Below are positions 1-64,000 of a stretch of 64,000 nt of DNA, piece by piece; positions within the stretch are counted from its first letter, which is position 1; every line of letters begins with the position of its first letter. The translations under genes were made by a program, and so were the position numbers. This DNA is from Mariannaea sp. PMI_226. Its lineage: Eukaryota; Ascomycota; Sordariomycetes; Hypocreales; Nectriaceae. The DNA is taken from assembly GCA_024336345.1 (NCBI GenBank), contig JANFOG010000001.1:930001-994000 (forward strand). The letters are read 5' to 3'. The notes beneath the pieces were generated by a model that saw only the letters and a program-made list of their open reading frames with translations, was not told where the DNA came from and made no database searches.

Positions 1-59
1 GAATGGGTTGAGATGTGGTGTTGCAAAGGAGTGAAGATGCGGAGCTTGAAAGGTTGAGG

Positions 60-180
60 ATTTATGCACTCCCACAGCCTGAAGACTAAGGCCTTATGAT
101 TGAGATCATGTGCTCTGGGGACATTGAATCACGGCCTGAAGACCAAGGCCTTATGATTTAGGATCATGTGCTTTAGGGAC
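60..180. repeat. Left flanking direct repeats of the orphan-ORF region
   Basis: Two neighbouring copies of a motif read as 'gaagac(t/c)aaggccttatgat' followed by 'atcatgtgct'. Diverged copies in the same orientation recur at about 3155-3220 and 3265-3310, on the other side of the orphan ORF, so the repeats bracket a roughly 3.1 kb segment. They could be subterminal repeats of a mobile or duplicated segment, but no target-site duplication could be defined. Confidence 0.5.
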
Positions 181-324
181 ACTGAGGATATACAAGATGT
201 AATAAATGAGGCTAAATATAACAACGATTTGAGAACATAGACAACGTTTGGTATCAACAAGAGACGCTTGGTGCTAATAAAGGATATTCAGTCTCAACAA
301 TAAATACCTAATAGTAATAAGAGA

Positions 325-608
325 CGTTTGGATTGACAAGAAACGTTTGGGTTGACAAGAAACGTTTGGGTTGACAAGAAACGTTTGGGTTGACAAGAAA
401 CGTTTGGGTTGACAAGAAACGTTTGGGTTGACATGAGACGTTCAGTTATAATAAGAAACGTTTGGATTGATAGGAAACGTTTGAATTGACATGAGACGTT
501 TGGATTGACAAGAAACGTTTGAATTGACAGGAAACGTTTGAATTGACATGAGACGTTCAGTCGTAACAAGAAACGTTTGGATTGACAAGAAACGTTTGGG
601 TTGACAGG
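325..608. repeat. Tandem array, 19-base unit
   Basis: About 15 units of 'ttgacaagaaacgtttggg' and near variants run head to tail; the central copies (about 335-425) are nearly perfect and the outer ones are diverged. There is no unique spacer between units, so this is a minisatellite. The open frame on the minus strand across it is a by-product of the repeat. Confidence 0.9.
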
Positions 609-829
609 AAAACGGTTAGACTGGTGCTGCCGTCAACCAAGACCCGCATGGAACAGATACGCGGCCCCAGCAGAACGGGCACGTCAGTGACGACGATGAC
701 TCAGGGCTCAGCTCTGTGGGTGACCGCTTGGATCACGAAGATATGGACTTGTCCTAGAGAGATTGAAAAGGACCATATGCTCCTTCAGAAGGAAGAGCAT
801 TATTAAGAAAGTAAAAAGAAGCTCTAGTA

Positions 830-1268
830 ATATCAAGTAATGTTTAGTAGTGTCAAGTAATGTTTGGTAGTGTCAAGCAATGTTTAGCAGTGTCAAGCAA
901 TGTTTAGTAGTGTCAAGTAATGTTTAATAGTGTCAAGTAATGTTTGATAGTGTCAAGCGATGTTTAATAGTGTCAAGCGATGTTTAGCAGTGTCAAGTAA
1001 TGTTTGATAGTATCAAGCGATGTTTAGCAGTGTCAAGCGATGTTTGGTAGTGTTGAGTGATGTTTAGCAGTGTCGAGTAATGTTTGGTAGTGTCCAGCAA
1101 TGTTTGGCAGTGTCAAGTAATGTTTAATAGTGTCGAGTGATGTTTAGCAGTGTCAAGTAATATTTAATAGTGTTAGGTGATGTTTAGTAGTATCAAGTAA
1201 TGTTTAATAATATCAAGCGACATTTAGCAGTATTAAGTAATGTTTGGTAGTGTCAAGCAATGTTGCTA
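830..1268. repeat. Tandem array, 20-base unit
   Basis: About 22 units of 'tgtcaagtaatgtttagtag' and variants, ending just past the stop codon of the orphan minus-strand ORF. The core (g-caag-aa-gttt-g) resembles the 19-base unit of the array at 325-608, so both may descend from one ancestral unit. Differences between units are mainly C/T and A/G transitions. Confidence 0.9.
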
Positions 1269-1282
1269 GTTGTATAAATCCA

Positions 1283-3049
1283 TTAATCTAAGCTCTTTCT
1301 TTTTTTAGCATTTCTGCTTGCATCATTCTCCCTTGCTGCTGCCAATTGGTTAATTGCCGTCTCATTGGCATCAAATCTCTCACCAATGATATCAGAGAAC
1401 TGGCTTAACTTCTCATCAACCATGCCCTCAACATTTTCCTTGCGTCGCTCCTCTAGCTGACGCTCCTCTAGTTGACGAATTGTATCTTGGAATTCTTTCC
1501 TTTGCCTTGCCAACTCATTCTTATGACGTTCCTCTAGTTTATCCATCATCTCCTGGAAATCTGTTTTCAGCTTGCTCAATTCGGCGTTATGTTTGTCTTC
1601 CTGTTGACGAAGCGTGTTTTGGAAGTAGTTCTTTAGCTTTTCCGAGTTGTCTTTAGTTTGTTTCTCGGACCGATCGATCCTCTCTACTAGTTTCGCTCCG
1701 TCTTTGATTGTATTCATGACATCGTCAAACGTAGGCTTTTCAGAGCTCACTGTTTGGACTGCTGATTCATTCTGTGCTGACGTGTCTCCGGCTGATTGCC
1801 TGTCGTTGCCTATGCATAACGTCTGGGCCATATAAGCTGTGTCCTCGATATAGGCCATCGCCGGAATGTCGCGGTCCTCTTCGATGAGCTTCATAGCCAT
1901 TCTGCCCTGAATTTCAAGAGACAGGCGCACTAGAACAGTTGTATCACAAAACCTAATGTCTGTGGTGGGCCCATCTGTGTTGGGTAACCATTTTTCCAGA
2001 TCTGCCTTGGGATATTTTTCTTGTGCATTTATGGCACGAGCTGATTGCAAGAATGTGGTCAAACCAAACATAATCTTCAGGCATGTGAAATCTGCCCATG
2101 TGAGTGGTCGTTTCCCTCGTTTATTCGACGAGATTCGGTTCGTACTCTCCGTCATTGACATGTCGTTGACAATCCGAGCGAAGGTTTCTGCGTCTGATTC
2201 CCTCTTCATTCCCGACATCCACAAGACCACAGCTTGTTGATACCATCCCCATTGAAGTTGTTTAAGGTGAGGCACGGCGTTCCTGCCTACCTTCTTTGGT
2301 TTTAAATCTGGAAATGGGTAATCATCTGCGTCTTTTTCCGTTCCCCCGAAGTGTACGACAAGTTGCTTATACGGCACAGGTTTTGGAAGCGTCTCCTTTC
2401 CGTCTGTCAACAAGTCTGACTTCAAGTTCTGTCGATTCTTTTGCCGCATCCTTGCTAGCTGCTGCTGTTCGTGTTGATACATGTGTCTACTGTCGAGGAA
2501 CAGCGCGATGGCCCGAATACGTTCGTTGGGATGCGTCTGGGCTATCTTGATGCACATCCCAATCGTCATCCAATCTTGCTTGCCATAAGAGTTCGTTTTA
2601 AGCGCGTTTATATCATCATGAGTGAGATACTTGATGACGTTTCCGACTCCTGGTGTATCAAGTATTCTATGGGACATGCGCCAGATGATGGAGCGGGCTC
2701 TTGCGGCGCTGTCTTGACCATTCCCTGGAGGTGTTGGAAGCCGCCCGATTGTAATGAATGGCGGCAGTGGCGGTATTCTTTGTCCTGTCCCCTGTGGTGG
2801 CACGCTCATGCTTGGTTCATCGGTAGCTTCCTCGTCTGACTCTGTTTCTTGTTCGTCTGGCTCTAATTCTTGTCCGTCTGGCTCTGGTTCTTGTTCATCT
2901 GGCCTTGGTTCTTGTTCGTCTGGCTCTGCTTCTTGTTCGACTAGCCCTGACCCCGAACTTGACGAGGCCTCAAGCGGCGCCGCAAAACCAACCTGAAGTT
3001 TGTCCTTCTGTTTATGCATCCAGCGCGTTGATTCCGCGTTGTCAGCCAT
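1283..3049 (-). CDS. Orphan 588-aa protein with acidic repeats and C-terminal coiled coil
   Basis: I do not recognise this family. The single-exon ORF starts at an ATG at 3049. Residues about 38-75 form an acidic, degenerate repeat built on E-P-D-E-Q-E. Residues about 90-430 look globular (Trp-rich, with a stretch reading GVGNVIKYLTHDD). Residues about 455-545 are a long charged heptad-like helix rich in K, E, R and Q, predicted coiled coil. The C-terminus is basic (AKKRKSLD), a possible nuclear signal. The stop lies about 15 bases from a 20-base tandem array, and diverged direct repeats flank the unit on both sides. The isolation, lack of introns and repeat setting suggest an accessory or mobile-element-associated gene, but no transposase, integrase or recombinase motif is visible. 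Confidence 0.6.
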   Translation of the reverse strand: MADNAESTRWMHKQKDKLQVGFAAPLEASSSSGSGLVEQEAEPDEQEPRPDEQEPEPDGQELEPDEQETESDEEATDEPSMSVPPQGTGQRIPPLPPFITIGRLPTPPGNGQDSAARARSIIWRMSHRILDTPGVGNVIKYLTHDDINALKTNSYGKQDWMTIGMCIKIAQTHPNERIRAIALFLDSRHMYQHEQQQLARMRQKNRQNLKSDLLTDGKETLPKPVPYKQLVVHFGGTEKDADDYPFPDLKPKKVGRNAVPHLKQLQWGWYQQAVVLWMSGMKRESDAETFARIVNDMSMTESTNRISSNKRGKRPLTWADFTCLKIMFGLTTFLQSARAINAQEKYPKADLEKWLPNTDGPTTDIRFCDTTVLVRLSLEIQGRMAMKLIEEDRDIPAMAYIEDTAYMAQTLCIGNDRQSAGDTSAQNESAVQTVSSEKPTFDDVMNTIKDGAKLVERIDRSEKQTKDNSEKLKNYFQNTLRQQEDKHNAELSKLKTDFQEMMDKLEERHKNELARQRKEFQDTIRQLEERQLEERRKENVEGMVDEKLSQFSDIIGERFDANETAINQLAAARENDASRNAKKRKSLD

Positions 3050-3154
3050 GTTGTGTATCGGGCGCGGGCGGGCTCGAAATGAGTCGGGATGCGGTATTTC
3101 GAAGATGATTGGAAGTGATGTTGGAAGAAACGAGAGTGCTTCTTGGAAGATGGA

Positions 3155-3320
3155 GAGGGTTATGCGCTCTCGCTACCTAAAGACCAACGCTTTATGCTTT
3201 ATGATCATGTGCTCTCGCCTTCTCGCTCAAAGAAATCTGCTCGTCTGTGATTCACTGACATGGAGCAGTAAGTAGGCCTTATATTTTAGGATCATGTGCT
3301 CTCGGCCACTCGACTAAAGT
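3155..3320. repeat. Right flanking direct repeats of the orphan-ORF region
   Basis: Two diverged copies of the left-flank motif. The first reads 'aaagaccaacgctttatg' then 'atgatcatgtgctctcg'; the second reads 'taggccttat' then 'taggatcatgtgctctcgg'. Both are in the same orientation as the copies near 60-180. The first also shares its 5' neighbour with the left copy: a 'ggttatgcgctctc' versus 'gatttatgcactccc' type stretch. Confidence 0.5.
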
Positions 3321-3330
3321 CGTCTTCTCG

Positions 3331-6300
3331 TCTGTAATTCATAGCATGAAGTAGCATCATATTTGTAATATGAAAGCAACGGCGGCTCAGCCATCTAACA
3401 TACAACTATATCCGTATCATGAAGAAATCTAGCACAGCAACTGGTGGCTGCTGAACGGGCGATAGGGAAGCCATAGTGAATTTGTCAATGGTGTGAAGAC
3501 CTGCATTAAGGTCGGGGCTCCATCAGGAAGAAGTCCAGCAACCAGGGCTTGTGAAAGATTAGCGACATATTCACAGAACGCATGAGATAAGACTTCTCGT
3601 TATCTATACTCAAGATGATAGATGTCCTTATGCTGCCTGTCTAACAACCTGGCCCCATGAGGTCCTGAATTTTGGTTCGCGGGATCCCGAATTCAATATG
3701 CCACATTCTCTTCAGCCAATTGAGTGAACTCTGTACCCAATACATGATTAATTGGGGTACTGAATATGGGACATTTAGTTGTAGCTTTGTCTATTACATT
3801 GACCAAATTTTGACGTCACCCATATAAATCTAAGGTAGGGGATGAATGATCTAACATTAGCTCATACAGCAACAGGTCTGACTTGTTCCGTTCAGTCTAT
3901 GGAAGATGGCCAGACATTACAGCTTGGAACTGTCGATTCGATCACACTTGATAGCGCGCCGATCGGTTGGCTCAGCGCTGGTGCGTCGGCGGGTAGTCCG
4001 TTTGTAAACGTGGCCCTGTTAAACTGTCTCACAATCAAACGCTACCCAATGAAGTCTTACTAGTTGCTGGAGGAGATTGTGTACCTGAAGTCCTATTATA
4101 CTATCCCATGCTAATGTATTCGATCAACTCAGTATCAAATCGCCAAAGCAGCTGGAAACCTCGTATTACAAGTCTCTTCTTTAATCTACTTATACCGACC
4201 AACGCCCGCCGTCCCTTGCGCTCATACTCGTCATCGGTATCCGACTCCGCGTAGGCCGTGCCTATACAACTTAATATGCTTCAACCCATTTCTTGCCCAT
4301 GAAAGCGCCGGCTTTCTCCCTTGATTACTTCCCAACAGATGCTTCAATTTGGAACATGTACAGTCGGAGCTGAATAAAAGTTTCTATCGTAAGTATGGTT
4401 GGTTGATTGTACAATTGACTAAAGCAGAATACGCACTAGCATCATGAAAATTCGAAAGGAAAAATAAAAAGACAGTAGATGCTGTGAATAAGAATAACAC
4501 GGGGTGCCTAGGTTTATTCGGCGTAAGCTTGCGTCTCTGTTTCGACCAAAATACAATATCTGTTGAGGGAATGAATCTGAGTGTCAAGCGGTTGAGCGGA
4601 GGCAAGGTAGATCTCACAATAAATGAAATTGTGCACACCGCCTTGTTGGTGAGGTCAATAAATGATAAAAGTCAGCGGAAGTATCTAGCAAGCTCTTTTG
4701 TTTATATTGATATAGCAACCTCACCAGTCGTCGAACCAACAAGCTTAGCCGAGACTCGTCGTAGTCTTCATCATTAAAGTATTATGAACTGGAGTAGAGA
4801 AGCAGTGTTGCTATATTCAAGACGCTTCTCTTCGCGGCTGGATGTCGAGTGGCGAGGTGATATCAAGGCATTCATCTCGCCTGACATGCTCGGCCTGGTG
4901 GTTTAAGCCCATCGCATCGTATCCAATATGCCACTCTCTAGAAACTTAATATCCAAAGGGCACATAATTTCTCTGTCCTGATGATAAATTCAAGTATTAC
5001 GATTGGAAAGAATCGCAACATGTACGAATTTGGTTTGCTGACCTTGATTTGAAGTTGTCATCGTTCAGGGGCAGGAAAGACACTTCGGCACCGTTACCTA
5101 CGGGTTTCGTTTGAAGGAAAAAAGAAAAGGTAATTTGTTCCCTTGCGCATCTGGACTGCCATCATGGCCTCCTTTGGTCAGCTTCCCCGAGCCAAGCAGA
5201 CTGGATATGACGAACCAACCCCTTGTTTGAAACACGATGGCATTTGCTCCCATGCAATGCAGTCAGGCAGAGAAGGATGTCCAATGTCAATGTAAATGGC
5301 GACCAAGTTTGAAAGCCGTGCGCACAATGTTCAAGAGGCACCCGCCACATACTGCGGCTCTGATATCGATATATATATGTATATATATCAACTGAGTCGC
5401 ATCAGCTCCCTCTTTTACCACCTGTATCTGCGCCCGGCTCTATCGTCGGAATGGACCAGAACGATGTCCTCGAGCTGTGACTACTGTCAGCCCATCGACC
5501 TTTTCGATGCCTGCCCATTGGCCTTGCTCCTCTTGTCAAGGACGCCTAAAAACGGTTCACTACATCAACAACGGTTCGCTGTACAGCATCTGGGTCTCTT
5601 GGCGTCGGTAGTGCGGACAAGTGAGGAAACCTTGCAGGTTGTTCCATCGCAGAAAGCTTCTAGCAGAAGCTACCTAGCAGGCTTACTGCGTACTTGTCGC
5701 CATGTGTGCTCATCTTTACACACCGGCTTATCGCTTGAATAGCGTCATCTTTGCTGTTCTGGTGGCTACTACCTCGGGCTCAGCGGCGACCACTCCAACA
5801 TCGATGCAGCCGAGCTTGGCCGCTTAGTTCGCCTGAGCCCCAAGCCATGAGTCGATGTTCGCTTGATACTGCAATGAGGGAGAAGTATGGGATTTTGGGC
5901 GTCCGAATTGTCGTTAAAGGAGAAATTCGAACGGTCTTTAATATTATTTTAAGCGTAGAGTATTTATCTTAACTGTAGCCAGCCCTAGGAGGCTACCTAT
6001 TCACTCACACAACTCGTACGAGATAGAATACACTAGCAAGGCATTGTGCTCTGGGTCGGAGAGACTGGCAGTTCTTCTGCAAGGAGTGTGACACATCTCG
6101 ATTGTGCCAAGCTTGTCCTAGTGAGCAGCACAGCAGGCCTACCATTCCTGCAAACCGCGACGACCTCGTTGAGTTCGAGTTCATCAAGGCTTCCTGGCAG
6201 ATTCCCATCGCTTTGAAAGATGTTGCGCGATTCCAGAAATGGGAACAACATTGGGAATCTAATTGTTCCCGCAAGGACGAAGATGACTTTCCCTCGCAGA

Positions 6301-8809
6301 TTTTGGCTTATTATTTTTCCTTTTTACTCTGTGTACCCCATCTTGGAATATGAGAGTTGGAGTCTGGTGCGCAGAAGTCCATTTCCCAAAAGTCACTGCA
6401 TCCCGATGCTGGAGAGCCGTGATTGGCACGACCGCATTTGAACCTGCATTGCCGGCTCGCATGACCAAAGCCACGGAGTCAACTACAAGTACCTACTCGA
6501 CATTGATGAGAACGCCTTCTCGGGCCATCGTAATTAGCTTCTTCAGAGGTCGAGAAAGACCCGCTCAGGAAAGTTGTAGCAAGGGAGAGAGAGAGGCCGC
6601 GGACAAGAAAAGAGTCGATTTGGCTGATCTTCCATAACCGCCTGATTCGCTGAAGGGAAATCTTCCAGCCCAACATCGATCGCGCGTCTCACTTCCAGCA
6701 TGCTGGATGGCCGCGCTCGCCGTCGTTGAGCCCTCTGAGCTCTGTAAGCAATCAGTAGCATCTCCTTGCGCTTTTCCCGGCAAACAGTCCGGGCCTGGTA
6801 ACGGGTTCCGCTTAACAAGTTCAATGGCCTAGTTAAAGCCGTTCTCACCAGTCAGGTATATGAAAATAAAATAAAATAAAATAAAAACAGCCTGAACTTA
6901 CGTCTGCTGTACACAGCTATCCAACCATCAACTTGGTAAATTTATTTTCTCGTCCTGTCCTTCTAATATCATAGGCAGTTCCGTGTTTTGTCACGGTATA
7001 GGAATTAGGCGGGCGTCCCAAAACTTTTGTTTATTCTGGCGTCTGTCACCGTTTATCCACCAACAATCTAGTTGACTTATCGAAATATTCGACTTCGAGC
7101 TCCGTGGCCGTTCGCTCCCAGTTGCTGCATACGAGCTGTTTTGCCTTTCGTTTTCGTTCCTCGGTCGCCTTGCACTCCCGCCCTTACTTTATACACGAAT
7201 TGTACGGTCGTTTCGATCATTAGCTTGCAAAGAATTCGGCCAACCTCATCACCATGGCAGATGCCACTTGCATGAACTTCGACGAAGACGAAGAATAATA
7301 CTAGGTTTCTATTTCCATCTAGGTATTTACGGACTGATAATACCCTGAATGCTTCACAACGCTCCAAACCTGAATTGCATCACATAAGGGCCGTCCGAGT
7401 TGTTGGCTGAGAATGAGTGCGCGACTGTAGTGCATCTCGCTTGTGGTCTGGATTCTCGAGCCGTTGCGCTAAAGTTACCCATTTTGCTGGAGCATTGTGG
7501 TACATAAACGAGAACAAGAAGGTGACGGCGTCGACGGTGCGGAGGACTCGGATGGATGAGTTCGGGATGAGATTTCCATCTAGGCCGAGCTCCTTGGATA
7601 ACCCAAAGACGTTGGCATTACTGCCGCGGGCTCATCGCCGCTGGACTTTCGTGACATGATTTCTCTCTCAGAGACGCGCATCCGCCAGATGGAAAGAAAA
7701 AAAAAAACAGTTGCTAATGCGTGGTATTTTGCCCAGCGCTCCCGGCCGCAAGCTGTGGCCTCGCACCTCGCCAACGAAGAAGGGCGTTTCCAGGCCAAGT
7801 CGCTGGAGTCGCCACGCAGTCGTCGTGGAGCAGGGCTCGAAACCGGACTCGGGTAAAGTTTCCCTCAAGGAATCCGCCACCGTTTCTTAAGAGTGACAGC
7901 ATGCCCGCTGCTTCGACATTCAATGATGCCCTTTTACCTGGTTTGAGCTATTCTCGATTTGCTGATGCTGCATGGGAACAAGACTTCCCAAACGTTGTCG
8001 TTTGGGGTTCGGCAAAGTCGCTGCTGAACTAATAGCTGGAACCATACGTGATAAAGTCCTGGGCAGCTCGCCTAGAGATTAAATCAGTATTTATATATCT
8101 ACGGTTCCCTGCACCAAGTGCGCCGAGGCAGTTATTCAGCCGATCTTCTGTACCCCCCAAGATTCCAACGCCGGCTCATTTCATATAATTAGCCAAAATC
8201 TACGTCATCATCTAGGCAACAGAGCCTGCTTACGTTTTGTGCATTCGGTACTTCAGGAAGTTTGAATTGGAGGCTGGTCAGAAGTCATTGAGATGCTAGT
8301 AGCCATATAAGCCGCAGACAGCCTCAAGAAATGCCAAGCGGGTGGAGGCAATCATGAAAGAAACGTTTTGCTTTGTTTGGCAATGTCGGCTTGGAGCGTT
8401 GACTTTTGCTCCAAAGCCTCTATGCATGATAGTCTCTTGGTTGAAAAAAGGCTGGGGCAGTTAAAAGAAAATTACAAGGGTGTCTGCTTTTTATAGCAGC
8501 TCAACAAGCCCGAATATCCAAAGATATCACGAAGGCTTGTTTCTGCCTTTGTGGTTTAACAGATGTGCCACCCCAGCCAAACTGTGAAATAAAAGAAGTA
8601 AAAAAAAAAGACGCCCGATGTCGGCAATCGAATCTCTAACTGATTACTTTGGACCGCCCAGAAGAAACCACAAGAAGAAGTGCTCTGGTCACATTCCCTC
8701 GTATCTACTCACTGTGTTAGCACCCATATCAGAGCCAACCAACGGGAATGCTTAATGAGGCTTAATTAACCAGCTGGTAGTGATTCTGGTGAATCTATCC
8801 AAGTCGACA
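3331..8809. other. Gene-free, apparently decayed interval
   Basis: I find no intact gene. Short open frames exist (for example 4484-4777 plus, 97 codons, and 5296-5742 plus, 148 codons), but none has a recognisable domain, plausible intron set or family pattern. One stretch near 6478-6580 looks like a dead glycosyltransferase. An (AAAAT)n microsatellite lies at about 6863-6886. The rest is moderately AT-rich with frequent stops in all frames, as expected of old transposon or gene debris. Confidence 0.6.
6478..6580 (+). pseudogene. Probable CAP10-like (GT90) glycosyltransferase fragment, broken
   Basis: Reading frame 1 from 6478 gives V-N-YKYLLDIDENAFSGH-R-N, then a stop at 6535-6537, then LLQRSRKTRSGKL and a second stop. 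Fungal CAP10/GT90 proteins carry a conserved stretch of the form K-Y-x-L-D-x-D-G-x-A-x-SG-R followed by a leucine-rich LL(Q/K)S segment, which this resembles, with G to E and R to H changes and a stop in the middle. I could not follow the family upstream or downstream with confidence. This is a relic at best; a chance match is possible because the region is short. Confidence 0.4.
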
Positions 8810-10144
8810 TTAAAATCTCGAGAAACGTTCATTATCCTCGTCAACTTGACCAAATAAATTGAGAAACGCTGTGTGAACCTCCTCAGTCAGATCGCTAGCT
8901 TGAAGACTCCGTCCCTTCTTCGCAAATGCTAAACGAGAACATTCCTGTGTGTGTATGAAATTAGTACAATTCACACTTCTCACTCTTTGTCGCGAGGTTG
9001 TCTTTTAAGTAATTGACGAAGCAATGACGAAGGCTCAGAACCCATCAAGTATGGAGCAGTGGCAAACTGACAAGAGCCAGGAAGATGGACTTACTCGCGT
9101 GATGGCACTTCCACCAAAGGCAGCAAGACCGAGGGACTCGCTTTCTCCAAGAGGCTCGTGATCAATCTCCCACAAGCGGTCCAGATATGCCTTCCTCCAC
9201 CCTAACAGAGTGGCTATGGCCCCAGTGAGCGTATCACCTTGGCCGCCACTCCGTTTCCTTCCGCCTTGCAAATCAACCGTGAATGTCATGTCTCCGTTGG
9301 AGATGTGATCTTGGTTACCCTTTTCAATAATCGTAACCCCTCCAAGAGCCTTGGCCAAAGCCTCCACATTTGCAGTCTCGCCTGCGTCATCAGGCACCTT
9401 CAGGTTGAGAGCCTCGCACAGCCGGCCGAACTCTACCACATTTGGGGTAAGAACGGCATTGGCATAGCCTCTGATCAGGTCCGGGTTCCTCTGCACGATG
9501 AGCAATGCATCGGCATCCAACACGATTGGCATATTCCGTTCTCTAGCAGCCCGGATTACGCGTGCGACTGTGGCTTGCATGAGGGGATCGCGGCCGAGAC
9601 CAGGTCCAATGACAAGGACATGGAGACGCGGCAATAGTTCAATGACGCGGCTAGAGATATGTTCAGGGTCGCTATTGGGGTCTTTCGAGTGAGATGAAGT
9701 CGACGCCTCGGAGGCACGGGTGGAGGGGTCCGTCTGACGCATCAATGGGTGAACCATGAGGTTCGGAGAGTAGGTCTTTATAACGGCGGCGGCGGCGGGT
9801 GTGCAAATAACATGGGACTAAACATATGATATGATTAGTTAGCACTGCACTCGCCTCTTTCTCAAGTCCTAACCCACCATATCACATCCAAGCCTCGCAC
9901 TGGCCATGGCGGAGAAGTATGGCGCGCCCGTGTAATCCTCACTGCCCCCAAGGACAGCTACTCTTCCCAACTGTCCTGCTTGGATCAGTTCATGGCTTTT
10001 TGTACCACGCGCATCGCGGGGCCGGGCAAGCATCTACAAACCCTTGTGGAAATGCTGTAGCATGGGCGGTACCATCCGCCGGACGCGAGAGAGTATGTCC
10101 TTGGATGCTGCTGACATTTCGGATGTTGCGGACGGAGTTGGCAT
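8810..10144 (-). CDS. ATP/ADP-dependent (S)-NAD(P)H-hydrate dehydratase (CARKD/Nnr2 type)
   Basis: Repair enzyme that dehydrates damaged NAD(P)HX back to NAD(P)H using a nucleotide. Model: exons 10144-10042, 9975-9878, 9817-9095 and 8944-8810, total 1059 bases, 352 aa, in the usual range for the family. Joining them gives the family landmarks in order: [14 protein letters not shown] near the N-terminus, [24 protein letters not shown], the glycine-rich loop [12 protein letters not shown] and a short tail after [10 protein letters not shown]. The first intron uses donor GTTTGT and the last acceptor is CAG. The start at 10144 was chosen because the family homology begins just after it; an in-frame ATG 27 bases downstream (MSAASKD) is equally possible. 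Fungal paralogues differ in targeting; no clear presequence is seen from this start. Confidence 0.92.
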
Positions 10145-10924
10145 TGTGCGGGTTGGACGTATAAGAGGAGGAGGAGGAGGCCTGTTTTGTTGAAGGAGAT
10201 GATTCGTGATGACAAAGGGGCTTGAGTTGGCGGGGTTCAAGTTGCCTGGGTCGTGGAGAATCGAGTGACGGTGGATTAGAGGAGGCGCGTCCAACGAATA
10301 GTTGTAGAGTCTTGATCGGCTGCAAAGCCTGACATCACAATGACGGGCGCCAAAGGTGATGAAAGAAAAATGGGTAGAAATTGAAAAAGAAGTACGTCCG
10401 TTGATAGTGAGGAAAAAAAGTTGATGGAGCAAGTAGGTCCTTCCAGGTCCCTCATGATGTCACCCTTGAGCTGGAAGGGACGCCCCCATCCGACAACGCT
10501 CTTCTGTTACTTTCGTACATAACACATCACAACACACTATAAACAAAAGCATGGGTCAAGCAGGTAGTTGAAGTTTTAACACATTAAATAGATTGAATTA
10601 AGGGCGGTGATTAAATTTTGTGCTCCATTTTACAAGTGGCATTACAGTCAGCGCAATAAACAGTAGCATAAATGGTCACGCAGATAATTGAACTTCAAAT
10701 ACATTGAACAAAAGGAATCGAGGGCGTTCATTGAGTTTTGTGCTCTATTTTACAAATGGCAATACGGCGGATGAATCTCCCTCACCTCATCCCGCGACTG
10801 CGTCAGGCGCAACCCCTCGACTATTCCCCCCGCCAGAGAGAAAAACTAACCACACTTTCATCGATTCAGTATAGACAGCAGCATCCCCAAAAGCCCCCGT
10901 TATACTTGATACAATATTAATTGT
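10145..10924. promoter_or_regulatory. Promoter of the hydrate dehydratase and 3' flank of atp1
   Basis: Both neighbours read on the minus strand, so this interval must hold the 3' UTR of atp1 and the promoter and 5' UTR of the dehydratase. The proximal part (10145-10430) is long open sequence in several frames and probably 5' UTR. The only clear structure is a diverged tandem duplication at about 10546-10770. Confidence 0.6.
10546..10770. repeat. Diverged tandem duplication of about 105-115 bases
   Basis: Two copies, at about 10546-10645 and 10662-10768. Both run through 'catgggtca' or 'aatggtca', then 'gttgaa' or 'attgaa', 'acattgaa' or 'acattaaa', 'agggcg', 'ttttgtgct', 'attttacaa' and 'tggcattac' or 'tggcaatac'. 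Many differences are transitions. Confidence 0.65.
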
Positions 10925-13900
10925 TTAACCGAGGAAGCTCTTGACAAAGTTGCCGACAACCTCACGGAGCTTGGTCTCGGTCTCCTTGCTCAGGGCACCC
11001 TCCTTGTCAATGGTAGCAAGGAGCTCAGCCTCGTTGGTCTTGAGGTGGGCAAGGAAGTCAGACTCGAACTGGAGGATCTTGCCAACGGGGACGCTGTCAA
11101 GGAAACCGTTGACACCGGCGAAGATGAGAGGAACCATCTCGTTGACGGCCATGGGGGAGTACTGCTTCTGCTTGAGAAGCTCAGTCAGACGCTCACCACG
11201 GGCAAGGGTCTGCTTGGTAGCGGCATCAAGATCGGAACCGAACTGAGCGAAGGCAGCGACCTCACGGTACTGGGCCAAGAAAAGCTTCAGGGAACCAGCA
11301 ACCTGCTTCATGGCCTTAACCTGGGCAGCGGAACCGACACGGGAGACAGAAAGACCGACATTGATGGCAGGTCGGATACCCTTGTAGAACAGCTCAGCCT
11401 CGAGGAAGATCTGGCCATCAGTGATGGAAATGACGTTGGTAGGAATGTAAGCAGACACATCACCGCCCTGGGTCTCAATGACGGGCAGAGCAGTCATGGA
11501 ACCACCACCGAGCTTCTTGTTCATCTTGGCAGCACGCTCAAGAAGACGAGAGTGGAGGTAGAAAACATCACCGGGGTAAGCCTCACGACCGGGGGGACGA
11601 CGCAGAAGCAGAGACATCTGTCGGTAGGCAACGGCCTGCTTTGAAAGATCATCGTAGATGATCAGAGCGTGCTTTCCGGAATCACGAAAGTACTCCCCGA
11701 TCGATGCACCTATTGAATAGATTCATTAGTATGATGTTGAACATTATGATGCTGAACATGTTGATGTTTGATGATGGTTGATAGTAGCATATGAGGGTTG
11801 ACAGTTTCAAAATATGGTCGACAAGATGTTACGTAGTGAGACGTCTAGCAACGTCTACGCACTCGCGGCAGCAACTTTGCTGAGATGTTTCTTCGACTTG
11901 TTGTGTTTGTCGAGATGGCCTTTGATATTGAAGGCCTTGTCACAAAGAGAACAATAGAACGTCTTGAGTGCTCTGTGCTTGGCGGAGAAAATCCTTGATC
12001 TCATCGCCTCAACGGAGACAGGCTTTGCCTTGCCGCCGGCAGCGAGCCTGACTTGCTCTTGGTGGGCTTTGGTTTTGAGATGTTTGTTGAGAGCGGTGAT
12101 AGATTGTAGAGCAATGCCGCACGTCTGGCACTCATGTTTTCTGGACGCAATTGCACGAGCACGAACACCAGCGCCGATCTCCGAGACTCTGACTGGGTTG
12201 TTTTTGGTCCAGGCAAATTTTTCTTTGCGCTTCCTCGCAAGATAGGCTTCCAAGTCGTTGGCGCGTTGCTTGTCCTCACAACGTTTAGTTGCTATGGCCA
12301 TTTGCTCCTTCGCCTGTTGTTGACGTTCTGCATTGTATGCTTCAAGCTGTTCCGGTGTCATGTTGTGATCACCGGCCGGTTTTTCCATGAGCGCAGAATG
12401 GCTACAGAGAGGAAGCCATTCGACGGTATCTCTCTTCCATGGCAAAAAGACTGTCCAGAGAGCGTCGAGCTTTGTTTCAAACGCAGCGAAGAAGATGTAG
12501 GCAAAGACAGCTTCAATTGCCACAAATCGAAGACGGGAAGACGGAACCTGACCCGCTGGGGGGAGGGGAGCCCAGCAAAGTAGGCCCTTGTTTGTAATAG
12601 TGTAGCCCTTCTTGAGGGCTAATTCCATGTGGCGAGGGATCAATTTGCCTCGGTCGTAGCCATTGAGTCTGGCGTAGACGCCAGACTGAGCGTTGGTGCC
12701 AGAGCCGATGTAGATTTTTGCGATTGAACCAGGCTTCTCTAGGAGAACACAGTATACACCCCAGACTTTCTCTTCTGGAACCGGTGCTGGGAGAGAACGA
12801 AAGAAGTCGAGAGAGGGGGAGGAGGGGGACTGAAGGACGTCGAGAAGGGAGGGGGGGAAAGACAGAGGTGTAGCGGAACAAATCTTGTCAAAAGACGTTT
12901 CCTCTCCAAGGAACGTTTTGAAAAGGGGGCAGATGTACCACTCTGGTGCATCTACGGTCACAGTACACCAAGTGTAGCCGTCGATGAGCTGTCGCAAGGT
13001 GTCGAGTTGCGTCTCCATCGCTTAATGCTTCACGACGTGCTGTGACAAGGAAAAGGGGCGGACGACGCCCCTGAATGGCGAGATTTGAGGACATACTTTC
13101 CTCTAGGACGCGGAGGGAGGTGCGTCCTGTTGAAGGAAAGTGGTGAAGGTTTTGCATGGTTGGTAAAGGAAGGTGATGTAGTTGCACGCTTGACAAAGGA
13201 AAGTGGTGATGTAGTTGCTTGGTTGGCAAAGGAAAGTGGTGATGAAGTTGCACGGTTGGTCAAGTTGAAGGAGTTGAAGAAGGAACAGAGGAGAGAGTAT
13301 CCTTACCGGTGAAGGGAGCGATATACTGAAGAGGGGCGGCCTCGGAGGCGGTGGCAGCGACGACGATGGAGTACTTCATGGCGTCGTTCTCCTCAAGAGT
13401 CTTGACGAGCTGGGCGACGGTGGATCGCTTCTGGCCAACGGCGACGTAGACGCAGTAAAGCTTCTTGCTCTCGTCGCTGCCGGAGTTCCATCGCTTCTGG
13501 TTAAGGATGGTGTCAAGAGCGACGGCAGTCTTGCCGGTCTGACGATCACCAATGATCAACTCACGCTGACCACGGCCGATGGGAACCATGGCATCGATGG
13601 ACTTGAGACCAGTCTGGACAGGCTCGTTGACAGACTGTCGGGGAAGAATACCGGGAGCCTTGAGCTGAGCTCGGCGTCTCTCAGTGGTGTTGATGGGACC
13701 CTTGCCATCAATGGGGTTACCAAGAGCATCAACGACACGGCCAAGCATCTCAATGCCGACGGGGACATCGACCTTGCGCGAAATATCAGTACTGATCTAA
13801 TTCGTTTGGGGGCTAGAAATGGAGCAAGTCTTACAATCTGGCCGGTACGCTTGACGGTCTCACCCTCCTTGACCAGACGATCGGAACCGAACAACACAAC

Positions 13901-14647
13901 ACCGACCTGACCAGCCTCGAGGTTCATGCACATGCCCTTGACGCCAGAGGCGAACCTGTTGTTGATAGTTAGTCCTGGATGAACCATGGTGCTCAGGTTT
14001 TATTTTTCGCGCCAACATACTCGACAAGCTCCTCAGCCTGAACGTTGGCCATACCGTGCACGCGAGCGATACCATCACTAGAAAAATCTGTGTCAGCTTG
14101 GTTTAGTCCCAATTGCAATCTACAGAGGCAAGGTTGGTGGATGATCCGCTCATCATTCTGCCGATGCTCTCTATTCTCTCAAGCTCCACTTACCCGACGG
14201 AAAGAACACGACCAGTCTCAGCCAGACCAGCCTCTTCCTGGACACCGCGGATTCGCTGCTCAAGAATGGAAGAAACCTCGGTGGGGGTGGCCTTGGACTC
14301 GGAGGCGTAGGATCGAACAGCGTTGAAAGCTGCGGGTGCGGCATTTCGAGTCTAAGGTGAAAAAAATGAGTTAGCCGAAGTCCGGAAAAAAACCACGAGG
14401 CGAAACCAGCGACAAGAGGTTGAAAAAAAAGCTGATCGAGGCCCTCGGTTGTTTATCCAAGGACCCAATTGAGCTCGCATAATTGTTTTCCGATGAATGC
14501 ACGCTGCTTTGAGGTGACGATCGATGGCCCAGGTTGTTGTGAGGCTGGTTCAGGGTTTGGGAGCGAAGCACTTACCGCGGCTACTCTGCCAGAGGCAGAG
14601 ACAGCGCCGACGACTCGAGTGGACTGTCGGAGGGCGTTGCGGAACAT
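10925..14647 (-). CDS. atp1: Mitochondrial F1-ATP synthase subunit alpha, with a giant intron
   Basis: Nuclear-encoded alpha subunit of the mitochondrial F1 ATPase, the structural and regulatory nucleotide-binding partner of beta. Exons: 14647-14576, 14351-14194, 14077-14021, 13955-13835, 13772-13307 and 11709-10925, total 1659 bases, 552 aa. The N-terminus ([16 protein letters not shown]) is a basic amphipathic mitochondrial presequence. Walker A is GDRQTGKT at residues 211-218; the Walker B strand (ALIIYDD) ends near 312. The other introns are 224, 116, 65 and 62 bases. The last is 1597 bases (13306-11710), begins GTAAGG and ends AATAG, and splits the codon of Gly292 within APFTG/ASIGEY. 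That intron carries its own 387-codon nuclease ORF on the same strand. If the intron were retained, translation would stop 15 codons in, at 13260. Family assignment is certain; intron borders are fixed by the reading frame. Confidence 0.98.
11855..13018 (-). CDS. Intron-encoded GIY-YIG endonuclease with two C2H2 zinc fingers
   Basis: 387 aa, uninterrupted, on the same strand as atp1 and wholly inside its last intron. The GIY-YIG fold spans about residues 84-180: GVY at 87-89, YIG at 103-105, the catalytic Arg at 117 (in [10 protein letters not shown]), and the metal-binding Glu at 169 in [13 protein letters not shown]. These are the residues the family uses to cut DNA. Residues 1-80 are a divergent N-terminal domain. 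Residues about 215-295 are a long charged helix and a basic linker, then two C2H2 fingers follow: C297/C300/H313/H319 and C356/C359/H372/H378, both with spacing C-x2-C-x12-H-x5-H. Fingers plus linker probably recognise DNA, as in modular GIY-YIG homing enzymes. It is not in frame with the upstream exon, so it needs its own start. All key residues are intact, so it may be active. Repair-type GIY-YIG enzymes (SLX1) have a RING-type rather than a C2H2 C-terminus, so that alternative is unlikely. Confidence 0.88.
   Translation of the reverse strand: METQLDTLRQLIDGYTWCTVTVDAPEWYICPLFKTFLGEETSFDKICSATPLSFPPSLLDVLQSPSSPSLDFFRSLPAPVPEEKVWGVYCVLLEKPGSIAKIYIGSGTNAQSGVYARLNGYDRGKLIPRHMELALKKGYTITNKGLLCWAPLPPAGQVPSSRLRFVAIEAVFAYIFFAAFETKLDALWTVFLPWKRDTVEWLPLCSHSALMEKPAGDHNMTPEQLEAYNAERQQQAKEQMAIATKRCEDKQRANDLEAYLARKRKEKFAWTKNNPVRVSEIGAGVRARAIASRKHECQTCGIALQSITALNKHLKTKAHQEQVRLAAGGKAKPVSVEAMRSRIFSAKHRALKTFYCSLCDKAFNIKGHLDKHNKSKKHLSKVAAASA
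13127..13265. repeat. 30-33 base repeats in the leader of the giant atp1 intron
   Basis: Four degenerate units, plus-strand core 'aaaggaaagtggtgatg' then 'agttgca' or 'agttgct', with spacing 30, 30, 33 and 33 bases. They lie between the 5' splice site (13306) and the nuclease start codon (13018). The period is a multiple of three, so both strands stay open through them. They could be promoter or leader elements for the nuclease gene or simple slippage repeats. Confidence 0.7.
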
Positions 14648-17089
14648 ATTAAGAGAGGTATGGGAGGGTTGGCGATGAAGGGAAAGCAATTGCAACGATG
14701 TGCAACTGAGAGGAGGGGAGATTGGGGAGAGCGATGCTGCCTTTGCAGGAGAACAAATGGAGATTTTTGAGGAGGGAAAACAAGAGCCAGTTTCTGAGTG
14801 AGTAAGTGGGGGCGAGCTTGCCCGACCGCCCAATCAGAATCCACTTTGCAGTTTTGCCTGGAAATCCCGAGGCAGCCTTAACAATTTATTGGTTAGGGCG
14901 TTTAGCAGCTCCATTTCGGAGCTTTCAACTCGCTCTCAGAAGGGACATATCCAACGTATTCCAATTGCCATGTCCATTAAACTCATTGCGAATCTGAATT
15001 TTATCTGTGTTCAAATGGCCAAGGTTCGGTCGCGTTTGTCCATTGTTTATTGTTTTTTTTTGTCTATTGTCGTTTGACGGTGAAAAGAGATCAGCAAGAG
15101 CCCTGGGACTTGGAACCCACGGCTCTTCACTGGCTTGAGAGCCCGACACAGCGCCGAGCCTCGCATCTCCAGCGTTCAAAACAACTCCCGTACCGCCGAC
15201 CGCCAACCGGCATTACCCGGATTTGTATGGACATGAGTTAGTGCCTGATTAATGTAGCTCAATTTTGGCTGACTGTGTGCAGTCCTATAACTAGCACTGT
15301 GATAGGGACATGGGTCGCAGCTAAAGACTTTTGAAGTTTGGGGCAATTTTGCTGTCGGGATTTTTGTTCGGCTGGCAGGGTGACCAGCCAACATGGCCCA
15401 CCCATCCTGAAAACGTCGCTTTGAAGGGATTACTGTGAGTATGGTACATGATCCATATTTTGGCAAATTGTTAAATTCATTTTCGCAATATGTTACTTGG
15501 CAGACCAGTCTGGGCAAGCAAAAAGAAAATCATACAGAAAATAGCAAATCAGAAACATTAAACAAGCGTCAATGGATTTGGCACATCTGATCACGTGAAA
15601 AATACACGTGACCAAATACACAAATATTTATCCTCCTGGGTCGGTAGTTCAACATATCGCTCCTTCAGTCAACTGAGAGTTCTATCTCTTGAACACTAGC
15701 TATTCTGAACTTCCACATCCCTACATACGTCATTGTCTAATGGGGATGTGAATTATCAATATCTTGTTCCCATACAAGCTTATCTAATGACTCTCACAGC
15801 AGATTGACATGAAAGCAGGGGGGCGCTTTGCTTTGATTCAGGATGAGCATTCTGATTATTAGAGCTAAAGAACTCGTAGGAATCATAAGTATTAAGTTAG
15901 AGAAAAAGTTGGGGTTGAGGTGCTCGAGAGAGCCCGTAGGAGCGTTAAGCATTATATCAGTAAAAGGGGGGTAGCCAACATGATTGAGAGTATGATGGGG
16001 TTGGGGAGAATACCTTGGTTGCGTGCAGGCAGAAGGTAGTCTAGACCACATGATCAACCCTGGTGCTATACGTCCCTAGCGTCTCGACGGAGGTGACACT
16101 CGAATCATGAGCTTGCATAGAGGAGGAACCTGAGACTTCTCAGGGACACTATTACAAGACGGCTCGGATAGCCGAAATGACAGGTACTCGGCCTCAAGAA
16201 ATAGTTTATGGGAGCTACATGGAGAAAAAACTCCTTGCAGAGGCGACTGCTACAGAACAACTAGAAATAGGTTGTAGAATCTACCCAAGACGGCAACCGT
16301 CAACGACGCAATGGGTAGAAAGGCCAAGCAAAGTTCATGAAGTTCTAAAAGCAGGAGCCTTTCTGATTAGATAACGCAATATCAAGTTCGTCAAGGGAGT
16401 TTTGCAGAATAAAACAACAAGACGAACAAATCGAAAAGCGTGGAAACGGGAAGGTATAGAGCTGGGGTGACTCCAACTGATAAGGATATCCGTGTTAAAT
16501 GATTCATGTCTACTGTAGGTAGGCAAGGGTCAATTAAGCCTCTCCACCGTCACATATTCTCAATAGTCATGGTCCATGATTTTCGACTTGAGTGTTTCAA
16601 GTCTCATCGGCCAAGGTCTTGACAGTCATCATCTTACAGAACGGCAGAGGGGGGGGGGCGGAGGGGGGAAGGCTGGTACATTGTACCTTGCATACATTGG
16701 ACGGGCTCACACTTCCACGCTGACGGCTTGAGAAGAGCAAGTGTATGAAAATTGGCTATACTTTCTCTTTGGATCCTTGACCATCAAGCCAAGTCTCTCT
16801 CATCTTGGGGTATGAGACTCAGATCACATTTTGTCAAAGCCGTTGTCTTATCTTATCATGGCAAAAAGGATTTTAGTTCAAATGAGGTGCCGCCTTCAAG
16901 CAAGATGGCATATGTCACATTCAACAGTGAATACTGGAAAGCCGGCATTGGCGCCGGTCGGTCTCTGAGGCCGATGCTCGACTCAATTCTGGTCGAGCTG
17001 ATGCAAAGGCAACAAGAAATACATGCCCATTGATTTTTCCCCTAATATTCGCCGTGACCATCCGTGAAAGAAGACATAAAAAAACCCAT
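14648..17089. other. Intergenic: atp1 promoter side, then possible retroelement debris
   Basis: The first few hundred bases upstream of 14647 are the atp1 promoter and 5' leader. A CACGTG-containing palindrome pair (tcacgtga ... cacgtgac) lies at about 15591-15612. From 15780 to 16530 the sequence looks like decayed element: a 65-codon open frame at 16177-16374 (with VERPSKVHEVLKAGAFLIR) resembles no domain I can name. A G-tract sits at about 16652-16660. The last stretch is the 3' flank of rpl11. Confidence 0.5.
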
Positions 17090-17744
17090 TTATCGGAGAA
17101 TGCCATCGAAGCGGCTCTTGAACCACTTCATGGTCTCCTCGCGCTTGATGCGGTGGCTGGAACCGATGCGGCTCTTGGTGCGGCGGCGGCGGGTGACGCG
17201 CTCACCAGGTCGGGTCATGCAGCAGTAGAAGTCCATGCCGTAGATACCGATCGAGGGGTCGTACTTGATACCAAGATCGATGTGCTCGCTGATACCGAAG
17301 CCGAAGTTGCCGGTCTCGGAGAAGTTGCGCTTGCGGAGCTCGTACTCCTTGACCTTGAGGCCACGCTCGAGAATCTCCTCAGCCTAGTTTGCAGTCAGCG
17401 TCTCATTGTCTTCATATTGATCACAAATATTTTGTTTTCTTTTATTTACCTTGGGGCCACGGACAGTGACGTGGACGGAGATCTTTTCGTTACGTCGGAT
17501 ACCGAAAGTTCGGACGGTGTAACGGGCCTTGCCTAGTTAAAATGAGTCAGTCTCTGTCGTCTCTGCGATAACTTCTTTGCGATTTTTTCATAAACTTACT
17601 GTAGACGGGGGTTTGACCGGACAGCTGCTCAAGCACCTTGGCGGCACGGGTGAGACGATCACCAGATTCACCGACGGAAATGTTCAGAACAAGCTTCTGA
17701 ATCTTGAGCTCCCGCATGGGGTTGTTGACCTTCTCGGATGCCAT
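17090..17744 (-). CDS. rpl11: 60S ribosomal protein L11 (uL5)
   Basis: Ribosomal protein of the large-subunit central protuberance that contacts 5S rRNA. Exons 17744-17600, 17532-17450 and 17383-17090 total 522 bases, 173 aa, matching the eukaryotic length. It starts [20 protein letters not shown] and continues [23 protein letters not shown]; the C-terminus ends [12 protein letters not shown]. The introns are 67 and 66 bases, with donors GTAAGT and GTAAAT. Divergent with smb1, sharing a 391-base promoter region. Confidence 0.98.
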
Positions 17745-18135
17745 GGCTGCGGTTGTTGGGCGACGACGGGGTAGTTGAAGTTGTCGAAGATTACAAGTTT
17801 GGCCGGGAGTGGGCTGTGAATTTTGTGAAGCTCGAAAAATTCGAGGGTTTGTCTGCCCTCAAGCGACCATGGGTGCAAAAGTGGGGCTGGTGTCTTGTCT
17901 GGAAATGGTCTAGCTCAAAAATGGTACATTTCTGTATGTACCTTTCTCTTTCAGCCTTTCCAATCAGGCTCCGCAAAATTCGGAACCTCATCCTCACCTT
18001 CAGAGTCCTCATCCAACCTTCATAGCTCCAAGCACTTGAAGGTCGTCGCGGTCGCACACCAGAGCTCCGTTGACTCTTACCAATTTTTGCACAAACTCAA
18101 GGCATTGCATCGGCAATTCCTTAACATAAATCAAG
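17745..18135. promoter_or_regulatory. Divergent promoter between rpl11 and smb1
   Basis: 391 bases separate the two start codons, so both promoters and 5' leaders must fit here. The sequence nearest smb1 is pyrimidine-rich and ends in an A-rich 'aacataaatcaag' context before the ATG. No named transcription factor site could be assigned with confidence. Confidence 0.7.
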
Positions 18136-19063
18136 ATGTCTAACAAACAAGGCAAGATGGTATGTCAAGGAAAAAGAAAACTTCCCCATTGTCCGCTATT
18201 CGCGTCAAACTGTCCTTGTTGATCAAGATGCTAATCAGATATCGATTCTCTCTAGGCCGGTTACGTATGTTTTCCCCCCTTCCCTCCCTAATACGCACTA
18301 TATCAGTCACGCTTCCGAAGTTTCATCACAGTTCTCGTTCGACATGCTAATACAGAGACTCCTTCAGATCAACTGGCGAATGCGTGTAACCCTCAACGAC
18401 GGTAGATCCATGACCGGTCAGATGCTCGCCTTCGACAAGCACATGAACCTCGTTCTGGCCGACACGGAAGAGTTCAGACGTGTAAAGCGCCGACAGAATA
18501 AGGCCGCTGCGCCTGGTTCATCCGAAACGACATCACAAACTGTTGAGACGGAGGAAAAGCGAACACTTGGTCTGACCATTGTCCGCGGCGCACACATCAT
18601 CTCACTCTCCGTCGAGTCCCCCCCTCCGACCGACCCAAGTGCACGACTTGGAAAGACTGCTCCTGGTGGAATTCCTGCCGCTCTGGCCGCCGGTCCTGGT
18701 GTTGCTCGCCCTGCCGGTCGTGGTGCTCCTCCGCCATCATTGGCTGTATGCTCCTACTCTGGTCCTTATATCAAATTTATCTTCTAACGTTGTCTTTAGG
18801 GTCCTGCTGCCGGCGTTGGTGCCGGCGCTCCTCCCCCGGGCTTCCCAGGCTTTCCTGGAGCTCCTGGTTTCCCTGGTGGACGTGGTGGTAGGTCCTCATA
18901 TCATCGATACTCGAAGCGTTTTTCTAACCGTTATCAAGCTCCCCCTCCTGGCTTCCCTGGTAGCTTCCCTCCTCCTGGATTCCCTGGAAACCCTCCGTTT
19001 CCTCCCCCTGGATTCAATCCCGGCGGTGCTCCTCCTGGTTTCAACCCTCCTCCTCGACGATAG
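18136..19063 (+). CDS. smb1: Small nuclear ribonucleoprotein SmB (Sm core protein B)
   Basis: Core component of the seven-membered Sm ring on U1, U2, U4 and U5 snRNAs. Exons: 18136-18159, 18256-18264, 18368-18745, 18800-18887 and 18939-19063, total 624 bases, 207 aa. The second exon is only 9 bases (GCC GGT TAC) and gives the join MSNKQGKM-AGY-INWRMRVTLNDGR expected of fungal SmB. Sm1 (MTGQMLAFDKHMNLVLADTE) and Sm2 (LGLTIVRGAHIISLSVESPP) motifs are clear. The tail is Pro/Gly/Phe-rich (repeats of PPPGFPG), as in SmB tails that bind proline-recognition and GYF domains. If exon 2 were skipped the frame would hold but three residues of the first Sm strand would be lost. Confidence 0.95.
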
Positions 19064-19914
19064 ATTGTGTAGGCGCTGGAAAGGTTGGAGATTAATGTTT
19101 TGGGAGAAATCACGATACCTTTTGCGACGAGTCATGAACGTCACTCTCCTGTAGATCGAATTGGGCCTGGTTGCAGGGTGCGACGTCTCAATAGACCACT
19201 TATGAGTTTGGGATTTTCAAAATGTACGTGAACTTCTTCGTCATTCTGAACCAGCTTTATCATGAATATTAACGCAATGGCCTAAGACTTTGCTTTTTTG
19301 TTTTTCTCTCTTCGATTTCAAGAATTCCGTCGGCGTTATGTGGTGTTTGTAGTAATAGAGACAAGGGGGACAGTCTTGTCGATCACGAGGATTGTTCCCT
19401 TGTGGTTACGTTGTCTTACCAAGCAGATTAGAGAAAAATTCGGACTGGACGAGGTACTTGTTCAAGATGATGGTGATGAGAGGGCCTGCTACGAGGTTGG
19501 GATGCTTCGGTTGTGACAAAGCCAGAATAAGCTGGGTCGTGGCGTAAAACAGAGCCAGAGGCTCCCCAAGTTTGGGTCATTCATAATTACTGATCAACCT
19601 TAGCGCTTACTAACCGCGGCTGATGTCGTCAGAGGTAGCGATGCCCTACCTTAGGTAGAGGTACAGGAACGCCTCTACTACGCCATCGTACAGCGCCCAG
19701 GTCAGTAAGATAGGTAAAGCATGTAGACATTGGAAGTAATTATTACCTCACTGGACGACCTATAATTTTTTTGCTTAGCTGTGTTGGGTAACTCCCTTAC
19801 CTATACCTACCTCTGGTGCGCCATGTAAATCAGCGTCTCAACCACCCCTCGTCCCTGTGACCAATTGAGATGTTGCCTCCGCAAATCATCTCGCTCAACT
19901 GAGCCCTCATCAAC
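19064..19914. other. Intergenic between smb1 and a transcription factor gene
   Basis: It holds the smb1 3' UTR and the promoter of the gene starting at 19915. A cluster of TAGGTA/TACCT words lies at about 19648-19815 ('accttaggtagaggtac', 'ttacctatacctacctc'). The 72-codon frame at 19298-19516 has no recognisable features. Confidence 0.5.
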
Positions 19915-21591
19915 ATGCCAGAATTCGAGTTCGTCGTGTCGGATGGTTCGTCAACCAAACGGCCAACGGCAGCTCTCCGGAGCCACGCCGTGAAGAGCGG
20001 TCTTCAGCGCAAGAACCAAGTTGCGGCCGGGGGCGACACCGGAGTGAAGCATTCACAGCTTACGATCCGCCAGAAGGACTCCCTCAAAGGACGGTTCAGG
20101 CTCACCGACGGGAAGGGCAAGGGCAAGGGCAAGGGCCAGGGCAAAAAGGGATCAAAGGCAGACAGTAAACAGTCCAAAGAAGATGCAAGCTCAGCTCAGC
20201 CTGCTGGACTGAAGCTCCAGGTGCAAATCATCAAAAGTCCCGCCCAAGGCCGGGATGATCCGTTCAACACATTCCCCGTATCCTTGGCTGGAGATGTTCA
20301 CAACCTGGTCAGGTTCTGTAAGTTGATTGTTCAACCCGTGACTGTGCAGCACCGTTGCTGACTTCATATCCGTAGACGTCTCTCGCTTTGAGCTTCCGGT
20401 ACCCATTGCTACCATTCAAAAGCAGTGGTGGGAATACGCCCAGACGGATACCCTCCTCATGCACTCGACACTCAGTGTATCGGCAGCAATGTGGGGGGCT
20501 ACCGCCCGTCTACCTCCCATCATTGTCAAGGAGGGCTGGAGGCAGAAGGGCCTGGCTCTACGGGGAGTGCAAGAGAAACTAGATCAAGGCGACGGCAGTA
20601 TGACCTTGGTTGGTACCATAGGCAATCTCGCCAACTTGGAGGTAAGTTAACCCCCAGACCAGTCATCTTTGAACTATAGCTCTTCTAACTCGATGCTAGG
20701 GAGTGGAAGGTAACTTCCAGGTTGCTCGCCTTCACCTTCAAGGACTAGATAGGATTGTCCGGAAGTGGCCGGATGGATACAAGGCGATCCAGTCCAACGT
20801 CAATGTGGCCAGGACCATCAATTGGTAAGATTCACCATAAAGATTTTCACAAAAATATCTCGTGGTGAGAGGATATAAGCTAAACGGACAAAAATGGGTG
20901 CAGGGCAGATATCCAGGCCGCAACTGGACTGGGCATGAAACCATTATTGCCCTTGGTCTTTTCTCTCGACTCTGTAGTGCTCCCCCTCAGCATCCTGACT
21001 GCCGCTGAGCAGCCATCTTTGCATCATCTTGAGGAGTTTGAGAGGAGTTGCAATAACACCGCTGTTAGGTTTTGTTTCTCACTGACACGACAATCAGTAA
21101 TTGCGGCACGCCACAAAGAAGTAGCTGGAGATGACTTCCGTATTCTCATGAACTCTGCCGACCATTTCATTTCCACCACCTTAGGGGGTGACAGCTTAAC
21201 GGAATTGGGCCGGGCTTTAGTAACGGCAGCCAGTGTATCGTACTACGCTCTTGTCCGCCAGGTTCCCTTGAGAGCTCTGCTTCCCCGCATCCTAGTTAGA
21301 CGACTGCACAAGCAACTTGACCTCTCCATGGACGAATTTCGCAGCAATCCGACGTACCATCCTGGACTTATATGGGCCTTACTTGTGGGAGCTGCTGCGA
21401 GCTATGAAACAAGGGAGGGCTTCGATTTCTTCTCCTCGAATTTGCTAATGATGCTGATAATTGGGAATATTCACAAACGCGCTGACCTGGAGGCATTGGC
21501 AAAGCGGTTTATATTTCACGACAACTTCCCTGGCTCATTCTTCCGACAGTATGGCACATCGTTATTTCCACAAACTATCGAAAGGGCCTGA
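19915..21591 (+). CDS. Fungal transcription factor domain protein without a zinc cluster
   Basis: Exons 19915-20317, 20376-20641, 20700-20824 and 20904-21591, total 1482 bases, 493 aa. The N-terminus (PEFEFVVSDGSSTKRPTAA, then LRSHAVKSGLQRKN) is the short basic leader typical of a Pezizomycotina family whose remaining body is the fungal-specific transcription factor domain (DUF3468/Fungal_trans_2 type). Residues about 70-95 are a Lys/Gly low-complexity stretch (GKGKGKGQGKKG). The body (residues about 125-490) is helical, with the family-like pattern WWEYAQTD, then HSTLSVSAAMWGA, then IGNLANLEGVEGNF. No Cys6 zinc cluster is present, so direct DNA binding is uncertain. The introns are 58, 58 and 79 bases. 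Confidence 0.8.
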
Positions 21592-21963
21592 ATAGCTCGA
21601 AATTGATCCATTTCAGGTCAGGTAATGATGTTTACCCTTGCCATCTCCCTTCTGTCCTCCACGCCTGGTCTTCCGGTTGCAAGGCCATGTTTTAAAAGTG
21701 AATCAACGCAAACTCAATAGATATGTTATGATAGTGAATCAAAGCAAATTCAATGGCATTGGTGAACATAGTTTGTATTTACTGGAACAATAGAAATAAA
21801 AACATAGTGGATTTTATACAAACAGAGCAAAAACCCCGTCGTCGTACAAACGTATACAACTCCCAAGACTCCTTGGTATCCTCCATATGACGAAAATAAA
21901 CTAATAAAGCACCTATGGTATGTAAGCAGCAGCAGCTTCTGCGCAATAGACTGCCTTCCAAGC
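21592..21963. other. Convergent 3' ends of the transcription factor and J-protein genes
   Basis: The 372 bases hold the two converging 3' UTRs. A short local repeat, 'aatagatatgttatgatagtgaatcaaagcaaattcaat' versus 'gtgaatcaacgcaaactcaat', is visible at about 21700-21755. No gene is seen. Confidence 0.55.
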
Positions 21964-22876
21964 TCATATTCCAACGGCATGGCTAAAAACTCTTGCTGCA
22001 AGCTGGCTTAGCAACCTTGCTCTATCGTCTTGAGGCAATTCCTATACATCAGTCAGCAAAGATCTTTGAACAAGGGTCATTCGAAATGAGTAAGGAATGT
22101 ATATCTCACCTGAAATACGGCGTAGACGCTCTTTCCCCTGGCATCACGTATAGCTCCGAGTCTGTTCCCAGCAACCGCGCCGGCTACCATTCCTGGCACA
22201 TTTGCGACTATAAACCCAAGGGCTCCTCCGCTCATGCCTCCTAACATTGACCAGAAGCTACCTGTTGGGCGAGCCCCTTCTCCCTCAGCCATGCCCTCAT
22301 CGCGCATCATCTCGTCAAACACATCGCCGAACTGTTCATTGCCCGTCGCTTCACGGTCTGGCGGTGGAGCACCGTTGCCGGCATGGCTAGTGAAGTAGTT
22401 CCACGCCCATGAATAGCCGTTCTGGTCCTCCTCAGGTGGAACTTCGGTCTCGGCGTCCGAATCGAAAGCATCTGCCGGTGTGGTCTTATGGTAGAACTTG
22501 CGCTGAGTATCGTATTCGCGACGTCTGGCGGAGTCTGATAGGGTGAAATATGCGTCGTTGACGATTTGGAACTTGCGGGTTCGCTCGGCTCTCTCTGGCG
22601 CATTGGCTGCAACACGATCGGGGTGCGTCTTCAAAGCGGCGCTGCGTCGGAGCGGGTCAGCCAAGGGACGTGGGATAAATGAAATCCAGTTACATACCGC
22701 TTGTACGCATCCCTAATCTGCTGGGTCGTGGCCGTATCAGGCACTTCCAGGATGGCATCTTTTCAGTGACACGTAAGTAGCCAGACTCATGATCAACAAG
22801 CGCTGGGTGGGGGAGGGGAGCAGTCGCTTTCTGGGCGCGGAACCGTACAATAATCAGGTGGACTTGCAGAAGCCAT
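21964..22876 (-). CDS. J-domain (DnaJ/Hsp40-like) protein
   Basis: Co-chaperone type protein. Exons 22876-22849, 22758-22698, 22641-22110 and 22041-21964, total 699 bases, 232 aa. The joined N-terminus MASASPPDYYAILEVPDTAT leads into IRDAYKRAALKTHPDR, a canonical J-domain with the HPD triad at residues 36-38. Residues about 75-150 are acidic and disordered. Residues about 155-190 are Gly-rich and hydrophobic (GGMSGGALGFIVANVPG, then MVAGAVAGNRLGAI), which could be a membrane-inserting hairpin, as in some J-proteins with glycine-zipper tails. The first donor is GTACGG, a weak site, but it is the only one that keeps the J-domain. The client is unknown. Confidence 0.88.
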
Positions 22877-23344
22877 GATCACCCTAAAAGCTTTTTTTGA
22901 GCGGTGATTAAATTTGATCAGAAATCTTGAATGAAAGGTAAATCTCTCTCTATCATTAACAAGAGCTATGTGAAACGTCGCAGAACAGAACGAGCTATCG
23001 CGCATGTAAAGAGCCAGATCGTTTGACCAAGATACGATGGAAGACGAAATGGTGGGCCGCTCATGATGTCAACGTCATTGTGGCGCTGGCATGTGGCTAA
23101 GTCCAGGCAGGCATCCAGCCAACTTGACTTGACCTGCCAACCTGCCTCCTTGCAATCATAACGCAAAACAATAGTCGAGCTCGGAGAACTACACATTAAC
23201 CCTAAATACACCGTTACAAGACTTGGAGTTTACTCCTCGGTTTTCTTTTTTTGTTGATTATTTTTATCTAGTTTGTTTGACTTGAGATTTCTCTCACAGT
23301 TAGTTGACCATGTCGCTTTGGACAGTCATGGAATTGTTTCCCAG
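22877..23344. other. Intergenic between the J-protein and Clr5 genes
   Basis: Promoter and 5' leader of the J-protein gene on one side and 3' flank of the Clr5 gene on the other (transcribed right to left). A T-rich run is seen at about 23240-23275. No gene or repeat is recognised. Confidence 0.5.
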
Positions 23345-24888
23345 CTAAGGCCAGTCAAGGCCTGCTTCTAAATAATTTTCAGCTCTTGAAAGAGCATCCG
23401 CGGTCACGGTCTCTGCATCCTCTGACCGGCCGGCTTTCTGGTAGTGAGCGGCAAGCACCCAGAGATCTCGAATTACTCGCAGGTTACTATTCGTTCCGTG
23501 GGCCGCCTCCCGTTTTCGAACTGCGCATTGGAGGTTCTCTTCTGCTATATCCCATTCCTGTCTGTCCTGATGGACCCGAGCCAACATTTTTCGGGCGTAC
23601 GCATGAAAACGCGCGTCTGATCTCGATGGCGTCTCTGAGTTGGTCAGCTCCAGCAGGTTGACGGCCAGCTGTTCTGCCTTTGCCCTGTCCCCAACGTCCA
23701 TTTGGGTGAATTCAAGTCTCAAGGCTTCAACCCGAAGCCTATCAGAGTCATCATCAATCGTTGTTAATTCCCGAGGCTGTGCCATGGCCTCCAAAGCCCT
23801 ATTAATATCTTCTCTTCTCTTAGCCAGATCGCTCCCTTTCCGCAGCCGTGTTCGTCCGTCCCAGATTAATTGCTCGTAAAGCCAAAGGCGTTGGGGCCCT
23901 GATTCACTGATACTCTCGGAGAGTATGTCGACATTTCGGAGCCAGGCCTGGCGGAGGAGGTGACATATATACTTTCTTCCTTGATCGTTCTGGTATTCAC
24001 ACTTTCTCAGTTGCTGTAGAATTCTGAGGAGTGGGTGTTGGGCTGGAAGCTGATGTTGTGCCAATGCCGTGGCATGGTCCAAGAACATGGCGAGAAGTTG
24101 AAGGTGTCCTCTGTCCACCATGTCGAAGATTGTATCGAGGAAATGCCAGACAAGGTCCGGATGGTCGTCAGTCAGGACATATTCAAGCACGTAGAAGCCT
24201 CTCCGGGCCGCTTTGCCGGCAAGGTTCCCTTTCCCATGATACCAGAGATCGAAGACTAGCTCGAATGTCCGATACATCGTTCGGCTGTCCTGGATCGGTG
24301 GGTGGTTTGGGTTTGCAAGATACTTTGACATTGGGTCAGAGAGAACGTAATGCGAGTCCAACTTGGCCTGGCTCCAGGAGAACACACTTCCAAGTATGGA
24401 TTGAAGCCCTGCGAAAGGCCCAGTATTTGATGGCTGGACGAGTACCCCGCATGTTTCTGTCCTAGGTAACATTCCCGGTTCCACGACAGTTTGTTTGTCA
24501 ACAGGGCTGGTGCAGGCCGTCTCCGCAGCCAGCATGGGAGTACAAGCTACCGACGCTGAGGAACTCTGACGATATGCGCGTTTCTTCAAGTTCCACTTCT
24601 TTAACCTCTTCTTGAACATTTGTTCCCTTGGGTGAGACAACAATTAGATTATCATGATCGCCTCATCTTATAATAGGTGCACCAGACTTACGTTCCAACG
24701 AAGCCATACTTGGCTTGAAGTATAGCCCTGGTCTCATTCAGTTTAAGGTTGTCGCGAATGTACAGGATGCCGATGAGTTCTCTCATTGACTCCCATTCGG
24801 CCTCAGTATGCTCCTTGGAGTAGCTCCTTTCATCATCCATCCGGCGGGAGCCCGGGAGTCGGGGTGCCAGAGCCGGTAGGGCTGACAT
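23345..24888 (-). CDS. Clr5-domain protein with C-terminal helical (TPR-like) region
   Basis: Exons 24888-24692 and 24626-23345, total 1479 bases, 492 aa. Splicing joins EWESMRELIGILYIRDNLKL and NETRAILQAKYGFVGT to EQMFKKRLKKWNLKKR: a complete Clr5 domain (about residues 28-80), a fungal N-terminal domain of about 50 residues often found in proteins of unknown or regulatory function. Residues about 240-490 are helical, with TPR-like periodicity near the end (ARKMLARVHQDRQEWDIAEE, then ALSRAENYLEAGL). The ATG at 24888 is the first in frame; the next, at 24843, starts just before the domain and may be used instead. Function unknown. Confidence 0.8.
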
Positions 24889-26367
24889 TATGTTCCAGAG
24901 TGTGCCGAGACTGGGGACCAAGTCCGATGCGAATCCCGCGTTGTCTTCTATTTCGTCGAGTGCTCAGGTGGCAACACAACTGCCGTAGATACCCACCACG
25001 AGGAGCCTCAAATCCGATGGCCACATCGGATCCAACATGGGCATGCCGGATTGTTTCTTTTGCATGACAGATGGAATTTCTCAGAGGCGACCTCGCTTTG
25101 AGATGCTGTGCCGTACGAATAAGTAGAGTTAAATGTAAAGGCAGGTGGTAAATGCTTGTTTCCGATTGGCCAGTTAAGTTCCCTGCATCAATCCGCGTAA
25201 CTAGGCCAAATAGGGACAAGCTGACTGTAGCTATTATACAGATTCGAGGTGTGATCATTGAGAGAGAGACGAGGCTGCCAAGTTGAAGATGAACATGATA
25301 ATATCAAGTGTGGCTAGGTTCTATCGCGGAAGTGGTATTGTTATTGGGTTGATTGCACTTTTCGGGGCTGATTTAGTGAGTTAAATCAGCAACTCTAGAT
25401 GAGTATCTCGATTTTTGAGATGGTGCTAGTGGATAGGGGCAGAAGAACAAACCGGTCGCCATGAATTGCCTTTAACAGGCACCAACAATGCTGCCGGTTC
25501 AACCACACCCTGTCTATTTGAAGATACTGTTTCTAATTGACTAGGATAGATTTAAAGTTGATTCGATAAAAAGCCAACGACGCTGGAGTTGTTATCCTGT
25601 AATATTGTGGTACAATAGATTACCAAATCGCTTACCCTAGAGCAGAGTACATACAATCTTAGTGTTGCCTGGAGCACACGGGAAAAAAATTAATCCAGGC
25701 AAAAAAGCGGATTAGCCCCACAGGATCCTGAGCCGCATAAATTTGCAAACGCTCGACCAGAGTTTTACTCTCTTTTCTTCTTTTCTTCTTCGTGCGGCTG
25801 GCATGATCTGAAATTTTTGTTTCCCCTTTTGCTCGAATCCTGATCGATGGATAATGTAGCGTCAATCATGCCCCAGATCGATCATAATTGCAGGCCCGCC
25901 CTACCATCGCTTGGTTTTGGTGCTATATACACCTCAGTCGTGGTTGGGAGGCAGGACATATCATGTTTTGAAACCTTTTTTGTGACTTGTTGCCCATAAC
26001 TCAGGCAAACCTATCGGGATATCCGAAATCGCTGCCCTCTCCATGTAAAAATCTGTCATGCAAGAGTCTAATGCAGGCTGATGATGGTGACCTTGTGTAG
26101 CCATATGCGCGTCATTTTCGTGCGTGTGGAAAAGGTTACTAGAAGCCGGGATTATGTACCGTGAGGTATGGCCGGATATTTGTCTATCTGTCATGGGCGA
26201 CCGTTGCGCTGGCTGCTTGGTGCTACCTGAACTCCCATTCCTGGCTGCCATATGTCAGCAGAGCTGCATGCTGGTGACGCTGTAGTTTTTAAAAAAAAGA
26301 ACTGGACGAAATGCTGTCATAACCCCGTATAGTATGGAAGAAAAAAAAAGTTGCTACACCAGCTTAT
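24889..26367. other. Intergenic, no supported gene
   Basis: Promoter of the Clr5 gene and 3' flank of the thioredoxin-PITH gene, with about 1 kb between that shows nothing clear. A 96-codon minus-strand frame at 25961-26251 (ATG start, Ser/His-rich, no domain) cannot be excluded as a small gene but has no supporting feature. Confidence 0.45.
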
Positions 26368-27507
26368 TTACTCGTCTTCACCCATTTTCTGCAGCTTGCC
26401 CATCTCCCTCTTGGTGCCAGCTTCACCCAGCAATTTGATTCTGTCTAGGCGAACGGTCTCTCCTTCACCATCACCCCTCTGCACAAAAATTACAAGACTG
26501 GACGTCTTCTGGAACTTGACATATCGTAGGCTCAAGTTGACTGTTCCATCGGCGTTCCAGTCCGTGGAGGACAATTCAATTGCCTGGGTGGGTTCAGTCT
26601 CCTCAGCTTCATCGAAATCGAGGTTCCGGGTTCGGTTGACGTAGAGATGAATTGCGCCTGGGCGCATCACATCCTCGTCATCCTGTGGCGGTAGGGAAGT
26701 GATCTATTTATTGCGCAATGTTAGGAAGAGAGGATATCTACGAGCAGGGGAAATATGGTGTAACTTGCCTGGAGAGTGTGGAGCTTAACAGTAGCCTGGA
26801 GGGGAATGTATAGAAGTAGCTGGTCATCGGCACCGCTCTGGACCCAATCCTTGGTTGTAGACTTGCCCTTATCCTGAAGGGCGCTGGGCTTGCCAGTTTC
26901 AAACAGAACCTTGACAGGGCCAGCGTCCTCATCGGCGTTCAATAGCTCACACCCTCGCAGCTCAATTTGATCTGTAATATCGGCATATCCTCGAGGAATC
27001 TCAGCTCCCTTCCAGTAGCCACCGTCGCTGCCGCCGCCGCTGCCAGAGCCCTCGGCAATGGTCTGAACTTCCTGGGCGAGCTTCTGGATGATTCCTTGCA
27101 GCTTCTGACGATCTGCGCCCTGGACTCGCTCAATCTCCTTCCCTTCACGGAAGACGATAAACGTTGGAAGCGCAGTGATGCCGTATTGCTTGGAGAGGTC
27201 GGGCTGTGCATCGTTGTCGACCTTTACGAAGGTAACGAGGTTAGGACGTGACAATGATTCGGAAAGGGTCTCGTAGATGGGGGCTATCTGTTTGCAAGGG
27301 GCACACCACTCGGCCCAGACTGCAAGTTCGGTTATGTCAGCGTCTAGTCAAGCAGGGCGTGCTAAGGCGCATCTTGATAGCAAAACGGTGACTGAGCAGG
27401 CCAGGTCGACTTGGTGCGGACTTACAGTCGGCGACGACTATCCGGGAGGCCTTGAGCAGACCATCGAGCTGTTCTTTGGATGTTATTGAGATGGTGTTCT
27501 TCGACAT
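26368..27507 (-). CDS. Thioredoxin-like protein with PITH domain (TXNL1 family)
   Basis: Cytosolic/nuclear thioredoxin whose PITH domain docks on the 26S proteasome lid in studied homologues. Exons 27507-27426, 27319-26769 and 26703-26368, total 969 bases, 322 aa. The active site WCAPC has its cysteines at residues 33 and 36; the cis-proline motif is ITALPTFIVF. A Ser/Gly linker (GSGSGGGSDGG) at about 115-125 leads into the PITH domain (from about 140 to 300, with ELRGCELLNADEDAG and RPGAIHLYVNR). The second intron (26768-26704) starts GCAAGT, not GT: reading through it gives a stop after 13 codons, and no GT donor nearby keeps the frame, so it is a GC-AG intron. Confidence 0.95.
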
Positions 27508-28031
27508 GACGGAAGGCGTTTACGTGACTCAATTTTGTCGGGTATCTGATAGTGAACGGTGTGGCAGAAACAGGCCCAGAGCACGAGGATGGGAGGTGGT
27601 GGAAACGGCTGGACCCCTCCATTTCTCAGCGGGAGGTGTTCCCCTGGACTGGAGTGGTGTTCGCTGCTTTGGAGGGGCAATCGCTATACCGGGGCTAGCG
27701 TCATGACGACCAGAGAATCGCTGCCTGACTTTGCATGATACCCTGCCTACTTTAGTTTACATTGTTTATATTTTGAGAGCGGATGGAACACGAGAGAACA
27801 TCTGACATATGCCGTACCCTTGAAAAAAGGGTTTGTAACAGAGGCGCATTTGACGAACGAATGATGACTATTTATCTACTTGACCAGTAGAACCCAAACG
27901 TATTCAGCAGCATCATGATATACCTTAAAGCCTCAGTATTTGTCTGCCCGCCGTGATACGCATCCTTGTGTATAATTTCATTGTTCTTTATGGCTCCATG
28001 ATGTCTGGGCTATCTAGAGAGACGGTGTACT
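27508..28031. other. Intergenic: thioredoxin promoter and 2EXR 3' flank
   Basis: Both neighbours read on the minus strand, so the right part is 3' UTR of the 2EXR gene and the left part is the promoter of the thioredoxin-PITH gene. Nothing else is recognised. Confidence 0.5.
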
Positions 28032-29008
28032 CTAATCAGACTCATAATTGGAATCATAGTAAGGGGCATTAAGGCCGTAGAAAATATCGTCGTTAATGAT
28101 CCTCCCTCGTGCTCGTACAGTTGCCCCCGCACTCTCCCATTGAAATAGTTCACTCTGGCTGACTCTAGATTGTTCTAAGCCGAGTGCTCTGCTCTGGAGA
28201 TTTTCCACCTTGGCCTGCAATTCTGATACGGTGTAACGTGAGCAGGCCCGTTCGTCGGGGCCAAGGGGAAACAGGTCAATGTCTCCCTCGGCCATACCAG
28301 GAAAGCTATGAACGAGGATGATTCTTTTGCAAAGATTCCATTCACAGAAGATCTCCTCTAACTCCGTACGCTTGTAATTTCGACAAAGTTGTGCATCGAT
28401 TGCTACGTTCTCCGCACAGTCAATGACGTTGTCCATCATTTTATAGTTATCGAGCGGAAATTTGTGGTGTATGTAGACTATGTCGTGGACTGGGTTAAAC
28501 CAGAGGCTTTTGATGCGCCCTTGCCGAACTCCGAAGGCGAGTATACCGCATCTTTCGGATACTCGTCGCGCTTCTCGACATGTTTGACGTGGCGCTGGTG
28601 GCTTGTGATTGATAACACATGGAATCCACTTCTTAGTCCTGCGGCGGACTGCCGTACGCGAACCCTCATTGAGGGCGTCTTCAGTACTACAACGCCTTAG
28701 AAGCCAGAAAATTCGTGGGACAGACAGAGAGTATTCCCAAATTTTGACTCGCAATTCGGGTGGCAGCTTTCGAAAGTACGGAAAAGATGTCAGTGGCAGG
28801 GTGGGTGTGTCGGGAAGGGGAGAACGAATCTCGCTCGGAGATGGTTCACTGGCTTCCTCGCCGCCAGTGGTTCCGCCATGGAGGGTTAAAGACACTGAGA
28901 TCTATATTAGAGGGGGGAGATGGAGTTTTCTTTTCTAGGATTGTAGTGCTCACCATTAATATTGCTTGCTTTCAGCCCAAAATTGAGCTTAGAGATTATG
29001 GATCCCAT
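28032..29008 (-). CDS. 2EXR-domain protein
   Basis: Fungal 2EXR-domain protein, function unknown. Main exon 28894-28032. The frame has no ATG upstream of the domain in this exon and is closed by a stop, so a first exon is required: 29008-28954 encodes MGSIISKLNFGLKASNIN and joins by a GTGAGC/CAG intron of 59 bases in the right phase; total 918 bases, 305 aa. The 2EXR signature is clear at about residues 52-75 (FPYFRKLPPELRVKIWEYSL), followed by the typical RQTCREARRVSER and the YIHH stretch. The new N-terminus MGSIIS fits the N-myristoylation pattern MGxxxS, which would put the protein on membranes; this depends on the predicted first exon. Confidence 0.78.
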
Positions 29009-29947
29009 CACTTGGAGACTGATATCACCGCAGTGGAAGCAGTCCGAAGGACAAGCCGCGGAGTCGAGGTCTGACGAGATTGTATGTGTGAGAGAGTGTG
29101 TTGATTGAAAATTCGTGAAGATCAGAATAAGAGTTGGGGTGATATCTCTCAAATAGCAAAGATAAAGCATAAGAAAAATACTGAAGAGCCATGAATAAAT
29201 AAAGTCCAGATAATACCAAACTAAAACATAAGAAGAAAACCACTAAGAAGCCATAAATTAATAAATCACACATGAGAGATAAGATCTGGAGCAAACAAAA
29301 AGAAACCTGACAGTCGTCGACAGTTAGCACTTTAGGAGTGCTCGAAGGAGACTATGTAGTCAAATGAACATTAGGCCAGTGGAATGGGATAAGATGTTTT
29401 CACGATACAACCCTTGGGTACAGAATGGAGAGAGCTCCGACCAACTTTGCCCAGGTACCTTTCAGGGCGGATAAATGTAGTTTTATCTGGCGTTTCCAGC
29501 CTGCTTTGGCATGGTGTTTATTCTACCTGCCTATACCAAAAAAACAACAATCCCCTGGACGACGAGGAACAGAAGTTTGCCGCGAAGCGTAGAGACAGCT
29601 GACAGCCCGCGATCACCAACGATTTTGAGCCAAGTGAGTAGCTGTGATTCCTAGAGCATGTTAGAACGCTTTCTGGAAAATATCTGCAAGCCGGACAGCT
29701 GACAGACAGCTGGAGGCGGACTGCGTCACGAATTTGAGGCTTGATTCACGGTTTATGAGAGTACTCCTCCATAAAAAGGCTGTGCAACACATAGCTAATG
29801 TTTACACCTGAGTTTGCTATCATTGGTATTATCACCTACCCCAAACGTACTTCGTCGCTTTTCGAAATACAGCGAGAACCCTTTGTTTTGACTCTCTAGA
29901 GGCTCTGCGGCACAACAACTGCTCTCTTTTGAAAGAGCAGCTCTGTA
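29009..29947. other. Divergent intergenic region between 2EXR and BTB genes
   Basis: Promoters of two genes transcribed away from each other. Very AT-rich at about 29090-29300 with duplicated 'cataagaa' and 'gccataaat' words. One AGGTACCT palindrome lies at 29453-29460. A minus-strand hydrophobic open frame at 29025-29330 is most likely a product of the AT bias. Confidence 0.5.
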
Positions 29948-31486
29948 ATGGATCGCAGTTCGATTGACGGGAGGCGCCCAAGAAAGTTCGCAGTATCAAC
30001 ACCCGCGCCCGCGTCTGCGTGTGTATCTTCGAAAAAGCATCAAGTCCACAAAGAGTTACGACCAGCATCCCCTCCACTGATCAACCCTTGGGCTCACCAA
30101 ACATCATCAACTCCTGTTTCCAACGAATTCCCAGCGCTTCCAAACACTGAATTCCCTGTCTTGGAACCTGAAACATCAGCTACCAGATCTTCGCGAACGT
30201 CCTCAGCATCGACTTGCCCCCAATCCGCATACGGGGTTACAAGAGCCGCAATTACGACTATCGCCACAGTTGGAAGCATCGACGGGGACAGAGATAAAGA
30301 TGAGATTGTGGATGGAGATGAGGACGCTTCGCAGCCTCCGTCTACTATGCGATCGCTTTCAAATTGCTCGGATTCTTCTCGTCACATCTTTGAAGCAGCA
30401 GCTCCAAGGGCCACAGAAAAGTCAGACTGCAACTCTCTCGTTCTCCTGTCTTGCCCCTAGATATTACTGGGAAGCGGCTAACAAGCATTGTTTACAGCCT
30501 CTGGCTACGGCCTTTTGGTGCTGACGTGGTAGTACATACGACCACAATGACTTTTCGAATCCACCGCGACATCGTGGAACCCGAGTCGGGTTGGTTTCGT
30601 GACCATCTTCCGCCCGCACGCCCTGTAAGTATTTTGAAGCTTTCTTGAACTCTCAATCTTTTAGTCCACCGGTAACTCTTATTTGCTAATATCTGTTTTC
30701 ATTGCTTCTTTTCTAGGACGGGTCCCCAGTCGTAGTTAGGATGCCTTGCCCTGGTGAGGGTGTTGCGCATTGCTTCAGGTTCATGTACACCGGGAGTGAG
30801 CATCCCAGTCCAGCTCTCTCGATGATGATATGAGTATTTCAAATAAGTGGCTAATGTTGATAACAGAAACCGAGATTTTCGAGTACAGGGAAGCGCAGCC
30901 CTGGAATATAATTCATCTTCCGCGCTGCATCTTGGCCTATTCTGCAGCTGTGTTCTTGCGGATGAGCAAGCTGGCAGCTCGTCTTCTTCAGATTGTCGAA
31001 AAGACCGCGACGAACCTTCAACAGTTAGTTACGTCGGGAAGTCATGCTTGTCGGGATCTAGAATACACCGAATGCATACAGTTTTCTTGCAACTATCAGA
31101 ATGCCCTATGGATTCTCCATCACCAGAGTCCCCTGGCTCTTATGATGCCAATGCGACTGGCACTGGCGAGTGTGCTTGACGGTACTCTCTTCTGGCTCGT
31201 GCGGCAACCTCTATTTCTAGAAATTCTCCGAACAACATGGAGACAAGTCATGGACGCTGTCTTCTTTGACCAACGGGAATATCGACGCCTCTTCGGAGAC
31301 CTCAATCCTCTGGCTCAGAGCCCAGTTGCCTCGGAAGCAGCACTCCAGAGGCTGTTCGAAGTAGAAAACAACCACCACAGAAATGAAGAAGGCGTAAAAA
31401 ATGGCCTTGGAAATGGGATACACGAAGCTAGTGTAGATTCAAGGGAAAGAAGCGAGTCAATGAATTATCGGCGTAGCTCATTGTGA
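29948..31486 (+). CDS. BTB/POZ-domain protein (5' part of model uncertain)
   Basis: Securely joined exons are those ending at 30624, 30717-30795 and 30867-31486. They give a BTB-like segment ADVVVHTTTMTFRIHRDIVE with SGWFRDHLPPARP, then VVVRMPCPGEGVAHCFRFMY, then a long helical C-terminus that fungal BTB proteins of this type share (LPRCILAYSAAVFLRMSKLA). Upstream, an open frame from an ATG at 29948 (Ser/Thr/Pro-rich, disordered) runs in a different phase and must join near 30461. The only phase-compatible GT donor I see is at 30381 (GTCACA), which is weak. So either the first intron is unusual, the start lies elsewhere, or there is a frameshift. The function of such proteins is usually protein-protein interaction; the partner is unknown. 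Confidence 0.6.
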
Positions 31487-34400
31487 AGCAACTAGGATAA
31501 ATTGCTTTACTAGGTGGACAACCAGCGGAAACAAGGTTCAGGTTGGATCAACTGGGCCATGTGATACAATAGTTGAGTCTATGGACCAGAAGATATTGAG
31601 AAGCTGTTTGTATACATACCAAGCTGGGGAACCGGCTCTAGAAATTTCCTTGGTTCAATGCAGGTCCGAGTTGAGGGGACAGGAACAAGTTTGAACCTAG
31701 CATATTCAAGTGCCGAGCTAATAAGTGGTTCAGTATACAGCAGATCTTACAGAGCAATGATCTGCATTATTATTCTAGGCATCTCTCACTGAGCTTTGAG
31801 TAAGGTATAGGTACCATGTAAGGGTGACGAGATTATGGATAATATGGACGAATATGGGCCCTGATAGAGCCGAGAGCTGAATTGATTAAATAACAAGGGT
31901 CGTTGCACATGATTGAATTGGTCCATTTGTTCGTTGGAACGGCAGGCCCCATCTAGGTTGGCTGTTATTTCAGAGCGAGGAATTAATCACCAATGAAATT
32001 TACAAGTTTGATCAATAGTTCACGGGAACATTCTGATTCAACCTCACGGTTGTTGCATTGGCCGTCATGTTGGGCTGAGACACTGAATGCACATGTGGCA
32101 TACCGTAACGCAGTAGTTAACACCTTTTCGTCGACCGACCTATTGACTAAGGTACCTAGGTACCTAAATTTCACCACCAATTCATAAAGGCTCACCGCAG
32201 CGACGATCTTGTTCGGTTCGTCATCAATCCGCGCTCCTAGCTCGGCTTGGCCATTCAAGTCCCAACTTTGGCACCAAACCACAGGCACTAATAAACGAAA
32301 TTCATAGTTTTACGGTCGATCACCAGATTGCACAGAAGAAGACTTTCATCGCCAAGCAGGTGACGCCAGCAATGATTGTGAATCTTACAAAAGGGTTTAA
32401 TCTGATTACCTATTTCAGTCTCTCACTGCGTCATCCAAAAGGCGACGCATCTGACAAACAACGAGCAGCCAGAATCCGAGGAGAGAGCTTCGCCGGAGGA
32501 TAGCGAAAGGATGAAAAAAAAAAGCGGACCTCATATCCCCATTGGATGCTTGCAAATTCTCCTTTCCTGTCCCCCATCTTTCGTACACATGGACTGCAAA
32601 GTCTTACGCCGTCCTCAATGACCACCATGGTTCGATAAATCAATGAAAACAATGACATGATTGTCTACTTCTCCGTAAGACTGCGGTTACCTCATTGACT
32701 CGATTGCAGCCAAACAATATTTCTGTGGTGGTTAAACGGAAGTTTCCGTCAATGGCGCCGCCAGGATTAGGGGTTGATTCTCAGCTTCACAGGGGGGGTG
32801 GAGGGGCGGCGTTCAGATGCACGCACGATTTATTAACTGCCGGGCCGAGTCTTATGGATTCTGATTGGATCTAATTAATGGGTAGATTGCCGGCTGAGCC
32901 GCTGCAAAGCACCTCAAGTACAATGCGACGTAAAGTATTAAGGTAGGTCCAGGGACGGGGCAACCCAAATAGCTGGGTCCCCGGGCTGGGTTTTGAGGTG
33001 GGATGCAAGCTGTTGAGTACCTACTAACACCTACCTAAGGTACGGATACGTATGAGACAGAGACAGAGACAGGGGAATTCGATGCATTCCTCTGGGAGTG
33101 ACTGGATTTCTGGTGAACTGGCGAGCGAGCCACTGCTTTCCCGTCTTGAACCCTGCCCCCATTGCCTCCCCCTATAATGGTGTGCGAGGTATCAAAGTAT
33201 AAGGCAAATAAGGTAAATATGACAACTTGACTTATGGGCTAACATCTTAGACTGTACCGACTTACAATGCCTCACCACAGTACCTAAACAACGGTACGGA
33301 GTGCAGGCGCGGACGTATGTAACCGGGAGGAGTGTACCCAAGAGCCGTTTTTCACATGGGCATGAAACAGTGATTGTGAAGGTGGAACGAGATCGTCCAC
33401 TGAAGACGACTCATGCTTTTTTTTTTTTTTTTTCTTCTCTCTGTCTTCGTCTCCGATTTCCATTTTCTTTTCTTTTCGTTTCTTTTCCTTTTTTCTTACC
33501 CCCCCGTAAAGGCATTGAAATTGTTGCCTCGATCCTTGTAGAAAAAAGAAAAACAAAAATTAATATGCTGAGTGAGGCGATAGTGCCCAACCATTTGGCT
33601 CCGAAAACATTCGGGGCGCTGAGAGGATTAATGCGACTTGTCACAGCATGGCCAAACGAAAAAAAAAAAACACTCTCGACGGACACGCCGCCCTGAGTCG
33701 ACATTGAAGCTGAGGAGATGTTGCTTATGACCCCTGTTCATTGCGCAGACGCGATCGTCCATTGTGGCGCCTAGTGCCGTACGAAGTACGAATTATTAGA
33801 CAAAATATCAAGCTCAAGCTCTAGCAGGCAGGGACTAGGATCACGGCCACCGCACTGAGAGACACAAGATCCTTATCCACCTTCTACTACTGGGGTGGGC
33901 GGGTTGGCGGGCTCTCAATGTAATTACTTTTAACTTGTTCCCAATCCGTTGGTCCCCAAGAGCTGGGTGGCGACGGTGCGTGACGACCTACGCCACACAG
34001 TCAAAGTCTGGGGCGATCTGAAGTCGACGAACCAACCACGAAGAAGATGAGCGGAGATCAAGATGAGAGAAAGAGCCCGCTACAGCGACACACCCCCCCA
34101 CGGCCGCCAAACTTGTTTGTGCAATGGCTTTTTTCCATTCCCAATCCCAACACGATCAGCTATGCGACTAACCCTTCCCTGGAAGAGCCTTGGGGGGGAT
34201 TTTTTTTCTCCCCTAGCTCTAAGGGCGCTCATGGCTTTTCCTTGTTGGGTGGTATGGATAAGAGCGGCTGTCACGGCTGCCATGGCGGCACGGCATCTAC
34301 ATCCGCTGCCCGAAGCACTGTCTTGATGGGATTATTTACGGCCCCCAGCTTTCCTTGTCAAGGGCTCAAGGGGGGGGGGGGGGGACGAGGAGCAATACAT

Positions 34401-35242
34401 AGTTAGAAGGAGGAGGGGGAGAGGGCTGTCGCTAGTCCCAGGGAGAGAGCAAAGCTCGTCTACCTGGTCCCGGCTTGTCTTGGGTTGCCCTGGCCTGTGC
34501 CCGTCCTGGGCCCTGCTCTGGCTCTTGGGTTCTGACTATCGAGAAGGGTTGAGGAGGGGGGATGTGGGCCAGTGGACACTGTACGGGACAGCTGCAGTCC
34601 CGTCCACCAAGAACCAGCACAAGACGGGCCTGTGTTCCACTCACGCCTGCAAGCCCACTCGCACGCCCGACCTTCGATCCTGAGATACAACTTTGGCCCT
34701 GTCCCCGTTCCCCATCCTCTGTTCCCCGTCGTCCCCCGTCGTCCCCCGTTCCCGTCCCTGTCCCTCCAATTGCGACGTCCTTTCTTCATCACCAGTGTCA
34801 TTCTCTTCCCGTTTTGCGTCTTGACGGGCTGCAACCTCTCTGCAAAGGGTTTTTGCACGGCTTTTTGGCAGGGTTTTTGTACCTTTGCCCCTTGTAGCAC
34901 CTCTTCGCTCATCACCTTACTTATTCGCCTGCGCGTCGGTCCGTCCAACGACCACCTTGTCCTACCTCGACTTCGAGTTCCGCCTTCGATCACCGGCTTA
35001 CTATCTCACGCCTCCACCCTCCGAAACGCTCGGTTCCGTGCCTTCGAGGTCCTTGCTGTCTCTATCCGTCATCTAGCCTGAGCAGACTGTGGTCTGCCGG
35101 AACTTGTCTCGGCTGAACGGCTCGACAATCGACGACCTGCCTTAGCACCCTCGTCGGTTTTCTCGTCCAGCGACGGCCCCGAAACGAAAGCCTCATAAAA
35201 AAATTTCCTTCTAGGGATAGATATAGGGACTACGCCGTTGCC
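31487..35242. other. Large intergenic region upstream of skn7
   Basis: 3.76 kb without a supported gene. It contains a 16-base perfect palindrome AGGTACCTAGGTACCT at 32150-32165, a 15-G run at 34370-34384, T and A homopolymer runs at about 33418-33433 and 33661-33670, and C/T-rich sequence at about 34680-34790 and 34880-35080 that resembles a long fungal promoter and 5' leader of skn7. Open frames at 34047-34406 and 34572-35081 lack domains; if transcribed they would be upstream ORFs of skn7. Confidence 0.55.
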
Positions 35243-37390
35243 ATGTCTGGAGGTGAGGCCGCACCGGCCGGTGGCAGCAATGCCAGCGAATTCGTAAGTG
35301 GCATTTGGAAGCTGGCCCAGTTCGCGGTAGAACACATTGTTAACCTTTCATCTTTTTTTCCCTCTCTCTTCAGGTTCGCAAGCTATATCGGTACGTAACT
35401 GTCGATCGTATATGTCTTATGAATATTCCAACCTGACTCTGAATAGAATGCTCGAGGATCCAGCCCATCAAGATGTTGCCAGATGGGGAAAGGATGGTGA
35501 CACATTTGTCGTAGTCGAGGTACGACTATTCCTAACCTAACAAGTTGCTATATGGAGATCCTGACAAAGAACCAAGAACGAAAAGTTCACGCGCTCAATA
35601 CTTCCGAAGCACTTCAAGCACAGTAACATGGCAAGCTTTGTTCGTCAACTTAACAAGTATGACTTTCACAAAGTTAGGCAGACGAACGACAGCGGTTCTT
35701 CCCCAAACGGCGCCAATGTGAGTGATATCTCATCCCTACTTCACAAAAGGAAATGCTCTAAGCATTATGCCAGACTCTCGAGTTCAAGCACCCTAACTTC
35801 CGAGTTGGAAGCAAAGATGACCTGGACAACATTCGCCGGAAAGCGCCTGCACCTCGGAGAGCCCAGCCTACAGAGGATTTCACCACAACTCATCACATCA
35901 GTGTTTTAACAGAACAACTCACCGCAACACAGCAGCAGGTGCAGCAGCTTCAGGAGTTGTTCACTGATATTTCGCAAACTAACCGCCTGCTGGTCAACGA
36001 AGTATTTGCATTGCAAAAAATGCTGAACACCCAAAAGCAAGCGCAAAATGAAATGCTCAACTTCCTCTCGGGCGACAGAAGCCGCCAGCATCACCAACAA
36101 CAGCAGCAGCAGCAGCAACAACAACAACAGCAACAGATCCATCTCGCACAGACATCATTAGAGGGAGAGGACACTGCCCCCGAACTCCGAAAGGCCCGTG
36201 AACATTTAGCCAATGTGACATTTGACTCTATCGCTGATAGAGAGCTTGAACGCCTCCAAAGCGTCTATGGATCTCCTGCAGACTCCGCCATTGTTATGCA
36301 ACAGGCTCAAATGCATGTCTTGCATGACCCGATGAATGATATCAACAGATACCCCGTGTATCCCGTAGGCCAGACTGTTGGTATCGATCCCTTTCATGCG
36401 GATAATATCAACAAAATCCCATACGCCATACCAAATGATGCAAATGCTAGCAATGGCAATATGCCGCAGCCCGCTGCTCCTCAGCCCATCAATATCTCGG
36501 CTCCCCAAAACTCCGATCCTAGCAACGGTGCTCTCCTTTGGGGACCGAAGAAGCCGAAGATTTTCCTTGTGGAAGATGATCCCACGTGCTCCAAGATTGG
36601 CATGAAATTTCTCAAGTCAATGGGATGCGAAGTTGAGCATGCAGTGAGTAGTCTCGTTTTGAGAGTCGTCATTGAATCCTGGCTAATCGAGTGATAAGAA
36701 CAACGGCGCGGAAGCTTACCAAAAGATTACGGAACGCGGGCGAGATTACTTTGATATGATCTTCATGGATATTATCATGCCTCGGCTGGATGGTGTCTCT
36801 ACGACCATGTACATTCGTCAAGACGCCCCGTCAATCCCTATTGTTGCCATGACGTCCAATATTCGATCTGACGAAGTACATTGCTACTTCGAGCATGGTG
36901 AGTGATGAGTGATTCCCCGGCCTTGTATGATACTAGAAGCTGATTTTGAGAAGGTATGAATGGTGTTTTGGCCAAACCTTTTACCAAGAGCGGCATGCAG
37001 AAGATTGTGGAAAACCACCTTGGCTACCTCCTCAAAAACTATGATCCTAATACACAGACCGAATCGGGATCGGGATACGTCGTGGGAGGCGGCGGTTACA
37101 TCAACCCGCCCGGCACCTTGGGTACCCCAGGACCTACCTTCAAGTTTGAGACTACTCCCACTCCTCCAGCTACCGGTCCTGGCTGGTCACCGGGGCAAAT
37201 CCCCCAAGCTTCTCCCATGAACGGAATGGATCAAAATTTCGGAATAGTGAATGGAGCCAACCAGTATACTATACCCCCTAACAATGCAACTCGAGCCGCA
37301 TATTCTGGTGGCATACCCCAAGGCCAGTCGAGTACGGGGCGAATGGATGACCAAAGCCCCCCAGAAAAGCGACAACGAACTTATGTCTGA
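35243..37390 (+). CDS. skn7: Response regulator transcription factor Skn7 (HSF DNA-binding plus receiver)
   Basis: Nuclear output of the fungal His-Asp phosphorelay, controlling oxidative-stress and cell-wall genes. Exons 35243-35293, 35374-35390, 35447-35519, 35577-35717, 35774-36643, 36699-36897 and 36954-37390, total 1788 bases, 595 aa. The HSF-type DNA-binding domain is at about residues 18-115 ([15 protein letters not shown], then [18 protein letters not shown]). A coiled coil at about 120-170 precedes 14 glutamines. The receiver domain is at about 355-475: acidic pair in VEDD (361-363), phospho-acceptor D408 in [17 protein letters not shown], and the invariant Lys458 in LAKPF. The tail is Gly/Pro-rich and disordered. 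Exon 2 is only 17 bases. All phosphorelay residues are present. Confidence 0.97.
36095..36136 (+). repeat. CAA/CAG run coding 14 glutamines in skn7
   Basis: Fourteen consecutive Gln codons, mixed CAG and CAA, preceded by two His codons, between the coiled coil and the receiver domain. Mixed codons slow slippage; length variation between strains is likely. Confidence 0.95.
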
Positions 37391-39979
37391 GCGAAGCGGG
37401 TGGTTGAAACCTTTGATGCTTTGTTGATTTAATGTCGTTAATCAATGTCATGGAGTGCGGCGTTCCTGGAAGGAGTAACATGGGGTCATCTGTTTTTACT
37501 TCTCGCCAAGCGAGACCATTCTGAGCTTTTTATTTTCACCCTCAGGTTTTTTCTTTTCTTTGTATAGGTTTTGAGAGGGCCTTCAATTCGATTCATGACG
37601 AGGTTAATGAACGAACGGAGAGAAGAAAACGGTTGGGAAAGTAAGGTCTGTGGTTGGCCCAACCTAGCGGCCGTGTTGGGTTTGATCTTGGAAATACTTG
37701 ACGAAACTGTTTTGATACCTGAAACATAATCGTATTATTGATTAGGCGACCTGTTCGCCTGGACTTGCAATGAAGCATATATATGACGTTTCGAAACCCA
37801 GCCCATTATTTCATAACTCTGGAATGTTGTAACAATGGGTTAATGCGAGTCAGAATTATAATAGACGGAAGTTTGGCTCCAGAACTGATAGTCTTGACCA
37901 GATAAGAGGTGCGAAAGAGGAGGCGGCGTGTTTTGGGGTTGTCAACTCAGCTTGCCAAACCCACAAATGCAATTACTGGCAGAAACAGAACAGAGTTGAA
38001 AAGAAAACAGGAATTGTTTCGGAAACGGCGGAAACAGTCAGTTAGTTATAGCCCAGCCCCAGGCTCTCAGGTAACCCAGAGCATGTGGCACAGGACGTGC
38101 AGGTCGATGGAGTTCTGGACCGTTACACCAGTGGGGACGGGCTGGGGGTTGAATGTTCTAGGCCACACCGGGGGAATGGGTATTTTTCTTGGCTCTCGGC
38201 CGAAACAATGATGGCTTGGTTGAAACTGCGTCTTTAGCTGATAAGGTCTTTTTTTTCCGGAGTTATTTTTGGGTGTTGAGCCCCGAGACAGGGTGACCAG
38301 GGGAGAGTTGCTGGTTGGTGGTGATGGTTGGTGGGAGGAGGGGGGCGCCAAAGGGCGCACATGAAGACATGCGACACTTCCAGCTGAGTAGATGTGCAGT
38401 TTCACAAAGAGAGGGGAGAAGGAAGCAGACCTCGCTTCTGAAAAGGAGATGATTGGATGCCCTGCTTCGTATCGTGTATGTAGTTGGATGCCGGGCTGGG
38501 CTGGACCGGTCCTTTTGTGTGACTCTGATATATATCTAAGCTGAAGGCAGAACTGTATTCCTCAAAGCATGATGTGGTGGGAGAGGGTTGGTCATGGTAA
38601 GCCTTGACCAAAGTACTCTATACGATGTGAGTTGTAGAAACCGGAGAATATAGGGATTGGGAGCACAATACGCCCTGTGAAGGAGTCAGATGAGGTGGCT
38701 GTCCTAACAGTCGTAGTCGTAGCTAGTTGCTTGCCTATGTAGGTAGGTCCTTGTAAGCATGGACTATTTTGTTGAGCTTAACCCCCCCCTGTACGAAACC
38801 AGTATTACTACTCATGGCATGTGAAGAAAGTGGGAGTGTGTTTTGAATCTCTTAGTAATTCTTTATATACCTAAGGTGCCTATAGTAAAAGTAGCTCCAT
38901 TTTGATATAGGTGTGTGAAAGTGGCCCCCTTGCCGACTAAGTTTTGACGCCTCGACTCTCTGGTTCTCAAACTGCAGTCTGGGCCAGTCTCAGAAATGCT
39001 TTCGATTATGCAGGGAAATTAAAATAAAAAGTAATAAATATCAAGAAAGAATGCAAAGGAATGATATCAGATTGTTTTCACTTGACTTGAAATTTCCGAG
39101 AGGCGAGGAAGACTTTTGAGTGTTACCGTCATACTTTGCTTACTGCGTGCGCCCATCTCGTTACGCGAAAACCTCAGAATAACCACCACACTCCAATAAT
39201 TTGAGCTCTGTAAGGAGCAAATAGCCAGAGGTTATCACCAGAACTTGGCAGGATAGTACGATTCGGAGATCCTGAATCTATGAGACTGGGCTGATGGATA
39301 GAGGTGCTATTTGTGGGTACGCCAGGCACTGGATATGTACGTGGTTGAGTTCCATCCCTTTCGAAGACTTCCTTGGAGTTTAAAGTGGGCAAAGGACGAA
39401 AAAGATAATATATCTATATATAAACCGAATATTTTGGTGTCCCTTTTTTTCGTAAATGTAGACAAGGTACGTTTCATCACCTGTGGGACCGGATGAAAGA
39501 ACAGGAGAGTCATTTGAACCAACTATTAGCAAAGCTTGACAATGCCATGAACAGATAAAATAAGATCTTGTTCAATACGGTCCAAGAAATTTTGGATATC
39601 TCAGAGTTGGATAATATTTGTTAGGAAACGAACTCTGCCAAGTACGGCCAAAGTGAGGACAGATCAGAAGAGCCATGCTCTGGATACAGCATCCAGTATG
39701 CAAGATATCCACTCAGATTTTGTTGCGCAGCAGGGCTCTAACATCGGGGGGTTGGTTGGTTGGTTGGTTGGTTGAAAAACAAACCTGCAATGCGATTCTT
39801 GTTGATCCATTGGGCTGTATCACCAGTCTATGTAATGAGAAGCACCCAAGTAATATAAGAACATCAGTCATGTCTCGTTCATGTCCCTTTCAATGAATCT
39901 ATCTTCAAAACATGCTTGGTAATCTAACGAAAAAACGGGACGTCGTACAAATCTAGTCGTTGTTGTACGACAAGCGGAT
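37391..39979. other. Intergenic between skn7 and the rhodopsin-like gene, convergent
   Basis: The two neighbours converge, so both 3' UTRs lie here, but the 2.6 kb is longer than needed. No gene is recognised. A (TTGG)n run lies at about 39749-39772. Short open frames (for example 37909-38211) lack any domain or intron pattern. Confidence 0.5.
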
Positions 39980-41474
39980 CTATGGGTGATGCTGGCTTGA
40001 CGGCTTCAGTTCGTAGCTTTTACTGGTTGACGAAGTTACGGTGGTTTCCCGCCGGCTCCCTCCGCCAACTTCTTCGTCAGATCCAAATCTTTCGAAAAGT
40101 GTGTCGTCGGGGATTGATAGAGGATGCCTGAAAGTGTCCCTCTTCCTCCCCCCGCCGCCAATGGTATTGAGAGTGACAGCATTATGGGTTTTGACTGCAT
40201 TAGGTGTACCGTCGGACGCGGATCCAATGCAGCCCAAGTACTGCGCACGAGCCTTGTGCAGGAGGCGTATAATGAATGGCATTAGAACAGGTATGTTGGT
40301 GACGATGACGGCAACGAAGGACTCGCGACAAGACCATTCGCCAGCCAGCTGAGTGCCTTCGGGTCCGCCGTGAAGGATGTAGCCGCACCGAAGCCCACCA
40401 AAGACTGCTGTGGCGAGACCTCCGCAAAACATAATGGCTAGACCAAATTTCTTGGTCTTCGAAACGCGGGAGTTGAAAATCATCTGTGCAGGTAGGTGTG
40501 TTAGTTCAAGGTTGCCCTGAAATCAGCACATGAGTCGTGTATTAGAGCGAGCGGTCATTACCGGGAGAGGAATAGACATGATATATAAATCGGTAATTAG
40601 GTTGGTCCATATAATGGTCCACGCCTGCACATGCGAGACGGCCGGATAGCATTTATCTACGCCGCGATATAATGTCAGCTCGAGGGACTGCCACGATTTG
40701 TGAGTGGGAATCTGCTACATACTGCCGGGATCGGGATTGATCTGCCATTTCTTGTGCAGCGGCCAGCATGCGAACAAGATCGTGAAAGAGGTCGCGAAAA
40801 AAGTCACACCCACTAAAGCGAAGCCGATATTGATTTTCAGAGACATGTGATGAACACCTTCACCGAGTCGCTTAAATAGGAAGAGCCAGCACAACTTGAG
40901 AGTCCAAAGCAGAATGGTATAGATTTGCCAACCAAAGACTGCTGTCTTGGAACTGTGTACTCGTCTATGGTACTCCGTGCTATTTGGATCAAGGGCTTGG
41001 CGTTGCTCATCGGTCAAGCTACAGAGAGAAAAGAAGCTTGGTCAGTATATGTGTACCGAAGGATAGAGTGGAGGGGGGGTGGAGGAGGGCAGTTAAAGGT
41101 CATTGGAGTTTTGAGAGGGACTCGCCGACATATGTAGTATATAGTCCCAACCGTAATTAGATCAAATAAACAGGTATTTACCCATTGTTGGATAGCCCGT
41201 GCCAATAGGCCCCTACATAATGAGCTGCAGCAGTCTCTCCTGCGAAAGCAAGCTACTCATTGTCAACGAAAGAACTCCATAGGCTTGTGATACGGAATTA
41301 GGCAGAGCAGAAACAACTCACTCCAGCAAGCAACATGAGAAAGTCGTCAGGGGCCAAACCTGAAAACCCAAGCCATCTCCAGCGGGCCCCAAAACGGATA
41401 GCAATGACGACCAGACTAATCCCCAGATACGTCCATGCCTCGATTGTGAAGGAGGTCAAGGATTCCCCGGACAT
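39980..41474 (-). CDS. Fungal rhodopsin-like integral membrane protein (PTH11-related superfamily)
   Basis: Exons 41474-41322, 41252-41182, 41018-40723, 40656-40562 and 40483-39980, total 1119 bases, 372 aa. Seven hydrophobic segments fit the fungal rhodopsin-like domain: about SFTIEAWTYLGISLVVIAI, DDFLMLLAGLAFAGETAA, TAVFGWQIYTILLWTLKLC, INIGFALVGVTFFATSFTI, AWTIIWTNLITDLYIMSIP, GLAIMFCGGLATAVFGGL and SFVAVIVTNIPVLMPFIIRL. The F-x-C-x-P-L-like stretch (FACWPLHKKW) and the PDP segment are typical. A cytosolic Ser/Thr-rich tail of about 85 residues follows. The start is MSGESLTSF, because the upstream in-frame codon is TTG. The ligand is unknown; relatives are proposed sensors of surface or nutrient cues. 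Confidence 0.88.
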
Positions 41475-42966
41475 GCTGGCGGTCTTCGAGTCCGGGTCGT
41501 TCTTCAATGGGCGCCTTCTGAGCCAAGAAGTCGGGTTGCCTCCATGAGAGCGGACGATATAAACTATATACCTCAGTCCAAAGCCACATAGTTTTGGGTT
41601 TCATAGTATTATTATAAAACGATGGCTATGAACTTGTCAGCCCCTTCTCAACAGGGTTCTGTGTGGCTCTATCCCGTCCCAAATGGCTTTCTCGCTCGGA
41701 TGTGTAAGTGTAATTAAACTAGTGTACCTATGTGCCTCAATCAGGATGGGGGGAACTGACTCCCGGCACCACCGTTGTTGACTACTATGGTAGAGGGAAG
41801 GGAGGGCGAGGAGGTTACCAGACAACCTTTTTCAACAACAGTCAGCTGGTGCGGGGTGGCTGATCCCGGATGCCGGGACGGGGACGATAACGCCCTTGGG
41901 TTGCATATTCTGCATATTCCTTTTGGCCAATTGCAGTATAGGGAAAGGAAAAGACCAAATAATCGAATGAACTTCGGTCTTCACCCGTTCGCCTCGAAGG
42001 AATCCTGTCATCTGAGATGCCTGCAGATTGATGCTCTTCCCCAGGTACCTCGCGCACCGGGACTCTCCATACACTGCGGTAGGATCTACCTTAGGCAAAT
42101 ATCTGCCGACACTAATAATCCGCCTCCTCGTAGGGTTCCTACTGTAGAAAAACGCATGGTATCTCAATAGTTGCGCTTGGGCGATCAGACTCCTCTGCGA
42201 TATGCTCTTAAGCGGTTTGTAAGTGTATAATGAATTGTGCAAAGTATGAGCATGTGTCCAATCAAGAAAACTCCAACAAACTATCAACAGAGGAGGCAGA
42301 CCAAGAGTTGAATATTTCTCTGGCATTACTTCATGTAAGATCGATCACCCACCCACTCGTCTCATTCTACGGATCTAGCCACCTAGGTGCTGTAAGCTGC
42401 TGCACCCTGCCTAACGACTAGGTACCTCACCTGGGCGAAAACTGCAACCCAGGTACCTAACAGGGGAGGCCGAAGAGGTACCTTGGGCTTTGGTCTGCAC
42501 GTTGAGAATTGGCTAAACAACATGGACAAACGTCTCGCGCTAAATTGACCAGTATCTACCAACATTGCTCACTTACACTTCGCACTATCTGATGTAGAGC
42601 GCCATCTTGGTGGAAAGTTTCAGTTGGACTAAAGCCGATGCTTTCTGCTATCTTAATGGCCACGTGCTGATGTACCTTGCCTTACGTAATCTCCTGATTA
42701 TGTAACTTCCTAACTTTACGAACCTTTGGGCATGGCTCATCCCCCCCTAGATGCGCTTTACGCGAAAAGTCGCGTCCAGGCGCGTCTCATCCCGCCACTA
42801 ATTCGTGCACCTCGTTCCTAAGGAGTTAAAGTGGTGTTGATAATTATCCTAATCCACTATCATCTCATTCCGGTAATCAGTTACGACTGCAGACTGTGCT
42901 TGTTGGCATTGTCGACGACTCAATCCAATCATTATACACTCTGTCGTACTCGCACCCAAGAATTAA
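41475..42966. other. Divergent intergenic region between the rhodopsin-like gene and pri1
   Basis: About 1.5 kb with promoters of two genes reading away from each other. AGGTACCT palindromes occur at 42043-42050, 42420-42427, 42451-42458 and 42476-42483, a marked cluster. Two 'cgcg' boxes lie near 42768-42790 (ttacgcgaaaagtcgcgtcc, ggcgcgtctc); ACGCG is the core of the MCB cell-cycle element bound by MBF in yeasts, which would suit a DNA primase gene. No gene is seen. Confidence 0.5.
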
Positions 42967-44679
42967 ATGCCCCATTACACCACCAACCCAGCTGCCATGT
43001 CCTCTCCAGCGCCCGTTAAGGACGAGCCCATGGAGGAGGAGATGGGCATCACCAGCGAGGCAGCCGCAGTGCCCGCCGGAGACGATGTCGAAATGGGTGA
43101 TGCCGAGGAGACCAAGAAAGATATCAAGAAGCTCGAGGACTTGTTTGATGATGTAGACTCGGATGAGGAATTCCCCAGCTCCGCCATTCAACCCAGCTCG
43201 CAAGTGGCACCTGGATCACAAACGTGAGGGCGTCCCCGGAGTTGCATATGCCGTTGTCTTCATATGCAGACACAAGCAGATAGACTAATCTTGGAAACGC
43301 AGGGATACCATAGCCTTGAAAGCTTCAGACCCGGAAGTTATGCGAAGTTTCTACCAGCGACTCTTCCCCTGGCGATATCTTTTTCAATGGCTCAACCATG
43401 GCCCAACCCCCACCAACGACTTTGCCAATCGAGAATTCGCTTTCACTCTACAGAACGATGCCTACCTTCGATACCAGTCCTTCACAACCTCTGATCTGTA
43501 CGTACTCCAAAGGGATATTGCTCCCACGGGCTAGTCCTTACTCATGCTCTGCAGTCTGCGAAAGGACGTTCTTCGACTGATGCCGTCCCGTTTTGAAATC
43601 GGCCCCGTTTACTCAGCAAACCCTCGAGACCGCAAAACTGTCAAAATCAAGCCCCTCGCAAAGGAGCTTTGTTTCGATATCGATTTGACAGATTACGACG
43701 ATGTCCGTACATGCTGCGACAAGGCCAACATCTGCAACAAGTGCTGGCAGTTCATGACAATGGCCATCAAAGTCGTAGACGCTGCGCTTCGGGAGGATTT
43801 TGGCTTCAAGCACATCATGTGGGTATACTCCGGTCGACGAGGTGCTCACGCGTGGGTATGCGACAAGAAAGTACGAAGCATGGACGATCAGAAGAGGAGA
43901 TCAATTGCTGGGTACTTGGAAGTAGTCAAGGGCGGTGCTCAGAGCGGGAAGAAGGTTAACTTGAGGAGGCCACTACACCCACATCTTACGTACGTCAACC
44001 ATCTCAGACAGTCTTCGGACAAATCACGGCTTGTGCGAAATCTAGTCACTAACGATGTCTTAGTCGAAGTCTTGAGATACTCAAGAACCACTTCCAGGAG
44101 GATGTTCTAAGCGTTCAAGATCCCTGGGCTAGCTCCGAACAGGCTGAAAAGCTCTTGCAACTACTTCCGGACCGCACCCTGAACGAGTCACTTCGCAAAA
44201 AATGGGATGCCTCCCCCGGAAGTGCTTCCACATCCAAGTGGGCGGACATTGACGCCGTAGCGAGAACAGGTGCCAGCAAACATCTTGATTCCAAGGCGCT
44301 CTTGGAGGCTAAGCAGGACATTGTCCTGGAATACACCTATCCACGACTTGATATTGAAGTCAGTAAGAAGCTGAACCATTTGCTCAAGAGCCCCTTCGTT
44401 GTGCACCCAGGAACCGGAAGAGTTTGCGTGCCCATCAACACGAAGAAACTGGAAGAGTTTGATCCCCTTGAAGTTCCAACGGTCCAATCGCTCCTCGCCG
44501 AAATTGATGCTTGGAAGGACGATGGCGGTGAGGAGGGCGCGAAGAGCCTCCAGGATTGGGAGAAGACCAGCTTGAAGCCGTACATCGACCAATTCAGGCA
44601 GTTTGTAAACGGCGTCATCAAGGATGAAAATGTGGTCAAGATTAAGAGGGAAAGGGATGCGGAGTCAATGGATTTCTAA
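42967..44679 (+). CDS. pri1: DNA primase small (catalytic) subunit
   Basis: Catalytic primase subunit of the DNA polymerase alpha-primase complex, making RNA primers at origins and on the lagging strand. Exons 42967-43223, 43303-43497, 43555-43989 and 44064-44679, total 1503 bases, 500 aa (490 if the second ATG at 42997 is used). Residues 1-85 are an acidic, disordered extension. The catalytic fold follows: FYQRLFPWRYLFQWLNHG, NREFAFTLQND, the metal-binding acidic stretch ELCFDIDLTDYDDVRTCCD, the zinc motif with CC, C and C (CCDKANICNKCW), and the SGRRGAHAWVCD motif with the conserved Arg and His. Introns are 79, 57 and 74 bases. Divergent ACGCG elements upstream fit S-phase expression. Confidence 0.97.
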
Positions 44680-44830
44680 AGTTAAAAATAAAGGCATATT
44701 AATGAGTGGCTTGGCATGGCATGGCAATGTACATTGAGGAGTTTGGATCAAGGATGTATTTGGTTGGCGTATCATGATATACATAAATACAGGTTCTATG
44801 ATGTTGCAGCCTCTATTCTTTTTTTTCCCT

Positions 44831-46021
44831 TCAATTTGCTGGCGTGGGGCCAGTTTTCTCGCCCACGTCCTCATTCTCGCCGTCTCTCTCCTCTGGCTCT
44901 TCCTCTTCCTCGTCGTCATTCCCGTCATCCTGTTCTTCCGTGCCGTCCTGCTGTCTTAGCTGACCCCCCTTTCGTTTAGGAATGACGCTCAAGAAGGCAT
45001 CACCCCAGTTCTCGTACTCTAACCACTTGAGCATAATCTCCACAACGTGATTGGTGGCGAGGACTTGTCGGCTCTGCATAACCATGTACTGGCCAATGGG
45101 CAGCCGTGCTGTCCGGATACCCAGTTGTCGAGCTCGCTTGTAACAGATACCCTTCTCTCGGTTCTTGTCCACAAGTCCACCGATGACGTAGCTTGTATTG
45201 GGCTCAAGTCGGTCCAAGGTGTAAGGGGAATCGGAAGATAAATAAACAATATCCTTGTATTCTTCGCGAGGCTCTGGCTGGGGATCGGGCAAAGGTAGAG
45301 GATCCTTCTCGTCACGGACCCAGGGGACCTTTTCATCAATGCTTCTTTGTAGAGCCTCGGTCATCTTGCCTCCGTCTGTCTTCATTTTTTCTCTCGCCTT
45401 TTCCGCGCACTCAATGAAATCGCCTTCGATGAAGTCGATTCCTTTCCAATTATTGTGCTTGTCGTCGAGAACATCTCGGAACCGCTCTGCCAGCTTTCCA
45501 TTCCAATTTGACACCCACAGTTGCGTGCGATATCTAGTCGTCCTGTTTTCAGAATACGACCTGGTGATCTGGCTCCCCAAAGAGATGATCTCTTTGCTCA
45601 CCATGTACTGCTCAAAGTCGCAGTCGAATATGATAGATACAGGGACATTGATGGGCGCTGGTTTCCGTGGATTAAGAGTAGATATGTCTACTCCTTGCGC
45701 AATGAGAGTGGCCTTCTCCTCGCGTTTCCGTAATCTGCTTGCCTGACGCTTCTCCTTGCGCATCTTGCGGCGGGCATCCTTACCATCCTCCCACTCTTGT
45801 TGTTTCCGCATGCGCTTCAGGGCGTTTTTCGACATTGGTGGCTGGACAGCCTGATCGGATGCCGCCGGAATCTCCTGACTCGTGGAAGCAGCGGTAGCAT
45901 TAGTAGTGTCCGGTTGAGTTTGTGAAGTATCTCCCTTTGGCTGAGTAGAAGAAGAAGAAGAAGAAGTAACCCCTTCCATAGGGGTTGATTGAGTGATCTC
46001 GTCGGGTTGGGTAGACGCCAT
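44831..46021 (-). CDS. trm10: tRNA (guanine-N1 at position 9) methyltransferase Trm10
   Basis: SPOUT-fold methyltransferase that makes m1G9 in tRNA using S-adenosylmethionine. Single exon, 396 aa. A Ser/Thr-rich N-terminus (1-60) and a basic helix (MRKMRKQQEWEDGKDARRKM, then RKEKRQASRLRKREEKA at about 70-115), as in Trm10 proteins, precede the catalytic domain: IIFDCDFEQYMV, LSSDSPYTLDRLEPNTSYVI, GGLVDKNREKG, and LPIGQYMVMQSRQVLATNHV with the C-terminal knot. An acidic tail (DDGNDDEEEEEPEERDGENE) closes it. It converges with pri1, with 151 bases between the stops. Confidence 0.95.
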   Translation of the reverse strand: MASTQPDEITQSTPMEGVTSSSSSSTQPKGDTSQTQPDTTNATAASTSQEIPAASDQAVQPPMSKNALKRMRKQQEWEDGKDARRKMRKEKRQASRLRKREEKATLIAQGVDISTLNPRKPAPINVPVSIIFDCDFEQYMVSKEIISLGSQITRSYSENRTTRYRTQLWVSNWNGKLAERFRDVLDDKHNNWKGIDFIEGDFIECAEKAREKMKTDGGKMTEALQRSIDEKVPWVRDEKDPLPLPDPQPEPREEYKDIVYLSSDSPYTLDRLEPNTSYVIGGLVDKNREKGICYKRARQLGIRTARLPIGQYMVMQSRQVLATNHVVEIMLKWLEYENWGDAFLSVIPKRKGGQLRQQDGTEEQDDGNDDEEEEEPEERDGENEDVGEKTGPTPAN

Positions 46022-46675
46022 TGTGCAACCAGTACTCTTGAAAGTCCAAAAATATCAATACCACTAGGAACAACTCGGGTCTTTTTTAGAAAGAAACCTC
46101 AATCAGTCAAATATGGGCAGTGGCGGATGTGCTCCCAAGATGTGATTCGATCTGGTTGAATGTGGTTGACTAACACGACCTTTCAATGAGAGGTGACTCG
46201 ACGGCTGAGGCAGACAATTGACTGAGAGGTTGCTCTGCTGCAATCTTCCCGAAAAAAAAATGAAGACAATAAATAGAAGTGCCTCCACAGAACACGTCCA
46301 ATTTCAAAATGCCCTGATCTGATGTACAAGACCTGCAATAACAAGTCAGCTCGTCAGTGCATCCGGCTTGAATAATTGTCGACAGCCTCTTTCGCTGACT
46401 GACTTTTGTTGGTTGGATTTTTTGTTAGTGGGAGTTGATTAAGTGGGCCTCATATCATTGCAGGTACGTACCGTCAGCGCGGTCGTTGAAAGTCTCGATA
46501 CTATAGTATGTTAAAAATTCACTCGGAACCATCGACCAATCAGCACGAGCCAATTGATTGACCATCATCACGTGTTTTAGTGGAGGATCTCCCTCAATCC
46601 TGTTGCCAGAGCTTCGGCTTCAACCTCAGGATCCCCAGAACCAAGCAGCAGCTCCGTCCTCACCCGCCATACGCC
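46022..46675. promoter_or_regulatory. Divergent promoter between trm10 and the complex I subunit gene
   Basis: 654 bases hold the promoters and leaders of two genes reading away from each other. A CACGTG E-box-like core (tcacgtgt) occurs at about 46569-46576, and an 'accaatcag' CCAAT motif at 46532-46541, about 140 bases upstream of the complex I start; CCAAT boxes bound by the HAP complex are typical of respiratory genes. Confidence 0.55.
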
Positions 46676-47494
46676 ATGGAACGCCGCCACTCTGCTGAGG
46701 GCCACGAGGCTCACCACGAGGGCGAGAATGTCTACAAGCCCTTTGATACCCTCAACGACTCCGCCAAGGCCGGTCTCGTCGGTGGTGCCTCCGGTCTCTT
46801 CATTGCCTCGATCCGCAATGCTCTGGCCAAGCGTAACATTGGCGCTCTAAGTGTCTTCACCCGCGGTGCTCCCATTATCGGTCTTGCGAGTACGATTCCG
46901 ACCTCGACCTTGCCAATTGAGACATTCTGATGCTAATTGGGCTGTCTAGCTGCCGCTCCCACTGCCTATGTTTTCTTCTCACGCAGCGCCATGAACCTCC
47001 GCGAAAAGGACGATGCCTGGGGTGCTGCCTTTGGTGGTTTCATGATGGGTGCTGTCCTCGGTCTACCATGTACGATTCCTTACACATGATATTGCGCCAT
47101 GGACATGAATCTAACGTTTGGGAATAGCGCGGCGAATGCCCGTGGTCATGGGCCTTGGTGCTGGTATTGCTACTTTCCAGGGTTTGTTCTACTACCTTGG
47201 CGGCCGATACGACAGCTTTAAAAAGGAGGAGGATGAGTTTGAGCGCAAGGAGACTATCCGAAGAACGACCAGACTGCCGATTGAGCAGACCATCTCTGAG
47301 ATTGGCGAGGGCCGAGGTAAGTCGCGCACATGACCATCATCCTCAATCCCATTACGCACCCAGGTCGTCTAATATTTTTTTTTTCAACAGGAATTCGCCC
47401 TCCCGGATACGATGAGCGACGAGTTGAGAGACTTAAGGAGAAGTACGGGGTTGACATTAACCCTGTTTCGGCCACTATTGAGGGTAGCCAATAG
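46676..47494 (+). CDS. NADH:ubiquinone oxidoreductase subunit, NDUFA11/B14.7 type (Tim17 family fold)
   Basis: Accessory membrane-arm subunit of mitochondrial complex I. Exons 46676-46889, 46950-47069, 47128-47316 and 47391-47494, total 627 bases, 208 aa. The start is MERRHSAEGHE after a short open leader. Four hydrophobic segments with small-residue spacing are seen: KAGLVGGASGLFIASIRNAL, IIGLATAAPTAYVFFSR, WGAAFGGFMMGAVLGL and VVMGLGAGIATFQGLFYYLGG. The C-terminus is soluble (IRPPGYDERRVERLKEKYGV). It matches the fungal 21.3 kDa b-type subunit in length and order. Introns 1 and 2 both start with the same ten bases, gtacgattcc. Directly downstream lies a chain of snoRNA-bearing introns that may belong to its 3' UTR. 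Confidence 0.9.
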
Positions 47495-47666
47495 GCAATA
47501 GCAGAAACATGATGCGCGGGCGAACGGGGATAAATCGAATTGTACATAACTCTTCCGGGCGGGGAAGAGCTGCTACACTAGACAATTGGAGTTTTGTTTT
47601 GTTTCCATTTGAAGCTCTTGAAATTAGGTGCCAGCATTGCTTGGACCGAAATGGCTTGTCACCAAG

Positions 47667-47870
47667 GTATGTGCCTCTTTTCCCTCTACCAGTTTTCACT
47701 CTCCCCTGCCCTCCTTCTATGATGATACACCGAGTCAGAGGCTGTTTATGATCACCATGATTCCAACGCTCACCAATATCTACATCCTGAGAATACCCAC
47801 CCTTCCGCCACTTTTATTCAAGCCTGGTTTCACTTTGGGTGTACTGTTACTGACGGAAGTTAGACTATAG
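47667..47870 (+). other. Predicted non-coding intron 1 of the snoRNA host transcript
   Basis: Donor GTATGT at 47667, branch-like CTGAC (ctgacgg) about 20 bases before the acceptor, acceptor ctatag at 47870. It encloses snoRNA-like copy 1. The upstream 'exon' is the segment following the complex I subunit stop codon. Confidence 0.65.
47715..47793 (+). ncRNA. C/D-box snoRNA-like unit, copy 1
   Basis: The C box ATGATGA lies at 47719-47725 and the D box CTGA at 47787-47790, with 'ttc' before the C box able to pair with 'gaa' after the D box to close the terminal stem. The body (gagtcagaggctgtttatga, attccaacgctcaccaatat) is nearly identical to two further copies downstream. The sequence just before the D box would be the rRNA-pairing guide; I could not assign the target. 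It lies inside an intron with good splice signals. Confidence 0.75.
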
Positions 47871-47921
47871 GCTTTTTTTTGTCGTCAAGTGAATGCTTTA
47901 TCACTTCCCTTGCTCAATTTG

Positions 47922-48123
47922 GTATGTCTGATGTCCTTTCCTTCAACCATCACTTCCTACATCCCATTCTATGATGATACATCGAGTCAGAGGCTGTTTA
48001 TGATCTTTAATGATTCCAACGCTCACCAATATCTACATCCTGAGAAAATCTTCCCTTCCAATCTCTTTATCTACCACTTGATTCCCTTTTGGCACCTTAT
48101 TTGCTGACCAAATTAAACCACAG
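47922..48123 (+). other. Predicted non-coding intron 2 of the snoRNA host transcript
   Basis: Donor GTATGT at 47922, branch-like CTGAC (gctgaccaa) about 18 bases before the acceptor CAG at 48123. It encloses snoRNA-like copy 2. The exon before it (47871-47921, 51 bases) has no coding potential that fits a family. Confidence 0.65.
47967..48046 (+). ncRNA. C/D-box snoRNA-like unit, copy 2
   Basis: C box ATGATGA at 47971-47977 and D box CTGA at 48040-48043, with the same 'ttct'/'gaa' terminal pairing as copy 1. It differs from copy 1 mainly in the centre (gatctttaatgatt in place of gatcaccatgatt). Confidence 0.75.
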
Positions 48124-48185
48124 GCACATGTTAATTGCTTTGTTTAATGATTAATACTTATTCCACGGCATTCCTACTGACATTG

Positions 48186-48396
48186 GTATGTTCTTCTTGT
48201 CTTCCTTCAAAACACTACCCCTTTCTCATCTCCACCCTCCACCCCGTTCTATGATGATACATCGAGTCAGAGGCTGTTTATGATCTTTAATGATTCCAAC
48301 GCTCACCATATCTACATCCTGAGAACTTCTCATTTCCCCTTGAATTTCTTTTGCCACACTTTTTTAGTTGTGCCATCACTGACTCAACGAAAGCAG
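48186..48396 (+). other. Predicted non-coding intron 3 of the snoRNA host transcript
   Basis: Donor GTATGT at 48186, branch-like CTGAC (cactgactc) about 20 bases before the acceptor CAG at 48396. It encloses snoRNA-like copy 3. The exon before it (48124-48185, 62 bases) is AT-rich and non-coding. Confidence 0.62.
48247..48325 (+). ncRNA. C/D-box snoRNA-like unit, copy 3
   Basis: C box ATGATGA at 48251-48257 and D box CTGA at 48319-48322. Almost identical to copy 2, with one base fewer near the D-box guide (caccatatct in place of caccaatatct). The same terminal stem is possible. Confidence 0.75.
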
Positions 48397-49110
48397 ATGA
48401 CATTACTGGACCTTCCACACATGGAAAGATGTATTCTGAAATCTTGTAACGAGTTCAACTAAACGCTAACAATACCGTGCCATGATACGTGATTTGCTTG
48501 AGCTAATGCCAGGTGAGTTGTGTCTAGCGTCGAAGCCACTTGCTATTAGCCCCAGACTTGAAAAGAGCTTGGGGGTTCCCATTGTGTAGCTAGTTGATTG
48601 GCAGTGTCTCACACACTATCGACGCCGCCACGTTCTGTTTTGGGCGGTTGCCGGTTGCGGGGGTCCCGAGCCAAGACATTCATTACATAGAGAGGGTGTG
48701 TGTGCGAGTGCTTTGTGATTTGGAAGCCTCAGCTTGGCTTTGATCTAGAAATGAGCAAAGTGATTTGGTCACTCTTGAAATTTTGCTTCGATACAAATCG
48801 AAATCGTGTATTATCATCAACTCTATTTCTCAGAGGAATCTTTACTTGTGTATGTGCCTCGCCCGATATCCATCTTCGTCACAGGTGAACTAGTATTGGT
48901 GCCTAAGTCGCTGGTTGACACGTTGTTTCCACCACTAATCCTTCAACTGACACATAAATCTATCCACCTGTGTTGGGTATTTATTCTCCTTATCCTTGTA
49001 TATCTTTTTTACATTGTATTCTCTTCGCAACCATGCATCCCAGAAACAAACCGTTATTAAAGTCGTGCCTTTACTTGTTGTCGCCGACACCCCATCCTCC
49101 CAGAGCAAGC
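48397..49110. other. 3' part of the snoRNA host and MFS gene 3' flank
   Basis: The start is probably the last exon of the host transcript. A 'ccaggtgagttg' at about 48507-48518 could be a further donor. The right end is the 3' flank of the minus-strand MFS gene. No further C/D unit or protein gene is seen. Confidence 0.45.
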
Positions 49111-50787
49111 TCATATCTTGGTAATCTTGAATCCAGCTTGAAGGTATCGAGCCACTATGACAACAGCAACGCCTGCCATCATGGTGCAGCCGCAAAACAG
49201 CTGGAGACCAACGTAGTCGCCATTCTGCGCCTTGACTATGGCACCGCCAATGGGGCTTCCCGTCAGCGCACCAAAAGACTGAATAGCGAAGGCTGTGCCA
49301 ACACGGGTGCCAATCTCGCGAATGTCGGAAATCTGGGCGATCAACGTGGGACCCAGGCTGACGAAGCCACCGGATGAGAAGCCGAAAATGATGGCGAACA
49401 CAAGGATGCCGGCCGTGTCTTTGACTGGGATCCAAACAGCAAGGCAGAACAAGGCTGAGATAAACATGATGACGATCATGATGTTGTATCGGCCGAGTTT
49501 GTCGGCAGCGATGCCGGGCAAGATACGGCCAAAGATGCTGTTAAGAAACGTGAGCGACAGCACAATATTGGGGGAAGGGTAATCACAAATTCAGGGGGAC
49601 TAGCGCGTGTTCACTCACCTCACAGCATTGAGAATGGGTAGCAGGTAGGGGGTAAGAGTAGACGAAACTCCCGCCGCCTCTGCTTGCAGGATGACATAGT
49701 TGAAAGGGAGAAACATCCCCCACATGAAGAGGAAGAAGCCAGCGGTGGTGACGGCCATGCGTGGGTCCTTTAGACTGCCTACGTAGTCCATCAAGACGAA
49801 GGGACGTGGGCGAGGAGGCAGCCTCGACTTAACCGTGACGCAGCTGATGCCGAGGAGGAAGAGGAACAAGAAACCCATGGTGCGCATCATCCAGGGGAAG
49901 CCCACCTCCTTGATCATCTTGTCCATCATGATGGGGAGGATGACACCGCCGAGCGACGAACCCGAGACCATGATGCCGAAGGCGGCAGCGCGTCGCTTGA
50001 AGAACCAGGTTACCAGGGATGACATGCAGGCGTTGAAGGCTGCGCTGGAGCCGATGGAGGCGACGACGGACTGCGAGAGGAAGAATTGGTAGTAAGACGA
50101 TGAGAGCGATACCATCATGAGGCCAAAGACGTAGGTTATAGTACCCCCGTAAAGAAGCCACTTGGGACCAAAGTTGTCGAAGAGACGGCCAAACTAAACA
50201 CCAAAGAGGAGAGGGACTTGGTCAGCAAAGTTCTAGTTTCTCATAGTTGAAGAAGAAGAGGGAAACCATTGAAAGCATCTACGCTTCGGTTGGAGGATTT
50301 CAGCCCAACTTACAATTGCACTGGAAAAGATCATGAAAAACACCTGCACTGACGAGATCCAGGCCACAGTCGAGTTGCCGTACTGTTTCAACGGGCCGGT
50401 GACATAGTAGGCCTGGAAGACACCGACACAGTTGATCAAACCGAAAGTGCAGAAAAGTGCACACCAACCGCCCAAGACGACGAGCCATGCTTCCCTCCCG
50501 CCATCTGGGAAGTCGGCTGGGGCCATTCCCGGAGGAAACCCTCCTCCCCCGGCCGGGGGACCATCTGTCTTTGGTGCGGCTCGTTCTAGATCAGTTTCGA
50601 CGCCATTGGCCGGTTCTGTGGAAGTGATTGCTCCGGTCTCCTTGTTTTGCGATGGTGTGCGCTCCAGAGACTTGCGATGGGACGTTGAGGCGTCCGTGTA
50701 GGGTTGCTTTTCGATATCGACGCTGGGTGGTGGGAGGGCCTTTTCATTGACCGTCTCGGAGGACGATGAGCCTATTGATCGAGGCAT
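49111..50787 (-). CDS. MFS transporter, monocarboxylate-permease (MCT/MCH) type
   Basis: Twelve-helix major facilitator of the fungal monocarboxylate-like group. Exons 50787-50314, 50193-49619 and 49537-49111, total 1476 bases, 491 aa. Residues 1-95 are a cytosolic, disordered Ser/Pro/Gly-rich extension. The transmembrane body begins [20 protein letters not shown], with [12 protein letters not shown], an A-loop-like [17 protein letters not shown], a central cytosolic loop ([17 protein letters not shown]), and the second-half signature [17 protein letters not shown]. The C-terminus is short. Fungal members carry monocarboxylates, riboflavin or unknown substrates; the sequence does not decide between them. 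Confidence 0.92.
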
Positions 50788-53229
50788 CCTTGTCCTTGAA
50801 TAGTTGGTTCTTTGACTTTCTTTTCTTCTGAAGTAGCGACGAAGAAGGTCGTATATTTTGTGTTTGGAGACTGGCTTGTTTTGTGTTTGTGTGTGTGTGT
50901 GTGTGCACCGTTCCTCTTCCTGGTTGTTTTATCCCGAGTGTGAGAGAGTGTCCGTTTTCTTTGCGTTGGGTTACTTTCGATATGACTTTTGTTTGTGGAA
51001 TATCCGTCCGGAGATCAGCTGGGAGCCAAGTGCAGCAGCCTTACCAGCAACTTAGAAAAAAGAAGTAGACAGCTGAAAAGAGTCGAGGCAGACAGAAGTA
51101 AGTGAGTATAGGTATTTCTAGTCTCTACTCGTACCAAAGTAGGTATCTTCCATATATCAGGGTTGCTGGGGTTTTACGTCACGCGGCTTCTCGTTTTCGA
51201 GGGAGTTTAAGCTAGTAAATATACTTCACAGGAATATAATAGCCAACGAAATAGGAATAGGGAAAGGGAAAAGGGAAAAAGAAAAAGAAAAAAAAAACAA
51301 GAAGTGTTCGCCGCTGAGGCTAGCAGGCCACACACACACACCGGCCCGGGTCCGCGTGTGATTTGAGGGGGGGCCTTTGGCGGGCGTTTGCTTGCTTGCT
51401 TGCTTGTTTGCCTTGCTTACTTGCTTGGTACCTTGCCATGTATTGCTTCATTGGGGATGGAGAGAGGTTGCGTTGTGTTGCGTTGTGCTGCTATGGTGTT
51501 GTGTGGGTTTCCTAATTGACTCAAAGAGTCACCTGTGGTCGAACACGGAGCCTCTCGGATGTCCGAGAGAACGGTCTTTTCCTCTTGGAATGGATGAGAG
51601 GATTAGTAAAGCATGCCTGTTTCTGGTGAGATGATGTGCTGGATGCATTGAGAATCGGACTCGTTCCAAAGGCTCGGACTTTACAGGCATCGTTGTGCCA
51701 TGTGTTTGGGGAGGGGGATCTAAAATGAGCCGGGGTGCAACTAAGGGTGCATCACGTTATGCACCCAGGTAGTCAATGATTGAGTATTACTGTAATATGG
51801 AGAAAAGAGTCGGCTTGGGAGCTGCAATACACAGTACGCATGTAATCTGGGTTTAATTTAGTGCTGATACTTAACCTTGTGTTGTTTTGCTGGTTGAATT
51901 CCCCTGTCATGTCATATCATGACCCTGGTCCGCATCATCACAAACAACACGACGGTTTCTATACATACTCTATTTGATATTCCTTAATTAGATTATCCCA
52001 GTTCATGTGAGCCTCTATTAGATCATTGTGACAACACGGAAAATGTCTTCTCTTCCCTCGGTGCTATAGAAAATTAGAAATAAAAAGCAAGCCCTGTACT
52101 GTACTGTCTATGAAGTGCAATGCCCTCCCCCAATCTGTAGGGCTGCCTGTCTAAGACAGCCTTCTCAGACCAGCCCATATTAACTAGGTACATAATGAAT
52201 TAAACAGTGGCCCCCCCTTCCCTCTTCTCCCCCAAAATCATCTTCGGTCCTTGGAGTTAAGGCGAAGGCCGAGGCGCGAACAGCCCCTTGGCCCAACCTG
52301 GGGGATCTACGATCCACTCTCGGGCACATCCACCAACCACACGATTGGATATTGAGGCGCGCCAAAAATGGAGGGAGGGGGGGGGGGAGAGGTGAGAGAG
52401 CTCTTAGTATGGGGAGCTTTGACTTGTGAGAAGGGGGGACGGGAGGCAAATGGACAGGAGGATATTTTGCTTACGTACTGTTGCAATCAAAAAAAAGCGA
52501 AAAGCCGGGGGGCTTGGGCTCGGAAATGGAACTCTTCCAAGCGAGAAAGGGCCATGCGAAAACACCGTGCGGAGTAATCGTATCGACGTTTTGCTGGAAA
52601 TCCGAACGCGGACGAACAAGCAGTTGTTGATAACTATGCTTGGTCCGAACGGACTTCTCTCTCGTACGACCAATAAGCCGGGCCACCACTCACCGCAGTA
52701 AATGGATGAATTTCCCACTCTTACTTACATTCCAGATGCAGGGTCAGATACAGGGTCATCACGGCAACAAGGGCATATTATGACTCTGGCCATGACGTGA
52801 CGACCTGGAAGCGGCTGAACCAAGAAAAAAAAAAAAAAGAGAGAATTCCAAAATATGAGAACAGGGTAGGTTGAGGTGGTGTGCTACCGATGTAACTACA
52901 GAACTGAGTGCGCACGACACAACAAACATCACTTTCACTTTGGCATCCTGGCCATTATGCACACTAATAATTGATGCATGCTAATTGATGTAATTGATCA
53001 ATGATGCAAAAGCTCATCGCTGTCACAAACAAATGAGACTGCCTAGTTACCTTACTCTTACAGGAAGTGACCCCCATCTCTATTCATATGGCACATCGAG
53101 CATCGGCAATTTGCTTGCCTGCTCGTATCGAATCCCACCATCCCATCCAGTTGGTTTATTTTCTTTTCTTGAAACAAATCTCTTCTTCCTTTCTTCCCTT
53201 TTGTTATTTTTTCACGTTCCCACTCATCT
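50788..53229. other. Intergenic, repeat-rich, upstream of the MFS gene
   Basis: 2.4 kb without a supported gene. It contains a (GT)n run at about 50885-50904, an A/G-rich stretch at about 51243-51300, a (GCTT)n run at about 51388-51412, a G-run at about 52374-52388, and an A-run at about 52826-52841. The part near 50788-51060 is the promoter and leader of the MFS gene; the part near 53200 is the 3' flank of aim24. Confidence 0.55.
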
Positions 53230-54587
53230 TCACCTGATGACCTCCTTCAGTTCCTTGGAATCTTCAAATGCCACTTTCCCGTCCTTCTGCCCTTCCGTGA
53301 CGTGGATTGCGCCAGATGCATCCCCGGTTTTGACCGATTCAGCCTTGCTCTGAACAGCCTTCCCGGCCTCCAGAGTCTTGGGCTTGGTGGGCACATCCAA
53401 TGCCTCGGTAACCGCACCCGCTGGAGCATCCGCAATCTCGTTCACCTGCTCCTTGGTCAGGACATCCGAGACACGCACGCCTCGGCTCGACATGAGAATA
53501 GTAGTAGGACCATGGAACTTTAGGAACAGTCCATCGCCCCAAATCGTCCGTCTTGAAATGGTACGCAAGCTGTAGAGTACCCTGCCGAGGAACTTGTAGA
53601 CTTCTGACTTGCGAACTGTCGCCAGCCACTCCCACTTAGGAGTCAGCACTGCGGGAAGGGAGGGGATCTGGAGGCGCAGGCTTGAGCTCTTGAAGCGGAA
53701 GGGGCGTGGCGTATGTCGCGACACAGAGTAAGCCACCACACTTCCGGGATGCGCTACAAACTCCTCACCCTCCTTCAGAGTAAGTTGGTAGATCTGGCCT
53801 GGTGCTGAAAGCGCGGCCAGTCCTCGGCCCGTAAGATGGGTGCTGCCCCAGTGAGCCAGCGTCAACCCTGATTGGATCTTGGCCGAGGGTGAGAGGGTAT
53901 GTCCAGTCCAGGCGAGCAGGGCATTTCGTTGAGATATCATCCAATCCGTTCGCCCATCTAGATGCAAGATGGAGAAAGACGTAACGGGTGACTTGGTCGA
54001 AATGAGAGCAGTAATTGGAGAGGTGGCCGTGATTCGCTGATAGAGGAAGGGAACTCCGAGGAGTGCTCGAGTCGTCGGGTTCAAGATGGAGAGGGTTGAT
54101 TGCGCCTGGGAATATCAAGTGGTCAGACAAGAACAATCCAGCAGATAGACAATGGCCTGGCCTCTCAGCCCTGTCCATATATGTGGGAATCAATGGCTTA
54201 CATTCTCAGGCTTGCCAGCAACAGCGACCAATGTACCCCGTCTAGTGTAGAGATTCTGTGATGCCGAAAGACTGACGGATAGAAGGGAGTATGGTGCGCC
54301 GAGGACCTCAAAGCGGGCATCTAATCAGTCAATTGAGTCAGCCTCTTCCTATTCCAAAAACCCTAAAGCCTAGAATTTCCAGATGAAGACCTACCGGCAG
54401 GATCCCGAGAGTCGGCCGGAGCTCCAAAGGCATCCCCGCCGACCTTGGGAGCGTCCGTGGTGGGTGCGGCGCTGATCTGGATTGCTCGGCATTGTCGACA
54501 GACGTACGATGGTGACGGCGACGGCAATGTATACTTCCGCAGGCGCAGGCCTTGTGCCGTCCGAAGCAGCGGAGAGTGGCCTCGCAT
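53230..54587 (-). CDS. aim24: AIM24 family mitochondrial protein
   Basis: Mitochondrial inner-membrane protein linked in yeast to MICOS stability and cristae shape. Exons 54587-54395, 54320-54202 and 54105-53230, total 1188 bases, 395 aa. The N-terminus ([20 protein letters not shown]) is Arg-rich without acids, a good presequence. The body follows the AIM24 beta-sandwich pattern: [37 protein letters not shown], the [17 protein letters not shown] stretch, [14 protein letters not shown], and the late [21 protein letters not shown] disordered C-terminal tail of about 65 residues follows. Introns are 74 and 96 bases. Divergent with the kinesin gene. Confidence 0.92.
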
Positions 54588-55026
54588 GGTGTCCCGAAGT
54601 CGAGCTATGCTGCCCGAGCTCTCTCGTACTTTCTGGTGGTGGCAATGCAGCTATCCACGATGCCTTTTTCGAATGCGCCCAAAAAAGCGTGAATGGCCAC
54701 TGGCGGCTTTTCCCGTGCCGCCGACGATACGTACCTTTTTTCGACGTCACTCCTCTGCACACGTGCCGTTGCTGGGCCGACGGCCAGTGTGTGTCCGTGT
54801 GTTTGAAGTATCCACTCGCATAGCTCAAACCACCAACAAGGCCCATGGCTATAGTCAATTCTGCAGTATCGAACTAAACTCTCCAGTCTCAACAACCTGC
54901 TATGCGGCCAGATTGGTAGGCTGAGAAGATCTTCGTGTCCCCTGACGTTGCCTGACATTTTACCTTCCACCCTACTTCTCGCTCGGCCCTCCCCCGCTTC
55001 TTTTTTTTCTCTTTAATACTCCTGCC
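54588..55026. promoter_or_regulatory. Divergent promoter between aim24 and the kinesin-10 gene
   Basis: 439 bases between the two start codons. A GACGTCA CRE-like core (tcgacgtcactc) lies at about 54741-54752. The 60 bases before the kinesin ATG are pyrimidine-rich with a T-run, typical of a fungal leader. Confidence 0.6.
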
Positions 55027-57256
55027 ATGTCCGTCCGCGTTGTCGCCAGAATACGACCGCTCCTTGAGAAGGAGCTCGACAAGGACATTATTGTTCGTGC
55101 CGACAGCGTCGAGTCTAGCAAGCCAAACACCATCGTCAAGATCCCCAACCCCAAGAATGAGGCCGAGGAGTTCTCCTTCGCCTTCAATGGCGTCTACGAC
55201 CAATCCACCACTCAGGAGCAACTGTTTACTTCAGAAGGTGCGAGCTTTTTAAAGGGGGAGAGTTTTGGGGCTGCTGTTTTGCTGAGCCTTGCGTGTCGTG
55301 TTACCGTGTCGTGTGTTAACTTGAACAGTGGCCCCCTACCTGAAGTCTCTCTTCCAAGGAATCGACGTCACCATCTTTGCCTACGGTGTTACCGGGACTG
55401 GTAAAACGCACACGATGCGAGGTGGATTGAAGCTCGCTGACCGAGGTGTGATCCCCCGGTGGCTGAGCGGTGTCTTCCGAAGAGGCAAGAAGATCATGAA
55501 GGACTCCAAGGGAGAGACTACGGTGCAGGTTGCCCTGTCGTATTACGAGATCTACAATGACAAAGTCTATGACCTCCTCGAGCCCCCCGAGAAGCGGACA
55601 GCTACCGGCTTGCCTCTACGCGCCGAAGCCAACGGACGAACTGTCGTTGTCGGCCTGTCGGAGCGAGCCTGCGAGGATCTCAAGGATTTTGAGAAGCTGT
55701 ACATCGAAGCGAATAACAATCGCGTCACGGCTGCCACCAAGCTCAACGCCCACAGCAGTCGCAGCCATGCCATCCTTCGGGTCAAGCTGACACAGACTAC
55801 CGGCGACATGGTACAGGAGAGCACAGCTTCTGCGATTGACCTTGCTGGGTCGGAAGATAACCGCCGGACTGATAACGGTAAGGAGAGACTCGTAGAGTCT
55901 GCTGCCATCAACAAAAGTCTCTTCGTCCTAAGCCAGTGCATTGATGCCATTTCGCGCGGCGATAAGAGAATACCTTACCGCGAATCTAAGATGACCCGAA
56001 TCCTGTCTCTGGGACAGAACAAGGGCATCACAGTCATGATTCTGAACCTTGCTCCACTCCGTAGCTACCACCTTGATACCCTAAGCAGCCTTAACGTTAG
56101 CTCTCGCGCGAAGCGTATCGAAGTCCGGGAGATTGAGAACGAGGTCGTCTTCAAGCAGGTTCCTAGAGCGAACTCAGGCCTCTCCAGCTCAAAAGCCACC
56201 CGGCAACCTCTGCGACCTCTTGCCAATGCAGAGAATGCCCACAACGTCCACAACGGTAACGTGGCGGCGAAGGCTGCCGACGTGAACAAGCCAGTCAAGG
56301 CGTTCAGTGTGTACACAGACATCAAGCCCAAACCTGCTCTTGCCACGCGACCTATTGCCAACACCGGTCTGGTTCGCCGATCAAACTTGGCCACTCCCAG
56401 CGCGAATAAGAGGCCTTCTGAAAACGAGTCTCAAATCGCAAGACCGAGCAAGATCTCGAGACCGACTACCACATCTTCCGTCACAGTCTCTGCCGCTCAG
56501 ATCGAGGCAATGGTAGAGAAGAAAGTTGGTGAAGTTCTAGCAGCTCGCATGGCCGCGGAGAAGGCTGCACAGCAGCCCCCTGCGGAGACTAAGCCTGATA
56601 TTAGTGAAGCTATGCAGCGACGGCTGGAGGCCCTCGAGAGACGTATCGAGAGCGATGAGTGGCGAGACGACGCCAAGTCCGATGGCTTGAGGCTGCTCCT
56701 GGCTGCTCGCCAACACAAAGAGCGAGGTGATGAAGTTGGTGCCTTGAAGATGTATGAGATGGCCTTGCCATATTTCCCGAACCAGGCCAAGCTGGTTGGG
56801 AAGATTGAAAGGTTGAAGGCTCGCTTGAATGGGCGTGTTTCCCCTGTTGCCGCTTCTCCCTCTTCCGAGAGAAAGAAGAAGAAGCATCGACAGGTCTACA
56901 ATGATGAGGATGACTACAACCAGGGTGAGGCTGATGTTGATGAGGAGTATAATCCACAACCTGCTACCAAGAGCCGGTCACGTAAGCTCAAGGTCAAGGC
57001 TCTCAACCTCCCGGATGATGACGGCCCGCTCTCCCCACGCGCACAGCAGCTTCTTGCCATTGTCAACTCGCGCGACCTCGAGCAGATCCGAGGACTTGTG
57101 GGCTTTGGTGCCAAGAAGGCACGGGATCTTGTGGATTACCTTGAGCTCATCAACGCTGACGATGGTGGCCAGATCGAGAGCCTGGCACAATTACGCACTC
57201 TCCCGGGCATGGGCAGCCGGACAGTCGAGAGGGCGTATGAGGGCCTGGCTGTGTGA
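55027..57256 (+). CDS. Kinesin-10 (Kid/KIF22-type chromokinesin) with helix-hairpin-helix DNA-binding tail
   Basis: Plus-end microtubule motor that in animals pushes chromosome arms outward. Exons 55027-55237 and 55329-57256, total 2139 bases, 712 aa. The motor domain starts almost at residue 1 (MSVRVVARIRP); the P-loop GVTGTGKT is at residues 90-97, switch I is NAHSSRSHAIL, and switch II is DLAGSED. The microtubule-binding segment contains YRESKMTRIL. After a disordered neck (about 340-460), a short coiled coil and a predicted TPR-like helix pair (ALKMYEMALPYFPNQAKL) follow, then a basic patch (ERKKKKHRQ). The last ~65 residues form two helix-hairpin-helix motifs (IRGLVGFGAKKARDLVDYL, then LRTLPGMGSRTVERAYEGL), the DNA-binding tail that defines Kid. 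Both the motor and the tail are intact. Confidence 0.93.
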
Positions 57257-58322
57257 GAGGTGGAAGCAAAAGAGAGAAGTATTCACACATACACACATAC
57301 ACACACACGTCGGAGTCAGTCGAATATCAGGACGGTGTCTTCGGTTTCATTGTAATATACCCCAATCCGTTGGCCGGGTTGATAAAACGGGATGTGAAGG
57401 TGTTTACGGAGTCATAAGTAATGGGTTTGTTTGTTTTGCTTGTTTTTTTTGTTTTTTTTTTGCTTTAAGGCTTTGGTTCTTTTGGGTTTCGGCGTGGGAG
57501 ATATTTTGGTTATAGGCTGCATTGGGCGGCGTTTGTATATGGTCAAGGGATTGCTAGTAAATGCATCAACTTTTTGCGTTCGAACAAGGCCAGATTTCCA
57601 GTTTGAAGTCGTGCTTTTGGTAAATTGCCGAGGTCCTTCTCTTTACGTGACGCACATTTCCTTCGACTTATTGATCTCTTGTGTGTCTCTGCGCTTTTTC
57701 AGCGTCTGTCAAAGCGTCCTCCTCCCGCGTGGATTTGCTACCCGGCACTCTCCTGTTCGTGCTTGTAGCTAGGGGGTAGAGGGAGTGGGATGTTTTGGAC
57801 TTCTCCTAAGCGTAGACAGCCTCCGAGGAAGATCAAGTTGAAGCACCGACTTTTTTTTCGCTTTACTGAGGAATAAGTAATTTTTCAGTTAAGTTGAGTT
57901 GAGTTGTGCAGAGGACTATAAGCTCCGAGACTCATGGTTGGTTGCTGTAAGTCAGGCTGTGACGTGCTGTGTGCGGGCGTAAACTTCCGGTGTTTTGGCT
58001 GAGTTACAAGATTGTGGCATCTCTCTGATCGAGGAACAAACTTACCTACTGAGTTAGGGACCTCATCATGAAGAGGACTACTTCGAGATACATAAAGAAA
58101 ACTGTATAAGAACATTAAAAAAAAAAAAAAAAAAAAGACTCTCAATGAAATTTCATCTCCTCATTCTCCTCCACATTTATATACCCCCTTCACTTCCCTT
58201 GCTTCTTTTTCGCTTTCTTCAAAATATTTGACTCTAAATACAGCTCAATTACCTTCTGTATTATCTTATAAGTCGGAATTTATTTGCATAACCGGAAAAA
58301 CAAAATAGGCAGTCAAGCAGGG
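57257..58322. other. Intergenic between the kinesin and a small membrane protein gene
   Basis: Kinesin 3' UTR with a (CA)n/(ACACAT)n run at about 57283-57310 and T-runs near 57440-57460, then the promoter of the gene at 58323. An A-run of about 20 lies at 58117-58136. No gene is seen. Confidence 0.55.
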
Positions 58323-59038
58323 ATGGCTATTGTTGATGAAGCCTTGGCGCGATCTGAAGCCGCAATGGACTGTGAGCCTACCACTCCCAACCCTTACCCT
58401 ACCTCTCTCATTGTGGTTCGAGACGAAGAAGAATACTCACGCATGTGTATTATATAACGCTAGGGACTACCTTCTGGCTCGCCATCAACGGAGTCTACTA
58501 CTCAAGCCTCGTCATATTCTACCTTGGCTGGGTAGTGGCGAGATACTTTGTGGCCTCGGATAAAATAACCTTTGATTGTGATATTGATGAGGCACCATGT
58601 AAGAGAAACCTTCATCACCACCCCTTCCAGCCCGCACGCCCCCCATCACATTGCAGTATATTCTAACACGAAAACTCTCACTTGTTCGGTGGCTCTCCAG
58701 TCGGACCTGAAGCAACCGAATTCTACACTGCGCTCAAAAAGACGGCGGCCAACGTCGTCGGTGCCGTAGGTATCATGGGACTCGTGAATGTCATATACGC
58801 CACCATCCACAAGATGCAAGGTGCAGACAACGTCCGGTTCGCGGACATGATATTTCTTGCTCCTATTCCCATCACTATGCTCTTCGTCGTGCTAAAGGTA
58901 AAGACCATTCTCCACGACATGGACTATCCAGAAGAGCATCCGTTGCGGGCATTGTTTGGCGAGCATCGGCCTTGGCATACGAAGCCGGGCTGGCTACAGT
59001 ATCTTGATGAGAGGAGAGACATACTAGATGGCATGTAA
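58323..59038 (+). CDS. Small multi-pass membrane protein of unknown family
   Basis: Exons 58323-58371, 58464-58598 and 58701-59038, total 522 bases, 173 aa. I do not recognise the family. Three hydrophobic segments are visible: TTFWLAINGVYYSSLVIFYL (about 18-38), VVGAVGIMGLVNVIYATI (about 82-100) and DMIFLAPIPITMLFVVLKV (about 112-130). A soluble, Trp/His-containing C-terminus (FGEHRPWHTKPGWLQYLDER) follows. Three clean introns-and-frames joins, with donors GTGAGC and GTAAGA and acceptors CTAG and CCAG, argue that it is a real gene. No targeting motif is obvious; function unknown. Confidence 0.75.
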
Positions 59039-59849
59039 TTAAGATAATGACAGCCAGGCAATACAGAAGGGCACGATATTGAAAAGATACAGATTATTAT
59101 ATGAAATTGAACCCATTCATTTCATTGTATTGATTCTTTTTCTCCTTTAATTCGACTCGGTCCAATGGTCTCATGAACCTGTCTGGATTTCATATGTACA
59201 GGAGCGCGGCGCTCGATGGTCGCCCGCCAACTCTAAAGAGATAGTGATAGAAGAGAAAAAAAAAAGAGGTCAATAATAAAAGAAGAAATAACCCAGAGAA
59301 TGCCCCCCCAAGAAGACAAGGATGAGATAGCGCCGTGGGTAAAGGAATATTGTTCAGTGATCAACCGAGGACGCGTCCAACTGTCTGCATTACAAGAAAG
59401 CCCCCCCAAAACCAACACTGGATTATTTCTCGTTCGCTATTGCTTGGAGTAAAATAACCGGTAGAGGAGGGGTGTAAGAGACGGGACGGAGAAAAATGAA
59501 GAGTAACCAAGAAGGGAAGAAATTTCATCAAAAGACTCCCTGCGCCAACAAGATCGTCATGAGCGACTTTCCAGGCTAGAGGGGAGTCTTCGTCATCAAA
59601 TGTGTCCGGATGGTGTGTAATGTTCCATCCGTACATTGCGTACCAGCTCATGTGCTGCGTCCATGCTTTACGCCTGCGCCTACAATACGCCAAGGCCGTC
59701 ACGCCAAGTCCGTCATTCGTATGTATGTTATGTGCCATGCCCTGTGCCGAAGTCGAAATAGGAGCTGGTCAAGTAGTATTTTTTGTTTGCTTTCATCCCA
59801 ACATTTTGTTTGATTAATTTTGTTTTCCTTGGTCCTTTCGGTTGGCTGT
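59039..59849. other. Convergent intergenic region
   Basis: Converging 3' flanks of the small membrane protein gene and the 130-aa gene. A-runs and C-runs are present (59255-59266, 59400-59407). No gene is seen. Confidence 0.5.
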
Positions 59850-60242
59850 CTATCGGATCATGCTAGCCCGTCGGGGATTGGCTGACATCTCATTGTTGCT
59901 GTTGTAAGAACCACCAAACTGGGGAATAGAGCTGAAGCGGTTCAACTTCTTGCGCTCAGTGGTGCGCTGATCAAAACGAGCAGGTAGCTCCTCAACAGGC
60001 TCTGGCAGAGGGCCGGGGATAACAGCAGTGGTCACGGCAGCCTTCTCGCCGTGGAGAGCGTTGATACCGGAAGATCCAGTCGAAGATCCCGTGCTGTTAG
60101 GGGTCTGGTAGACATACTCGCCATCGACATAAATGGCGTTGGAGACAAAAGTAGAGCGTCGATGACGGCGACGGGTATATCGCTGCTCAAGTCGGAAGAG
60201 CTCCAACTTGGCTTGGATTCTGTCCATGAGACTCTTGCCCAT
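59850..60242 (-). CDS. Small basic protein of unknown function
   Basis: Single exon, 130 aa, ATG at 60242. I do not recognise a domain. Residues 1-30 are a basic amphipathic helix (MGKSLMDRIQAKLELFRLEQ, then RYTRRRHRRSTF) followed by a short motif VDGEYVYQTP. The rest is Ser/Pro-rich and disordered (IPGPLPEPVEELPARFDQRT). The ordered N-terminus with a clean start, and G/C at many third positions, suggest a real gene rather than a chance frame. Confidence 0.6.
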   Translation of the reverse strand: MGKSLMDRIQAKLELFRLEQRYTRRRHRRSTFVSNAIYVDGEYVYQTPNSTGSSTGSSGINALHGEKAAVTTAVIPGPLPEPVEELPARFDQRTTERKKLNRFSSIPQFGGSYNSNNEMSANPRRASMIR

Positions 60243-61439
60243 GTTTGCGGTTTGGTAGGTCTTAATTGAGGGGGAGTTGATACTGTTGATTGATTTGACG
60301 AGATTTCCTGGTTAGATCCTGCAGTCAATGCGGATCGTCGGCTCGTGTTGTCTCGGGTCGGTTATGCGTCTTATGTCTCGGTTCAAGTGGAGGAAGCGTG
60401 TGTAGTTGAAGGAGGTTATTCCAAGTTGAGAAGAGTAGTGGCGAAAAGGGCGATGATAGGGATGGGTTCAATAAAAGGAGAGTACAGGACGTATATCTAG
60501 AGAAGGGAATCACCTGGAATTCCGTTCTTGATTGTCCAAGAAGAAGGGTTTGCAGAACGAATGAGGGAACGTGGGTGGGAGACTGCGGGTAATTAGAAGA
60601 AGAAGAAGAAGAAAGAGAGAGAGAGAGCAACAGGAAGATTGGATGGAAATGGATGGCTGGTGTCATGGATGAAGAAAGCGGAAGGGGCTCCAGTTCGGCT
60701 AGGGCGCCGATAAGAAGCCTGGGGGGGAAGGTTCCTGGGGGGTTCCTGGGCAGGGGACGCTAGGGGAGCTAGGAAGAGAAAGCCAAGCGGGCTTTCAGGG
60801 GGGAGAGGCGACTACAATGGTTGCTCCCAGTTCCAACCTGGCCGTCGAGAATATTCGTTTGATGCTACTCGGTACATAGTACCTAGAAACACTTAACTGT
60901 GCACAGAAGACTGTGGCACAGAAAGAGTTTGGACCCGCCTGAGGGATGTGGGATGGTGGGTGGGTGTTCTGCAGCGGACGCACTAGGTCGAGTTTTCCAG
61001 CGGCCTTTTCAGCAGACCAGCAGGGTAACCCCTGTATAGTCGGTGGATTTACGGGGGGCAAACCAGGGCTGGTGAATGGACGGCCTTTTGGGTGCGAAGA
61101 GCAAAGCCCTCTCAAGCTTGTTTGGCCTGGACTCCGTGCATTGAGGTGATAACCCACAGTGGACAGGATAACTACTAGCATACAGTAGTATGGGAGACCA
61201 AAAAAATCGGTTCGGGGGACCCTCCATTGGAAGACCAGGTGTGGTAGGTGAGTAATTGAGGTGCATTTTCAATGGGGGCCATATGCATGCAGGCACACCT
61301 GCATGCAGACCAAGAGCCCACCCGGACGGACGAGAATGGGCATTTTGCCTTCCGATTCTTGCTTACATATGTGGTCTTCAAGCCTGCCGACGCCTCCCCA
61401 ATCGTTCGATTACCTACCTACCTACCTTAGGGGGGGTTC

Positions 61440-61492
61440 ACTGCAGTGCAGTGCAGTGCGGTGCCGCGCAGCGCAGCGCAGCGCAGTGTGGT
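61440..61492. repeat. GCAGT/GCAGC pentanucleotide run
   Basis: About ten tandem pentamers, starting GCAGT, switching to GCAGC, and ending in GCAGT-like units. It is GC-rich in contrast with its flanks. Confidence 0.9.
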
Positions 61493-62001
61493 GACTGACC
61501 AAAACATCTCGAGTTCGGATGCAAGGCTCGTATTCCCGCACCTCAAGTGAGCCATATTATTCGTAAATGATGGAGCCATCAGGTACTTTGTATACATAGT
61601 ACATCCATACCACCATAGTAACGTAGGGAAGTAAGAAGTATCTTAGTAGGTAGTAGGTAACTCTAATTCCCCCCACAACCATTAATTACAGTAGGTAATA
61701 GATGGCTAAGTAAGGTAGTAAATAAGGTGCTAATCACGTATCACACATCAATTAGGTGCAAATGCTCATCGAAGTGCTCAACCCAACATAAAATTAATAG
61801 CCTTGGGTTGGCACGCCCAGGCTTGAAGGTCCCAGCCCGCTTCCCGTGTGGCAATCTGTACTGGCTACCGTAACTAGCCTGGAAAATCTCTCCATGGCTG
61901 CTCCCAGTCTTCGCGTGGCAACAACGCCCGAGTTCGGTCTAGTAAAGCTGGGTCAAACTGAGCGGTCGTTAGCGAACCCGAAGTTCTCGTCTCCTGGAAT
62001 T

Positions 62002-62022
62002 CCCCCCCCCCCCCCCCCCCCC
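62002..62022. repeat. Run of 21 cytosines
   Basis: An uninterrupted C21 tract directly after 'ggaatt'. Such a run is rare in fungal DNA and prone to length error in sequencing; its exact length should be treated as approximate. Confidence 0.95.
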
Positions 62023-64000
62023 TTGTTCGCTCTTAGACGCTGTTGGCGGGTTGACGCAGGGGAGGGAGGGGGGGATGTCGTGAAGAATTTCCACTGCTCT
62101 GGTTCTGTGCGGCCCAGGATGTCTGTAGTAATACAGTGCAGAGGTCACTGTACGAGTCAGGTTCCTTGTAGGTTGGTCATGCTGCTGATGCTGAGAAAGG
62201 GTATCTGTTGAAGGCACAGGAAATAGGTACGTAGGGGGAAACTGTATGAATATTACCGTACGTACAATGATCGCTGCAGACCCCGTTCAATATTTCATGA
62301 TATTTGGTATTATCATTAATTACGATCAGGTTGTTGCTGCTATTGGTACCGCACATGCTGTAGCGCTACATCGGTAGCTTCAGATCTGACAGCCATCTGT
62401 CTGCCATCATCTTCATTGACTGAAACCAGGATCTTGGATTCATCCTTTCCCTTTAAAGAGGTTTGCACATTATACGCAGTATATTAGACTCGAAGCCCAT
62501 TCATTTAATAATAAACCGGCTTCAAGTGCACTACTTCGTAGATAATTAATTACTTATAGTTGGCAAAGCAGCTCATCATCTTGCTCACTCATCGACTTTC
62601 GACATCAACCACCTTTTCCCCTCTTTTCTCATCCATCTTCCCCTCTTCAATCGCACAGCCTACCCCCTGACTACCAGGAATCGCATCCAAGTTCCATCCG
62701 TCCATGCTGTTACAAGGATCAATCCACACGAACCCTCCCCAGTGGCGACCCTTCTCCTCTTTGTGCACAGGTTATTAGTACGAAGAAACCTTCCCCTTCG
62801 ACTCCCCCTTACCCCCCTTTGCTGCTTCTCTTGGCCTGGTTGGCCCTCCTATTACATACATGAGGCAATCCTGTACATAATATTATGTATATCTTGTATG
62901 TGCATGCATGCATAGCATGCCATGGTTCATTCCACATACTCCATCTGGCATGGCTCGCCCCGGCGCTGCCCAAGTTAGTGAAGGTGGCCCCCCCATCGCT
63001 GCCCCGTCTCCCTCTATCGTGGGATCCTAGCCTCCACGTGCGATGATGCCCTCTCCCCTCCCTTGCCTCCCAAACTCCTCACCCTTCTCTGGTGCTTGTG
63101 CTTCGATGAAACGGCTGCATCTACAGCAGGATTCTGTGCTCAGCAATGATCTGCAACCGCAGCTGACGCAGCATGCTGCCAAGTAGTGCAATGCACTAGT
63201 AATGCACTGGAGCAGAGGATCACCTATTGTATCGAAATGTGAACCAAAACTAAAGGTCGATTGAGTAATAAATCATGAGCGCATCCCGTCTTCCTCTCTT
63301 CGAGGCTTCATATCCAGTAACCCAATCAGCGAGAGCCCTGGCCATTTGAGTCAGGTTCTATCAGCTCATGGCTGACAGGGCGTTCCCAGATATCGACTCT
63401 CTTTCCCGTCACCGTCACCCTCCCACCTCCCACCCCAGTGCTTTGGCTTCAGCGGAACGAGTCAGGGACCGTGGGTTAGATCGCCAGGCACGGACTCAGT
63501 GCCATTAATTCGACTAGCGGCAAAGGGAGCTGTTTACGGCTAAGGGGCCAGACAGTCTCCTCTTTGCCTTGCTCTTGATCGCCTCTTCCACGGTTTCCTT
63601 GGCGGAAGTGCTTGCAGAGAGTGTAATCAAATATTAACGTGCATGGCACGGATAAACCCGTACTTCACGACAATGGTGTGCTGAGTGTATAAGACAGAGC
63701 CCTTCTGTTTATTCTTTCGCTGCATTGAGTACTACTAGGTTGTCAGCCAACAGCCAACAGCCCACCATGGTCATCATATGATGTCTCCTTGAACAACTCC
63801 CCTGTGTTGTTGTTGGACTGAAAGCGCAGGCCAATATAATGCATCTTGTCCCGTGGGAATAGGTATGATTTCCGGTGAGGCAATTAATTAATTTAAATGG
63901 CAATTACTGGAATCTCATTTATAATCTATCTACCTAGGTGTTGTCAGGTATGCCGCCATACTGGTTTCGTGCTTTCGTACATCGTCCATGCAATGCATAC

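What the first reader, a model, noticed from the sequence alone, without database searches (positions are those of the whole stretch)
11710..13306. A homing-endonuclease gene inside a spliceosomal-type intron of nuclear atp1
The last atp1 intron is 1597 bases (others 62-224), has canonical GTAAGG/AATAG ends, and carries an intact same-strand 387-codon GIY-YIG ORF. Splicing restores the alpha subunit exactly. Homing endonucleases are well known in group I/II introns and inteins; a spliceosomal intron as carrier in an essential nuclear gene would be a different lifestyle, since the host spliceosome rather than a ribozyme would make the insertion harmless. I cannot say from memory whether this exact case has been reported.
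Basis: partly seen in the sequence, partly recalled or inferred. Interest (0 to 1): 0.95.

Follow-up and report, generated by a model that had tools for sequence, protein, structure and literature searches.

The report
Homing endonuclease in fungal spliceosomal intron
An essential nuclear gene of a fungus carries an ordinary-looking spliceosomal intron that encodes a DNA-cutting enzyme of the homing type, and relatives of it sit in the same gene, at the same spot, in other fungi, which suggests a selfish element that relies on the host's own splicing machinery.

The parts
11710..13306 (-). spliceosomal-type intron 5 of nuclear atp1 (1597 nt, phase 1 in codon 292), carrier of the endonuclease gene; single copy in the genome at DNA level
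   Evidence: gene model and junction; no Rfam group I/II match; DNA search of own genome finds only itself
11855..13018 (-). endonuclease ORF, 387 aa plus stop
   Evidence: ORF; relatives at 61-64% over full length
12491..12766 (-). GIY-YIG nuclease domain (residues about 85-176; invariant Y89, G105, S106, T108, R117, E169; Y103 nearly invariant)
12062..12136 (-). C2H2 zinc finger 1 (ligands C297, C300, H313, H319)
11885..11959 (-). C2H2 zinc finger 2 (ligands C356, C359, H372, H378)
   Evidence: PF12171 34.4 bits, cut-off 22.6
13301..13306 (-). 5' splice site GTAAGG
11725..11729 (-). branch-site-like CTAAT
11710..11714 (-). 3' splice site AATAG
13133..13274 (-). degenerate pyrimidine-rich minisatellite (spacings 30, 33, 33; four copies) between 5' splice site and ORF; possible promoter or spacer
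   Evidence: role inferred
13307..13772 (-). atp1 exon 5 (left side of presumed target, ends ...CCCTTCACCG)
10925..11709 (-). atp1 exon 6 (right side of presumed target, begins GTGCATCGATCG...)

Best explanation
This is a spliceosomal homing intron in a cellular genome. The 1597-nt intron is removed from atp1 mRNA by the host spliceosome, so that it costs the essential gene little. The protein it encodes (GIY-YIG nuclease domain, helical linker, two C2H2 fingers for DNA recognition) is proposed to cut atp1 alleles that lack the insert at the conserved APFTG codons, and repair from the carrier allele copies the whole intron in (homing). Different clades of the family serve different conserved genes (atp1 and SSB1 shown as clades; BiP and aconitase by one fused model each). 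Shown here: intron anatomy, intact ORF, fold and invariant residues, same-place relatives, gene-specific clades, discordance between endonuclease and host exon. Inferred: splicing in vivo, expression of the ORF, cleavage, copying by repair.
For: Restoration of Atp1; no group I/II model. I-TevI is the best structural match by VIA-align. Fused gene models leave Atp1 at the same place (T291, G292 or A293 by window numbering) in five other fungi: two Chaetothyriales, Verticillium, Cytospora, Parachaetomium; one of them (P0060) also re-enters at ASIGE exactly as the window does. SSB1: three of four fused models (P0058, P0063, P0064) resume at the same residue, P0037 about 11 residues further. Tree of 66 rows: 7 atp1-labelled rows one clade, 100/98; 4 SSB1 rows one clade, 99/98; 0 and 2 of 500 shuffles as low. 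Alternaria alternata versus A. arborescens: SSB1 exon 183/183 identical, endonuclease 61% over 245 columns. AU test against a single Sordariomycete clade p 0.040 and 0.035. Own genome: SSB1 intron of 307 nt at the same site without the ORF, uninterrupted aconitase and BiP, two decayed copies.
Against: No RNA or enzyme data. PF01541 scores 0 of 26 members at E up to 1, and Foldseek gave no match at E <= 0.001, so the fold call rests on VIA-align and motif residues. In P0073 and P0074 the predicted re-entry into Atp1 is some residues downstream, and P0007 and P0030 have no downstream Atp1, so the 3' edge is confirmed in one model only. Presence or absence of the intron at this site in close relatives could not be tested (no fungal DNA collection); unannotated intronic ORFs make patchiness unmeasurable from proteins. 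The AU p values are modest and the groups were named after the tree was seen; the Cytospora-Chaetothyriales grouping is starred in one tree (96/95) but not in the smaller ones (90/81; 91/92). The two cpa2-named relatives fall in different halves of the tree.
Confidence: 0.82

Rival explanations
1. An old spliceosomal intron at this position was present first; a free-standing GIY-YIG/zinc-finger gene landed in it once and has been inherited vertically, kept for some host function (domesticated nuclease) rather than by homing.
For: The HEG-free SSB1 intron at the same site in the window's genome could be the ancestral, never-invaded state; endonuclease identities among atp1 carriers (46-65%) are compatible with deep divergence of a fast gene.
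Against: Alternaria pair: identical host exon, 61% identical endonuclease. Chaetothyriales copies group with Cytospora rather than apart from Sordariomycetes (weak). Decayed copies in the own genome do not look like an essential gene.
Confidence: 0.1
2. A degenerate self-splicing (group I or II) intron that now depends on host factors, still carrying its endonuclease.
For: GIY-YIG endonucleases are classic passengers of group I introns (recalled).
Against: No group I/II match in Rfam even at E up to 10; GTAAGG...CTAAT...AATAG is spliceosomal; the exon base before the intron is G, not the U usual for group I (recalled rule); the 5' end is not GUGYG of group II (recalled rule).
Confidence: 0.03
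3. The ORF is a retained, coding region: alternative splicing makes an Atp1-endonuclease fusion or the intron is really coding sequence.
For: Automatic annotation of relatives reads it as such a fusion (P0007, P0030, P0060, P0073, P0074).
Against: In the window the exon-5 frame meets a stop about 15 residues into the intron, so no in-frame fusion; the Atp1 core would be interrupted.
Confidence: 0.03

Closest known systems
Spliceosomal homing introns ('shintrons') of mirusviruses (PMC12768974, Nat Microbiol 2025; abstract, passages and section 9 read)
   Same: GT-AG spliceosomal introns that encode GIY-YIG (and other) endonucleases, lack group I/II signatures, sit in conserved key genes, and show target-gene specificity.
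   Different: Those are in viral genomes; [quoted passage not shown] Here the carrier is a fungal nuclear housekeeping gene and the protein is a GIY-YIG plus C2H2 family. Two pattern scans of IMG/VR found no relative; whether that collection holds these mirusvirus genomes I did not check.
I-TevI and other GIY-YIG homing endonucleases of group I introns
   Different: Carrier intron is spliceosomal, host is a nuclear protein gene; two C2H2 fingers.
Nuclear homing elements of fungi: inteins (VMA1, PRP8) and His-Cys endonucleases of rDNA group I introns (recalled; PMC9548176 seen only in a search listing)
   Same: Homing endonuclease genes kept in conserved nuclear genes and made harmless by splicing.
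   Different: There removal is by protein splicing or ribozyme; in PMC9548176 (title) spliceosomal introns lie inside the endonuclease gene, the reverse arrangement.
Introners / introner-like elements
   Same: Mobile spliceosomal introns.
   Different: Introners multiply as similar copies at many sites and carry no endonuclease (recalled); here the intron DNA matches only itself in the own genome.

Membership tests
Spliceosomal homing intron (shintron) | canonical spliceosomal donor, branch and acceptor sites with restoration of the host protein | tested here: met
Spliceosomal homing intron (shintron) | encodes an endonuclease of a homing superfamily | tested here: met
   invariant motif residues, I-TevI-like fold; PF01541 itself did not score
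Spliceosomal homing intron (shintron) | no group I/II intron signature | tested here: met
   no match at gathering scores in the window and none of group I/II among the five matches at E up to 10 in the intron region
Spliceosomal homing intron (shintron) | target-gene specificity of the endonuclease | tested here: met
   atp1 and SSB1 clades among 16 labelled of 66 rows; the cpa2-named pair is not one clade
Spliceosomal homing intron (shintron) | spliced in vivo by the spliceosome | not testable with these tools
   no RNA data
Spliceosomal homing intron (shintron) | moves into intron-free alleles by cleavage and repair | not testable with these tools
   only comparative signs: Alternaria discordance, AU test
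GIY-YIG endonuclease | beta-hairpin, helix, beta, helix core with GIY and YIG motifs, catalytic Arg and Glu | tested here: met
   assignment of Y89, Y103, R117, E169 to catalytic roles is by position and recalled knowledge
GIY-YIG endonuclease | match to Pfam PF01541 profile (a detection aid rather than a definition) | tested here: inconclusive
   0 of 26 members at E up to 1; one relative, P0011, bears the UniRef name GIY-YIG domain-containing
GIY-YIG endonuclease | DNA cleavage | not testable with these tools
   no enzyme data
Group I intron | ribozyme core | tested here: not met
Group II intron | domain V/VI and GUGYG 5' end | tested here: not met
   5' end GTAAGG
Introner | several similar intron copies in the genome | tested here: not met
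   whole-intron DNA search of the own genome returns only the locus itself (simple repeats and very common words are skipped by that search); protein searches gave one intact and two diverged decayed copies
Penelope-like retroelement (GIY-YIG + reverse transcriptase) | reverse transcriptase | tested here: not met
   no RT in the 387-aa ORF by Pfam; only 433 nt of the intron lie outside that ORF

The most novel reading that the evidence does not exclude
Fungal nuclear genomes host a whole family of spliceosomal homing introns, each lineage aimed at one conserved codon of a housekeeping gene, spreading across species and classes; when the endonuclease gene decays, a plain spliceosomal intron is left behind (the SSB1 intron of this genome would be such a remnant). 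Homing would then be a source of new spliceosomal introns in eukaryotes.
Probability: 0.45. Interest if true: 0.95.

Novelty: new variant of a known kind. Interest (0 to 1): 0.88.

Why it matters
Homing elements in essential genes are known with self-splicing carriers (ribozyme or intein; recalled). A selfish gene that uses the host spliceosome needs none, and is open to every intron-bearing eukaryote. It would extend the mirusvirus shintron to cellular genomes, give a testable route by which new spliceosomal introns arise at conserved sites, explain some odd fused gene models in public fungal annotation, and supply a set of natural nucleases specific for conserved nuclear genes. Because named carriers are fungi with sequenced genomes, the mechanism is directly testable.

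Tried and rejected

Rows dropped: the tree used 66 of 75 rows (left out: P0011, P0017, P0025, P0031, P0033, P0068, P0069, P0077 as chimeric, short or distant, and P0041 as under 185 residues). Three weak hits were removed before that: P0070, which holds a short family-like piece (E 1.3e-11), and P0071 and P0072, probably zinc-finger matches only. Of the host labels, atp1 for P0014, cpa2 for P0020 and P0050 and pck1 for P0076 rest on record names only. The first run of Pfam over the 26 members printed 25 of 72 families; I scanned the other 25 members one by one afterwards.

Full report
What is there. The window lies in a 42.2-Mb, 25-contig genome, inferred to be a filamentous ascomycete; in a six-row tree its Atp1 lies with Cytospora, Parachaetomium and Verticillium, apart from two Chaetothyriales, so it is probably a sordariomycete. 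The minus-strand atp1 gene has six exons; the five introns are 224, 116, 65, 62 and 1597 nt. The large one, 13306-11710, interrupts codon 292 in phase 1, begins GTAAGG, has CTAAT 20 nt before its end and ends AATAG. Joining the exons gives a 552-aa alpha subunit collinear with yeast-type Atp1 across the junction. Rfam finds nothing at gathering score in the whole window, and nothing of group I or II type in the intron region at E up to 10. The intron DNA matches only itself in the own genome.

The family. Three searches of 5.8 billion proteins gave 45, 64 and 13 hits (in the last two only about 8000 candidates were scored), 77 different ids. P0071 and P0072 (a plant protein) are probably zinc-finger matches only, and P0070 a chimeric fragment. 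All other hits that bear an organism name are fungi, by recalled taxonomy all Pezizomycotina. Because intronic ORFs are seldom annotated, numbers are lower bounds. Some automatic gene models fuse host exons and endonuclease and so reveal the carrier gene. Five leave Atp1 at ...QY(I/L)APFT, with none, one or two further Atp1-like residues: Chaetothyriales CBS 134920 (P0007) and CBS 132003 (P0060), Verticillium albo-atrum (P0030), Cytospora paraplurivora (P0073), Parachaetomium inaequale (P0074). P0060 re-enters Atp1 at ASIGE, exactly as in the window; P0073 and P0074 re-enter some residues later, and P0007 and P0030 not at all, which I take for limits of gene prediction. Four have SSB1-type Hsp70 downstream; three resume at TFTTVADNQ (P0058, P0063, P0064), P0037 at TVQFPV. 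One has BiP (P0045) and one aconitase just before the QWDRRD segment (P0055). cpa2 (P0020, P0050), PCK1 (P0076) and atp1 in Claussenomyces (P0014) are by name only.

Signs of mobility. In a tree of 66 of 75 rows, 16 labelled and 50 not, the seven atp1 rows are one clade against the other labelled rows (100/98) and the four SSB1 rows another (99/98), with unlabelled rows inside both; 0 and 2 of 500 label shuffles do as well; the two cpa2-named rows do not group. A. alternata and A. arborescens, both in section Alternaria, have identical SSB1 residues after the insert (183 of 183) but endonucleases only 61% identical over 245 columns; the A. arborescens protein is as close (61% over 263) to an unnamed metagenome protein, P0042, and 99% identical to another, P0059. 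This is hard to get by descent and points to separate arrivals at one site. Among atp1 carriers, the Chaetothyriales copies group with Cytospora (96/95; 90/81 and 91/92, not starred), while host Atp1 separates them with 100/100; forcing the Sordariomycete copies together is rejected weakly (p 0.040 with the window, 0.035 without), and the groups were chosen after seeing the tree.

The own genome. Protein searches with the window ORF and with three relatives found the intact copy, a decayed copy at C12:3713777-3714172 and a more decayed one at C1:2411399-2411710. Its SSB1 gene has a 307-nt intron without the ORF at precisely the residue where three of the fused models re-enter SSB1. BiP and aconitase are uninterrupted around the corresponding places. 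Occupied, endonuclease-free, decayed and empty states thus coexist in one genome, as in the gain-decay-loss cycle of homing elements (recalled general model). Whether the SSB1 intron is a remnant or the older state is open.

How it most likely works. The spliceosome removes the intron, so the insertion is tolerated. The protein, expressed from its own promoter or from unspliced transcript (unknown), cuts the uninterrupted atp1 allele in a mated or fused cell, and repair copies the intron. The site lies in a stretch conserved to yeast; [quoted passage not shown]

Known or new. The mirusvirus paper (PMC12768974; [quoted passage not shown] My searches of the open-access library (listings only, 20 of 35 papers shown and 15 of 18; passages of PMC11889510 read and not relevant) showed no paper that reports a cellular case. 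bioRxiv and most subscription papers were not searchable, so an unseen report is possible. I therefore call it a new variant of a known kind: the first cellular, fungal, housekeeping-gene version that I could find, with its own protein family. By sequence it was not linked to viral ones.

Verdict. Observation confirmed; interpretation supported; homing itself inferred at about 0.8.

Noticed in passing
own genome C1:2404021-2404327 (L024:4022-4328): SSB1 has a 307-nt intron at the very residue where fused models of other fungi re-enter SSB1 after an endonuclease; it contains short pyrimidine-rich repeats reminiscent of, but not alignable with, the minisatellite of the atp1 intron.
   Followed up: partly
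own genome C12:3713777-3714172 (L004:3741-4742, minus): Decayed, nearly full-length family member in what looks like an intergenic stretch between an asparagine-synthetase-like gene and a C2H2 regulator gene (gene names from reading the ORFs); closest to P0035 (37% over 297).
   Followed up: partly
own genome C1:2411399-2411710 (L025:2897-3358, minus): A second, more decayed family member about 6.5 kb from SSB1; best matches P0056 and P0064, both in the SSB1 clade.
   Followed up: partly
window 13133-13274: Four degenerate copies of a roughly 33-nt pyrimidine-rich repeat between the 5' splice site and the endonuclease ORF; two upstream ATGs in the intron share one frame that ends inside the ORF (89 and 68 codons).
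   Followed up: partly
P0011 (Colletotrichum chrysophilum): One gene model holds two endonuclease-like units in tandem, so a host gene may carry two elements or a duplicated one.
   Followed up: no
P0020, P0050, P0076, P0014 (public records): Proteins named cpa2, PCK1 or F1 alpha subunit that consist wholly of endonuclease-like sequence: likely annotation errors caused by such introns, and pointers to further host genes.
   Followed up: no
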